Below, one piece after another: positions 1 through 55,046 of a DNA stretch of 55,046 bases; within the stretch, counting starts at the first letter, position 1, and each line of letters begins with the position of its first letter. The position numbers and the translations under genes are program-made. A model generated the notes under the pieces. It saw nothing but the letters and a program-made list of their open reading frames with translations. It did not search any database and was not told the origin of the DNA. Origin of the DNA: an uncultured Burkholderiales bacterium (GTDB lineage Bacteria; Pseudomonadota; Gammaproteobacteria; Burkholderiales; Burkholderiaceae_C); contig CAIWWN010000149.1 in NCBI GenBank assembly GCA_903916355.1, positions 1 to 55,046 of the forward strand, given 5' to 3'.

Positions 1-185
1 GATTCGTCGCTGGGCATCAAAGTGCCCGCATCGAGCCAATGGCGCTCATCTGCTAATAACCTCAATGCCGCCGCCGCTCGGCGCCCCATGAGTTTGGCGG
101 CCGCGATCTGGCGGTCTGAATCGCCCTGACGCAGTCGCAGCAGGGCCTGTCGGTATTGATGCATCTCGATTTTCCTTCTAGCCAT
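1..185 (-). CDS. istA: IS21-family transposase IstA, 5' part only (runs off window edge)
   Basis: Reverse-strand translation MARRKIEMHQYRQALLRLRQGDSDRQIAAAKLMGRRAAAALRLLADERHWLD... resembles IS21-family IstA N-termini. Confidence 0.85.
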   Translation of the reverse strand, partial: MARRKIEMHQYRQALLRLRQGDSDRQIAAAKLMGRRAAAALRLLADERHWLDAGTLMPSDE

Positions 186-260
186 CTCTACTCCACGAAC
201 TTAAAAGTTCTGAGAATAAAGACAGCAATGGATTCGAAATGCCCTAAATGCTTCGCCTAA

Positions 261-385
261 GTGGCTCCAATACGCCGATCATTGGGTGGTGCCAATACGG
301 CGATCATTGGGTGGATCCAATACGCCGATCATTGGGTGGATCCAATACGCCGATCACAAAGTGGATCCATTACGGCGATCCGTGA
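261..385. repeat. Five tandem 25-bp repeats (GTGGATCCAATACGCCGATCATTGG-like), IS21-type multiple terminal repeats
   Basis: Units start at 261, 286, 311, 336 and 361 with exact 25-bp period; located between istA 5' end and a ...TGACACA end at ~389. Confidence 0.85.
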
Positions 386-560
386 CACATGTCGGCAATG
401 CGCTCGTCAGGCGTCATCATGACTACGATTTTTTTGCGAGGTGGTGGGACAACTTTGCTGGGTTTTGTGTGGGTGGTCATTGAAGAATGGTTCGGATTCT
501 TTGCTTGCAAGAGACTCTACCTTGCCATTTGAGAATCGGAAAGCCTTAAAATTCCAACTT

Positions 561-642
561 CCCCAAGGAGCGTTGCAGCCCGCCGCCGTCTAGGCGTAGC
601 AGGTCAGGCTTGGGGCTTGTTCTTGCACAACGACGCTCACCT
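561..642 (+). ncRNA. SAH (S-adenosylhomocysteine) riboswitch
   Basis: CCCCAAG (561-567) pairs with CTTGGGG (609-615); GAGCGTTG (568-575) can pair with CAACGACGCTC (628-638) as the pseudoknot; CCAAGGAGCGTTGCAG...CAGGCTTGG motif; upstream of metH. Confidence 0.88.
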
Positions 643-691
643 GACTGCCCAAGGTGAGCCTGTGTCTGTTGTCCTGTCTGAAGTTTCTCCC

Positions 692-3430
<2,739 letters not shown>

Positions 3431-3462
3431 GCACGTTTCAGTCGGAGATTCGGGTTACCCCT

Positions 3463-3503
3463 TGGTTCATATGAACCACTGGGGCAGACCCGGGGTGGTT
3501 CAT
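3463..3503. promoter_or_regulatory. Putative operator: perfect 16-bp palindrome TGGTTCATATGAACCA plus a TGGTTCAT half-site 33 bp downstream
   Basis: Palindrome at 3463-3478; TGGTTCATG at 3496-3504; in the intergenic region before the ABC/DMFase locus. Confidence 0.45.
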
Positions 3504-3592
3504 GTGTTGGATAGGCAATCCGCGCCCGCATGCCTAAAGTTGCCCTTAGCCCGCAATGTTGCGTGGCATGTCACACACAGAGGGGACACACC

Positions 3593-4873
3593 ATGAAACC
3601 ACAACGCCCATCCTTGACCCGCCGTGCGCTCGGCCTGACCGGTATCGCTGCTGCCGCATGGTTCAGCACCACCGGCGCTTGGGCCCAAGCCAAACCCATC
3701 GTGATCGGTTTGCCGATTGCCCAAAGCGGTCCGGCCGGCGTGGCCGACCATGCCGATTACCTCAATGGGGCGAAACTCGCCGCCAAAGAAATCAATGCGG
3801 CCGGTGGCGTCAATGGCCGGCCTTTGGAACTCAAGGTGTTCGACATCGACATCATGACGCCCGAAGGCACGCAAGCGACATTCCGCAAAATGGTCGATGC
3901 CAAAGTGCAGGCGATTGCCTCGCCTTTTGTCTTGATCCCCACGCCGGCCATGGAAGCCGTGTCGCGCTACAAAGCGCCTTACATCCATGGCAACACCCAG
4001 CAAGCCTCGCTGGATTTGGTCAAAGCCAATCCTGCCAAGTACGGCCACATCTTCCAGATCGACCCGCCTGAGACTTTTTATGGTGCCGGTTTTCCCGCCT
4101 TTTTGGAGCAGTTGCAAGCCAGCGGCGGCTGGAAGCCGATCAACAACAAGGTGCACATCATTCGCGAGCAAATCGCCTACACCCAGACGATTTCCAAATC
4201 CACGGAAGAAGCCCTGAAGTCGAGCAAGTTCGAGCTGGCCAAAATCACCGACATCCAGTTCCCCGTGCAAGACTGGGGCCCCGTGTTGCAAGACATTCGC
4301 AAGACAGGCGCTGGGGTGGTCATGGTGAATCACTGGGTGGCTGCGGAGTTGGCCTCATTTGCCAAACAGTTTGCGGCCAACCCACTGCCGGGGGCGCTGG
4401 TGTATTTGCAATACGGCCCGTCACAGCCGGAATTTTTGAATCTGTCGGGTAAAGCGGCTGAGGGCTTTATTTGGGGCACGGTGTATGGCGCCTATGCCGA
4501 CAAACAGGGCAAAGCTTTCCGTGAGGCGTACCGCAAAGAGTACTTGGCCAAAGGCGGTGTGATGGGCTTGGTCTACACCGGTGGCGGTTACGACACCGTC
4601 AAGTTGCTGGCGCAAAACTGGAAGGGCGCTGACCCCGACAACTTTGAAGCCGTGAACGCTGGCTTGCGCAAACTCACCTACCGCGGTGTCAACGGCTTCT
4701 ACCGATTTGACAACCCTCAGCAAGCGCCCAAGCATTACCCGATGGAAGTCAAAGAGCTGGAGCAAGGTATTGCGCATCTGTTCTTTCAGGTGCAAAACGG
4801 CGAGCACCAGATCATCGCCCCAGGTGCGGTGAAACAGGCCAGCTTCAAGCCCGCGCCTTGGATGGGCAAGTAA
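3593..4873 (+). CDS. ABC transporter periplasmic substrate-binding protein (branched-chain amino acid/amide type)
   Basis: Signal peptide plus KPIVIGLPIAQSGPAGVADHADYLNGAKLAAKEINAAGGVNGRPLEL typical of LivK/UrtA-type SBPs. Confidence 0.9.
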   Translation: MKPQRPSLTRRALGLTGIAAAAWFSTTGAWAQAKPIVIGLPIAQSGPAGVADHADYLNGAKLAAKEINAAGGVNGRPLELKVFDIDIMTPEGTQATFRKMVDAKVQAIASPFVLIPTPAMEAVSRYKAPYIHGNTQQASLDLVKANPAKYGHIFQIDPPETFYGAGFPAFLEQLQASGGWKPINNKVHIIREQIAYTQTISKSTEEALKSSKFELAKITDIQFPVQDWGPVLQDIRKTGAGVVMVNHWVAAELASFAKQFAANPLPGALVYLQYGPSQPEFLNLSGKAAEGFIWGTVYGAYADKQGKAFREAYRKEYLAKGGVMGLVYTGGGYDTVKLLAQNWKGADPDNFEAVNAGLRKLTYRGVNGFYRFDNPQQAPKHYPMEVKELEQGIAHLFFQVQNGEHQIIAPGAVKQASFKPAPWMGK

Positions 4874-4964
4874 ACACCTCGGCCCCCTGCCCGGCACGGG
4901 GCCGAGGTGCAGTAATTTGCACCCACAGGGCAGAGTTTCTCTGCGCTTTTCTTCGGGACATGCC

Positions 4965-5684
4965 ATGATTTTTTCTTGTGACAACATCCACATGCACTTT
5001 GGCGCGCGCGCTGTCTTGCAGGGCATCACGCTGGGTGTGCAGCCGGGCGAGGTGCTGGGCGTGGTGGGCCCCAATGGGGCGGGCAAGACCACCTTGTTTG
5101 AAATCCTGTCGGGTCGCAATAGGCCCACGCAAGGCCGCGTGATGTTTGAGGGGCGCGACATCACGGCACTGCCACTGCACCAGCGTGCACGCCTGGGGCT
5201 GGCGCGGACCTACCAGTCACCGGTCGTGCCCGAGCAACTCAGCGTAGGCCAGGTGCTCAAAGCAGCGCGTCAAGCCTACGCACCTTACTTGACTGCGCAC
5301 CATGCGCAATGGGCCTGTGAACAGGTTGGCCTGACGGTGTCACTTGCACAAAGTGCGGGCTCACTGGAAACCCTGAATCGCCGTAAGCTCTTGCTCGCCT
5401 GCCTGCTGATGCGCCGACCCAAGGTGTTGTTGATGGACGAGCCCGCCGCCGGATTGCTGGGCGCTGAAGTGGACGAGATTGACAACATACTGCGCTACTT
5501 GGCGCAGCAGTTGGGCGTGGCCATCATGTTGGTTGAGCATCGGCTAGAGCTGCTGGCGGCGATTGCTGAACGCGTGGTGGTGCTGGATGGCGGCGAGTTG
5601 ATTGCCGAAGACAAGCCGCACCGGGTGTTCTTGCACCCGCGAGTGCGCGCTGCATATTTTGAAACCCATGCGGAGGCGGCATGA
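4965..5684 (+). CDS. ABC transporter ATP-binding protein, LivG-like
   Basis: Walker A GPNGAGKTT; DEPAAGLLGAEVDEI; overlaps next gene by ATGA. Confidence 0.92.
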   Translation: MIFSCDNIHMHFGARAVLQGITLGVQPGEVLGVVGPNGAGKTTLFEILSGRNRPTQGRVMFEGRDITALPLHQRARLGLARTYQSPVVPEQLSVGQVLKAARQAYAPYLTAHHAQWACEQVGLTVSLAQSAGSLETLNRRKLLLACLLMRRPKVLLMDEPAAGLLGAEVDEIDNILRYLAQQLGVAIMLVEHRLELLAAIAERVVVLDGGELIAEDKPHRVFLHPRVRAAYFETHAEAA

Positions 5685-6373
5685 ACTCCGCCCCCGTTGA
5701 AGTGTTGCAGGTGAGCCAGCTCTCGGCCGGTTATGGCCCGCTGACGGTGCTGCACGATTTGGACATGACGGTGTTCGCGGGTGAGCGCATCGGACTGGTG
5801 GGTCTGAACGGGCATGGCAAGTCCACGCTGTTTCGCGCCATCTCCGGCTTGACCGACTGGCAACGCGGCTCGATCAAATTGCGCGGCCAAGAAGTGGGCG
5901 GCATACGCACCCAAGGCCCGGGTCGGCACACGCACCGCATTGTGCGTTTGGGCTTGGCCCATATGCCGCAGGGGGACGCCATTTTTCCTGGGCTCACAGT
6001 GGCGCAGCATTTGGATTGCGGCGCCTACACCCGCCAAGCCTGGCGCGAGCGCGCGCAGCGGCGCGACGCTTTGCTCGACATCTTTCCGCCACTGAAACAG
6101 TTGCTGCAAGCCCCAGTTGGCACGCTGTCGGGCGGGGAGCGGCGCATGGTCTCGTTGGCGCGCGGCCTGATGGTGGATGCGGTGCTGTTTTTGGTGGACG
6201 AACCCTCACTGGGCCTGGCGCCCAAGATCAGCCGTGCGGTGATGGACGCGCTGATGCGCATTGATCTGCGCAACGGCGCCATGGTGATCGCGGAGCAAAA
6301 CATGTCGTTGCTGGAAGGCCGCTGCACCCGTATCTTGGGCATGCACGCCGGCAGTTTGAAGGGGAGCGCGTGA
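5681..6373 (+). CDS. ABC transporter ATP-binding protein, LivF-like
   Basis: Walker A GLNGHGKST; signature LSGGERRM; VDEPSLGLAPKI. Confidence 0.92.
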   Translation: MNSAPVEVLQVSQLSAGYGPLTVLHDLDMTVFAGERIGLVGLNGHGKSTLFRAISGLTDWQRGSIKLRGQEVGGIRTQGPGRHTHRIVRLGLAHMPQGDAIFPGLTVAQHLDCGAYTRQAWRERAQRRDALLDIFPPLKQLLQAPVGTLSGGERRMVSLARGLMVDAVLFLVDEPSLGLAPKISRAVMDALMRIDLRNGAMVIAEQNMSLLEGRCTRILGMHAGSLKGSA

Positions 6374-7260
6374 TGCCCGATATCGATCTGTCTTTTGTGC
6401 TGTTGTCGGCCCTCACCTTGGCCTCGATTTATGGCTTGCTGGCGTTGGGGGTGTCCATCATTTGGTCCAGCTTGGGTATGCTCAATATGGCCCACGGTCT
6501 GACCTTCACCGTGGCCGGTTATGGCGCCGCGCTGGCCGCCACCATGATCAGCGACAACGGCGCGGTGGTGCTGGGCGCAGGCATGGCGGCGGGCATGCTC
6601 AGTGGCTTGTTCATTTGTTCGGTGGCCTTCATTCCCTTGCACGACAAACCCAATTTTGTGGTGCGCAGTTTGATTGCCACTTTGGCCCTGAGCCTGCTGG
6701 GCAGCCAAGTGCTACTGTGGGCGTTTGGTCCCAATGCGCGCAGCCTGCCGCCGCTGTTTGGCAGCGAACCCGTGGTGCTGCTGGGCATGACTTTGCTGCC
6801 TGACAAACTTGGCGCGATCGGGGTGGCCGCTGCCTTGATGCTGGCCACGCTGTGGTGGATGAAGCACAGCCGCACGGGTTTGGAAATTCGCGCCATGATG
6901 CAAAACCCCGAAGGCGCCGCTTTGGTGGGCATTGGCCTGCGCAGCACCGCCATGGCGGTGATGGCGGTGACCGGTGCGCTGGCGGGCTTGGCGGCGGTGC
7001 TGCTGTCGCAAACCTATTTTGTCAGCCCCTTCTCGGGCACCACACCCTTGGTCAAAGGCTTGATTGTGGCGCTGTGCGGCGGCCTGGGCAGCATTCCGGG
7101 CGCGCTGCTGGCCGCTGCTTTGATCGGTACCTTGGAAGCCTTGACCGGTGCGCTGCTGGGTGGCCAGTATGTGCTGATGACGCAATTCATGTTTGTGATC
7201 GCGGTCTTGATCGTGCGGCCACGGGGCATTGCCGGCTTGCTGGACCACACCCGTGAATAA
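6373..7260 (+). CDS. Branched-chain amino acid/amide-type ABC permease, LivH-like
   Basis: Multiple TM helices; YGLLALGVSIIWSSLGMLNMAHG motif. Confidence 0.9.
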   Translation: MPDIDLSFVLLSALTLASIYGLLALGVSIIWSSLGMLNMAHGLTFTVAGYGAALAATMISDNGAVVLGAGMAAGMLSGLFICSVAFIPLHDKPNFVVRSLIATLALSLLGSQVLLWAFGPNARSLPPLFGSEPVVLLGMTLLPDKLGAIGVAAALMLATLWWMKHSRTGLEIRAMMQNPEGAALVGIGLRSTAMAVMAVTGALAGLAAVLLSQTYFVSPFSGTTPLVKGLIVALCGGLGSIPGALLAAALIGTLEALTGALLGGQYVLMTQFMFVIAVLIVRPRGIAGLLDHTRE

Positions 7261-7299
7261 GCACATTACCCCGCACCTCCAGGATCAGGAACTATCCGT

Positions 7300-8841
7300 A
7301 TGAACATCCCCAAATCCTCTCCGGTCATGTACCTGGTCGGGCGCCGTCGGTGGTGGCCCGTTCTGGGCGGTCACGGTGACAAGCTGTGGCACCGCGTGCG
7401 CTATCCGTTCACACGCCGCACGGTGTTGCATGTACAAGGGGTCTACAACCCCAAGACACTGGCGCGAGAGAAAAAAATCCTCAACAAGAAACCGATTTGG
7501 TGGGCGCTGGGCTTGGCCGCTTTGGCGGTGCTGCCGCCTTTGGCCAGCGTGGGCTTGGAGAGCAACAGTCTGTTGTCTGCTGCCGCCATTTTTGCGCTGT
7601 ATGCCGCGATCAATTTGGTGTGGATGCTGATCATCGGGACCGCTGGGATTTTTTCACTTGCCACCTTGGCGGTGGTGGGCTCGGCGGCCTACACCAGCGC
7701 CTGGTTGTCGGTCACGTACGGCTTGCCCTGGTGGGGCATGATCGGCGTGGGCGGGGTCACGGGCTTGCTGGCGGGCGTGATCATTGCCATTCCAGCCACG
7801 CGGCTTGAAGGTTTCTATTACGCTTTGCTGACCCTGGGTTTGGTAGAGCTGTGCCGCGTGTCGGTGGTGCAGTCCAAAGCCTTGGGCTCGGCCACGGGTG
7901 GGCTGTACGGCGCCGACAGCTATGTGCCCGACAATTTCAGCGAAATGGGCGAACTCCTGCTGGGTTACTACGCCTGCTTGGCGGTGATGCTGCTGGCGCT
8001 GGGCTTGTACCGCGCGGTCAACGGTCAGCGTCTGGGGCGTTTGCTGCGCGCTGCACCCGAAAAGCAAGAGGCCTTTGCCCAAGCGGTGGGCATTGATTTT
8101 CTGCGCGCCCGCATCGAGGTGTTCTTGATCTCGTCCACTGCGCTGGGTCTCATCGGCGGGTTTTACGCGACCCATTTCAAAGGCGCTTCGCCATCGCTGT
8201 TTGGCATGGACAACTTGCTGCTCTTGTTGGCCATGATCGTGATCGGTGGGCTGGGCACGGCCGAGGGTGCGGTGGTCGGCACTTTGCTGGTGGTGGGCAT
8301 TGACAAATTGTTGGTGGACCTGGGCCCGATGCGCTTGGTCTTCATTGGGCTGTTGATGCTGGCCACCGTGCTGTTTACCCGCAATGGTTTGTTTGGCATG
8401 AAGGCGCAATTTGAAGCCTGGCGAGACCGCATTCGCAGCCAAGCACGTGCCAGCCGTTCTGAACATGGAGGAGAGGTCATGCCTGAAGAAGCCGTCGACA
8501 TTCACGACAAAAACATCATTGCCCATCGCCGCTTTGACAAGCGTACACGCGAGGCACTCAAGCTGCTCATCACCCCCGAGGTGATCGAGGAGCACCGCGT
8601 GTGTCCCCGCGGCCAGCACAGCGACGCATTGATGCGTTTGCTCAATTACTTTCGCGTGGCATCCTTGGTCGACAAATACGCGCTGTTTGCGGAGGAGCCC
8701 TTCAAGCGCTACCGCGTGATTGCCTTGTCTGGCGTGCGCGGTGTGCCGCCACGCAGGGTGGACGATAAAGCTTACAGCGATCTGGACACGGCCTACCACG
8801 CGGTCTTTCTCAAGCGCTGCCAGGATTTGGTCGAATCCTGA
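7300..8841 (+). CDS. LivM-like ABC permease continuous in frame with a C-terminal N,N-dimethylformamidase small-subunit (DmfA1-like) domain
   Basis: 513-aa ORF; permease domain to about residue 375; C-terminal IIAHRRFDKRTREALKLLITPEVIEEHRVCPRGQHSDALMRLLNYFRVASLVDKYALFAEEPFKRYRV...YHAVFLKRCQDL resembles DMFase small subunits; an internal RBS (GGAGGAG) and ATG at 8479 precede that domain. Confidence 0.8.
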   Translation: MNIPKSSPVMYLVGRRRWWPVLGGHGDKLWHRVRYPFTRRTVLHVQGVYNPKTLAREKKILNKKPIWWALGLAALAVLPPLASVGLESNSLLSAAAIFALYAAINLVWMLIIGTAGIFSLATLAVVGSAAYTSAWLSVTYGLPWWGMIGVGGVTGLLAGVIIAIPATRLEGFYYALLTLGLVELCRVSVVQSKALGSATGGLYGADSYVPDNFSEMGELLLGYYACLAVMLLALGLYRAVNGQRLGRLLRAAPEKQEAFAQAVGIDFLRARIEVFLISSTALGLIGGFYATHFKGASPSLFGMDNLLLLLAMIVIGGLGTAEGAVVGTLLVVGIDKLLVDLGPMRLVFIGLLMLATVLFTRNGLFGMKAQFEAWRDRIRSQARASRSEHGGEVMPEEAVDIHDKNIIAHRRFDKRTREALKLLITPEVIEEHRVCPRGQHSDALMRLLNYFRVASLVDKYALFAEEPFKRYRVIALSGVRGVPPRRVDDKAYSDLDTAYHAVFLKRCQDLVES

Positions 8842-8871
8842 GCCTTCATTTATTTCTAGAGAGCACATTCC

Positions 8872-11205
8872 ATGGCGCAAATTCGCATTCACGGCTATAC
8901 CGACAACCTGTCTGTCAAAGCAGGTCACAGCGTCACCGCGCACATCAGTGCCGAAGGCGTGACCCAGGTGCAAGCGCAACTCGTGCGCTTGATTCATGGC
9001 GATGAAAACCCGCAAGGCCCCGGCTTTATGGAGCAAGACATAGAGGCCGATATCAACCGCGTCTGGCCCGTGCAGCGCCAGTATCTGCAGGCCGGCAATT
9101 TTTTGCGCGTGGAAGATACGCAAGGGCGTTTGAATGCACCCGGTGCAATCACGCTGCATGCCTTCATCTACCCCACCTTGCCATCTGAAGGGCGCCAAGT
9201 GATCTTGGGCAACTGGGACGTGGAGCGTCGCTGCGGTTATGCCCTGGGTCTGAACGGACAAGGTCAGCTGGAATTTTGGCTGGGTGACGGTCAGCAGGTC
9301 GACGCCGTGACGGCCGAGGTGCCGATGATGGCGCAAATTTGGTACTTCGTATCCGCCAGTTATGACCCGTCCAGTGGCGTGGCCACCGTACACCAAGAAG
9401 CGGTGCTCAATCGCTACAACTCGTTGCTGTCTAAGATCGTGCCCATCGACTTTCATTCGCATGTGCAAACCCGCTTGCGCGCGAGTGCCGGCGTGGGCAC
9501 AGGCTTTTTGATTGCGGGTGCGCATGACCGCAACCCTGCGCGGGGCAACTTTGTCGCGCAATGCTTTAACGGCAAGATCGACCGACCCGGCCTGCTGGGG
9601 GCGGTGGCCACGCCAGACATGCTGGCCAAGCTGCGCACCGGCCACCCCACACACCACAGCGCCACGCTGGCGTGGTGGGACACCAGTGTGGGCTATACCG
9701 AAAACGGCATTGGCGAGACCGTCCACGACAGCGGCCCTTACCAGTTGCATGCGCAAGGCGTCAACTGCCCGGTGCGCGGCCAAACCGGTTGGAACTGGAA
9801 CGGGCGCAACGACTGTTACCGCCTCTCGCACCATGAGTACGGCGGCATCGAGTTTCATGAAGACGCGATGACCGATTGCTGCTGGGCGCCCACCTTCAGC
9901 TTTCATGTGCCAGAAAGTTTGCGCAGCGGGGTGTATGCGATTCGCCTGCGTCCCACTGACGAAGATGATCACCCTGAAGCCGGTGCCATGGCCGAGGAAT
10001 ATTTGCCACTGTTTGTGCGCGCCGCCAAACCCAGCGCCCCGCTGGCCATGTTGATCCCGACCGCCAGTTACATGGCCTACGCCAACGCGCAGCTGACTTT
10101 TGAAATTCCGGTGGCCCAGGCCATCACGGCGTGTGTGCCGGTGTTCCAGCCTGAGGACATTGATTACTATAAAAACGGCTTGGAGTTCGGCTTGTCCACC
10201 TATGACCGTCACCGCAGCGGCCATGGCGTGTGCTATACCTCACGGCGACGCCCCATCATCAACATGCGGCCCAAGTGCCGCATGCCCGGCGTGGCCTGGC
10301 CTTGGCAGTTTCCAGCCGATTTGTCTATCATCGCGTGGCTCGAAAAAATGGGTTACGACTACGAAGTGTTGACTGACGACGACTTGCATCACGAAGGCGC
10401 TGCCGCCTTAAAGCCCTACAAAGCCGTGATCAACGGCACCCATGCCGAGTACTACTCAGAGCCGATGTTGGACGCCACCGAGGATTATCTGGCCGAGGGC
10501 GGGCGAATTCTGTACCTGTCGGGCAACGGCTATTACTGGGTGGTGGGCTACAAACCCGACATGCCCTGGATCATGGAGGTGCGCAAACTCGAAGCCGGCT
10601 CGCGCGCCTGGCAAGCGCGCCCGGGCGAGCATTACCTGGCCACCACCGGCGAGCGCAGCGGGCTGTGGCGGCACCGCAACCGAGCGCCGCAAAAACTCGT
10701 GGGCACCGGGTTTGCATCTGAAGGTATGGACGAGTCAGTGCCGTTTCGCCGCATGCCCGACAGCTATCACAAGAGCGTGGCCTGGATCTTTGAGGGCGTC
10801 ACCGAAGAGCTGTTTGGCGACTTTGGCCTGGGGGGCAACGGTGCGGCGGGCATCGAAATCGACCGCTACGACCTGACGCTGGGCACGCCACCGCACGCGC
10901 GCATTTTGGCCACCAGCGAGGGCTTTTCCGACAATTACCCCTTGGTGCAAGAAGAGATCATGTACAACCACCCGGGCATGGGCGGCACGCAAAACCCCGG
11001 GGTGCGTGCTGACATCGTCTACTTCACCACGCCTAACCATGGCGCCGTGTTCTCGCCCAGTTCGATTGCCTGGGGCCAGGCCCTGCCTTGCCGTGACTTT
11101 GACAACCCGGTCTCGACCATCATGAAAAATGTGGTGGATGCGTTTATCAAAGAGGGCGAGTTGCCTGGCATGGCCTACAGCGCTGAAGAAAAACACTGGC
11201 GCTGA
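8872..11205 (+). CDS. N,N-dimethylformamidase large subunit (DmfA2-like)
   Basis: 777 aa with LamG-like N-terminal region; PTASYMAYAN (Y400), STYDRHRSG (Y444) and GTHAEYYS (E526) occur with spacing similar to the 2-Tyr/1-Glu iron site described for DMFase. Confidence 0.85.
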   Translation: MAQIRIHGYTDNLSVKAGHSVTAHISAEGVTQVQAQLVRLIHGDENPQGPGFMEQDIEADINRVWPVQRQYLQAGNFLRVEDTQGRLNAPGAITLHAFIYPTLPSEGRQVILGNWDVERRCGYALGLNGQGQLEFWLGDGQQVDAVTAEVPMMAQIWYFVSASYDPSSGVATVHQEAVLNRYNSLLSKIVPIDFHSHVQTRLRASAGVGTGFLIAGAHDRNPARGNFVAQCFNGKIDRPGLLGAVATPDMLAKLRTGHPTHHSATLAWWDTSVGYTENGIGETVHDSGPYQLHAQGVNCPVRGQTGWNWNGRNDCYRLSHHEYGGIEFHEDAMTDCCWAPTFSFHVPESLRSGVYAIRLRPTDEDDHPEAGAMAEEYLPLFVRAAKPSAPLAMLIPTASYMAYANAQLTFEIPVAQAITACVPVFQPEDIDYYKNGLEFGLSTYDRHRSGHGVCYTSRRRPIINMRPKCRMPGVAWPWQFPADLSIIAWLEKMGYDYEVLTDDDLHHEGAAALKPYKAVINGTHAEYYSEPMLDATEDYLAEGGRILYLSGNGYYWVVGYKPDMPWIMEVRKLEAGSRAWQARPGEHYLATTGERSGLWRHRNRAPQKLVGTGFASEGMDESVPFRRMPDSYHKSVAWIFEGVTEELFGDFGLGGNGAAGIEIDRYDLTLGTPPHARILATSEGFSDNYPLVQEEIMYNHPGMGGTQNPGVRADIVYFTTPNHGAVFSPSSIAWGQALPCRDFDNPVSTIMKNVVDAFIKEGELPGMAYSAEEKHWR

Positions 11206-11305
11206 GCCCAGACCTTGAGTGCTGGCCATGCCCGGATCAACCCTGATGGACGCCGCGAAACAAAAGGAGTTCAATTCACTGACGACTCGCCCGAGTCGCC
11301 CTGCG

Positions 11306-12355
11306 ATGAACACCGAAACTTTTGGCAAAACACTGTTGGAGTTGTACCGCCTCGCGCGCATGGCGCCGATGCAGAATTTCCAACGCCTGGCGCTTGATGC
11401 CATCAGTGCGCGCTTTGACTTTGACTCTGCCTGGTGGGGCATGGCGTCACAGCCACCCGAGGGAGAGTTGGAAATTCACGCCTCATTGCCTTACCGCTTG
11501 CCCGCGTTCTACCCGGGCTTGTGGGACGAGATCAAAGAACAAGACACGATGGCCGATGCCGCCATGGCCGAGCCGGGCACTTGCGTGAATTTTGGTCGCA
11601 AACAACTGTATGCAACCCCCGGTCTGGCCTCGCTCATGGCGCGCTTTGGCATCACCGGTTGTTTGTGCACTGTCACTTTATTGCCCGAACTCAATCTCAT
11701 GGCCTTCTTGTCCTTGTACAGGATGGAGGGCAAGCCTAGCTTCACCGAACACGAGCGCCGCACCCTGCAGTTGCTCATGCCGCATATGACGGCGGCCTTG
11801 TCCGCCAATTGGATGCTGCATTTGGAGCGGGTGCGCTCCAACAGCGCCTCGGGGCGCGCTTCTTTGGGTGTGGTCGACCAGCGCGGTATGCTGTATGTGG
11901 CCGATCAGGCCCTCACCGCCGCTTTGCGTTTGGAGTGGCCGCAATGGCAGGGGCCGTTGCTGCCTGAGGCGTTGGTGCGGCATTTGCGCGCAGGTACTTC
12001 GTACCGCGGGCAGCGCTTGAGCGTGCGTCTGCACCCTGTGGGCAATTTGTGGTTGCTTGATCTGCGCTCCGTCAGCCATGTGGGCCGCCTGTCGCCACGC
12101 GAGGCAGAGATCGCGCAGCAGTTTTCCGCTGGCTCCAGCTACAAAGAAATCGCACGCGATTTGGGCATCGCACCAGCCACAACGCGCCATCATTTGCGCG
12201 AAATTTACCGCAAGCTGGAAGTCTCTGACAAGGCCGCACTCGCGCACAAACTCATGGACATGGGGGACGACGGCGACATCAACGTCGAAGGATTGAGCAT
12301 CTTTGAAGAATTGCCTGGCGCTCCCATGGGTTTTGGACGTTTACCGGTGGGGTGA
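11306..12355 (+). CDS. LuxR-family transcriptional regulator
   Basis: C-terminal HTH: LSPREAEIAQQFSAGSSYKEIARDLGIAPATTRHHLREIYRKLEVSDKAAL; start uncertain (ORF open from 11219). Confidence 0.88.
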   Translation: MNTETFGKTLLELYRLARMAPMQNFQRLALDAISARFDFDSAWWGMASQPPEGELEIHASLPYRLPAFYPGLWDEIKEQDTMADAAMAEPGTCVNFGRKQLYATPGLASLMARFGITGCLCTVTLLPELNLMAFLSLYRMEGKPSFTEHERRTLQLLMPHMTAALSANWMLHLERVRSNSASGRASLGVVDQRGMLYVADQALTAALRLEWPQWQGPLLPEALVRHLRAGTSYRGQRLSVRLHPVGNLWLLDLRSVSHVGRLSPREAEIAQQFSAGSSYKEIARDLGIAPATTRHHLREIYRKLEVSDKAALAHKLMDMGDDGDINVEGLSIFEELPGAPMGFGRLPVG

Positions 12356-12382
12356 GCGCGGCGGTCGTGGCTGTGGCTCAGG

Positions 12383-13354
12383 TCAAGCTGCCTTGCACGC
12401 TCGCACCCCCACCCGGACGCTGGCTTTGATTGTTTGCGAAGGCAACTCGCCAAACATGATTTTGTAGTGCCTCGTGAAATGGCTGGCACTGGAAAACCCC
12501 AAATTGCAAGCAATGTCAATGATGGCCGGGGCGTCGTTTTGCTTGAGTATGCGACGCGCTGCGTTCAAGCGCAGCGCACGCAAATAGGCTTGCGGCGTGG
12601 TGTGTACAAACTCTTCAAAACAGTATTGCAAGCTGCGTCGGCTGGCGTAGGCGGCGGCGCAAATGTCGGGTACACCAATGGGGTCGTGCACATGCGCTTG
12701 CATAAAGTCGATGGCCCGCTGCACCACTTTGAGCCTTGAGTCGGTGCGGCGCGGGATGCTGGCGTCTTGCGTGGCGCTGTGCATGGCCAGCAACACGGTT
12801 TGACTCAAGGTGGCGCTGAGCAATTCGGCTTCTTGGACTTGGCTGTCCAGCGGTTCAATGCCATGGGCTGCATTCGCCGTGACCGCCAACAGCAAATGCC
12901 GAATGGCGCTGGCCGCGTCCGGTGACAGGCCGAGGTTGCGATCGCGCTCGGCTTGGTGCAGCCATTCCAATTTGGGGCCGGTCAACTGGTTCAGCGTGTC
13001 GCGGTGCACCGACAAGCCAATCAGATCCAACTCCCCGGCCGAGACCAGTTGATGTTCATCGTCAGCGCCAAACACCAGCAGCGATTCGCGCGCCAGCGGC
13101 CGCCCTGCAAAGCTGGAGCCCGGTTGCACGGCCAGTGGAATGGCCAGCACCAGGTGGTCCCGCGGCGGCGTGATTTGTTGGCGCAGATGCAAGTTGCTGG
13201 TTTCACGCAGCAGCGCGCCTTGGTCCATCACCATTTGCCAGGCGTGGCCCTGAAAGCGCCCGCAGCTGAGCTGCTCGTAGTGTTGCTGCCAGCCGTTCAA
13301 GGCCTGGGCTTGGTCCTGGGCGTCGGACCAGTTGTGATCGTGGATCGAGGCCAT
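12383..13354 (-). CDS. AraC-family transcriptional regulator
   Basis: C-terminal AraC HTH: VPDICAAAYASRRSLQYCFEEFVHTTPQAYLRALRLNAARRIL...IACNLGFSSASHFTRHYKIMFGELPSQ. Confidence 0.9.
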   Translation of the reverse strand: MASIHDHNWSDAQDQAQALNGWQQHYEQLSCGRFQGHAWQMVMDQGALLRETSNLHLRQQITPPRDHLVLAIPLAVQPGSSFAGRPLARESLLVFGADDEHQLVSAGELDLIGLSVHRDTLNQLTGPKLEWLHQAERDRNLGLSPDAASAIRHLLLAVTANAAHGIEPLDSQVQEAELLSATLSQTVLLAMHSATQDASIPRRTDSRLKVVQRAIDFMQAHVHDPIGVPDICAAAYASRRSLQYCFEEFVHTTPQAYLRALRLNAARRILKQNDAPAIIDIACNLGFSSASHFTRHYKIMFGELPSQTIKASVRVGVRACKAA

Positions 13355-13373
13355 GCGTGTGTCCCTGTGCGCT

Positions 13374-13916
13374 TCATGGTGTCTGAGCAATGTGCAAGCC
13401 AAGTCCTTGTGCGCGCTGCACCAAAACGGCACGTGTGGCGGCCACATCCACCAAGGGGGTCCGGCGCGCCTGGCTCACTTCGCTTGCATCAAAGTCACGA
13501 TGTTGCGACGGAATGGAGGCGCTGGCTATAGAGGAAAGTACCCAGTTCGTGACCTGGGCTATTTGTTCATCGTTCAAACCCGAGCCCATCACGCCGGGCA
13601 CTTGAAGCAAAAACTCGCGCCCACCGGGCACACGCAAAAACTGCCCGAGCTGGCGCATATCGGGCACGCGCGCGCTGGCCGAGCCGCTGCCGTCCAGGCT
13701 GTGGCAACCGGCGCAGTGCAAGACATACAGGGCTCTGGTGCTGTGGGCGGGCGAAATGGACGGCGCGTTGGCGCGCTGCACCACCTGCCGCCCCAAGGTG
13801 GTGGCGGTGTTGCCGTGGACCTCATGGGCGTGGGTGGCCGGTCCCATGAAGGAGCCAACCACGGCGAATGCAAAGGCTGCACTCAGGAAGGCCGGCCGTC
13901 GGACACCTGTGCGCAT
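13374..13916 (-). CDS. c-type cytochrome, single CAGCH heme site
   Basis: YVLHCAGCHSLDGSG; exported; downstream of amine dehydrogenase genes. Confidence 0.85.
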   Translation of the reverse strand: MRTGVRRPAFLSAAFAFAVVGSFMGPATHAHEVHGNTATTLGRQVVQRANAPSISPAHSTRALYVLHCAGCHSLDGSGSASARVPDMRQLGQFLRVPGGREFLLQVPGVMGSGLNDEQIAQVTNWVLSSIASASIPSQHRDFDASEVSQARRTPLVDVAATRAVLVQRAQGLGLHIAQTP

Positions 13917-13920
13917 GAGC

Positions 13921-14361
13921 TTACTTGAGCAGTTGCATACGCAGGGCCCGCGACTGCGGCGGACTGCCTGCACTGCTGCGCGCCGTGGCGATTTCGTCGG
14001 CGCTGTAGGCGGGGCCTTGTCGCTTTTGCAGGCCTTGCAAATGGCTGGCAATGACGGCCAGTTGTTCATCGTTCAGTTGACCGGCAAAAGCGGGCATGCT
14101 GCCGACAAAACGCTGACCGTTGACCACGATCAGACCCGACAGGCCATGGGTGATGACTTGCGCCAGGTAGTTGCGGTCTGCGCCTAGGCGTTGCCAGTGC
14201 TCGCCTTGAAGGGACGGCGCCAGGCCCACCGTGCCACTGCCATCGGCCTGGTGGCAGGCGGCGCAGTGTTGCGCAAACAGCGCAACGCCATCGGCAGCTT
14301 GCGTCAGCGGCGCGCACAGGCTGAGCACGCTGGTCAGCAGCCAAGGAAAAGCAAGCCGCAT
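13921..14361 (-). CDS. c-type cytochrome, class I, single CAACH heme site
   Basis: Signal peptide; FAQHCAACHQADGSGTVGLAPSL; MPAF candidate Met ligand. Confidence 0.88.
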   Translation of the reverse strand: MRLAFPWLLTSVLSLCAPLTQAADGVALFAQHCAACHQADGSGTVGLAPSLQGEHWQRLGADRNYLAQVITHGLSGLIVVNGQRFVGSMPAFAGQLNDEQLAVIASHLQGLQKRQGPAYSADEIATARSSAGSPPQSRALRMQLLK

Positions 14362-14900
14362 CAGGCCACGCCTACAATGATGGAGGTGGTGCAGTGGAAC
14401 ATGGAGCTGGTGTTGGCCATGCACCAGTTGATGTCGTTGTGCACACCCAGGCGGTAGCCGGGCCGTTCGCGCTCGTTGTTGTTGCACAGACATTCGCCGC
14501 AGGAGCCTTTGCCGCAGCAGTCGTTGTAAGACACCAGGTAGTGACGGCCGTCTTGCGGGTTCAGGCAGGTGCCGACCCACGACACCTTGGAGGCCTCGGT
14601 GCCCGGCGGGCATTGCGTGAGCGAGCCACCGCAGCAGGTGCACAAAAAGCCGTCAAAGGCGCAGTAACGCCAATACTCGCATTGCGTGGGGTCCAGCGTT
14701 TTGTCGAGTTTCTTGCCGGGCTCGGCCGCTTGTGCGCCCATGAACTGGCCGCTGCGATCAAAGGGCAGCATGGGCAAGATCGCGCCGCCCACCAGCGCCG
14801 TGCCCAAGCGCGTGACGAAACTGCGGCGTCCGTGTTGGCTGGCCACTGCGCGCACGCGCCGCTCGGTCAATCGGTCCAAGATGTTCAATAACCATGTCAT
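14361..14900 (-). CDS. mauA: TTQ amine dehydrogenase (methylamine/aromatic amine) light chain
   Basis: Tat-like signal (GRRSFVTRLG); Cys-rich CEYWRYCAFDGFLCTCCGG...; TTQ Trp contexts SWVGTC and INWCMA. Confidence 0.92.
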   Translation of the reverse strand: MTWLLNILDRLTERRVRAVASQHGRRSFVTRLGTALVGGAILPMLPFDRSGQFMGAQAAEPGKKLDKTLDPTQCEYWRYCAFDGFLCTCCGGSLTQCPPGTEASKVSWVGTCLNPQDGRHYLVSYNDCCGKGSCGECLCNNNERERPGYRLGVHNDINWCMANTSSMFHCTTSIIVGVA

Positions 14901-14925
14901 GGTGAATCTCCGGTAAGGCCTGACT

Positions 14926-15513
14926 TCAGGCGGTCTGGCCTTCAAGGTATTTTTGAATCGTCGGCGTGTCCATGTCATGCGCGTTGAGCAAGCTGTCAAG
15001 CTGCTCACGCGAGTTGACCAAGCCTTTGGCGCGCACGGTGCCTTCGCGGTCCATCAACACCGCGTAGGGCAAGCGCGAGACGCGGTAGCTCATGCCCAGT
15101 TCTGTGGACAGCAGGTAGGGCATGGCTTGCAGCCCTTGCGCACGCATGAACTGCAGATGATCGCCTTCGCCGTCGCTGGCCAGGACCACGCGCAAGCTGC
15201 TGGCTTCGTCGCGCGCCAGGTGCTTCAAGATAGGGATCAGTTTTTTGCACACCGGGCAGGTGGGCGCCAAAAAGAACAGCAGCGTGGGTTGTGCTTGGGG
15301 GCCGCCGATCACCACCTGCTCAGACTGCAAACCGATCAGGTCAAAAATGGGCGAGGGCTGGCCGACGGCTGGGCCCGCATCGGTCACCAGTGCACCCATG
15401 GGCGCGACCCGCTCAAACAGCACACCGACTTGGCGCGACAGCGCCCACACCAAAAGGCCCAGCGCGAGCACGGCGAGCCACAACAGAACTACGGAAATGG
15501 TCATGGCATCCAT
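14926..15513 (-). CDS. mauD: MauD-like thioredoxin-fold amine dehydrogenase accessory protein
   Basis: TM anchor plus APTCPVCKKLIPIL; between mauE-like and mauA-like genes. Confidence 0.9.
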   Translation of the reverse strand: MDAMTISVVLLWLAVLALGLLVWALSRQVGVLFERVAPMGALVTDAGPAVGQPSPIFDLIGLQSEQVVIGGPQAQPTLLFFLAPTCPVCKKLIPILKHLARDEASSLRVVLASDGEGDHLQFMRAQGLQAMPYLLSTELGMSYRVSRLPYAVLMDREGTVRAKGLVNSREQLDSLLNAHDMDTPTIQKYLEGQTA

Positions 15514-15526
15514 GGGCGTTCTTTCT

Positions 15527-16057
15527 TTAAATGGGGAAGGGGCGGCGGGTTTGCCGCAGCACTTGGTGAAACGCGGCCCAGAGCAAGCTGCCCAGCAGCA
15601 CCGCGCCCAGGGTCACGCCGTAATCGGCGAGGTGCATCTCGCGTGGCACCAGGCTGGCGCTGGCGGGCAGGCACAGCAGCGTCAAGACGAGGTTGCGCAG
15701 CACCAGGGCCCAAGACAAGGGCAAAGGTTCGCCGCCGCAACCGCAGTCGAGTCGACGGCCGGCTTTGCGGTGCCAAGCCATGGTGCTGGCATACAGCAGT
15801 AACAAGGCCGTGGCCCCAGCGGCGCCAACTTCGCGCCAAGGGGAAAGCAGCAGCAAGCCAAAGCCGATTTCGGCCAAGGGCATAGCCCCGCTGAGCGGGG
15901 TGATCAAGGCGTCGGGTACGCGGTAGGCGCCCAGGTGTTGCACAAACAAGCTGCGGTCCAGCAGCTTCACGAGGCCGGCATGCAGCAGCAAGGTCGCCAG
16001 CCAAGCGGCTGGAATCCAAACGGCCAAAGGGTCGAGCGTGAGCGGTGTCGCGTTCAT
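15527..16057 (-). CDS. mauE: MauE-like membrane accessory protein
   Basis: Polytopic, RRLDCGCGG motif, position between heavy chain and mauD. Confidence 0.85.
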   Translation of the reverse strand: MNATPLTLDPLAVWIPAAWLATLLLHAGLVKLLDRSLFVQHLGAYRVPDALITPLSGAMPLAEIGFGLLLLSPWREVGAAGATALLLLYASTMAWHRKAGRRLDCGCGGEPLPLSWALVLRNLVLTLLCLPASASLVPREMHLADYGVTLGAVLLGSLLWAAFHQVLRQTRRPFPI

Positions 16058-16067
16058 GGTCTGGTCC

Positions 16068-17291
16068 TCAGTCGTGCGACTCGATGTGCAGCGCAGCCTC
16101 ACCTGCCTTGGTCACCGAGCTCAGGTGCGTGAGCTTGCCGTTGCCTGGCCAGCGCCACACGTTCATGGCGCCGGTCATGCCGTCCAGCGCTTGCAGGCGT
16201 TCGCCGTTGTGCGAAAAGGTGAGCGAGGCTGTGCCTTTGCCCGGATGTCGGGCCACGCGTTGGCCGGTCTGCAGGTCAAACACCCACAGCTGGGCGGCGG
16301 GGCTCTTGTGCGAGCCTTCAGCGCCTTTGGGGTGCATGCCGGCCACCAGCCAGTGGGCGCTGGGGTCGACGGCAAAGTTTTGGTAACCACCGGGCCGCCA
16401 TCCGCCCTTGCGGTCTGCGGCGGTGACCAGCGACTGTTGGCGCACCACGCGTGCCACCGGGCCGCCCAGATCGAGTTCGGTCAACAGACCCAGGAAGGAG
16501 ACAAACCAGTAACGGTCGCCCACTTGTTCAGCGTGGTGAAACCAAGCGTCGGTGTCGGCGTCAAAAAGCTTGGCGCTGACCTGGCGATCGGCGACTTGGC
16601 CTTGCTCGTTCAGCGTGATGGTGGCGACTTTGCCGTCGCCGCACAGCATAGAGAACCGGTGGCCGCTGGCCGCAGGCAAGGTGCCCCAGCAACCTGGGGT
16701 TTGAATCTCGTTGACGACCTGGCGCGCGGTCAAGTCGACCACGGTGATCGAGGTGGCCGGCGTGGCGTTCTGCACCAGCACATAGCGCCCACTGCCGGTG
16801 GCGCGCACCAGACCGCGGTAGTTCAGCGCCTGCGCGCGGCGCGGTGGCAAGATCACTTCGTATTTGGGCGCCAGATTCACGGTGTCGTGCACTTCCAGCA
16901 AGTCGGTGCGCTCGCCCCGCGTGCCGCGGCTGTAGTAGGTGGTGGCCACATACAGTTCGTCGGCCTTGGCGCTGAGGGTGAAGTTACCGGCAAAGCCGGT
17001 CGAGACCATGCCCAAAAAGCGACCCTGAGTGGCATCAAACACGCGAATGCGGCCATCGATAATGTGACTGATGGCCACATCGGCCACATAGACCCGCGAG
17101 GTCGGGGCTTGGGCCAGACTGGTCACCGTCAGAGTTTCGGCTGGCAGTTCTTGCGCAGTGATTTTTGGCGATGGGGTTGAAGGCGGCGCGGCGTGCGCGC
17201 TGGCTGCCAACAGCAGGCCGGCCGCAAGACGACTCAGGGTCTGCGCTCCTGCATGAGGCCTTGTGCCGACTGACCTGAAAAAGGTATTCAT
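16068..17291 (-). CDS. mauB: TTQ amine dehydrogenase heavy (beta-propeller) chain
   Basis: RVYVADVAISHIIDGRIRVFDATQGRFLGMVSTGFAGNFTLSAKADELYVATTYYSRGTRGERTDLLEVHD typical of amine dehydrogenase heavy chains. Confidence 0.92.
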   Translation of the reverse strand: MNTFFRSVGTRPHAGAQTLSRLAAGLLLAASAHAAPPSTPSPKITAQELPAETLTVTSLAQAPTSRVYVADVAISHIIDGRIRVFDATQGRFLGMVSTGFAGNFTLSAKADELYVATTYYSRGTRGERTDLLEVHDTVNLAPKYEVILPPRRAQALNYRGLVRATGSGRYVLVQNATPATSITVVDLTARQVVNEIQTPGCWGTLPAASGHRFSMLCGDGKVATITLNEQGQVADRQVSAKLFDADTDAWFHHAEQVGDRYWFVSFLGLLTELDLGGPVARVVRQQSLVTAADRKGGWRPGGYQNFAVDPSAHWLVAGMHPKGAEGSHKSPAAQLWVFDLQTGQRVARHPGKGTASLTFSHNGERLQALDGMTGAMNVWRWPGNGKLTHLSSVTKAGEAALHIESHD

Positions 17292-17402
17292 CTGTGGTTC
17301 CTCCTGAACCCCGGGGTAAGGGATCAGTCTAAAGGGGAAGCCCCCCAAGCCACTATCACGAATCGGCAAAGAAGCCGGCCCGTCGCGCCAGCCGGTTAGA
17401 CC

Positions 17403-18038
17403 TCACCAGCGCAGGAATCGGGCACCCAACACCGCCCCGACCACCGCGCTCAAGCCCATGCCGCCCGAGTACCACAGGGCGAAGAAGGTAAAGCTGTTTT
17501 CGGTGCAGTGCAGCGAGTAGAACATCGCGGCCAGGGCGCCGGCCAGCAAGCCCGATGCTGCGCCAGTGAGCCCTGGCCGGGTTGGGGCCATGTCGCGCAG
17601 CGTCCACATCAATGCAGCCAATACAGGCAGGGCGATGAATGCGATGTTCAAAGTGCACACTTGCCAGCTCGTCCCCAAGGCCAAGGCGCTGCGCTGCGGC
17701 ACCGGGGCTTGTAGCAGCTGACTCATGCCTTGCCCGCCCATGGCCAGCAGTGCCAAACCAATGGCCCAAGGCGCGTTGCCCATCTGCCTACCCGGGTGGA
17801 CCATGCGGTACACCAAGGCTGCACTGAAAACGAGTAGCGCAAACAGCCACACCATCTTCAAGCTGAAGACCGAAGTGCTTGCGAACTCACTCAGCTTCGG
17901 ATTCAAACCCAGGTAAAGCACCATCACGACGCAAACCGCCAGTGCGACCGCCAAACGCCCACCGACTTGCCGGGGAGCCGGTCCTTGCGCGGGGCCGGCG
18001 TCGTGCGCTAACAAAGCAATCAATTCATCGGTGTTCAT
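17403..18038 (-). CDS. NrsF-like (DUF1109) membrane anti-sigma factor
   Basis: Six-TM-type sequence; start codon overlaps sigma factor stop; conserved partner of SigF-type ECFs. Confidence 0.85.
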   Translation of the reverse strand: MNTDELIALLAHDAGPAQGPAPRQVGGRLAVALAVCVVMVLYLGLNPKLSEFASTSVFSLKMVWLFALLVFSAALVYRMVHPGRQMGNAPWAIGLALLAMGGQGMSQLLQAPVPQRSALALGTSWQVCTLNIAFIALPVLAALMWTLRDMAPTRPGLTGAASGLLAGALAAMFYSLHCTENSFTFFALWYSGGMGLSAVVGAVLGARFLRW

Positions 18039-18595
18039 GGTTTCGCTCTCCATTGGGTGGCCAAGGCCTTTAAGCCTCGGTGCACATTCACTTTCACGGC
18101 CGCTTCGCTTTGCCCAGTCAAGGCCGCGGTCTCGGTGATCGACAGGCCTTGCAATTTGGTGTGTTCAATCGCCAGGCGCTGCTTGTCGGGCAACAGCGTC
18201 AGCATATGGCCCAGGTCGCGCTGCGAGTCGGCCGCTTCGGTGTCGCCGCTGATGGACAAAATTTCTGACCAGTCGTCGATGTCATCGTGCAAAGCCTCAC
18301 GCCGGCCGTGCGCGCGCAAATGGTCAATCCATTTGTAGCGTGCGATCGCGTACATCCACGCCGTGAAGGCTTGCTCACTTTGGTAGGTGTGGCGTTTTTG
18401 ATGAATGGCCAACAGAGTTTCTTGCACAAGGTCCTCGACATCACTGGGTTGCGACTGCATGCGTCGATTCAGAAAGCGCCGCAGGTAGCCACTGATGACT
18501 TTCAAAGCGCGCGCATAGCAGGCGGCGTCACCCTCCTGGGCTTGCAGCCATAGCGCATGCAATTCGAGTTCAATGGTTTGCAGGCTTTCGCTCAT
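18035..18595 (-). CDS. ECF RNA polymerase sigma factor (SigF-like)
   Basis: Sigma2 DVEDLVQETLLAIHQKRHTYQ...FTAWMYAIARYKWIDHLR; sigma4 LPDKQRLAIEHTKLQGLSITETAALTGQSEAAVKVNVHRGLKAL. Confidence 0.93.
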   Translation of the reverse strand: MSESLQTIELELHALWLQAQEGDAACYARALKVISGYLRRFLNRRMQSQPSDVEDLVQETLLAIHQKRHTYQSEQAFTAWMYAIARYKWIDHLRAHGRREALHDDIDDWSEILSISGDTEAADSQRDLGHMLTLLPDKQRLAIEHTKLQGLSITETAALTGQSEAAVKVNVHRGLKALATQWRAKP

Positions 18596-18603
18596 CAAGT
18601 CAG

Positions 18604-18687
18604 TTCGTTGTGGGTCAAGAAAAAGTTACAGATTAAAAAGAAGTAAATAAATTAAATTTTTCGTAACTTTTCGGTGTGATGCGACGG
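18604..18687. promoter_or_regulatory. Candidate ECF promoter elements in the divergent intergenic region
   Basis: Minus strand GTAAC (18629-18625)-N17-CGAA (18607-18604); plus strand GTAACTTTT at 18663 upstream of the RiPP precursor gene. Confidence 0.4.
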
Positions 18688-18775
18688 ATTACACCATGAC
18701 AGCGCTTGACAAGTGCCAAGACGGCATCAGTCAAAGCGGTCACTTTCAACCTTCCATCCTTCAGGAGATTTTTCA

Positions 18776-19128
18776 TGAACAAGCAACAACTTCTCGCCAT
18801 CGCTTTGGGCTCTGCATATGCCGTCGTGGCCAGCCTGCCCGCCCATGCTGCGGGCAATCCCTTCAGCGCCAAAACATTGGATGCTGGTTACCAAGTCGCC
18901 CAAGCCGACATGAAACCCGATATGAAGGGTGAGATGAAAGGCGATATGAAAGCCGACATGAAGGCCAAAGAGGCCAGCTGTGGTGCCGACAAGAAAATGG
19001 ACAAGGGTATGGACAAGAAGAAAGACGGCAGCTGCGGTGGTGACAAAAAGGCCGATATGAAGATGGACAGCAAAGCCAAGGACGGCAAGTGCGGTGAAGC
19101 CAAGTGCGGCGCTGACAAGAAAAAATAA
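18776..19128 (+). CDS. Bufferin/HvfA-type RiPP metallophore precursor (Cys-Gly motifs, DMK repeats)
   Basis: Signal peptide MNKQQLLAIALGSAYAVVASLPAHAA; then ADMKPDMKGEMKGDMKADMKAKEASCG...DGSCGG...DGKCGEAKCGADKKK; followed by MNIO, DUF2063 and DoxX genes. Confidence 0.85.
18907..18966 (+). repeat. 12-bp in-frame tandem repeat (five units) encoding (D/E)-M-K-x
   Basis: gacatgaaaccc/gatatgaagggt/gagatgaaaggc/gatatgaaagcc/gacatgaaggcc. Confidence 0.9.
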
Positions 19129-19165
19129 GCCCTGCCAACGGCCCATCGATTTTCAAAGCTGAACC

Positions 19166-20077
19166 ATGTCCATGCACTCCATTGCTCAACCCGCCGCCGG
19201 CTTGGGTTTTCGCCGCGAGTTGATCTCGGCGCTGCAGCAAGGTGTGCCGGACGCGGTCCAGTTTTTCGAAGTCGCTCCCGAGAACTGGGCCGGCATGGGC
19301 GGCCGCGCGGGTCGCGACTTTCGCGCCTTCACCGAACGCTTTCCTTTTGTCTGCCACGGCTTGTCTTTGTCCCTGGGTGGCCCAGGGCCGTTGGACGAGA
19401 TCTTGCTGCGCCGTACCAAGGGCTTTATGCGCGAACACGGCATCAGCCTTTTTACCGAACACTTATCTTGGTGCGCGGACGACAGCCACCTGTTCGAGTT
19501 GCTCCCTATTCCCATGACCGAAGAAGCGGTGCGCTACACGGCCCAGCGTATTGCAAGGGCGCAAGATATTTTGGGCATGCGCATCGGCGTGGAAAACGCC
19601 TCCACCTACATCGCCCCGCCGGGTGCCGAAATGACCGAGCCCGAATTCGTGCGCGCCGTGGTGGAGCAGGCCGATTGCCTGCTGCACTTGGACGTGAACA
19701 ATATCTATGTCAACAGCCAGAATTTTGGCTTTGACCCCCACGCCTACTTAGAGCAACTGCCACTGGAGCGCACCTGCTATGTGCATGTGGCGGGGCACTA
19801 CGTCGAAGACGATGGTTTGCACATCGACACCCACGGCAGCGACGTGATCGACCCGGTGTGGCAACTGCTGCAAGCCGCTTACCAGCGCATCGGCCACGCG
19901 GTGCCAACGTGCTTGGAGCGCGATTTCAATATCCCCGACCTGCCCACCTTGACGCAAGAGGTGGCGCACATTGCACGCCTGCAACAAGCGGCCTGGAGTC
20001 GCGTTTCAGAGCCGCATTTATCGCCCGCAGCGCACCCAGCTTTGCCTCATGTAGCCTCTCCTTGGCAGGTGGCTTGA
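19166..20077 (+). CDS. MNIO (DUF692) RiPP maturase, HvfB/BufB-like
   Basis: LGFRRELISAL...VQFFEVAPENWAGMGGRAGRDFRAFTERFPFVCHGLSLSLGG; HLDVNNIYVNSQNFGFDP; overlaps next gene at TGATG. Confidence 0.93.
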   Translation: MSMHSIAQPAAGLGFRRELISALQQGVPDAVQFFEVAPENWAGMGGRAGRDFRAFTERFPFVCHGLSLSLGGPGPLDEILLRRTKGFMREHGISLFTEHLSWCADDSHLFELLPIPMTEEAVRYTAQRIARAQDILGMRIGVENASTYIAPPGAEMTEPEFVRAVVEQADCLLHLDVNNIYVNSQNFGFDPHAYLEQLPLERTCYVHVAGHYVEDDGLHIDTHGSDVIDPVWQLLQAAYQRIGHAVPTCLERDFNIPDLPTLTQEVAHIARLQQAAWSRVSEPHLSPAAHPALPHVASPWQVA

Positions 20078-20811
20078 TGCTCGCGTTTCAAGAGTTTCAG
20101 CATGCCCTCGCGCAGCACCTGCGCGACCCGCACCACACACGCCGTCCTGCAGGGGTGCCACCACGCCGCATGGCGGTTTACAACGAGCTGGTATTCAACA
20201 ACCTGTGCGGGTTTTTGGACAGTTGCTTTCCGGTCAGCCGCCAATTGTTGGGCGAGGCGCGTTGGCGCCGGCTGTGCCGCACCTTTGGCCGTGACTGGCC
20301 GTTGCACACGCCTTGGTTCCGCGAGATTCCGCGTGAGTTTGTGCGCTACCTCAGCGAAGGCCGTATAGCCCAAATCCTGCCGCGCAGCTTGGCCGAGCTG
20401 GCCCATTACGAATGGGCCGAGCTATCGGTGGACGTGATGGAGGTCACGCTCCCTGCACACGACTGCCAAGGCGACATGATGCAAGCGCGCGTGCTGCTGA
20501 ACCCGGCGCGGGTGGACGTGGCCAGCGCCTGGCCGGTGCACCGAATCGGCCCGACCTGGCAGCCCCGAAAAACAGAGCCCACTTTTTTGGTGGTGTTTCG
20601 CGATGCAGAGCTCGCAGTGCAATTTACCGAAATCAACGCCGTCACCGCCCATGTGTTGGCGCTCTTGGACAGCGGCCTGACCGGCCAGCAAGCCTTTGCG
20701 CAACTGGCCCAAGAGATGGCCCACCCCGACCCCGAAGCCCTGCAAGGCTTTGGCCAGCAACTTCTCAACAGCCTGCGTGAGCAAGGCGTCATTTTGGGCA
20801 CCCTGACATGA
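20077..20811 (+). CDS. DUF2063-type RiPP maturation partner, HvfC/BufC-like
   Basis: [18 protein letters not shown]...[39 protein letters not shown] track start 19858 overlaps the MNIO gene. Confidence 0.92.
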
Positions 20812-21326
20812 ACTCTGTACGTCTATTTTTCCGCCTTGGCATGAGCGCACTCGACACGGCAGGCCTGTGGCTCGGTCTGCTCAGCCTGCGCCTGCTGCTG
20901 GCTTGGGAGTTTGGCGAGGCCGGTTTTGAAAAACTGAATGGCAGTAACTGGTTTGCTGACATTCAAGACCAGTTTCCCTGGCCCTTCAAGCTGATCTCCG
21001 CCGATTTGAACTGGGCACTGGCTACGGGTTTTGAAATCGTGGGTGCCATCGCCTTGCTCATCGGTCTGGGCACACGCTTCTTTTCAGCCTCGCTGATCGT
21101 GCTCACCGTGGTCGCCATAGCCAGTGTGCATTGGCCCGAATCGTGGTCTACCTGGGCTGAATTGTTTCAAGGCTATGCCTTGACCGACAAAGGCCACGGC
21201 AACTTCAAGCTGCCCGTGATCTACATCGCCATGCTGCTGCCGCTGGTGTTCATAGGGCCTGGGCGCTTGTCGCTGGACCATCTGTTTAAAACCCGTGCAG
21301 TCAATGCCACAATCCCCAGCAATTGA
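20808..21326 (+). CDS. DoxX-family membrane protein (HvfX-like)
   Basis: Four-TM DoxX pattern [19 protein letters not shown]...[22 protein letters not shown] overlap with DUF2063 gene. Confidence 0.9.
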
Positions 21327-21350
21327 TGGCGCAATGCAAGGGGAAATTGA

Positions 21351-22427
21351 ATGCCTGTGACACTGCCGAATTTCGATGATGTGCTCGCCGCTGCGCAGCG
21401 CCTGCAAGGCCACGCGCACCGTACGCCAGTGCTGCAGTCGCGCAGCCTGAATGCGCGCCTGGGGCTGCAGGTTTTTTTCAAGTGCGAGAATTTTCAGCGC
21501 ATGGGCGCTTTCAAATTTCGCGGTGGCTTCAACGCCTTGTCTTGCTTTACCCCGGCGCAGCGTCAGGCTGGTGTGGTGGCTTATTCGTCGGGCAATCATG
21601 CGCAGGCCATTGCTTTGTCGGCGCAGATCTTGGGCATGCCGGCCACGATCGTCATGCCGCACGACGCCTCACCCGCCAAGCTCGCGGCCACGCGCGGCTA
21701 TGGCGCGCAGATCGTCGGCTACGACCGCTACAGCGAAGACGCGATGGCGATCGCGCAAGGCCTGGCCGCGGAGCGCGGCATGACTTTCATCCCGCCTTTC
21801 GACCATGCCGATGTGCTGTGCGGCCAAGGCACGGCGGCGCTGGAATTGTTTGACGAGGTGGGCGCGCTGGACAGCCTGTTCGTCTGTCTGGGTGGCGGCG
21901 GTTTGCTCAGCGGCAGTTTACTGTCGACCCAAGCGCGAGCGCCGCATTGCCAGGTGATTGGCGTAGAGCCCGAAGCGGGCAACGACGTGCAGCAGTCGCT
22001 GCGCCGGGGTGAGCGGGTGCGCATCGCCACGCCCCAAACCATTGCCGATGGCGCGCAAACGCCGATGGTGGGCGCGCTCACTTTTGAGATCATTCGCCGC
22101 CATGTGGCGGACATCCATACCGTGAGCGATGCACAACTGATCGAGGCCATGCGTTTTTATGCCGAGCGCATGAAGATGGTGGTGGAGCCTACGGGCTGCC
22201 TGTCGCTGGCTGCCGTGGTGCAAGCTGCGCCGCAACTGCAAGGCCAGCGCGTGGGCGTGATCATCAGCGGCGGCAATGTGGACTTGGCGCGCTTTGCGCA
22301 GTTGCTCAGTGATCCGCTGCCCAGCGCTGCCGCTGAGACAAAGATCCATGCACAAGGCCCACTGAGCCCTAACGCGCCTTCAAGCGCAAAGCCCGGGCCT
22401 GTGCCAGCCACAAAGCCACCACGCTGA
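21351..22427 (+). CDS. PLP-dependent threonine/serine dehydratase-like (threo-3-hydroxyaspartate ammonia-lyase-type)
   Basis: FKCENFQRMGAFKFRGG PLP-Lys motif; GGGGLLSG; ISGGNVD. Confidence 0.9.
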   Translation: MPVTLPNFDDVLAAAQRLQGHAHRTPVLQSRSLNARLGLQVFFKCENFQRMGAFKFRGGFNALSCFTPAQRQAGVVAYSSGNHAQAIALSAQILGMPATIVMPHDASPAKLAATRGYGAQIVGYDRYSEDAMAIAQGLAAERGMTFIPPFDHADVLCGQGTAALELFDEVGALDSLFVCLGGGGLLSGSLLSTQARAPHCQVIGVEPEAGNDVQQSLRRGERVRIATPQTIADGAQTPMVGALTFEIIRRHVADIHTVSDAQLIEAMRFYAERMKMVVEPTGCLSLAAVVQAAPQLQGQRVGVIISGGNVDLARFAQLLSDPLPSAAAETKIHAQGPLSPNAPSSAKPGPVPATKPPR

Positions 22428-23598
22428 GCAGGCTGCACAGCAGCACCCAGCGCAGACCTACGGCATAGCCGCCATCGGGGTTCCACAAAAGACCCAGTGC
22501 CCAAGGCGCAGCAGCACGGGCCAGGGCAATGGGCACACCCAGCAGGCCGTTCAATTGCCCCACATGGTCGCGACTCACGTACTGCGCAAAGGCCGTGCCT
22601 TTGACGATGGTGTTCAAGCCATTGCCCAAACCAAACAGCAGCACAAACCACAAGGCAGGCAGGGCAGTGACACCGCCAAACACCAGGGCGCACAGGCCCA
22701 GCGGAATCAAGACGGGGATCCAGCGGTTGGCGGCATGCACATCCAAGTGCCGCTCAAACATGAACAGCAGCCACCGCCCCACCACCTGAATCACGCCGAT
22801 CGACGCCGGGATCGCCAACACCCAAGCCAGCGGTAAGCCCGACTCGCGCAGCAAATTCACCAGGTGCACCGGCAAGGCCGAGGTGACCATCATCATCAAA
22901 ATCATGAACAGCGACAGCAACCAAAAAGGCGGCTGTTTTAAAAATACTCGCACAGAGACAGGCGTCGCTCCGGTCTGCGCTGCCGCGTGTTGCGCACGCC
23001 TTGCGCCGCCCAGCAGCAGCGCATGCAAGGGCGCGCACACAAGCAGTTGCAGCAAGCCCAACACCACCAAGGCCTCGCGCCAGCCCCAGGTGTCGATCAG
23101 CCACGACGACAGCGGAATGAACACGGTGCTGGCCAGACCGCCCAAAAAAGTCAGCATGATGATGCCGCGGCGAAAGTCATTGGGAAAGCGCCGCGTCACC
23201 ACGGCAAAGGCCGGTGTGTACAAGGTGGCGGAAAGACCCAGCCCCAGCCAAGCCCAAACCAAATAGAACTCAAGCAAGCTGTGGATTTGGCTGTGCGCCA
23301 GCAAGCCCAGGCCCACGATGATGGAGCCGCCGGTCATCACCCAGCGCTCATGACCAGCGTCGATCCAGCGGCCAACCCAAAACGCCATCAGGCCTTCGCA
23401 CAGCAAAGCCAGGCTGAAGGCGAACGACGACTCGGCGCGCGACAAGCCCAGCGCCAGCTCGATCGGATGCGCCAGCAAGGCAAAGGTGTAAAACACGCTG
23501 CCCCAGGTGATCAGCTGCCCCAAAGACAACCAGCCCGAGAACGAACTCAGCGAGGGGGCGCGGTGAGGGGGCGTGAAAGACCCGAAAGAAAAAGACAT
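22369..23598 (-). CDS. MFS transporter
   Basis: 12-TM pattern; RFPNDFRRGIIMLTFLGGLASTVFIPLSSWL. Confidence 0.88.
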   Translation of the reverse strand: MSFSFGSFTPPHRAPSLSSFSGWLSLGQLITWGSVFYTFALLAHPIELALGLSRAESSFAFSLALLCEGLMAFWVGRWIDAGHERWVMTGGSIIVGLGLLAHSQIHSLLEFYLVWAWLGLGLSATLYTPAFAVVTRRFPNDFRRGIIMLTFLGGLASTVFIPLSSWLIDTWGWREALVVLGLLQLLVCAPLHALLLGGARRAQHAAAQTGATPVSVRVFLKQPPFWLLSLFMILMMMVTSALPVHLVNLLRESGLPLAWVLAIPASIGVIQVVGRWLLFMFERHLDVHAANRWIPVLIPLGLCALVFGGVTALPALWFVLLFGLGNGLNTIVKGTAFAQYVSRDHVGQLNGLLGVPIALARAAAPWALGLLWNPDGGYAVGLRWVLLCSLLSVVALWLAQARALRLKAR

Positions 23599-23628
23599 CG
23601 ACCGATTATCGGGCGACCCTGCGCGACC

Positions 23629-25158
23629 TCATGTCGCCTGCAAGGCCCGGCGGTACTGCACCGCTTCGGCCACATGGGCGGTTTGCGTGCTGGCGCTGCC
23701 GGCCAAATCGGCAATGGTGCGCGCCACCTTCAGCGTGCGGTGGGTGCTGCGCCCGCTCCAGCCCAGCTGCGTGGCCACCTTGTTCAAGAACGTGATGGCT
23801 GCGCTGTCCAGGCCCACATGCGCGTCAATCGCCTGGCCTTGCAGCGCCTGGTTGGTGCAGCCTTGGCGCGCCAGCGCGCGATCGCGTGCAGCGCTGCTGC
23901 GCAGACGAATGGCTTGGGTGGACTCGCCCGGTGGACCGCTGACCAAATCCTGCGCGGCCAAACTGGGCACCTCCACATGCAAGTCGATGCGGTCCAGCAG
24001 CGGGCCACTGAGCTTGCCTTGGTAGCGGCTGATCTGGTCGGGTGTGCAGCGGCAAGCGCGCACGGGGCTGCCCAAATAGCCGCAGGGGCAGGGGTTCATG
24101 GCGGCGATCAACTGAAAACGCGCCGGAAACTCGGCCCGCCTTGCAGCCCGGGCGATGCTGATGGTGCCGCTTTCGAGCGGTTCGCGCAGGGCTTCTAAGG
24201 CAGTGCGGGGGAATTCGGGCAACTCGTCCAAAAAGAGCACGCCATGGTGCGCCAAGGAGATTTCACCCGGCCGCGGCGGTGAGCCACCGCCCACCAAAGC
24301 CACCGCGCTGGCCGTGTGGTGAGGTTGCGCGGTGGGGCGTTGGGCCCAGCGCTCCAAAGAAAAACGCCCGGCCAAGCTGGCAATGGCCGCGCTTTCCAGC
24401 GCTTCTTCAATGCCCATGGGCGGCAGCAGTCCGGCAAAGCGCTGCGCCAACATGGACTTGCCCGAGCCCGGCGGGCCGACCATCAACAAACTGTGCCCGC
24501 CCGCGGCCGCGATCTCCAGCACCCGCTTGCTGGCGGCTTGGCCTTTCACGTCGGACAAGTCGAGGTACGTGGCGGCGGAGCTCAGCTCGGGCGCCTGCAT
24601 GCGGCTCCACCCCTCGCTGGGCGGTGTGGGCTCGCTGCTGGCGGGCAAAAACTGCTGTACCACGTCCAGCAAATGCCGGGCGCGGTAAATGTGCGCGTCG
24701 GGCACCAAGGCGGCTTCTTCGGCGCTGCCCGGTGGCAGCACTAATTTGGTGCTGACCTGCAATTGGCGCAGTGCCAAGCTCATGGCCAGGGCGCCGCGCA
24801 CCGGCCTTAGCTCGCCAGACAAAGACAATTCGCCTGCAAATTCAAAGCCCGCCAGCTGGGCCGCGTCGACCTGGCCGCTGGCCGCCAAGATGCCCATGGC
24901 AATGGGCAAATCAAACCGGCCTGAATCCTTGGGCAGATCGGCTGGGGCCAGATTCACGGTGATGCGTTTGTTGTGGGGAAACTCCAGCCCCGCGTTTTGC
25001 AAGGCGCTGCGCACCCGCTCGCGGGCCTCTTTCACTTCCACGTCGGCCAGGCCGACCAAAGTGAAGCTGGGCAAGCCATTGGCCAAATGCACCTCGACCG
25101 TGACGGCAGGGGCCTGCAGACCCACCAAAGCGCGGCTTTGCACCAAAGAAAGACTCAT
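23629..25158 (-). CDS. comM: YifB/ComM family Mg-chelatase-like AAA+ ATPase
   Basis: MSLSLVQSRALVGLQAPAVTVEVHLANGLPSFTLVGLAD...; GPPGSGKSMLAQRFAGLLPP; MNPCPCGYLG. Confidence 0.95.
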   Translation of the reverse strand: MSLSLVQSRALVGLQAPAVTVEVHLANGLPSFTLVGLADVEVKEARERVRSALQNAGLEFPHNKRITVNLAPADLPKDSGRFDLPIAMGILAASGQVDAAQLAGFEFAGELSLSGELRPVRGALAMSLALRQLQVSTKLVLPPGSAEEAALVPDAHIYRARHLLDVVQQFLPASSEPTPPSEGWSRMQAPELSSAATYLDLSDVKGQAASKRVLEIAAAGGHSLLMVGPPGSGKSMLAQRFAGLLPPMGIEEALESAAIASLAGRFSLERWAQRPTAQPHHTASAVALVGGGSPPRPGEISLAHHGVLFLDELPEFPRTALEALREPLESGTISIARAARRAEFPARFQLIAAMNPCPCGYLGSPVRACRCTPDQISRYQGKLSGPLLDRIDLHVEVPSLAAQDLVSGPPGESTQAIRLRSSAARDRALARQGCTNQALQGQAIDAHVGLDSAAITFLNKVATQLGWSGRSTHRTLKVARTIADLAGSASTQTAHVAEAVQYRRALQAT

Positions 25159-25168
25159 TTTCCCTCCT

Positions 25169-25185
25169 TGCACCACAAGCGTGCA
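25169..25185. promoter_or_regulatory. NtrC-type binding site (TGCACCACAAGCGTGCA)
   Basis: Dyad TGCAC-N7-GTGCA, about 130 bp upstream of the -24 element. Confidence 0.6.
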
Positions 25186-25313
25186 TTTTTTGGCGCCAAC
25201 GTTTCTCAAAATGAAAAACGTCTGCACGACAATTTTTATTGGATCATAAAAAGAGGAAAAAAGAACACAGTATTTGTGCGGATAGGGGGTTGGCACCGAT
25301 ACAGATCGCACCT

Positions 25314-25329
25314 TGGCATGCTCCATGCT
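25314..25329 (+). promoter_or_regulatory. Sigma54 -24/-12 promoter (TGGCATG-CTCC-ATGCT)
   Basis: GG-N10-GC spacing; close to TGGCAYG-N4-TTGCW; 43 bp before torF ATG. Confidence 0.65.
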
Positions 25330-25371
25330 AAGTGTCATTGTCCTTTCATCAATTTTTGTCCAGGAGTCCTT

Positions 25372-26504
<1,133 letters not shown>

Positions 26505-26530
26505 ACCACACAACCGAAAGAGAGTTTCAA

Positions 26531-28069
26531 ATGAAAAAGTTTCTTGCCTCCTTGGCGTTGGGCTTCAGCCTCTTGGCTGCAGCGCCCGCCTTCAGCGCCG
26601 ACGCGCCTGCTGCCGCTGCGGCGCTGGCTGCGACCGAAGCCAAAGCTGACGCGGCGCCCGCTGCTGCAGCCCCTGCCGCCGCTGGCGCGCCTGCTGCGGC
26701 CGCTGCCGCTCCAGCCGAAGCCGCTCCTGTGTTGGTGCCTAACAAGGGCGACACCGCCTGGATGATGGTCTCCACCATCTTGGTGATTTTGATGGTCGTT
26801 CCTGGCTTGGCCTTGTTCTACGGCGGTTTGGTCCGCAGCAAGAACATGCTGTCGGTGCTGATGCAAGTCATGGTCACCTTCTCGTTGATCACGGTCTTGT
26901 GGTTCATCTACGGCTACAGCCTGGCTTTCACCGAAGGCAACGCCTATTTCGGTGGTCTGGATCGCCTGTTCATGAAGGGCATCTGGGATAACGCCGCAGG
27001 CACGTTTGCCAACGCAGCCACCTTCAGCAAAGGCGTTGTGATTCCTGAACTGACGTTCGCTGGTTTCCAAGCCACCTTTGCAGGCATCACCTGCGCCTTG
27101 ATCGTCGGCGCCTTTGCCGAGCGCATCAAGTTCTCTGCGGTGTTGATGTTCATGGTCCTGTGGTTCACCTTCAGCTATTTGCCGATCGCGCACATGGTCT
27201 GGTTCTGGATGGGCCCTGACGCTTACTCGGCCAAAGAAGTGGTCGACGAAATGAACAGCAAAGCCGGTCTGATCTGGCAGTGGGGCGCGCTCGACTTCGC
27301 TGGCGGTACCGTGGTGCACATCAACGCCGCTGTGGCGGGCCTGGTGGGTGCTTTCATGGTTGGCAAGCGTGTGGGTTACGGCCGTGAAGCCATGGCGCCG
27401 CACAGCCTGACATTGACCATGGTCGGTGCCTCGTGGTTGTGGGTGGGCTGGTTCGGTTTCAACGCAGGCTCTGCCTTGGAAGCCAACGGTTTCGCCGCAC
27501 TGGCATTCGCTAACACCTTGCTCGCCACGGCTGCAGCTGTGTTGTCCTGGTGTGTGGGTGAAGCGCTGATGCGTGGCAAGGCTTCGATGTTGGGTGCTGC
27601 TTCGGGTGCGGTGGCCGGTCTGGTGGCGATCACGCCAGCAGCGGGCAACGTGGGCATCGGTGGTGGCTTGATCATTGGTTTGATCGCTGGTTTCGCTTGC
27701 TTGTGGGGTGTGAACGGCCTGAAGAAAATGTTGGGCGCAGACGACACCTTGGACGTGTTCGGGGTGCACGGCGTGGGCGGCATCGTCGGCGCCTTGCTGA
27801 CCGGCGTGTTCAGCTCGCCTAGCCTGGGTGGCCCTAGCGCCATGGGTGACTGGGTCACAGCCACCATGATCACTTCGGCAGATTTCTCCATCGCTTCTCA
27901 AGTGTGGATCCAGGCCAAAGCCATCATGGTCACCATCGTGTGGTCGGGTGTGGTGTCTTTGGTTTCCTTCAAGCTGGTGGACTTGACCATCGGCCTGCGT
28001 GTCACGGAAGAAGAAGAGCGCGAAGGCTTGGACATTTCCTCACACGGTGAGACCGCGTACCACGGGTAA
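26531..28069 (+). CDS. amtB: Ammonium transporter with long Ala/Pro-rich N-terminal segment
   Basis: Amt signature regions DFAGGTVVHINAAVAGLVGA, DVFGVHGVGGIVGALLTG. Confidence 0.97.
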   Translation: MKKFLASLALGFSLLAAAPAFSADAPAAAAALAATEAKADAAPAAAAPAAAGAPAAAAAAPAEAAPVLVPNKGDTAWMMVSTILVILMVVPGLALFYGGLVRSKNMLSVLMQVMVTFSLITVLWFIYGYSLAFTEGNAYFGGLDRLFMKGIWDNAAGTFANAATFSKGVVIPELTFAGFQATFAGITCALIVGAFAERIKFSAVLMFMVLWFTFSYLPIAHMVWFWMGPDAYSAKEVVDEMNSKAGLIWQWGALDFAGGTVVHINAAVAGLVGAFMVGKRVGYGREAMAPHSLTLTMVGASWLWVGWFGFNAGSALEANGFAALAFANTLLATAAAVLSWCVGEALMRGKASMLGAASGAVAGLVAITPAAGNVGIGGGLIIGLIAGFACLWGVNGLKKMLGADDTLDVFGVHGVGGIVGALLTGVFSSPSLGGPSAMGDWVTATMITSADFSIASQVWIQAKAIMVTIVWSGVVSLVSFKLVDLTIGLRVTEEEEREGLDISSHGETAYHG

Positions 28070-28114
28070 TCCCTTTCTCCTTGCAAAGGTGGCTTGAACG
28101 CCACCACTCCCTTC

Positions 28115-28146
28115 AGCCCGCTGCACGCAAGTGCGCGGGCTTTTTT
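28115..28146 (+). terminator. Rho-independent terminator after glnK-amtB
   Basis: AGCCCGC...GCGGGC followed by TTTTTT. Confidence 0.8.
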
Positions 28147-28196
28147 GTTGGTGCCGCATGTTAAAGTGAAACGTTGCAGATTGCTTTGGTCGCCCA

Positions 28197-28729
28197 TGTC
28201 ACAACCCCACGATCCCGCCTCAGTTGCCGAGTCCCTTGCCGAGTCCCTTGCTGTTGAAGACGATGAGGGCGCGCGCATTCCTTTGAAAATTGAAGACTGG
28301 TTGACCGTCGTGGTCATGGGTTTGCTCTCCCTGATCACCTTTGCCAACGTGCTGGTGCGCTACTTCACCGACCAATCGTTCGCTTGGACGGAAGAGTTCT
28401 CGGTGTTCCTGATGATCGTCTTGTCCTTGGTCGCCGGATCCGCCTCGGTGGCGCGCAACCGGCAAATCCGCATTGAATATTTTGCCGACAGTGGCTCCGA
28501 AAAACGCCAACGCGCCTTGGCCCGCTTTGGCGCGCTGATGGTGTTCGTGCTGTTTGCCTTGATTGCGGTTTTAAGTGCCCGCGTGGTGTGGGACGACTAC
28601 CGGTTTGGCGAAACGTCGCCCGGCATTGGCGTGCCGCAGTGGTGGTACACGGTGTGGTTGCCGGTGATGTCGGTGGCCATTGCCGGTCGTGCCATGGGGC
28701 TGTTCATTCGCCGAGGGCGTCAAGCATGA
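28197..28729 (+). CDS. dctQ: TRAP transporter small permease
   Basis: Four-TM DctQ pattern, FAWTEEFSVFLMIVLSLVAGS. Confidence 0.9.
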
Positions 28730-30024
28730 TCCCGACGCTTCTATTTGTCGCTTTCCTCACCATGATGCTGCTGGGCGTGCCGATCGGCGCGGCCCTAGGT
28801 TTGGCCGGTGCCGCTTGTATTGCCTTGGCCAACTCGGATGCGCAGTGGTTTGGCCTGCTGGCCGTGCCGCAAAACTTCTACGCCGGCTTGGGCAAGTACC
28901 CTTTGCTGGCCATTCCCATGTTTGTCTTGGTGGGGTCGATTTTTGACCGCTCGGGCGTGGCGCTGCGGCTGGTGAACTTTGCCGTCGCCATCGTCGGTCG
29001 CGGTCCCGGCATGTTGCCCTTGGTGGCGATTGTGGTGGCCATGTTTTTGGGCGGCATCTCCGGCTCTGGTCCGGCCAACGCCGCAGCCGTGGGCGCAGTG
29101 ATGATCACCGCCATGTCGCGCGCGGGCTACCCGGCGGCGTTTTCGGCCAGCGTGGTGGGTGCGGCGGCGGCGACCGATATTTTGATTCCGCCTTCGGTGG
29201 CCTTCATCGTGTATTCGGTGTTGGTGCCTGGCGCTTCCGTGCCCGCGCTGTTTGCGGCCGGCATGATCCCTGGCATTTTGGCCGGCCTGGCCCTGATCGT
29301 GCCGACCGTGTGGATGGCCCGTAAGCACAAAATGGGTGCGTACGAAGCCAGTCTGCCGCGCCCTGAATTTTGGCAAAGTTTCAAAGAAGCCACCTGGGGC
29401 TTGGCCGCGCCGATCTTGATTTTGGGCGGCATGCGGGCCGGTTGGTTCACGCCGACCGAAGCCGCCGTGGTGGCGGTGTTTTATGGTTTGTTCGTGGGCA
29501 TGGTCATTTACCGCACCATCCATGTCCGTGATTTGTTTGTGATCTTGCGCGAGTCGGGTGAGTTGTCGGCGGTGATTTTGCTGGTGGTGTCACTGGCCGG
29601 TATTTTTGCTTTCTCGTTGTCGACCTTGGGCGTGATCGATCCGGTCACCACCGCCATCGTCAACTCGGGGTTGGGCGAATACGGGGTGCTGGCGCTGCTG
29701 ATTTTGCTGCTGATCACGGTGGGCATGTTCCTCGATGGCGTGTCGATCTTTTTGATTTTTGTGCCGCTCTTGTGGCCCATCGTGCAGTTTTACAAATGGG
29801 ACCCCGTCTGGTTTGGCGTGATCTTGACGCTCAAGGTTGCCTTGGGTCAGTTCACCCCGCCTTTGGCGGTGAACCTGATGGTGTCTTGCCGTATTGCCGG
29901 TGTGCGGATGGAAGAAACCGTGCGCTGGGTGGGCTGGATGCTGTTCTCGATGTTCCTGGTCATGCTCGCGGTGATTGCGTGGCCAGAACTGGCTTTGTGG
30001 TTGCCGCGTTATTTGGGTTATTGA
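28726..30024 (+). CDS. dctM: TRAP transporter large permease
   Basis: GGISGSGPANAAAVGAVMITAMSRAGY; FLDGVSIFLIFVPLLWP. Confidence 0.93.
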   Translation: MIPTLLFVAFLTMMLLGVPIGAALGLAGAACIALANSDAQWFGLLAVPQNFYAGLGKYPLLAIPMFVLVGSIFDRSGVALRLVNFAVAIVGRGPGMLPLVAIVVAMFLGGISGSGPANAAAVGAVMITAMSRAGYPAAFSASVVGAAAATDILIPPSVAFIVYSVLVPGASVPALFAAGMIPGILAGLALIVPTVWMARKHKMGAYEASLPRPEFWQSFKEATWGLAAPILILGGMRAGWFTPTEAAVVAVFYGLFVGMVIYRTIHVRDLFVILRESGELSAVILLVVSLAGIFAFSLSTLGVIDPVTTAIVNSGLGEYGVLALLILLLITVGMFLDGVSIFLIFVPLLWPIVQFYKWDPVWFGVILTLKVALGQFTPPLAVNLMVSCRIAGVRMEETVRWVGWMLFSMFLVMLAVIAWPELALWLPRYLGY

Positions 30025-30053
30025 TTTTCTAATTTTTCTAAAAGGAGACACAC

Positions 30054-31088
30054 ATGAAACTTCGTCGTCATTTGCTCAGCCTGTTGGCCCTGGCCGCCAG
30101 CGTGAGCGCATTCACTGCACCGGCTGTGGCCGCCGAGTACAAGGCCGAGTACCGCATGTCGCTCGTCTTGGGACCGCCCACACCCTGGGGCCAAGCCGGC
30201 AAGATGTGGGCCGATATGGTCAAGGAACGCACGCAAGGTCGCATCAGCATCAAGCTGTACCCCGGCGTGTCCTTGATTCAGGGCGATCAAACGCGCGAGT
30301 TCAGCGCGCTGCGCCAAGGCGTGATCGACATGGCCGTGGGCTCGACCATCAACTGGTCACCCCAAGTCAAAGAATTGAACCTGTTCTCGTTGCCGTTCTT
30401 GATGCCCGATTACGCCGCCATCGATGCGCTGACGCAAGGCAGTGTGGGTCAGAAAATTTTCTCCACCCTGGACAAGTCGGGCGTCGTGCCTTTGGCTTGG
30501 GGTGAAAACGGTTTTCGCGAGTTGACCAACTCCAAGCGCTCCATCAAGTCACCGGCTGATTTGAAGGGCATGAAAATCCGTGTCGTGGGCTCGCCCATTT
30601 ACTCGGACATGTTCACCGCCATGGGCGCCAACCCCACGCAAATGAGTTGGGCCGATGCCCAGCCGGCGCTGTCCAGCGGCGCGGTGGACGGCCAAGAAAA
30701 CCCCTTGTTCCTGTTCACCGTGCTCAAGATGCACACCGTGGGCCAGAAGTTTGTGACCACCTGGGGCTATGTGGCCGACCCGTTGATCTTTGTGGTGAAC
30801 AAAGAGATTTGGGCCTCCTGGACGCCGGCGGACCAAGCCATCGTCAAGCAAGCCGCCATCGACGCGGGCAAAGCTGAAATCGCCGTGGCCCGCAAAGGCT
30901 TGGTCGAGGCTGACAAACCGGTGCTCAAAGACATCGCTGCCATGGGCGTGACGGTCACCTCGTTGAGTGCCGAAGAGCGCGAAGCCTTTGTCACAGTGAC
31001 TCGCCCTGTGTACGAAAAATGGAAAAACACGGTCGGCCCCGCTTTGGTCAAGGAAGCTGAAGCGGCGGTGGCTGCGCGCAAAAAATAA
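30054..31088 (+). CDS. dctP: TRAP transporter substrate-binding protein
   Basis: Signal peptide; LPFLMPDYAAIDALTQG; DLKGMKIRVVGSPIYSDMFTAMGANP. Confidence 0.92.
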   Translation: MKLRRHLLSLLALAASVSAFTAPAVAAEYKAEYRMSLVLGPPTPWGQAGKMWADMVKERTQGRISIKLYPGVSLIQGDQTREFSALRQGVIDMAVGSTINWSPQVKELNLFSLPFLMPDYAAIDALTQGSVGQKIFSTLDKSGVVPLAWGENGFRELTNSKRSIKSPADLKGMKIRVVGSPIYSDMFTAMGANPTQMSWADAQPALSSGAVDGQENPLFLFTVLKMHTVGQKFVTTWGYVADPLIFVVNKEIWASWTPADQAIVKQAAIDAGKAEIAVARKGLVEADKPVLKDIAAMGVTVTSLSAEEREAFVTVTRPVYEKWKNTVGPALVKEAEAAVAARKK

Positions 31089-31096
31089 TCTTGCGT

Positions 31097-32044
31097 ATGC
31101 CTGCATCCACCTTACCCTCCGCATCCTGGCAAGCCCTGACCACCCAGCCTGACGGCTTGAGCGAGTCGCCGTTTTGGCATCCGCAAGAGCAGCGGCTGTA
31201 TTGGGTGGACATCCCGGGTCGCAGGCTGGCGCGGGTCAAGGTGCGCGACCTGACGCAAGCACAAGGGGAGGTCGAGTATTGGCCTGTCCCTGAAGAGCCC
31301 GGTTGCATGGCGCCTGTGGCAGGTGGCGGTGTGATCGTGGCTTTGCGTGACGGGATTTATGTAGGCGCCACATGGGGCGGCTCTTTGGAGCTGCTGGCGG
31401 CTGCGCCCTACGACACCACGCGCCTGCGCTTTAACGATGGCAAGTGCGATGCGCAAGGCCATTTTTGGGCCGGCACCATGTACGAGCCACGTGACCAAGC
31501 TGCGGGCGTGCTGTACCGTTTGCAAGGCACCACCTTGCAAGCCATGGCCGATCACGCCACCGTGGCCAATGGCCTGGCTTGGTCGCCAGACGGCACGACG
31601 CTGTACTGGTCCGACACCGGCAGCCACCGCATCCGCGCGTGGGACTGGGACTGCGCCAGCAGCACCTTGTCGGGCGAGCGGATTTTTCACCAAGCCGCCC
31701 TCAAACCGTCCGGCTGGACCTGGGGCAACACCACTGGCTTGGTCTATGGCGGGCGGCCTGATGGCGCCACGGTGGACGCACAAGGCAATTACTACAGCGC
31801 CATGTACGAGGGCAAGCGCATCGTCAAATTCTCACCGCAGGGGCAGGTGTTGGCGGTGATCGAAACCCCGGTGCAATGCACCACCATGCCGTGTTTGGGT
31901 GGCGAGGACTTGAAAACCCTGTTCATCACCACCTCGCGCAGCGGCCGCAGAAAGGCCGAGTTGGCCGCCATGCCTTTGTCCGGTTGCATCTTCGCCATGC
32001 GCGTAGACGTGCCGGGTTTGCCGGTAAATTTCTACCGGCCCTGA
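31097..32044 (+). CDS. SMP-30/gluconolactonase/LRE family protein
   Basis: LSESPFWHPQEQRLYWVDIPGRRL; FNDGKCDAQGHFWAGTM; NGLAWSPDGTTLYWSDT. Confidence 0.93.
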   Translation: MPASTLPSASWQALTTQPDGLSESPFWHPQEQRLYWVDIPGRRLARVKVRDLTQAQGEVEYWPVPEEPGCMAPVAGGGVIVALRDGIYVGATWGGSLELLAAAPYDTTRLRFNDGKCDAQGHFWAGTMYEPRDQAAGVLYRLQGTTLQAMADHATVANGLAWSPDGTTLYWSDTGSHRIRAWDWDCASSTLSGERIFHQAALKPSGWTWGNTTGLVYGGRPDGATVDAQGNYYSAMYEGKRIVKFSPQGQVLAVIETPVQCTTMPCLGGEDLKTLFITTSRSGRRKAELAAMPLSGCIFAMRVDVPGLPVNFYRP

Positions 32045-32102
32045 AGCCGCACCGAATTTTTCACAGGGTGCGCGTTCAAAAAATTCACGCCCTTTCTAGG
32101 GT

Positions 32103-33293
32103 GTGGGCGTTACCATGTTGACCATGGACGCTGAACTCAACTCCCTCATCGACGCCGTGCGCAACGCCGCTGACCAAGGCGCTACTTTGCGCTTGCGCGG
32201 CGGTGGCACGAAAGACTTTTGGGGCCAAAGCCTCACCGGTCAGGTGCTCGACACGCGGGCTTACCGTGGCATCGTCAGTTACGAGCCCAGCGAGCTGGTG
32301 GTCACGGTGCGCTGCGGCACACCGCTGGCCGAGCTGGAAGCGGCCTTGGCCGACCAAGGCCAGTGCCTGGCCTTTGAGCCACCGCATTTTGGCGAAGGTG
32401 ACACGCAAGCCGCCACGGTGGGCGGCATGGTGGCCGCGGGCTTGAGCGGTCCGGCCCGCGCCACCACCGGTGCGGTGCGCGATTTCATTTTGGGCGCACG
32501 TTTCATCAACGGCTTGGGCGAGCACCTGACCTTTGGCGGTCAGGTCATGAAAAACGTGGCCGGCTACGACGTCAGCCGCTTGATGGCCGGCAGCTGGGGC
32601 ACCTTGGGCCTGATCACCGAAGTGAGCTTGAAAGTGTTGCCCGTGGCCCCCGCCGAGGCCACGCTGATGTGCGCCGGCTTGGCGCAAGGCGCCGCGCTCG
32701 ACTTGCTGCACCGCTGGGGCGGCCAGCCCTTGCCCTTGAATGCCAGCGCTTGGGTGCGCGACGCCACAGCCCAGCCCGTGGCCGACTATATGTTTGTGCG
32801 CCTGCGCGGTGCGGTGGCGGCGGTGCAGTCGGCTTTGCATACGATGAGTGCCGATGCGCTGGCCCTGGGCGCGCAAGTGCAGCAAATGGACAACGCCGAA
32901 GCCGCACAAGACTGGCGCGCCAGCGGCGAGCAGGCCTTGCAATTTTTCACCCCGCCCAGTGCCGACGCTTGCTTGTGGCGCTTGTCGCTGCCGCAAACCG
33001 CACCGGTGCTGGATTTGCCCGGGTTGGACCATCCTTCGCAGTACATCGAGTGGCAAGGTGCACAGCGCTGGTTATGGGCGCCCGCTTCGGCCGCCGTGGC
33101 GCTGCGTGAATTGGCGCAATCGGTCGGCGGCCATGCCACCTTGTTCCGCGCCAGTGCCGCCCATGCCGAGGTGGACAAAGCCGCCGGCGTGAACACGCCC
33201 CTGGCGGCGGTGCAGCAACGCATTCAAAAGCAACTTCAGCAACAGTTCGACCCGAAAGGCGTTTTCGCCACGGGCCGCCTGTACGCGTTCTGA
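32103..33293 (+). CDS. glcE: Glycolate oxidase subunit GlcE (FAD-binding); start may be the ATG at 32115 or 32124
   Basis: LRLRGGGTKDFWG; PPHFGEGDTQAATVGGMVAAGLSGPARATTGAVRDFILGARFINGLGE. Confidence 0.92.
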   Translation: MGVTMLTMDAELNSLIDAVRNAADQGATLRLRGGGTKDFWGQSLTGQVLDTRAYRGIVSYEPSELVVTVRCGTPLAELEAALADQGQCLAFEPPHFGEGDTQAATVGGMVAAGLSGPARATTGAVRDFILGARFINGLGEHLTFGGQVMKNVAGYDVSRLMAGSWGTLGLITEVSLKVLPVAPAEATLMCAGLAQGAALDLLHRWGGQPLPLNASAWVRDATAQPVADYMFVRLRGAVAAVQSALHTMSADALALGAQVQQMDNAEAAQDWRASGEQALQFFTPPSADACLWRLSLPQTAPVLDLPGLDHPSQYIEWQGAQRWLWAPASAAVALRELAQSVGGHATLFRASAAHAEVDKAAGVNTPLAAVQQRIQKQLQQQFDPKGVFATGRLYAF

Positions 33294-33311
33294 TTCTGGG
33301 ACGACACACCT

Positions 33312-34553
33312 ATGCAAACCCACCTCGCCCCTGAATACCAGAACACCGCCGAAGGCCTGGAGGCCGAAGCCATTTTGCGCAAGTGTGTGCACTGCGGCTT
33401 TTGCACCGCCACCTGCCCGACTTACCAATTGCTGGGCGACGAGCTTGACGGCCCGCGCGGCCGCATCTACCTGATGAAGCAGGTGCTCGAAGGCGCTGAA
33501 CCCACCCGCAAAACCCAGCTGCATCTGGACCGTTGCCTGACCTGCCGCAATTGCGAAAGCACCTGCCCCAGCGGCGTGCAGTACGGCCACTTGCTGGACA
33601 TTGGCCGCAAGCTGGTAGACGCCAAGGTCGAGCGCCCCATGGGCGAAAAGCTGGTGCGCTGGGCGCTCAAAGAAGGCCTGCCCTCACCGCTGTTTGCGCC
33701 CGCCATGAAGATGGGCCAGATGGTGCGCGGCCTGCTGCCCGCCAGCCTGAAAAGCAAAGTGCCTGCGCCGCAAGACGCCGGAGCTTGGCCCACGCAAACC
33801 CATGCCCGCAAGATGCTGATGCTGGCCGGCTGTGTGCAGCCGAGCATGAGCCCCAACATCAACAGCGCCACCGCCCGCGTGCTGGATGCCTGCGGCATCC
33901 AGACCGTGATCGCGCCGGAGGCCGGTTGCTGCGGCGCGGTCAAGTTCCACCTGAACGACCACGAAGGCGGCAAAGACCACATGCGCATCAATATCGACGC
34001 CTGGTGGCCGCTGGTCGAAAGTGGCGAAGTTGAAGCCATCGTCATGAACGCATCAGGCTGCGGCGTGATGGTCAAAGACTACGGCCACGTGCTGAAAGAC
34101 GACCCGGCCTATGCTGAAAAAGCTGCGCGCATCGGCGCACTCACCAAAGACCTGAGCGAGTTGTTGCCCAACCTGGTGCCCCTGCTGCAAGCAAAACTGA
34201 CCCCCGAATCCTTACAGGCCGCAGGCCTGCAGGCCTACCACCCGCCTTGCACGCTGCAGCACGGCCAGCAACTCAAAGGCGGGGTGGAAAAATACCTGAT
34301 CGAGCTGGGCTTTCAAATCGAGGTCGCGTCCAGCGAATCGCACCTGTGCTGCGGCTCGGCCGGCACTTACAGCGTGCTCAATCCGGAGCTGTCCCAACAA
34401 CTGCGCGACCGCAAACTCGGCCACCTGAGCGCTTTGCATCCGCAAGGCGTGCTCAGCGCCAACATCGGCTGCATCACCCATTTGCAAAGCGGCAGCGGCC
34501 TGCCGGTCAGGCATTGGGTGGAGATGGTGGACGAGGCGTTGTGCGTCCGTTAA
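33312..34553 (+). CDS. glcF: Glycolate oxidase iron-sulfur subunit GlcF
   Basis: CVHCGFCTATCPTY and CLTCRNCESTCPSGV 4Fe-4S motifs; CCG-type C-terminal domains. Confidence 0.95.
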   Translation: MQTHLAPEYQNTAEGLEAEAILRKCVHCGFCTATCPTYQLLGDELDGPRGRIYLMKQVLEGAEPTRKTQLHLDRCLTCRNCESTCPSGVQYGHLLDIGRKLVDAKVERPMGEKLVRWALKEGLPSPLFAPAMKMGQMVRGLLPASLKSKVPAPQDAGAWPTQTHARKMLMLAGCVQPSMSPNINSATARVLDACGIQTVIAPEAGCCGAVKFHLNDHEGGKDHMRINIDAWWPLVESGEVEAIVMNASGCGVMVKDYGHVLKDDPAYAEKAARIGALTKDLSELLPNLVPLLQAKLTPESLQAAGLQAYHPPCTLQHGQQLKGGVEKYLIELGFQIEVASSESHLCCGSAGTYSVLNPELSQQLRDRKLGHLSALHPQGVLSANIGCITHLQSGSGLPVRHWVEMVDEALCVR

Positions 34554-34563
34554 CAGCCTGACC

Positions 34564-35052
34564 ATGACCCACGCGCTCGAAGGTGGCTGCCTCTGTGGCA
34601 AGGTGCGGTTCAGGACAAACCAAGCACCCGTGCGCACGCTGGTGTGCCACTGCACGTTTTGTCAACGCATGACGGGCTCTTCCTATTACGCGGAGTCCCT
34701 ATTCCAGAAGGACGCCGTCGTGTTCAATGACGGACAGATGAGTTGCTACGCGCACATCTCCGATGGCAGTCAGAAGAAGGTTGTCGTCCACTTTTGCACC
34801 CACTGTGGCACCACCGTGTCGCTCACTTTTGAGCGCTGGCCGGACATGCGCGCCATCTCCCGCGGTTGCTTCGATGATCCCAACGCCGTCGAGGTGACAA
34901 GCCACATTTGGACGCAGTCCGCCCAGACGGGAACGGCTCTACCCGATGGCGTTGAGTGCTTTGCAAGAGCGCGGATGTCACTCGATGGGCAAGCGGAAAT
35001 TTCTACTAAGTACACGTTGCCAGTCATGGCAAGTTCAAGCTCCGATTTCTAA
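34564..35052 (+). CDS. GFA (glutathione-dependent formaldehyde-activating-like) family protein
   Basis: LEGGCLCGKVRFRT...CHCTFCQRMTGSSYYAE; HFCTHCGTTV. Confidence 0.9.
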   Translation: MTHALEGGCLCGKVRFRTNQAPVRTLVCHCTFCQRMTGSSYYAESLFQKDAVVFNDGQMSCYAHISDGSQKKVVVHFCTHCGTTVSLTFERWPDMRAISRGCFDDPNAVEVTSHIWTQSAQTGTALPDGVECFARARMSLDGQAEISTKYTLPVMASSSSDF

Positions 35053-35152
35053 TCATGGGTGATCGAAAGAGCGTCATGCTCACAAATCACAATGAGGACG
35101 TAGTTGGAGTACGCCGGAATATCTAATTATTAAGTACTGATATGTATTGACC

Positions 35153-35396
35153 GTGTCAACTGTTTTTTGAATTCTTGCATTTTTTATTACTGGGCTAAGT
35201 GCAAAGCAGGCTCGTTACGACGGTAGATCAGTCTGATATACGCGGGTTGGTTACCGCATGACAAAGGTACGTCGTGGAGCTGCCTCTCTCTTATCACGAG
35301 GATCATTCCATTGCTAGATGCCTCAAAGTACTTCCGAGGATTCCCCATCCGCTGCCTGCTCTGCACTTAGCCCAGTAATTTTTCATTGTGAATCTT
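35153..35396 (-). ncRNA. Candidate IS110/IS1111 bridge RNA region (non-coding end downstream of transposase)
   Basis: ~240 nt non-coding with 25-bp near-perfect inverted repeat (35186-35210 / 35355-35379, one mismatch) and internal stems. Confidence 0.5.
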
Positions 35397-36515
35397 TCAA
35401 TTGGTTGGCGTATTCTTCATCATGGGAGTAGCTTGACCTATTGCCCATATAAACCCTGTGAGTTCGCGGGCTACCGCTGTGCACACTTGAACTTTTAACT
35501 TGCCGTTTGTTTGTAGCGTTTTATACCGCTGACATAACCGCTTTTGTGCGCTCCATGAGATTTCTTGAATAGCAGCTGGGACTTTATCCATTCGTCTTTG
35601 AATAATTGGCGTTCGCCTAGCCGCAAACCGATAAGTCCATGCAGCCTCGATAAGAACTCGTCTAACGTGGCTATTGCCTGTTTTTGTAATGCCTCCGCGG
35701 CGCACTGAGTTACCACTAGAGCGCTCGCTGGGCACAAGGCCCAGATAGGCCATCAATTTTGGAGCAGAGGCAAATCTTTGCAAATCGCCTATTTCGGCAA
35801 TCAGGGTGAATGCTGTTATGAAATTCACACCTCGCAAGGACATCAGGGATTCAATTACTGGCCATGACAAAGACTCTTTTGCGTGAATCTGCATTTGGCT
35901 TTCAATTTCTTCAACACGCGTTCCAAATGAATTTACGATATCTTTGTATTCTTGAAAAACAATTTGCTGAGCTTGTCGATCAAATTTAACCGTTTCCATC
36001 CACCTGTAGTGAGCATGAGTCCATCGTGCTTTACCGCTATAGACCCACCCATGGCGTAACAGGAATGCTAATAATCGTTGTTTTGCCTGGCGTTCGAAAT
36101 GTTTCATATCTTCTCGTGCCCGAGTCAGATCACGTAAAGCTTCTTGCTCGTCTTCTGGCACCCATACTGGAGTAAGTTCACCAGCACGGTATAGCCTTGC
36201 CAAGTTAATGCTGTCGCGACGATCAGTCTTCACCCGTTCACCTGCTTTGCGTGGAATTAAAGATGGGGCTACAACAATGCACTCTTTACCCATAGCTGTT
36301 AGTTGTCGATAAATCTTGTAACCACACCCGCCTGCTTCATAACAAAATGCAACGAGCTCGCCTTCTTTGCTGAGAAGCTTGACCAACTTAATGATGGCTG
36401 TAGGGTTGTTGGCGATCTCCCCATAAAACCTCACTTCAGAATCCTCTGCCGCTATGGCAACGGCAATAGTGTCTTTGTGGACGTCTAGTCCCACGTACTT
36501 GCTAAACTTCTCCAT
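35397..36515 (-). CDS. IS110-family transposase
   Basis: YVGLDVHKDTIAVAIA DEDD N-terminal domain; C-terminal LRGVNFITAFTLIAEIGDLQRFASAPKLMAYLGLVPSERSSG (Transposase_20). Confidence 0.95.
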   Translation of the reverse strand: MEKFSKYVGLDVHKDTIAVAIAAEDSEVRFYGEIANNPTAIIKLVKLLSKEGELVAFCYEAGGCGYKIYRQLTAMGKECIVVAPSLIPRKAGERVKTDRRDSINLARLYRAGELTPVWVPEDEQEALRDLTRAREDMKHFERQAKQRLLAFLLRHGWVYSGKARWTHAHYRWMETVKFDRQAQQIVFQEYKDIVNSFGTRVEEIESQMQIHAKESLSWPVIESLMSLRGVNFITAFTLIAEIGDLQRFASAPKLMAYLGLVPSERSSGNSVRRGGITKTGNSHVRRVLIEAAWTYRFAARRTPIIQRRMDKVPAAIQEISWSAQKRLCQRYKTLQTNGKLKVQVCTAVARELTGFIWAIGQATPMMKNTPTN

Positions 36516-36669
36516 GACCTGTCTCCTCAATATCGGCTCTGAGCCTGTGGTTGAAATCTCAAGCTTAATCCGCGACGCTTGAGGGAGGACAGGTCAATAC
36601 ATTCTGTCTTATTTTGAGTCTTAGAATGACTTGCGCTGTTTGCGCATCGAACTTCTCAGGAGACGTACC

Positions 36670-37296
36670 ATGTTCCCACTTGAAATTTGGCTGGCCTACA
36701 GCGCCGCGTGTTTGCTGCTGGTGTTATCGCCCGGCCCGGACAACCTGCTGGCCATCGGGCGTGGACTGAGTCAGGGCAAACGTGCAGCGATTGTTTCGGG
36801 CGTCTCTTCGGGGGCTGGTATTTTGTTTCACGTTGCGGCGGCGACCTTTGGGTTGACCTTGCTCATGCAAACCTCGGCCATTGCATTTTGGGCGGTCAAA
36901 CTGACAGGTGCGGCATACCTACTTTGGCTGGGCGTCAAGGTTTTACGCTCGCGCAATCTGATCAGTTTTGCGCCCGCAGCAAAACAACCTTTGTCCACCA
37001 TCTTTGCTACGGGATTTTTGTCGGCGGCGCTGAATCCCAAGCCGGGCTTATTTGTGTTGGCCTTCATTCCGCAATTTGTTAGCCCTGAACGCGGTTCAGT
37101 CACCACACAGATGTTGGTTTACGGCGGCTGGTTCGCATTGCTGACGGCGATAGGTTTTGCTCTCATGGGCGTTTTTTCATCACGCTTGTCATCTTGGCTG
37201 CGTCAAAAGCCACGCGTGATTGCGGGCCTCAACGTGGGGGCTGGCGTGGCGTTTGTGGCCTCGGGCTTGTCTGTTGCTGTACTCAAGCAAAAGTGA
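36670..37296 (+). CDS. LysE family amino-acid exporter
   Basis: LVLSPGPDNLLAIGRGLSQGKRAAIVSGVSSGAGILFH. Confidence 0.92.
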   Translation: MFPLEIWLAYSAACLLLVLSPGPDNLLAIGRGLSQGKRAAIVSGVSSGAGILFHVAAATFGLTLLMQTSAIAFWAVKLTGAAYLLWLGVKVLRSRNLISFAPAAKQPLSTIFATGFLSAALNPKPGLFVLAFIPQFVSPERGSVTTQMLVYGGWFALLTAIGFALMGVFSSRLSSWLRQKPRVIAGLNVGAGVAFVASGLSVAVLKQK

Positions 37297-37529
37297 GATG
37301 TGCGCGTTAAGTTGCGCATCTTCCTTGAGGTTTTCACGTCAGGCGTTTGAATTCAATGTTCCGAGAATGATGAATGCACTAAACAGATTTCGGTATCAGC
37401 GTGCAGGCGGCGCTTTTTTCGAAACGCCGAGCCGTTGCTAACCCTCCTGACACCCCGTTGTCAGTACCCCTCAGGCAAAGTTATCTCCTGTGTGCAGAAG
37501 GTCTGTGCGCATTCAGGGAGAAAGACAAA

Positions 37530-37907
37530 ATGAAAAACGTGATCGACTGGTTTGAGATTCCGGTGCGCGATGTGTCGCGTGCACAGGTGTTTTACGAGAC
37601 GGTGTTGCAAACCACTTTGCAGCGCGAAAGCTATGCGGGGCCGGGCATGCAGATGGCGGTCTTTGCGGGCGAGGGCGATGCAGTCAAAGGGGCTTTGATG
37701 TCGGGGCACCCGGCCTTGCAAGTGGGCGCATGCGGCACGCTGGTGTATTTGCATGCGGGTGCATCGCTGGATACGGCCTTGGAGCGGGTGGTTGCCGCAG
37801 GCGGACAGGTGGCCATGGGTCGGGTGGCCTTGCCTGAGGGTTTGGGCTTCATGGCGCACATGCACGATGTGGATGGCAACCGCGTGGGCCTTCACGCCTA
37901 CGCGTAA
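37530..37907 (+). CDS. VOC/glyoxalase family protein
   Basis: VIDWFEIPVRDVSRAQVFYETVL; GGQVAMGRVALPEGLGFMAHMHDVDGNRVGLHA. Confidence 0.9.
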   Translation: MKNVIDWFEIPVRDVSRAQVFYETVLQTTLQRESYAGPGMQMAVFAGEGDAVKGALMSGHPALQVGACGTLVYLHAGASLDTALERVVAAGGQVAMGRVALPEGLGFMAHMHDVDGNRVGLHAYA

Positions 37908-37957
37908 ACGCGGCCTAAACTGACACCTTTTGTTTCGCAAACCTGTCTGCTCATCCT

Positions 37958-38653
37958 ATGCGCCGCGCTGACCGACTTTTTCAGATTGTTCAACTCATCC
38001 GGGGCCGTCGCCTGACCACGGCCAAGTGGTTGGCGCAGCGCCTCGAAGTGTCTGAGCGGACGGTCTACCGTTGCGTGGCCTATCTGCAATACCAGGGCGT
38101 GCCGATTGAGGGCGAAGCCGGAGTGGGTTACCGCTTGGGGGCGGGCTTTGACTTGCCCCCGCTGATCTTCACCCCGCAGGAGGCGCAGGCTTTGGTGGTG
38201 ATGACGCGGGTGGCGCAGCAGTGGTTGGACCCGGCCTTGGCCCGCGCCAGCGAGTCGGCACTGTCGCGGGTGTTGAGCGTGCTGCCCGCAGACCAGCGCC
38301 ACGCGGCGCAGCACACACCGGTGTATTCGCCGCCGTGGGGTTTGACGGCCGAGCAGCAGCCGCGCTTGCAGTTGTGGCGCGAGGCCACGCAAAGTGCGCA
38401 CAAGCTGGCGCTGGTGTACAGCGATGCGCAAGGCCGCAGCAGTGATCGTACGGTGTGGCCGCTGGGCAGCTTTTTCTGGGGCGCGGTCTGGACGCTGGTG
38501 GCTTGGTGTGAGAAGCGTGAGGACTTCCGCAGCTTCAGGCTTGACCGCATCCAGTCCATGACGGGCCTGCCAGAAACCTTCCGGTTGGTCGACGGACAGC
38601 GTTTGATTGACTATCTGCGAAGCCAGGGTGTGGACCCGCAGGCTTTGGCCTGA
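37958..38653 (+). CDS. YafY-type HTH/WYL-domain transcriptional regulator
   Basis: MRRADRLFQIVQLIRGRRLTTAKWLAQRLEVSERTVYRCVAYLQ. Confidence 0.92.
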   Translation: MRRADRLFQIVQLIRGRRLTTAKWLAQRLEVSERTVYRCVAYLQYQGVPIEGEAGVGYRLGAGFDLPPLIFTPQEAQALVVMTRVAQQWLDPALARASESALSRVLSVLPADQRHAAQHTPVYSPPWGLTAEQQPRLQLWREATQSAHKLALVYSDAQGRSSDRTVWPLGSFFWGAVWTLVAWCEKREDFRSFRLDRIQSMTGLPETFRLVDGQRLIDYLRSQGVDPQALA

Positions 38654-38670
38654 GGGCTGATAACAAGGGA

Positions 38671-39138
38671 ATGTTCATGAAAATCATTGAGTTCAAAGGA
38701 CTGACCGTGCAAGGCGTGAGGGTGCGCACATGCAACGCCGACGAAATGCAAGCTGCAACAGCGCGCATTGGCCCTTTGTGGGCGGACTTTGGCGCGCAAA
38801 TCGCGCCGCTCATGACCCCGCCAGCGCAAGTCTTCGGCGTGTACCACCGCTATGAATCGGATGCCCACGGGGCCTTTGATGTGTTGGCAGGCGCCCATGC
38901 GCTGAAGCCTGCTGCAACGGATGCACTTGCCCTAGCCCGTGTGGACATTGCAGCAGGGCGGTATCTGGTTTTTGCCGCAGCAGGTGCAATGCCGCAGGCG
39001 GTGATCGATGCGTGGGCGCGCATCTGGCGTTACTTCGCTGACCCGCATTGCCCATACCAAAGGGCTTACACCACGGACTTCGAACGCTACACCGACGAAG
39101 GGCTTGTCGAAATTTTCATTGCTGTTGCAAAGCCATGA
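38671..39138 (+). CDS. GyrI-like/effector-binding domain protein
   Basis: GVYHRYESDAHGAFDVLAGAH; RAYTTDFERYTDEGLVEIFIAV. Confidence 0.82.
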   Translation: MFMKIIEFKGLTVQGVRVRTCNADEMQAATARIGPLWADFGAQIAPLMTPPAQVFGVYHRYESDAHGAFDVLAGAHALKPAATDALALARVDIAAGRYLVFAAAGAMPQAVIDAWARIWRYFADPHCPYQRAYTTDFERYTDEGLVEIFIAVAKP

Positions 39139-39641
39139 ATTACTGGATCGGCGTCGTCAGCCGTTCGCATGTGTTGCGCGGGGTGGCCGGTGGTTTTGCG
39201 CAAATGAATCACGGCAAGCAAGCTCCGCTCAAACGCATGAGGGCGGGCGATGGTTTGATTTATTACTCGCCCCGAGAGGCCTATCCCGAGGGTGCGCCCT
39301 TGCAGGCATTCACAGCCATCGGCGTCATTCGCAGCGGCGAGGTTTATGCGCACGACATGACGGCTGACGGTGTGCCGGGTTTTGTGCCGTGGCGCATCGA
39401 TGTGGACTACCTGCCCGCGCAGATCGCGCCCATCAAACCGCTGATTGCGCAATTGGATTTCATCACCGACAAAACCCACTGGGGCGCAGCGTTCCGATTT
39501 GGGCAGGTCCGCATTGGTGAAGCTGACTTTCGGCGAATTGCATTAGCGATGGGTTGTGATGGAGTGCCTTGCCAGAAGCCCGAACAACTGGCCAACCGGG
39601 AGGTTGATGTGCACAACCTTGCTCAAGCTGCGCTGTTTTGA
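39135..39641 (+). CDS. EVE domain-containing protein
   Basis: MNYWIGVVSRSHVLRGVAGGFAQMNHGK; DGLIYYSPRE. Confidence 0.85.
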   Translation: MNYWIGVVSRSHVLRGVAGGFAQMNHGKQAPLKRMRAGDGLIYYSPREAYPEGAPLQAFTAIGVIRSGEVYAHDMTADGVPGFVPWRIDVDYLPAQIAPIKPLIAQLDFITDKTHWGAAFRFGQVRIGEADFRRIALAMGCDGVPCQKPEQLANREVDVHNLAQAALF

Positions 39642-39646
39642 AGCCC

Positions 39647-40870
39647 TCAGGGCTGCGACTCGGCCTCGGGCCACAAGCTGGGAAAGTAAAACCGCAGCGC
39701 GTGTTGTGGCACGCCCAGACGCAGCTTGCCGTAAGGCGAGTCGGTTTCCAGTAGCCCACGCTTAAGCAGCGCGCTGATTTGGGCAGAAGCGAGTCGCTCG
39801 CCCAGGCCGAGCATGGCTTTGAAGTCGGCGCGATCCAGCGTGGCCTGTGATGCAAACAGGTAATGCAGTGGACGCAGGGCTTCGGTGCGAACCCCTTGTC
39901 GGATCACTTCCTGTTCATAGGTCAGGCAAGCGGCCATGCGGTCTTTCATGGCATCGAGTGACAGCAAGCCGGCCATGAAGTCCACCTGATCCGTGCACAG
40001 ACCCAGCACGTAGTCGATCCAGCGGATCAGTCCGTTTTCAGTCAGGTTGCCTCGGCCGTCCAGATCGCCTGCGCGGGCTTCGTCTGCGGCGGACAACAGT
40101 TGGTAATAGGTGTCTTGTGTGCGGGCAAAGCCTCGAAGGGGGGACCACAGCCCGTTGGTCAGTCCCATATGCCCGAGCACCAAGTGGCTGTGCAACCGGA
40201 CTACCCGCCCATTGCCATCCAGAAAGGGGTGAATCCAGGCCAAGCGCTGATGGGCAGCGGCCATCGCCAAGACCTGCATTTCACCGCGCCTGACACCGCC
40301 ATAGACCGTAGACCAGCGGGTCAGAAAGAGCTGTAAAGCGCTGGCTGCTGGCGCAGCATGCCGACCGACGCTGACTTCCCGGTTGCGCCAAGCACCGGGT
40401 ATCAGGGTGATTGGTTCGTTGGCAAGCGTCAATGTGCGGTCTTCTTCGGGCAGTCGTGAAAACAATTCTTGATGAATGTGTTGCACGGTTGGGGCAGACC
40501 AGATCTGCTCGCCCGTCCATTTTGGCCACTGAGCCTCAAGGTGCGCTTCGGTGGCCATATGGGCCAACGCGAGCCGCTGCCTGCGGGCTTTGTCCTTGTC
40601 TTGAGCGAAGTCGTCACGAAGGGCCTGTTCGATTTCCAGTGGCAGGGTGTGCTGGCCTTCGATCTTGTTGGAGTAATACGAGTTCATGGACCGCAACAAG
40701 CTGCGCAGTCCGGGCAGCGCACCGGGCGGGCACCAGCCCGAGAGCCGGTCAGCCTTGCGAATCAAATCGTGCGCGCTTTCCAGCAGCGGGGCCATCCGGT
40801 GCTCTGACGGCAGCAACGGCTCCATCTGTGATGGATGATCGTAGAGTTGGAATTTTTGCGAGATTGACAT
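39647..40870 (-). CDS. Fic family protein with in-cis inhibitory motif
   Basis: Fic core HPFLDGNGRVVR; N-terminal SNKIEG matches (S/T)xxxE(G/N). Confidence 0.95.
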   Translation of the reverse strand: MSISQKFQLYDHPSQMEPLLPSEHRMAPLLESAHDLIRKADRLSGWCPPGALPGLRSLLRSMNSYYSNKIEGQHTLPLEIEQALRDDFAQDKDKARRQRLALAHMATEAHLEAQWPKWTGEQIWSAPTVQHIHQELFSRLPEEDRTLTLANEPITLIPGAWRNREVSVGRHAAPAASALQLFLTRWSTVYGGVRRGEMQVLAMAAAHQRLAWIHPFLDGNGRVVRLHSHLVLGHMGLTNGLWSPLRGFARTQDTYYQLLSAADEARAGDLDGRGNLTENGLIRWIDYVLGLCTDQVDFMAGLLSLDAMKDRMAACLTYEQEVIRQGVRTEALRPLHYLFASQATLDRADFKAMLGLGERLASAQISALLKRGLLETDSPYGKLRLGVPQHALRFYFPSLWPEAESQP

Positions 40871-40950
40871 GGTTGCTAAGTCTATGTCAATAATGAATTT
40901 AATTCAATCTGTGCAATATAGTTTGCGCGATTCAATGCTTGGGCTTCCTG

Positions 40951-41442
40951 CTATGCCGCCAGCGCCGCCTCAATGTCTTTGGCGATCTTCTTGGGCGCGT
41001 CCTGCGGTGCATAGCGCTTGATCACGCGGCCGTCTTTGCCGACCAGAAACTTGGTGAAGTTCCATTTGATGGCCTTGCTGCCCAAGATGCCGGGGGCCTC
41101 GGCGGTGAGCCACTGGTACAGCGGGTGCGCTTCATTGCCGTTGACTTTGATCTTTTCCATCATCTGGAAGCTCACGCCAAAATTGCGTTGGCAAAAAGCG
41201 CCAATGTCTTCGTTGCTGCCGGGGTCTTGGCTGCCAAATTGGTTGCACGGAAAGCCGAGCACCGCCAAACCTTGCGCGGCATAACTTTGGTGAAGTTGTT
41301 CTAAACCGGCAAATTGCGGTGTGAAGCCGCAGGCGCTGGCGGTGTTGACGATCAGCATCACCTGGCCTTTGTGGGCGGACAGGGCCACGGGCTGACCGTC
41401 TATGGCCAGGGCTTCAAAGTCGTAGATGGAATTCATGGGCAA
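40951..41442 (-). CDS. Glutathione peroxidase
   Basis: NTASACGFTPQFAGLEQLHQ; LGFPCNQFGSQDPGSNEDI; WNFTKFLVGKDG. Confidence 0.95.
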   Translation of the reverse strand: MPMNSIYDFEALAIDGQPVALSAHKGQVMLIVNTASACGFTPQFAGLEQLHQSYAAQGLAVLGFPCNQFGSQDPGSNEDIGAFCQRNFGVSFQMMEKIKVNGNEAHPLYQWLTAEAPGILGSKAIKWNFTKFLVGKDGRVIKRYAPQDAPKKIAKDIEAALAA

Positions 41443-41496
41443 ATATCCTCGTTGGCCAGGCCAGTGGCGGCCTGAAGGACTCCAGTGTGCCTGCTT

Positions 41497-42387
41497 TTAA
41501 GTGGGCTTGGACTGCGGCCAAATGGCCAGCAGTGCTGCGCAGACGATCAAGCTGCCGCCCCACAAGGTGTTGGCGCTCAGCTGGGCGCTGCCCAGCCAGA
41601 CCGCAGACAGGCTGGCGAAGACGATTTCAGACAGCATGACCAGCGCGGTGGTTTGCGCCGTCAATTTGGCGGCGCCGTATTGCAGCGCCACATTGCCGAC
41701 CAGAAAGGCCAGTGACAACAACAGCACCTGGGGTGCCCAAGCGCTACTGACGGCCGGGAACGGCGTCATCATGCCCAGGCCCATCCCGACCAAGGCGGTG
41801 ATTGTGGCCATGAGGGCGCCACCACCAAACATGGCCAGCATGCGTGCGGGTTCTGGCGAGTCGTGCAGCTTGCGCAGCAGCGCGTTGGTCAGGGCAAAAC
41901 AAAAGCCACCCATCAAGGCCAAGGCATCGGCGGTGGATTCGGGTATGGGCCAAGGGGTGTCGGGTTTTTTCAGCACAATGGCCACACCCGCCAAAGCCAG
42001 CACCAGTCGCACGCCGGCCCTGCGTGTGGGTTTTTCTCCCAGTAGCCACCAGGCAATCAAAATCGACCACGCAGGCATCAGGTAAAACAGCAGCACCACA
42101 CGCACCACATCGCCAGTGGTGACAGCCCAGTTGAAGCCCACATTGGTCAGACCCGACGCCAAGATCAGCAGCCACAACCAGGGGTGTTGGCGCCAGCCGC
42201 GTGCGGCTTGCGGCCGCAGCGCCCAGACCACCAACAATGAAAATCCATAGACCATCGCAGTCGCCCACAGCGGATGCAGGCCCAGCGCTTGCAGGGTTTG
42301 GAAGGGCCACCACGACACGCCCCAAACCATGGCGTTGAGCAGCAGCGCTGCAACAGCCAGGCCTTGGCCTTGTGGGCCTTTATGCAT
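41497..42387 (-). CDS. DMT superfamily (EamA) transporter
   Basis: 10-TM EamA repeats, LLFYLMPAWSILIAWWLLGEKPTRRAGVRLVLALAGV. Confidence 0.9.
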   Translation of the reverse strand: MHKGPQGQGLAVAALLLNAMVWGVSWWPFQTLQALGLHPLWATAMVYGFSLLVVWALRPQAARGWRQHPWLWLLILASGLTNVGFNWAVTTGDVVRVVLLFYLMPAWSILIAWWLLGEKPTRRAGVRLVLALAGVAIVLKKPDTPWPIPESTADALALMGGFCFALTNALLRKLHDSPEPARMLAMFGGGALMATITALVGMGLGMMTPFPAVSSAWAPQVLLLSLAFLVGNVALQYGAAKLTAQTTALVMLSEIVFASLSAVWLGSAQLSANTLWGGSLIVCAALLAIWPQSKPT

Positions 42388-42422
42388 GCAGGGTCATTCG
42401 GTGTCTTGCGTGGCCGCGAGGC

Positions 42423-43706
42423 TCAGCCGTGCATTTGGTCGTTTTTGGCCAAGCCGATCAGTTGGTCCACCACTTCTTTGTGCGCCACACAGTTGTGCGC
42501 ATGCCATTTTTGAATCACCCACATGACGCTGGCCACCAACAGCCCGAAAGCGGTGATGGCGCCAAAGGCCGACAGGCCCAGCCCCGTGGACAGGCTGTAA
42601 AAGCCCCCCAAGGCCAAAATGCACGCTTGTTCGTTGAAGTTTTGCACCGCAATAGAGCGGCCCGCGCCCATCAGGTTGTGGCCGCGGTGTTGCAGCAAGG
42701 CGTTCATGGGCACCACCAAAAAGCCGCCAATCGCGCCCAGCAAAATCAAAAACGGCGCGGCCGCCCAGACGTTGGTGATGAAGTTCATGGCCACCACCAA
42801 CAGACCCATGGCAATGCCCAGCGGCATGACGCGTGTGGCTTGGTGCAGCTTCATGCGCACCGATGCCACCACGGCGCCCACCGCCGTGCCAATCGCCACC
42901 ACGCCCACCAAGCTGGACGCTTGCGTGGTGCTGTAGCCCAGGGCCGCAGCGCTCCAGGCCAGCACGATGTAGCGCAGATTGCCCGACACGCCCCAGAACA
43001 AGGTGGTGGTGGCCAAAGAAATTTGGCCCAGGCGGTCTTTCCATAAACGGGTGTTGCAATGCCAAAAATCGGGCAACAGCGCCACCAGGTTTTGCGGTAA
43101 CGGACGCATCACGGCGTCGGTGCGGGGAATGCGGGTATTGAACCAGGCGGCCAGGGCGTAGAGCAAAATCAGCAGGGCAATCGCAGCCTCGGGGGCGGTG
43201 TCGATGCCGGTGTCAATGAAGGGGAAATCCAGCCCCAGCAGCATGTCGGTGGCATGCGCCCCCACCAGTTGTCCACCCACCAACACACCCAAAATGATGG
43301 AGGCGATGGTCAGGCCCTCGATCCAGCCGTTGGCTTTGACCAATTGCGAAGGCGGCAGCAACTCGGTCAAGATGCCGTATTTGGCGGGCGAGTAAGCCGC
43401 TGCACCCAAACCCACAATCGCATAAGACAGCAAGGGGTGGGTGCCGAACAGCATCATCAGGCAGCCCACCACCTTGATGGCGTTGCTGATGAACATGACT
43501 TGGCCTTTGGGCCGCGAGTCGGCAAAGGCGCCCACAAAGGGCGCCAGCACCACGTAAAACAAGGCGAACATGGGCACCAAAGCGGCGCGCTGCCATTCGG
43601 CGCCACCGCTGGTGCGGATCAGTTCGACGGCGGCCACAAACAGCGCGTTGTCGGCCAACGAGCTGAAGAACTGGGCCGCCATGATGGTGAAGAAACCGCG
43701 CTTCAT
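42423..43706 (-). CDS. lplT: Lysophospholipid transporter LplT-like (MFS)
   Basis: FFTIMAAQFFSSLADNALFVAAVELI; GILTELLPPSQLVKANGWIEGLTI; divergent from alr. Confidence 0.9.
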   Translation of the reverse strand: MKRGFFTIMAAQFFSSLADNALFVAAVELIRTSGGAEWQRAALVPMFALFYVVLAPFVGAFADSRPKGQVMFISNAIKVVGCLMMLFGTHPLLSYAIVGLGAAAYSPAKYGILTELLPPSQLVKANGWIEGLTIASIILGVLVGGQLVGAHATDMLLGLDFPFIDTGIDTAPEAAIALLILLYALAAWFNTRIPRTDAVMRPLPQNLVALLPDFWHCNTRLWKDRLGQISLATTTLFWGVSGNLRYIVLAWSAAALGYSTTQASSLVGVVAIGTAVGAVVASVRMKLHQATRVMPLGIAMGLLVVAMNFITNVWAAAPFLILLGAIGGFLVVPMNALLQHRGHNLMGAGRSIAVQNFNEQACILALGGFYSLSTGLGLSAFGAITAFGLLVASVMWVIQKWHAHNCVAHKEVVDQLIGLAKNDQMHG

Positions 43707-43859
43707 GAAATCCTGTGGTGAGAGGGCAGGCCACAGAGCCAAGCCAAAGTCGAACGGGTAGATAACAAATGAGTTGAAAGGGTTATATCACGGCGCTGCA
43801 GTGCCACAATGGCGGTTGTTTTGAACCCTGGGGTCCATCTTGGGCCCGACTCTTAGCCC

Positions 43860-44978
43860 ATGCCCAGACCGATACAGGCCACGATTCACACCAGCGCTTT
43901 GCGCCACAACCTGGCACGCACCCGTTTGGCCGCGCCCGACGCCCAAGTTTGGGCCGTGGTCAAGGCCAATGCCTATGGTCATGGCATTGAGCAGGTGTTC
44001 GAGGGCCTGCGCGGTGCCGATGGCTTTGCCCTGTTGGACTTGAAGGAGGCCGAGCAGGTGCGTGCCTTGGGCTGGCGCGGACCGATCTTGTTGCTCGAAG
44101 GGGTGTTTGAAGCGCGCGATCTGGAGCTGTGCTCGCGCTTGCACCTGTGGCACACCGTGCATTGCGATGAGCAGATTGACATGCTGGCCCTGCACAAAAC
44201 GCATGAGCCGCACCGTGTGTTTCTCAAAATGAATTCGGGCATGAACCGCCTGGGGTTTTCACCGCAGCGTTACCGCTCGGCCTGGACGCGGCTGAATGCC
44301 TTGCCTCAGGTGGACGAAATCTCGCTCATGACCCATTTCAGCGACGCCGATGGCCCCAAGGGCATCGCCGCACAAATGGCCCGCTTTGAATTGGCCACCC
44401 GCGATTTGCCCGGTGAGCGCAGCCTGTGCAACAGCGCGGCGGCCTTGCGCCATGCCGACCAGCCTGCGGCCCGGGCCGACTGGGTTCGGCCTGGCATTGC
44501 GCTGTACGGCAGCGCCCCCGATTTCCCTGAGCACGCTGCTTCGCAATGGGATTTGCAAGCGGCCATGAGCCTGAACGCCCGCATCATCGCCGTGCAGCCT
44601 TTGCAGCCCGGCGACAGTGTCGGCTACGGCTCACAGTTTGTCGCCGATCGCGCGATGCGCGTGGGCGTGGTGGCTTGCGGTTATGCCGACGGTTATCCCC
44701 GTCTGTGCCCCACCGGTACGCCGGTGCTGGTCGACGGGGTGCGCAGTCGCACCCTGGGCCGGGTCAGCATGGACATGCTGGTGGTGGACTTGAGTGACTT
44801 GGCCGAAGCCGATGTGGGCAGCACTGTCACCCTGTGGGGTTATGCGGCCAACGGGCAGGTGCTGAGCATTGACGAAGTGGCGCAAGCTGCAGGCACGGTG
44901 GGTTATGAGCTGATGTGCGCCTTGTCTTCCCGTGTGCCGGTGCATGGGGTTGAAGGCTTGGACTTGCAGCCCTGGTGA
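43860..44978 (+). CDS. alr: Alanine racemase
   Basis: [18 protein letters not shown]-Lys motif; [39 protein letters not shown]. Confidence 0.96.
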
Positions 44979-45012
44979 CAGGCCCGCAGGGCCGACCACG
45001 CGACAATAGCGC

Positions 45013-45954
45013 ATGCCTCATCGCCCCCCGCACCCTCACGATCGTTTGACCCTGTTCGTGGCCCTGGGCTTGATCGTCATCTGGGGCGGCAACTTCACGT
45101 TGCAAAAATACCTTTTTAATTTGAGTTCGCCGTCGGGCTTTTTGCTGGCGCGCGACATCTTGATGCCGTTGAGCGCGCTGGTGTTGATGCGTTGGCGCTG
45201 TGGCCGGTGGTTGCCGCTGTTGCCGCGCAAGGACTTGATGCAAATGGCGGGGCTGGGTTTTGTAGGTCACTCTTTGCATGTGGGGCTGGTCACCTTCGGC
45301 ATCCATTGGTCGACCGCGTTTTCCAGCGCCGTGATCTTGGCGTGTGGCCCGGTTTTTACCTTGCTGATCCTGCGCTACAAAGGTGTCGAACGCTTGAAGG
45401 GCGCGCAGATCGGTGGAGTGGCGCTGGCCTTGGTGGGCGTGCTGCTGTTTATGTCAGACAAGCTGCTGGGAGGGCACTGGCGCGCGGGCGGTGGCGATGT
45501 GGTGTTGCTGATCGCCTCCAGCCTGTTTTCTTATTACACGGTGGCCGCCAAACCGGTGATGGAGCGCCATGGCCCGGTGCTGACCATGGGTTACGCCACC
45601 TTGCTGGGTGGCTTGCCCTTGTTGATCGTGACAGTGCCCTTTGGGCTGGACGTGCCCTGGGGCGTGCTGGATGCCTGGGACTGGTTCGGTGTGCTGTGGT
45701 CAGTGTTGGTTTCAGCTTTCTTTGGCTGGTTGGCCTGGGGTTGGATCAACCAAGTGCGGGGCGTGGCGCGCACCGCGCCCTTGATGTACCTGATGCCGCC
45801 CATGGCCGGTTTGTTTGCCTGGGCTTTGTCGGGCGAGCATTACAGCGGGATCAAGATCGCCGGTGCAGGGGTGATTTTGTTGGGCGTGGCCCAGGCGCAG
45901 TACGCTGGGCAAATTCGCCTGCCGGGCGTGCTGGAGCGGCGCTGGAAACCTTGA
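45013..45954 (+). CDS. DMT superfamily (EamA) transporter
   Basis: LIVIWGGNFTLQKYLFNLSSPSGFLLARDILMPL. Confidence 0.9.
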   Translation: MPHRPPHPHDRLTLFVALGLIVIWGGNFTLQKYLFNLSSPSGFLLARDILMPLSALVLMRWRCGRWLPLLPRKDLMQMAGLGFVGHSLHVGLVTFGIHWSTAFSSAVILACGPVFTLLILRYKGVERLKGAQIGGVALALVGVLLFMSDKLLGGHWRAGGGDVVLLIASSLFSYYTVAAKPVMERHGPVLTMGYATLLGGLPLLIVTVPFGLDVPWGVLDAWDWFGVLWSVLVSAFFGWLAWGWINQVRGVARTAPLMYLMPPMAGLFAWALSGEHYSGIKIAGAGVILLGVAQAQYAGQIRLPGVLERRWKP

Positions 45955-45958
45955 CGTT

Positions 45959-46720
45959 TCAAATCTTGAACCAGGTGTCGTAACTGGTTTTCACAATCAG
46001 CAAGGCCACCACGCCGATGAAGACGATGCGCACAAATCCGGCGCCGTGTTTCAGCGCCAAGCGGGTGCCGATCAAACTGCCCACCATATTGGCCAGCGCC
46101 ATGGCCAGCGCCAAATGCCACCAAACATGGCCTTGGATCGCAAACAAAACCAGCGCCGAGAAGTTGGTGGCGGTGTTGATCAGTTTGGCCGAAGCCGATG
46201 CGTTTAAAAAGTCGTAACCCATGATGCGCACAAACGCAAAAACCAAAAAACTGCCGGTGCCGGGACCAAAAAATCCATCGTAAAACCCAATCACCAGGCC
46301 AATGGCCGCACCTGCCCAAGCCGCATGGCGCGCGCTGAAACGGGGGACATGGTGGCGCCCCAGCTCTTTTTTGGCCAAGGTGTAGCCCAGCAGCAAGAGC
46401 AGCAAAAAAGGCAGAGCCTTGCGGAACATGGCGGGGTCCATCAGCTGCACGCACCACGCGCCAACGAGCGACCCGATGACCCCGGCGGTGGCCGCTGGCA
46501 GCAGGGCATGCCATTGCATTTGCACTTGGCGGCTGTATTGCAGCGTGGCGAAAGCGGTGCCCCATACCGAGGCGCTTTTGTTGGTGCCCAGCAAGGTCAC
46601 CGGCGCGGCGGACGGGAAGGTGGCAAACAGCGCGGGGATCAAAATCAGCCCGCCACCGCCAACGATGGCGTCCACCAAGCCGGCCAACAGCGAGGCCAGC
46701 GAAACAATCAGTAATTCCAT
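45959..46720 (-). CDS. TSUP family (TauE/SafE) transporter
   Basis: LAGLVDAIVGGGGLILIPALFATFP...LLGTNKSASVWGTAFATLQY. Confidence 0.93.
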   Translation of the reverse strand: MELLIVSLASLLAGLVDAIVGGGGLILIPALFATFPSAAPVTLLGTNKSASVWGTAFATLQYSRQVQMQWHALLPAATAGVIGSLVGAWCVQLMDPAMFRKALPFLLLLLLGYTLAKKELGRHHVPRFSARHAAWAGAAIGLVIGFYDGFFGPGTGSFLVFAFVRIMGYDFLNASASAKLINTATNFSALVLFAIQGHVWWHLALAMALANMVGSLIGTRLALKHGAGFVRIVFIGVVALLIVKTSYDTWFKI

Positions 46721-46770
46721 GCGGGGATTGTCGCATCGAGGTGAAATCGACCGGCGCCCAAACGCGGTGT

Positions 46771-46796
46771 AAAAAAAACGCCGCAAAAGCGGCGTT
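46771..46796 (-). terminator. Rho-independent terminator (minus strand)
   Basis: AACGCCGCTTTTGCGGCGTTTTTTTT read on the minus strand. Confidence 0.85.
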
Positions 46797-47017
46797 GATA
46801 AAGTCTGCATCGTGATTCGATGTCTGTATACAGTTCGAGTTCTCGGGTGTCTCCTCGGTCCCTCGTGGTGACGTTGCCTAAGCCCGTCATCGAGTGGGAT
46901 GAATGTAATGCCCCGCGATGGTGCATTTCATCAGGGATTTCCCGCGATTCGGGTATATCCTGATGAAAATTAAAACCAATTTAATAAGCCGCAACGATTT
47001 CAGCCCCTTGTGAAGGC
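46797..47017 (-). ncRNA. Possible small RNA or leader ending in the 46771-46796 terminator (tentative)
   Basis: 220-bp intergenic region with a strong palindrome near its upstream end and an intrinsic terminator at its downstream end. Confidence 0.3.
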
Positions 47018-48727
47018 TTAGCGAGCGGCGTCGGTGGCGATCCAGTAGGCGGCTTTCTCGGCCATCATCAGCGTCGGGCTGTTGGTGTTGCCGCTGGTGA
47101 TGGTGGGCATCACACCCGCATCCACCACGCGCAAACCGGCAATGCCGCGCACCCGCAAGCGGCTGTCCACCACCGCCATCGGGTCGTCATCCCGGCCCAT
47201 GCGGGTCGTGCCCACCGGGTGAAAGATGGTGCTGGCAATGTCACCGGCCAGTTTGGCCAGTTCTTCATCGCTTTGGTATTGCACGCCGGGCTTGAACTCT
47301 TCGGGCTGGAAAGGTTTCATGGCCGGTTGGTCCATGATGCGACGCGTCACACGCAAACTGTCGGCCGCCACTTTGCGGTCCTCGTCGGTAGACAGGTAGT
47401 TGGGCGCGATGGCGGGCGCATCTTCAAAGCGGTTGCTCTTGATGTTCACCGTGCCCCGGCTGGTCGGGTTCAGGTTGCACACGCTGGCGGTGATGGCTGG
47501 AAAGCTGTGCAGCGGCTCGCCAAACGCATCCAGGCTCAGCGGTTGCACGTGGTACTGGATGTTGGCATGCGGCTGCGACGGGTCGCTCTTGGTGAAGGCG
47601 CCCAACTGACTGGGGGCCATGCTCATCGGCCCGGTGCGTTTGAGGGCGTATTCCAGCCCGATCAGGGCTTTGCCCCACAGGCTGTTGGCCATGGTGTTGA
47701 GGGTTTTGGCGCCCTTGACTTTGTAGACCGAGCGAATTTGCAAATGGTCTTGCAGGTTCGCGCCCACGCCGGGCAGCTCGTGCACCACGGGCACGATGTT
47801 GTCGTGCAACAACTCCGCCGGGCCAATGCCCGAGAGTTGCAAAATTTGCGCGGAGCCGATGCTGCCAGCGCTCAAGATCACTTCGCGCGTGGCGTGCACC
47901 GTGACCATTTCCTGACCTGTCCAGACCTGGGCACCGGTGCAGCGCTTGCTGCCATCGGGCGGGGTCTCGATCAGCAGTTTGGCCACCTGGGCTTTATTCC
48001 ACAATTCAAAGTTGGGGCGGGCGTAACAGGTGGGGCGCAAGAAGGCTTTGGCAGTGTTCCAACGCCAGCCGGCTTTTTGGTTGACCTCAAAATAGCTCAC
48101 GCCTTCGTTGTTGCCGCGATTGAAGTCGTCGGTAGCGGGAATGCCCGCTTCTTGCGCGGCTTGGGCAAAAGCGTCCAGCACGTCCCATTGCAGGCGCTGC
48201 TTTTCAATGCGCCATTCACCGCCGGCTTGCCGGCCTTTGAGGGTGTGGATGTAACTGCCTGCGGCGGCATCTGCGGCCATCAAACTCGGACGTGTGCCTT
48301 TGGCGCCATGGAAGGCATTGGCGCCTTTGTAGTGGTCCTCGTGCAACTGAAAATAAGGCAGCGACTGGTCCCAGCGCCAAGCCTCGTCGCCTGTGATCTG
48401 CGCCCATTGGTCGTAGTCGCGGGACTGGCCGCGCATGTAAATCATGCCGTTGATGCTGGAGCATCCGCCAAGCACCTTGCCCCGCGGGTAGCGCAGGCTG
48501 CGGCCATTCAGGCCCGCAGCGGGCTCGGTTTCGTACATCCAGTCGGTGCGCGGATTGCCAATGCAATACAGATACCCGACGGGAATATGCACCCAGTGGT
48601 AATCGTCTTTTTTGCCCGCTTCAATCAGCAGCACACGCTTGCTGGCGTCAGCCGACAAACGGTTGGCGAGCAGGCTGCCCGCTGTGCCGCCGCCCACGAT
48701 GATGTAGTCAAAGGTGTTTTCGTTCAT
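47018..48727 (-). CDS. GMC family oxidoreductase (choline/alcohol dehydrogenase-like)
   Basis: DYIIVGGGTAGSLLANRLSAD; PRGKVLGGCSSINGMIYMRGQ; HPVGTTRMG. Confidence 0.95.
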   Translation of the reverse strand: MNENTFDYIIVGGGTAGSLLANRLSADASKRVLLIEAGKKDDYHWVHIPVGYLYCIGNPRTDWMYETEPAAGLNGRSLRYPRGKVLGGCSSINGMIYMRGQSRDYDQWAQITGDEAWRWDQSLPYFQLHEDHYKGANAFHGAKGTRPSLMAADAAAGSYIHTLKGRQAGGEWRIEKQRLQWDVLDAFAQAAQEAGIPATDDFNRGNNEGVSYFEVNQKAGWRWNTAKAFLRPTCYARPNFELWNKAQVAKLLIETPPDGSKRCTGAQVWTGQEMVTVHATREVILSAGSIGSAQILQLSGIGPAELLHDNIVPVVHELPGVGANLQDHLQIRSVYKVKGAKTLNTMANSLWGKALIGLEYALKRTGPMSMAPSQLGAFTKSDPSQPHANIQYHVQPLSLDAFGEPLHSFPAITASVCNLNPTSRGTVNIKSNRFEDAPAIAPNYLSTDEDRKVAADSLRVTRRIMDQPAMKPFQPEEFKPGVQYQSDEELAKLAGDIASTIFHPVGTTRMGRDDDPMAVVDSRLRVRGIAGLRVVDAGVMPTITSGNTNSPTLMMAEKAAYWIATDAAR

Positions 48728-48762
48728 GGGCCCGAGTGTGTCAGAAGCGAGAGCGGTAAAAC

Positions 48763-50274
48763 TTACTTGGCCGTCGGCATCACAAATTCAGCGCCTTTGC
48801 CAATGCTTTCTGGCCAGCGCTGCATGATGGACTTTTGCTTGGTGTAAAAGCGCACGCCTTCTTCGCCGTAGGCGTGCATGTCGCCAAACAGCGAACGCTT
48901 CCAGCCGCCAAAGCCGTGCCAGGCCATGGGCACCGGGATCGGCACGTTGATGCCGACCATGCCCACCTGAATGCGGCGCGAGAACTCGCGCGCCACGTTG
49001 CCGTCGCGGGTGAAGCAGGAGACGCCGTTGCCGAACTCGTGGTCGTTGATGATTTGCACCGCCGTGCCGAAGTCGGGCACACGCACGCAAGACAACACGG
49101 GGCCAAAAATTTCTTCTTTGTAAATCTTCATGTCGGTGGTCACGTGGTCAAACAACGTGCCGCCCATCCAAAAACCCTGCTCACAACCGGCACCGGCTTT
49201 GGCGCCATCAAACTCGCGGCCATCGACCAGCAGCTGTGCGCCTTCGGCCACGCCCGCATCGATGTAGCCCTTGATGCGTTGACGTGCCACGTCGGTCACG
49301 ATGGGGCCCATTTCTGCGGCCAGGTTTTCGCCATTCAGCACTTGCAGGACTTGGGTGCGCTCGAGCAGTTTAGGGATGATTTTGTCGGCCACATCACCCA
49401 CCAGCACGGCCACGCTGATGGCCATGCAGCGTTCGCCGGCCGAGCCGTAACCCGCGCCAATCAAGGCGTCTACGGTTTGGTCGATGTCGGCATCGGGCAT
49501 CACGACCAAGTGGTTTTTCGCGCCGCCCAGGGCTTGCACGCGCTTGCCGTGGTGAGCGCCAGTTTCGTAGATGTAGTTGGCAATCGGTGTGGAGCCGACA
49601 AAGCTGATGGCTTTGACATCAGGGTGCTCCAGCAGCGCGTCCACGGCGGCTTTGTCGCCCTGCACCACGTTGAACACGCCGTCAGGCAAGCCGGCTTTTT
49701 TCAGCAAGTCGGCCATGAACAGTGCCGCGGTCGGATCGGTCGGGCTGGGCTTCAAGATGAAAGTGTTGCCCGCCGCAATGGCGACCGGGAACATCCACAT
49801 GGGCACCATCACCGGGAAATTGAACGGCGTGATGCCGGCCACCACGCCCAAAGGCTGGCGCATGGTCCAGTTGTCAATGCCCGTCGAGACTTGCTCGGTG
49901 TAGTCGCCCTTGAGCAGTTGTGGAATGCCGGTGGCAAATTCCACGATGTCGATGCCCCGCGACACCTCGCCCTGGGCGTCGGTAAATACCTTACCGTGCT
50001 CGGCGGTGATGATGTGCGCCAATTCATCCTTGTGTAAATTGAGCAGCTCCAGGAACTTGAACATCACACGGGCGCGGCGCAGTGGAGGCGTGTCGGCCCA
50101 TGCGGGAAAGGCGGCTTGCGCCGCGGCCACGGCTTGCGCCACCTCGGCGCTGTTGGCCAGGGCCACTTGGCCGGTGATGGCGCCGGTGGCCGGATTGGTC
50201 ACGCTCTGGCTGCGGCCTGAAGTGCCTGCGGCGCGCTGGCCACCAATGTAGTGGTCGATGTGGGAAACGCTCAT
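48763..50274 (-). CDS. mmsA: CoA-acylating methylmalonate-semialdehyde dehydrogenase
   Basis: [51 protein letters not shown]. Confidence 0.95.
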
Positions 50275-50412
50275 GGGGTGCTCCTGAAGCAGTTAAGCCT
50301 GCGCGCGAATTGCCGCAAGGTGGACGGTGTGGATGCAGTGTAGGCATCGGCGTCGTTCGCCACAAGCCCCTCAGGGTTGAATTGATTGTTCAAAATAGTG
50401 AACAATAGGCAC

Positions 50413-51351
50413 ATGGAACAACAAAAAATCAATGCCCTGTGGACCCCCTTGCACTGGCTCAGCGTGCTGGCGCAGCAAGGCAGTTACACCGCCGCCGCCG
50501 CGCGTTTGGGGGTGAGCAAGGCCGCCATGAGCCAGCGCATAGCCGAGTTGGAACGCGCGGCCAAAGTCACGCTGGTGCTGCGCACCACGCGCAGCCTGCG
50601 CCTGACCGAGGCGGGGCAAAGGCTGGTGGACGACACCCGCGCATCGTTTGAACAGATTGAGCAGAGTTTTGCGCAAGTGCGCGACTTGGCCGGGCAACCC
50701 AGCGGCTTGATTCGGATGACGGCCCCGGTGGCGCTGGCGCGGCAACAACTGGTGCCGCTGTTGGCAGCCTTTCTGAAAAACTATCCCGAAGTCCGGCTGG
50801 AGCTGGATCTGTCAGACCGCCTCAGCGCCTTAGCCACAGAAGGTTATGACTTGGCCATCCGCCATACCGCCCATCCGCCCGATACCCATGTGGCCTGGGC
50901 CTTGTGTACCACCGAGTCGGTGTTGGTGGCCAGTCGCGCCTATTTGCGCCGCCGTGGTGAGCCCCGCACCCCGGTCGATTTGCAAACGCACAACTGCCTG
51001 CATTACCCGCGCTCGCATGATGCCCCCGCGTGGACCTTAGAGCCCCGGCACCCCGCCAAAGGCAGCGAGCGCATCACCGTGCCCGTGGCTGGCAACTTTG
51101 CCGCCAACAACAGCGAAGCCCTGCGCGAAGCCGCGCTCACCGGCGCGGGCATCGCCCTCATGCCCGACTTCAGCGCGCAAGCCGCTTTGCGCAAAGGCCA
51201 ACTCGTGCCCGTGTTGCTGGACTGGAAACCGGTGGGCGGTTTTGCCGAAACCATTTACGCGATCCGCCCCTACGCACTCCATGTGCCGCGGGCGGTCACG
51301 GCGCTGGTGGATCATTTGCGGCAGGCTTTGAAACCAGGATTTGCCGCATGA
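50413..51351 (+). CDS. LysR family transcriptional regulator
   Basis: LHWLSVLAQQGSYTAAAARLGVSKAAMSQRIAELERAAKVTLVLRTTRSLRLTEAG. Confidence 0.93.
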   Translation: MEQQKINALWTPLHWLSVLAQQGSYTAAAARLGVSKAAMSQRIAELERAAKVTLVLRTTRSLRLTEAGQRLVDDTRASFEQIEQSFAQVRDLAGQPSGLIRMTAPVALARQQLVPLLAAFLKNYPEVRLELDLSDRLSALATEGYDLAIRHTAHPPDTHVAWALCTTESVLVASRAYLRRRGEPRTPVDLQTHNCLHYPRSHDAPAWTLEPRHPAKGSERITVPVAGNFAANNSEALREAALTGAGIALMPDFSAQAALRKGQLVPVLLDWKPVGGFAETIYAIRPYALHVPRAVTALVDHLRQALKPGFAA

Positions 51352-51371
51352 AGTCTTGAGACCATGGGGCC

Positions 51372-51545
51372 GTGGTCCGCCGCATCCAGCGCGATGGCGT
51401 GACCGAGTCGCTTGGCGCGTTCCAAAACAGCATGATCTGCATCAGCATGGGCGACCCGGACAACGCGTTTGTCGCCTATAGCCACGAGACCGTCCGTGAA
51501 GACCCTGACGGCTTTGTGCGCTGCGTGGGGTTTGATGAACTTTAA
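51372..51545 (+). pseudogene. Short orphan coding fragment (57 aa), possible gene remnant
   Basis: VVRRIQRDGVTESLGAFQNSMICISMGDPDNAFVAYSHETVREDPDGFVRCVGFDEL reads like a protein C-terminus without its N-terminal part. Confidence 0.35.
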
Positions 51546-51553
51546 GGATCAGC

Positions 51554-52534
51554 ATGAACAAATGGACAAAGCGTGCCTTGGATGGGGTCGCGATCTTGGC
51601 GATCTTCACCAGTATGTCGGCCATGGCCCAAACCTACCCGAGCAAGCCTTTGAAACTCGTGGTGCCCTATGCCGCTGGGGGCTCTACCGATCAATTGGCC
51701 CGCGCCATTGCCGAGCCCTTGGGCCGGGCTTTGGGGCAAGCGGTGGTGGTGGAAAACAAACCGGGTGGCAACACCATCATCGGAGCCGATGCGGTGGCCA
51801 AAGCGGCCCCCGATGGCTACACCTTGTTCATGGGCAGCTCGGCCAGTCTGGCGGTCAATCCGCTGCTGTACAGCAAGCTGCCCTATGACCCCGCTGCCGA
51901 TTTTGCGGGCGTGAGCATGTTGGCCGCATCCCCTTTGGTGATGGTGGTTCCCGCCAGCCTGCCCGTCACGAATGTGAAGGAGTTTGTCGAGTTGGCCAAG
52001 CGCCGCCCGGATGCGCTCAATTTTGCTTCAGTGGGCAATGGCAATCCGCTGCATCTCGCTGGCGAGTTGTTCAAGGTGGCCACGGGCATTGAAATGACGC
52101 ATGTGCCCTATAACGGCAGCGCGCCGGCACTCACGGCCTTGTTGGGCAGCCAGGTCCAGGTGATGTTCGATGTGGTCTTGACGTCGAACCCACACATCCA
52201 GTCTGGTAAATTGCGCGCACTGGCTTTGACCGGCACCAACCGCTTGGCTTTGCTGCCCAATGTGCCGACCATTGCGGGATCGGGTTATCCGGGTTACGAA
52301 GCGGGTATTTGGTTTGCCATGGTGACGCCCAAGGCCACACCCGCTGCCATCGTGGCGCGTTTAAATGCTGAAGTGACCAAGATTTTGGCGCAACCCGATA
52401 TGAAAGCGCGTTTCGATGGGCTGGCGCTCGAACTCATCCCCGGGCCTTCCGAAGAAGTGGCCAAATACGCGCAGCGTGAGCAAGCGCGCTGGGCACGCCT
52501 GATTCGCGAAAAAGGCATCCGCCTGGAGCCTTGA
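51554..52534 (+). CDS. Tripartite tricarboxylate transporter (Bug family) substrate-binding protein
   Basis: YPSKPLKLVVPYAAGGSTDQLARAIAEPLGRALGQAVVVENKPGGNTIIGADAVAKA. Confidence 0.95.
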   Translation: MNKWTKRALDGVAILAIFTSMSAMAQTYPSKPLKLVVPYAAGGSTDQLARAIAEPLGRALGQAVVVENKPGGNTIIGADAVAKAAPDGYTLFMGSSASLAVNPLLYSKLPYDPAADFAGVSMLAASPLVMVVPASLPVTNVKEFVELAKRRPDALNFASVGNGNPLHLAGELFKVATGIEMTHVPYNGSAPALTALLGSQVQVMFDVVLTSNPHIQSGKLRALALTGTNRLALLPNVPTIAGSGYPGYEAGIWFAMVTPKATPAAIVARLNAEVTKILAQPDMKARFDGLALELIPGPSEEVAKYAQREQARWARLIREKGIRLEP

Positions 52535-52574
52535 ATCAGCGGAGGGCCGCAACTGGCCCCTGCCGCTTTCAGGC

Positions 52575-53741
52575 TCAACTGGCCAGCAGTTTCATCTCAG
52601 CATACAGGTCGGCTTTGCCTTCAAAGCCGATGCCGGGTAACTCGGGCAGGTCGACATAACCGTTGTCGACCTTGACCCCGTCAGGGAAGCCGCCGTAAGG
52701 CTGGAACAGATCGGGGTAGCTCTCGTTGCCGCCCAGCCCCAGACCCGCCGCAATCGCCAGAGACATTTGATGCCCGCCGTGCGGAATGCAGCGGCTGGGC
52801 GACCAGCCGTAGTCTTTCAGCATGTCCAGCGTGCGCAGGTACTCCACCAGGCCGTAGCTCAGCGCGCAATCAAACTGCAGCCAGTCGCGGTCGGCTCGCA
52901 TACCGCCGTAGCGGATCAAGTTGCGTGCATCTTGCATGGAGAACAGGTTTTCGCCCGTGGCCATGGCCGGCGCATAGTGCGGTGCCAGCGCCGCTTGCAG
53001 TTCGTAGTCCAGCGGGTCGCCCGCTTCTTCGTACCAAAACAAGTTGTAGCCGGCCAGGGCTTTGGCGTAGGCCATGGCGGTGGGCAAGTCGAACCTACCG
53101 TTCGCATCGACTGCCAAACGCTGGCCTGGGGCCAGCATTTTCAGCACCGCTTCAATGCGCTGGCAGTCTTCGCTCAGGCTGGCGCCGCCGATTTTCATTT
53201 TCACCACCGAGTAGCCGCGATCCAAATAGCTTTGCATTTCGTCGGTCAGGCCGGCCAGCCCTTTGCCTGGCCAGTAGTAGCCACCGGCGGCATAGACAAA
53301 CACTTTGCGATTCGCTTGGCCGTTGCCATAGCGCTCAGCCAGCAATTGGTACAGCGGCTTGCCCGCGATCTTGGCCACCGCATCCCAAATCGCCATGTCC
53401 ATGGTGCCCACGGCGACCGAGCGCTCGCCATGGCCGCCGGGCTTTTCGTTGGTCATCATCGTGGCCCATATTTTGTGCGGGTCCAGGTTGTCTCCGGCCT
53501 CGTCCAGCAGGCTGTCGGCGGGCGCTTCCAAGATGCGCGGAATGAAGCGCTCGCGCATCAAATGGCCTTGGCCGTAGCGGCCGTTGGAGTTGAAGCCATA
53601 GCCAATGACGGGCCGGCCGTCGCGCATCACGTCAGTCACCACAGCCACCAGGCTGAGGTTCATTTTCGAAAAGTCGATGTAGGCGTTGCGAATATTGCTT
53701 TGGATGGAGCGGGTCGATTCGCGGATTTCAGTGATTTTCAA
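52575..53741 (-). CDS. tarD: Enolase-superfamily dehydratase, D-tartrate dehydratase-like
   Basis: IRNAYIDFSKMNLSLVAVVTDV; GYGFNSNGRYGQG; VVKMKIGG; VDANGRFDL; SRCIPHGGHQMSLAIAAGLGLGGNESYPDLFQPYGGFPDG. Confidence 0.88.
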   Translation of the reverse strand: MKITEIRESTRSIQSNIRNAYIDFSKMNLSLVAVVTDVMRDGRPVIGYGFNSNGRYGQGHLMRERFIPRILEAPADSLLDEAGDNLDPHKIWATMMTNEKPGGHGERSVAVGTMDMAIWDAVAKIAGKPLYQLLAERYGNGQANRKVFVYAAGGYYWPGKGLAGLTDEMQSYLDRGYSVVKMKIGGASLSEDCQRIEAVLKMLAPGQRLAVDANGRFDLPTAMAYAKALAGYNLFWYEEAGDPLDYELQAALAPHYAPAMATGENLFSMQDARNLIRYGGMRADRDWLQFDCALSYGLVEYLRTLDMLKDYGWSPSRCIPHGGHQMSLAIAAGLGLGGNESYPDLFQPYGGFPDGVKVDNGYVDLPELPGIGFEGKADLYAEMKLLAS

Positions 53742-53752
53742 AATGGCATTCC

Positions 53753-54733
53753 TTATTTTTTACCCAGGCCCAAACGTTTGGCGCCTTCAATGTAGAGCGC
53801 GGTGCGCTCCTTCATGAACGCGTCCATTTGCTCGGCTCCGACGTTCACCAATTCAAAACCGTTCTTGGCGGCCAGCTCTTTCATTTCAGCATCGTTGTTG
53901 AGCGCGGCCCACATGTCCGAGAGTTTTTTACGCGCTTCCAGCGAGGTCGATTTGGGCACGCCAATGCCGCGGTAAGCGCCGTCCACCCAGTCCACACCCA
54001 ACTCGCGGAAGGTGGGCACATTGGGCATCATCGGGTGGCGCTTTTCCATGGCCACGGCCAAGGCGCGGACTTTGCCGCGGTTGGCAATCGCAAATGGCGT
54101 GTAGGTCACGGCGCCATCAATCTGCGCGCCGACCACCGCCATGGACATGTCGCCCGTGCCTTTGTAGGGCACATAGGTGCTCTTGATGCCGAACGCGGCA
54201 TTCAATCGCTCGTGTGCCGCATGGTTGGCCGAATTCAGGCCAGAGCCCCCCAGGTTCATCTTGCCGGGGGACGCTTTGGCTGTCGCGATGAATTCAGCAA
54301 AGGTCTTGATCGGGCTGTTTTCAGGCACCACCAGCACGTCAGGCGTGTAGTGGAACCAGTACACCGGCGTGATGTCGGTGGTTTTGTATTGGACTTCGCC
54401 CTCGATGGGTTGGAACACGATGTGCGGCAAATTGATGCCCACCACGTTCAGGCCGTCACCGGGCAGGTTGTTCATTTGCCCCCACATCAAGCCACCGCCG
54501 GCGCCGGCCTTGTATTGGATGATGGTGTCTATGGCCGCACATTTTTTCTTCAGCACCACTTGCTGGTGACGGGCTGATAAATCGGACTCACCGCCCGGTG
54601 GAAACGCCTGCCAATACAGCAGGTTTTTCTCAGGGCAGCCGCCAGGCAGGCCTTGGGCCATGGCCAGGGGGGAGAAGGCCAGGCAAAGAACGCCCAAGCA
54701 TTGCGCCATCAACTTCATCCATGTCTTTTTCAT
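53753..54733 (-). CDS. Tripartite tricarboxylate transporter (Bug family) substrate-binding protein
   Basis: Signal peptide; AGAGGGLMWGQMNNLPGDGLNVVGINLPHIVFQPIEGEVQYKTTDITPVYWFHYTPDVLVV. Confidence 0.88.
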   Translation of the reverse strand: MKKTWMKLMAQCLGVLCLAFSPLAMAQGLPGGCPEKNLLYWQAFPPGGESDLSARHQQVVLKKKCAAIDTIIQYKAGAGGGLMWGQMNNLPGDGLNVVGINLPHIVFQPIEGEVQYKTTDITPVYWFHYTPDVLVVPENSPIKTFAEFIATAKASPGKMNLGGSGLNSANHAAHERLNAAFGIKSTYVPYKGTGDMSMAVVGAQIDGAVTYTPFAIANRGKVRALAVAMEKRHPMMPNVPTFRELGVDWVDGAYRGIGVPKSTSLEARKKLSDMWAALNNDAEMKELAAKNGFELVNVGAEQMDAFMKERTALYIEGAKRLGLGKK

Positions 54734-55046
54734 AGGGTCTCCTCAGGGGGCTTTGACTGTAGCGAGTTTCAAGCTAAGCATTGCGCGCCTGCGCGACCAG
54801 AGCTGGCGGATGCCAGTTGCCAGCGTTCGCTGCAGGGCATTAGCGAAAGGCGGTTGCAGCCCAAAAAATAGAGCCAAGTGATTCAGTTTCCGATTTATAT
54901 TTGAGCAGTAGTGTCCCAACGTTTTTCAGAGGAGAGAGAGCTGTTGAGGCTCAAATTCCGAATGTTTGTCAGGCTCGGTTGGTGTAAGTAGTTGATTTAT
55001 TGGGATTGTTTCAAACATGGTCAAGCTCAAGATTTGTAGGATTTCA

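Follow-up and report, generated by a model that had tools for sequence, protein, structure and literature searches.

A LivM-type ABC permease gene fused in frame to a dimethylformamidase-type small subunit and its conserved internal start site

In a 55,046-nt contig of an uncultured Burkholderiales bacterium (hereafter the window), an open reading frame raises the question of how an enzyme subunit came to sit on an importer and in what form it is made. The first-pass annotation had described the 513-aa ORF at 7300-8841 on the forward strand as a LivM-type permease that runs without a stop into a segment resembling the small subunit of N,N-dimethylformamidase (DMFase). It left two options, namely that the amidase is tethered to its transporter or that one ORF yields two products by internal initiation. 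We examined the encoded domains, the related operons, and the codons at the joint between the two parts.

The frame was found to be open throughout, with no internal stop between the permease and the C-terminal segment. Residues 92-356 matched the Pfam family BPD_transp_2 (E 5e-24; 85.3 bits against a cut-off of 26.8). The C-terminal 120 aa, encoded at 8479-8841, had a sole match in the PDB by phmmer, the DMFase small subunit 6lvb_B (E 1.8e-10), and this chain was also retrieved by a profile search (E 5.1e-16). The comparison of predicted structures that had been proposed as a check gave the same answer. When the 120 aa were modelled with AlphaFold (pLDDT 81), Foldseek gave significant matches only to chain B of 6lvb, 6lvv, and 6lvd, with TM-scores of 0.75-0.81. 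In a model of the whole fusion, based on 8 close homologues, the small domain matched these same chains; the permease part of that model was unreliable, and the small domain alone was used. Judged from these searches and models, ORF 7300-8841 encodes an ABC permease of the LivM type that continues in frame into a small subunit of the DMFase type.

The basic N-terminus that had been remarked on is a real feature of the gene, an extension of about 64 aa (7300-7491) with 15 K/R against 2 D/E. It is specific to fused permeases: within a plasmid collection it was present in 26 of 26 fused-permease records, the two remaining matches being noise (E 7-8), and the LivM proteins of two unfused operons lacked it. 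The membrane part is flanked by basic stretches on both sides, which by the positive-inside rule predicts that both termini are cytosolic. The small-subunit domain would then lie in the same compartment as the large subunit, which has no evident signal sequence.

The fusion gene is part of a forward-strand operon. Upstream are genes for a livJ-like substrate-binding protein (3530-4873; Peripla_BP_6, E 2.2e-37), which holds the same place in related operons and may be translated from a downstream ATG, a livG/urtD-like ABC ATPase (4917-5684; ABC_tran, E 1.3e-23), a livF/urtE-like ABC ATPase (5681-6373; ABC_tran, E 4.9e-28), and a first permease, livH/urtB-like (6370-7260; BPD_transp_2, E 4.1e-32). 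The best NCBIfam models for the two ATPases were UrtD and UrtE, both under cut-off, and the fused permease reached only 66.7 bits against the LivM equivalog cut-off of 366. As had been supposed, the gene directly after the fusion (8872-11205) encodes a DMFase-type large subunit, aligning with 6lvb_A over residues 2-775 (E 2.8e-192; PF20254) and retaining an intact iron site (Y403, Y444, H524, E526, and N552). A LuxR-type regulator gene follows (11219-12355; GerE, E 6e-13), as it does after the operon in several Burkholderiales. No second small or large subunit was found in the window's genome, which is estimated to be 99.7% complete.

We then compared permease orthologs for a stop preceding the small subunit. 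The in-frame fusion without a stop recurred at 58 other loci in Burkholderiales, including Limnohabitans, Ideonella, and Paucibacter, and in Rhizobiales, including Rhizobium, Agrobacterium, Aminobacter, and Ensifer. The window comes from a draft genome of 294 contigs, in which an assembly or sequencing error could have removed a stop codon, but 26 public plasmid records contain the same fusion, as do isolate genomes including those of Limnohabitans sp. T6-5 and L. planktonicus. The relatives refute such an error, and we regard an artefact as practically negligible. The occurrence is patchy: 5 further genomes from the same genus as the window do not have the fusion. In public annotation the fused genes appear only as branched-chain amino acid permeases. 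We also noted a free-standing small subunit in the archaeon Halalkalicoccus jeotgali (L025:6279-6821) annotated as an 'inner-membrane translocator', a name probably copied from a fused homologue.

Wherever the contig was long enough, flanking DNA showed the same order of livJ, livG, livF, livH, the fusion, and the large-subunit gene, with about 1.3 kb between the last two at locus L113. The joint motif GGExxPEEA was present in every extracted fusion. Based on the subunit genes that follow, the loci were grouped into three classes, with L013 and L140 left out. In class A (46 loci), the fusion is followed by the large-subunit gene, and no separate small-subunit gene was found within the fetched stretch. 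In class B (5 loci: L021, L131, L132, L148, and L149), a free small-subunit gene lies directly between the fusion and the large-subunit gene. In class C (6 loci: L133, L134, L135, L138, L139, and L150), the fusion and the large-subunit gene are followed by a free small-subunit gene and a second large-subunit gene. Three genomes of one Burkholderiales genus carried two different fusion operons each (L115/L123, L116/L122, and L117/L119) and additionally a more distant free small subunit.

The window sequence was seen to contain a Shine-Dalgarno (SD) sequence and start codon at the border of the small-subunit domain, as the first-pass annotation had pointed out. GGAGGAG occupies 8467-8473 and ATG 8479-8481, with 7 nt between GGAGG and ATG, and the long product reads GGEVM at this site (8467-8481). 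Both junction glycines are encoded by GGA, which makes up about 1% of the glycine codons in the fusion and large-subunit genes; the lysine position of the joint is a histidine in the window. Across class A, the first glycine of the joint was GGA in 29 of 46 genes, whereas 27 other conserved glycine columns of the same genes averaged 6.5% GGA, and the preceding lysine was AAA in 33 of 37. When codon bias was scored relative to the usage of the individual gene, the two columns took the first two ranks among 238 conserved columns. They kept these ranks among 224 columns when one gene was retained per 80% identity cluster (22 genes; GGA in 13 of 22, p 2.6e-11). Relatedness alone does not account for this, since all columns share one tree. 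Together the two codons spell AAAGGAGG, and GGAGG or AGGAG began at the first glycine in 29 of the 46 class A loci, the highest count of any column. A start codon stood at one of the two codons following GGE in all 46 (ATG in 38, GTG in 6, and TTG in 2), while the amino acids encoded there differed (ML, VM, FM, VV, IV, and PL).

The loci of classes B and C, all 11 of which have a separate small-subunit gene, showed a different pattern. The first glycine was GGC in 11 of 11, the lysine was AAG in 9 of 11, GGAGG or AGGAG at the first glycine occurred in none, and a start-type codon was missing in 5. Local mRNA structure at the site was weaker than in synonymous nulls in class A (mean z +1.2; above 0 in 40 of 46) and stronger in classes B and C (mean z -1.1). 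The free small-subunit genes of class C begin with M-L-P, at the same position as the internal M-L-P of the fused start. SD-antiSD duplex energies, which were noisy against synonymous nulls in GC-rich sequence and were replaced by the per-column codon tests, fell below 0.05 in 16 of 46 class A loci and in 0 of 11 loci of classes B and C, and were not significant for the window alone. An independent-pairs test was likewise not significant alone, free copies having been gained only twice, with SD loss in both cases. There are exceptions within the family: one lineage (L016/L017) has lost the SD (GGC GGC or GGT GGC) and kept the ATG with no free copy in the operon, and five rhizobial loci (L019, L029, L114, L125, and L143) have only GGAGA, very near the ATG. 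Taken at the level of codons, the internal SD and start are conserved beyond what the protein sequence demands where no free copy exists, and the internal start probably yields a free small subunit as a second product of the gene.

Two other accounts of the joint leave internal initiation out. One holds that there is no small subunit other than the permease-linked domain, the SD-like sequence being a relic or a pause site that gives the membrane part time to fold first. The invariance of the joint as protein would fit this, as would the L016/L017 lineage, which lacks the SD and has gained no free copy. Pausing, however, leaves unexplained both the start codon kept in 46 of 46 class A loci despite varying residues and the decay of SD and start where a free gene exists, and we consider a tether alone unlikely. 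The other is that a free subunit is released by proteolytic cleavage at the linker. The invariant GGExxPEEA would suit a cleavage site, but cleavage would not select AAA and GGA codons or start codons, which makes this explanation very improbable.

The converse possibility is that the fusion is a mere by-product of a lost stop codon and that the working enzyme takes its small subunit from internal initiation alone. Selection acts on the internal start, and large subunits of this family normally pair with a free small subunit (PMC7686228), both of which agree with that idea. Against it, the fused small domain remained intact at each of the 11 loci with an additional free copy, and its dN/dS in the pairs tested there was 0.03-0.07, indicating purifying selection on the tethered domain even beside a free copy. 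The joint and the N-terminal extension are moreover conserved across two proteobacterial orders. An untethered enzyme as the only product is thus quite improbable. The large subunit of the studied DMFase has no activity without its small subunit (PMC7686228), so with its small subunit attached to the permease, active enzyme would be positioned at the exit of the transporter.

The comparative evidence thus supports both options of the initial question together: a tethered small subunit and an internally initiated free one are probably made from one gene. As a whole, we put the probability of this reading, a permease-tethered alpha subunit plus a free alpha subunit with enzyme both docked and soluble, at about 0.78. 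In this reading, a Liv/urea-type ABC importer would have as its second permease subunit a protein that ends, on the cytosolic side, in the alpha subunit of a DMFase-type iron amidohydrolase. Once made from the next gene, the large (beta) subunit would bind this tethered alpha where the transporter opens into the cytosol, and ribosomes starting at the internal site (8467-8481) would also make a 120-aa alpha that is free. An amide taken up by the importer would be hydrolysed by docked and soluble enzyme to a carboxylic acid and an amine.

In two-large operons, a difference between the two beta subunits was observed. The iron-site residues were intact in 58 aligned large subunits, and single large subunits all had an intact site. 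In all seven operons with two large subunits (L133, L134, L135, L138, L139, L150, and L020), exactly one copy had lost iron-site residues, through Y399F/L with H519R, Y440C, or E521A in DMFase numbering. By this residue criterion, the two-large operons encode one catalytic and one pseudoenzyme subunit. We rejected the idea that the dead copy always adjoins the fused alpha, as it comes first in L133, L134, L135, and L150 and second in L138, L139, and L020. An alpha2beta2 enzyme needs two alphas and the importer should have one M subunit, which would imply one transporter per dimer. A tentative extension, which we hold to be somewhat less probable than its opposite, is an asymmetric amidase in which the permease contributes one alpha as its tail and the second alpha is a free one from internal initiation or a duplicate gene. 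The dimer would sit on the importer and take up substrate directly, and in two-large operons a catalytic beta would be paired with a dead beta serving in scaffolding or docking.

Genes next to the operon give some indication of the substrate. In the window, a cluster resembling aromatic amine dehydrogenase, a tryptophan tryptophylquinone (TTQ) enzyme, adjoins the operon on the reverse strand (13374-17369), with a light chain (14361-15008), a heavy chain (16068-17369), MauD, MauE, and cytochromes c. Methylamine dehydrogenase was considered for this enzyme and rejected, as the PDB matches favour aromatic amine dehydrogenase. TTQ amine dehydrogenase genes also adjoin the operon at L010, L109, L014, L122/L123, L137, and L142, and a primary-amine oxidase adjoins the L125 fusion operon and the DMFase genes of Rhodococcus and Halalkalicoccus. 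These neighbours suggest a pathway of amide import, hydrolysis, and amine oxidation, in which the amine is perhaps aromatic. TTQ dehydrogenases are periplasmic, so the amine released by the putative cytosolic hydrolysis would have to get back out. Separately, the window at 17403-20811 contains an NrsF-type anti-sigma factor (PF06532) on the reverse strand beside an ORF resembling an ECF sigma factor. The forward strand of the same region has a gene for a small Lys/Cys-rich protein that looks secreted, along with two ORFs that, by eye only, resemble the DUF692/DUF2063 pair of bufferin-type metal-stress operons.

Two unfused relatives point to how the fusion may have formed. In L156 and L157, livM and the small-subunit gene are almost contiguous, the second beginning 4 nt past the livM stop in one case and overlapping the first by about 11 nt in the other; this is likely the kind of arrangement that gave rise to the fusion. 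An in-frame loss of the livM stop would retain the old ribosome-binding site inside the fused gene, where it would be read as Gly-Gly-Glu. Identity between these unfused LivM proteins and the fused ones is only about 28%, and these loci therefore illustrate the arrangement without implying ancestry.

If both forms are made, this would be an apparently undescribed coupling of import and metabolism, in which a transporter bears a subunit indispensable to the enzyme acting on the imported substrate, and the ratio of tethered to free subunit is set by one internal start codon. The natural variants, with the SD kept or lost alongside a gene duplicate, make dual coding and substrate channeling directly testable. 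Annotation as a branched-chain amino acid permease has hidden the fusion from view. We found no published link between DMFase and an ABC transporter in the open-access literature, a search that may have missed an earlier description of the fusion.

The closest known system is the DMFase of Paracoccus (DmfA1/DmfA2; PDB 6lvb; PMC7686228). Both of its subunits are homologous to those of the window, its iron ligands Y399, Y440, and E521 and catalytic H519 are shared (Y403, Y444, E526, and H524 in the window), and a LuxR-type regulator gene is adjacent in both cases. The Paracoccus small subunit, however, has a gene of its own and no transporter fused to it or encoded alongside, whereas that of the window forms the C-terminal end of an ABC permease. 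The N-acetyl-(R)-beta-phenylalanine acylase (PDB 8huy) is also a homologue of the window large subunit (E 2.9e-111), but is more distant than DMFase, and the window operon has a DMFase-type small subunit. With LivM and UrtC permeases, the window permease shares BPD_transp_2 and the complete partner set of livJ, livG, livF, and livH; unlike them, it falls far under both NCBIfam cut-offs, begins with a basic extension, and ends in an enzyme subunit. Release of a C-terminal part by internal initiation in frame is known from two-polypeptide endolysins (PMC9430671), from Cas11 inside a large-subunit gene (PMC11899642), and from SctQ of type III secretion (PMC8553256), where one ORF gives a full-length protein and a free C-terminal part able to share one complex. 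In those systems both forms serve the same machine, whereas the short form predicted here would serve as one subunit of a metabolic enzyme mounted on a membrane transporter.
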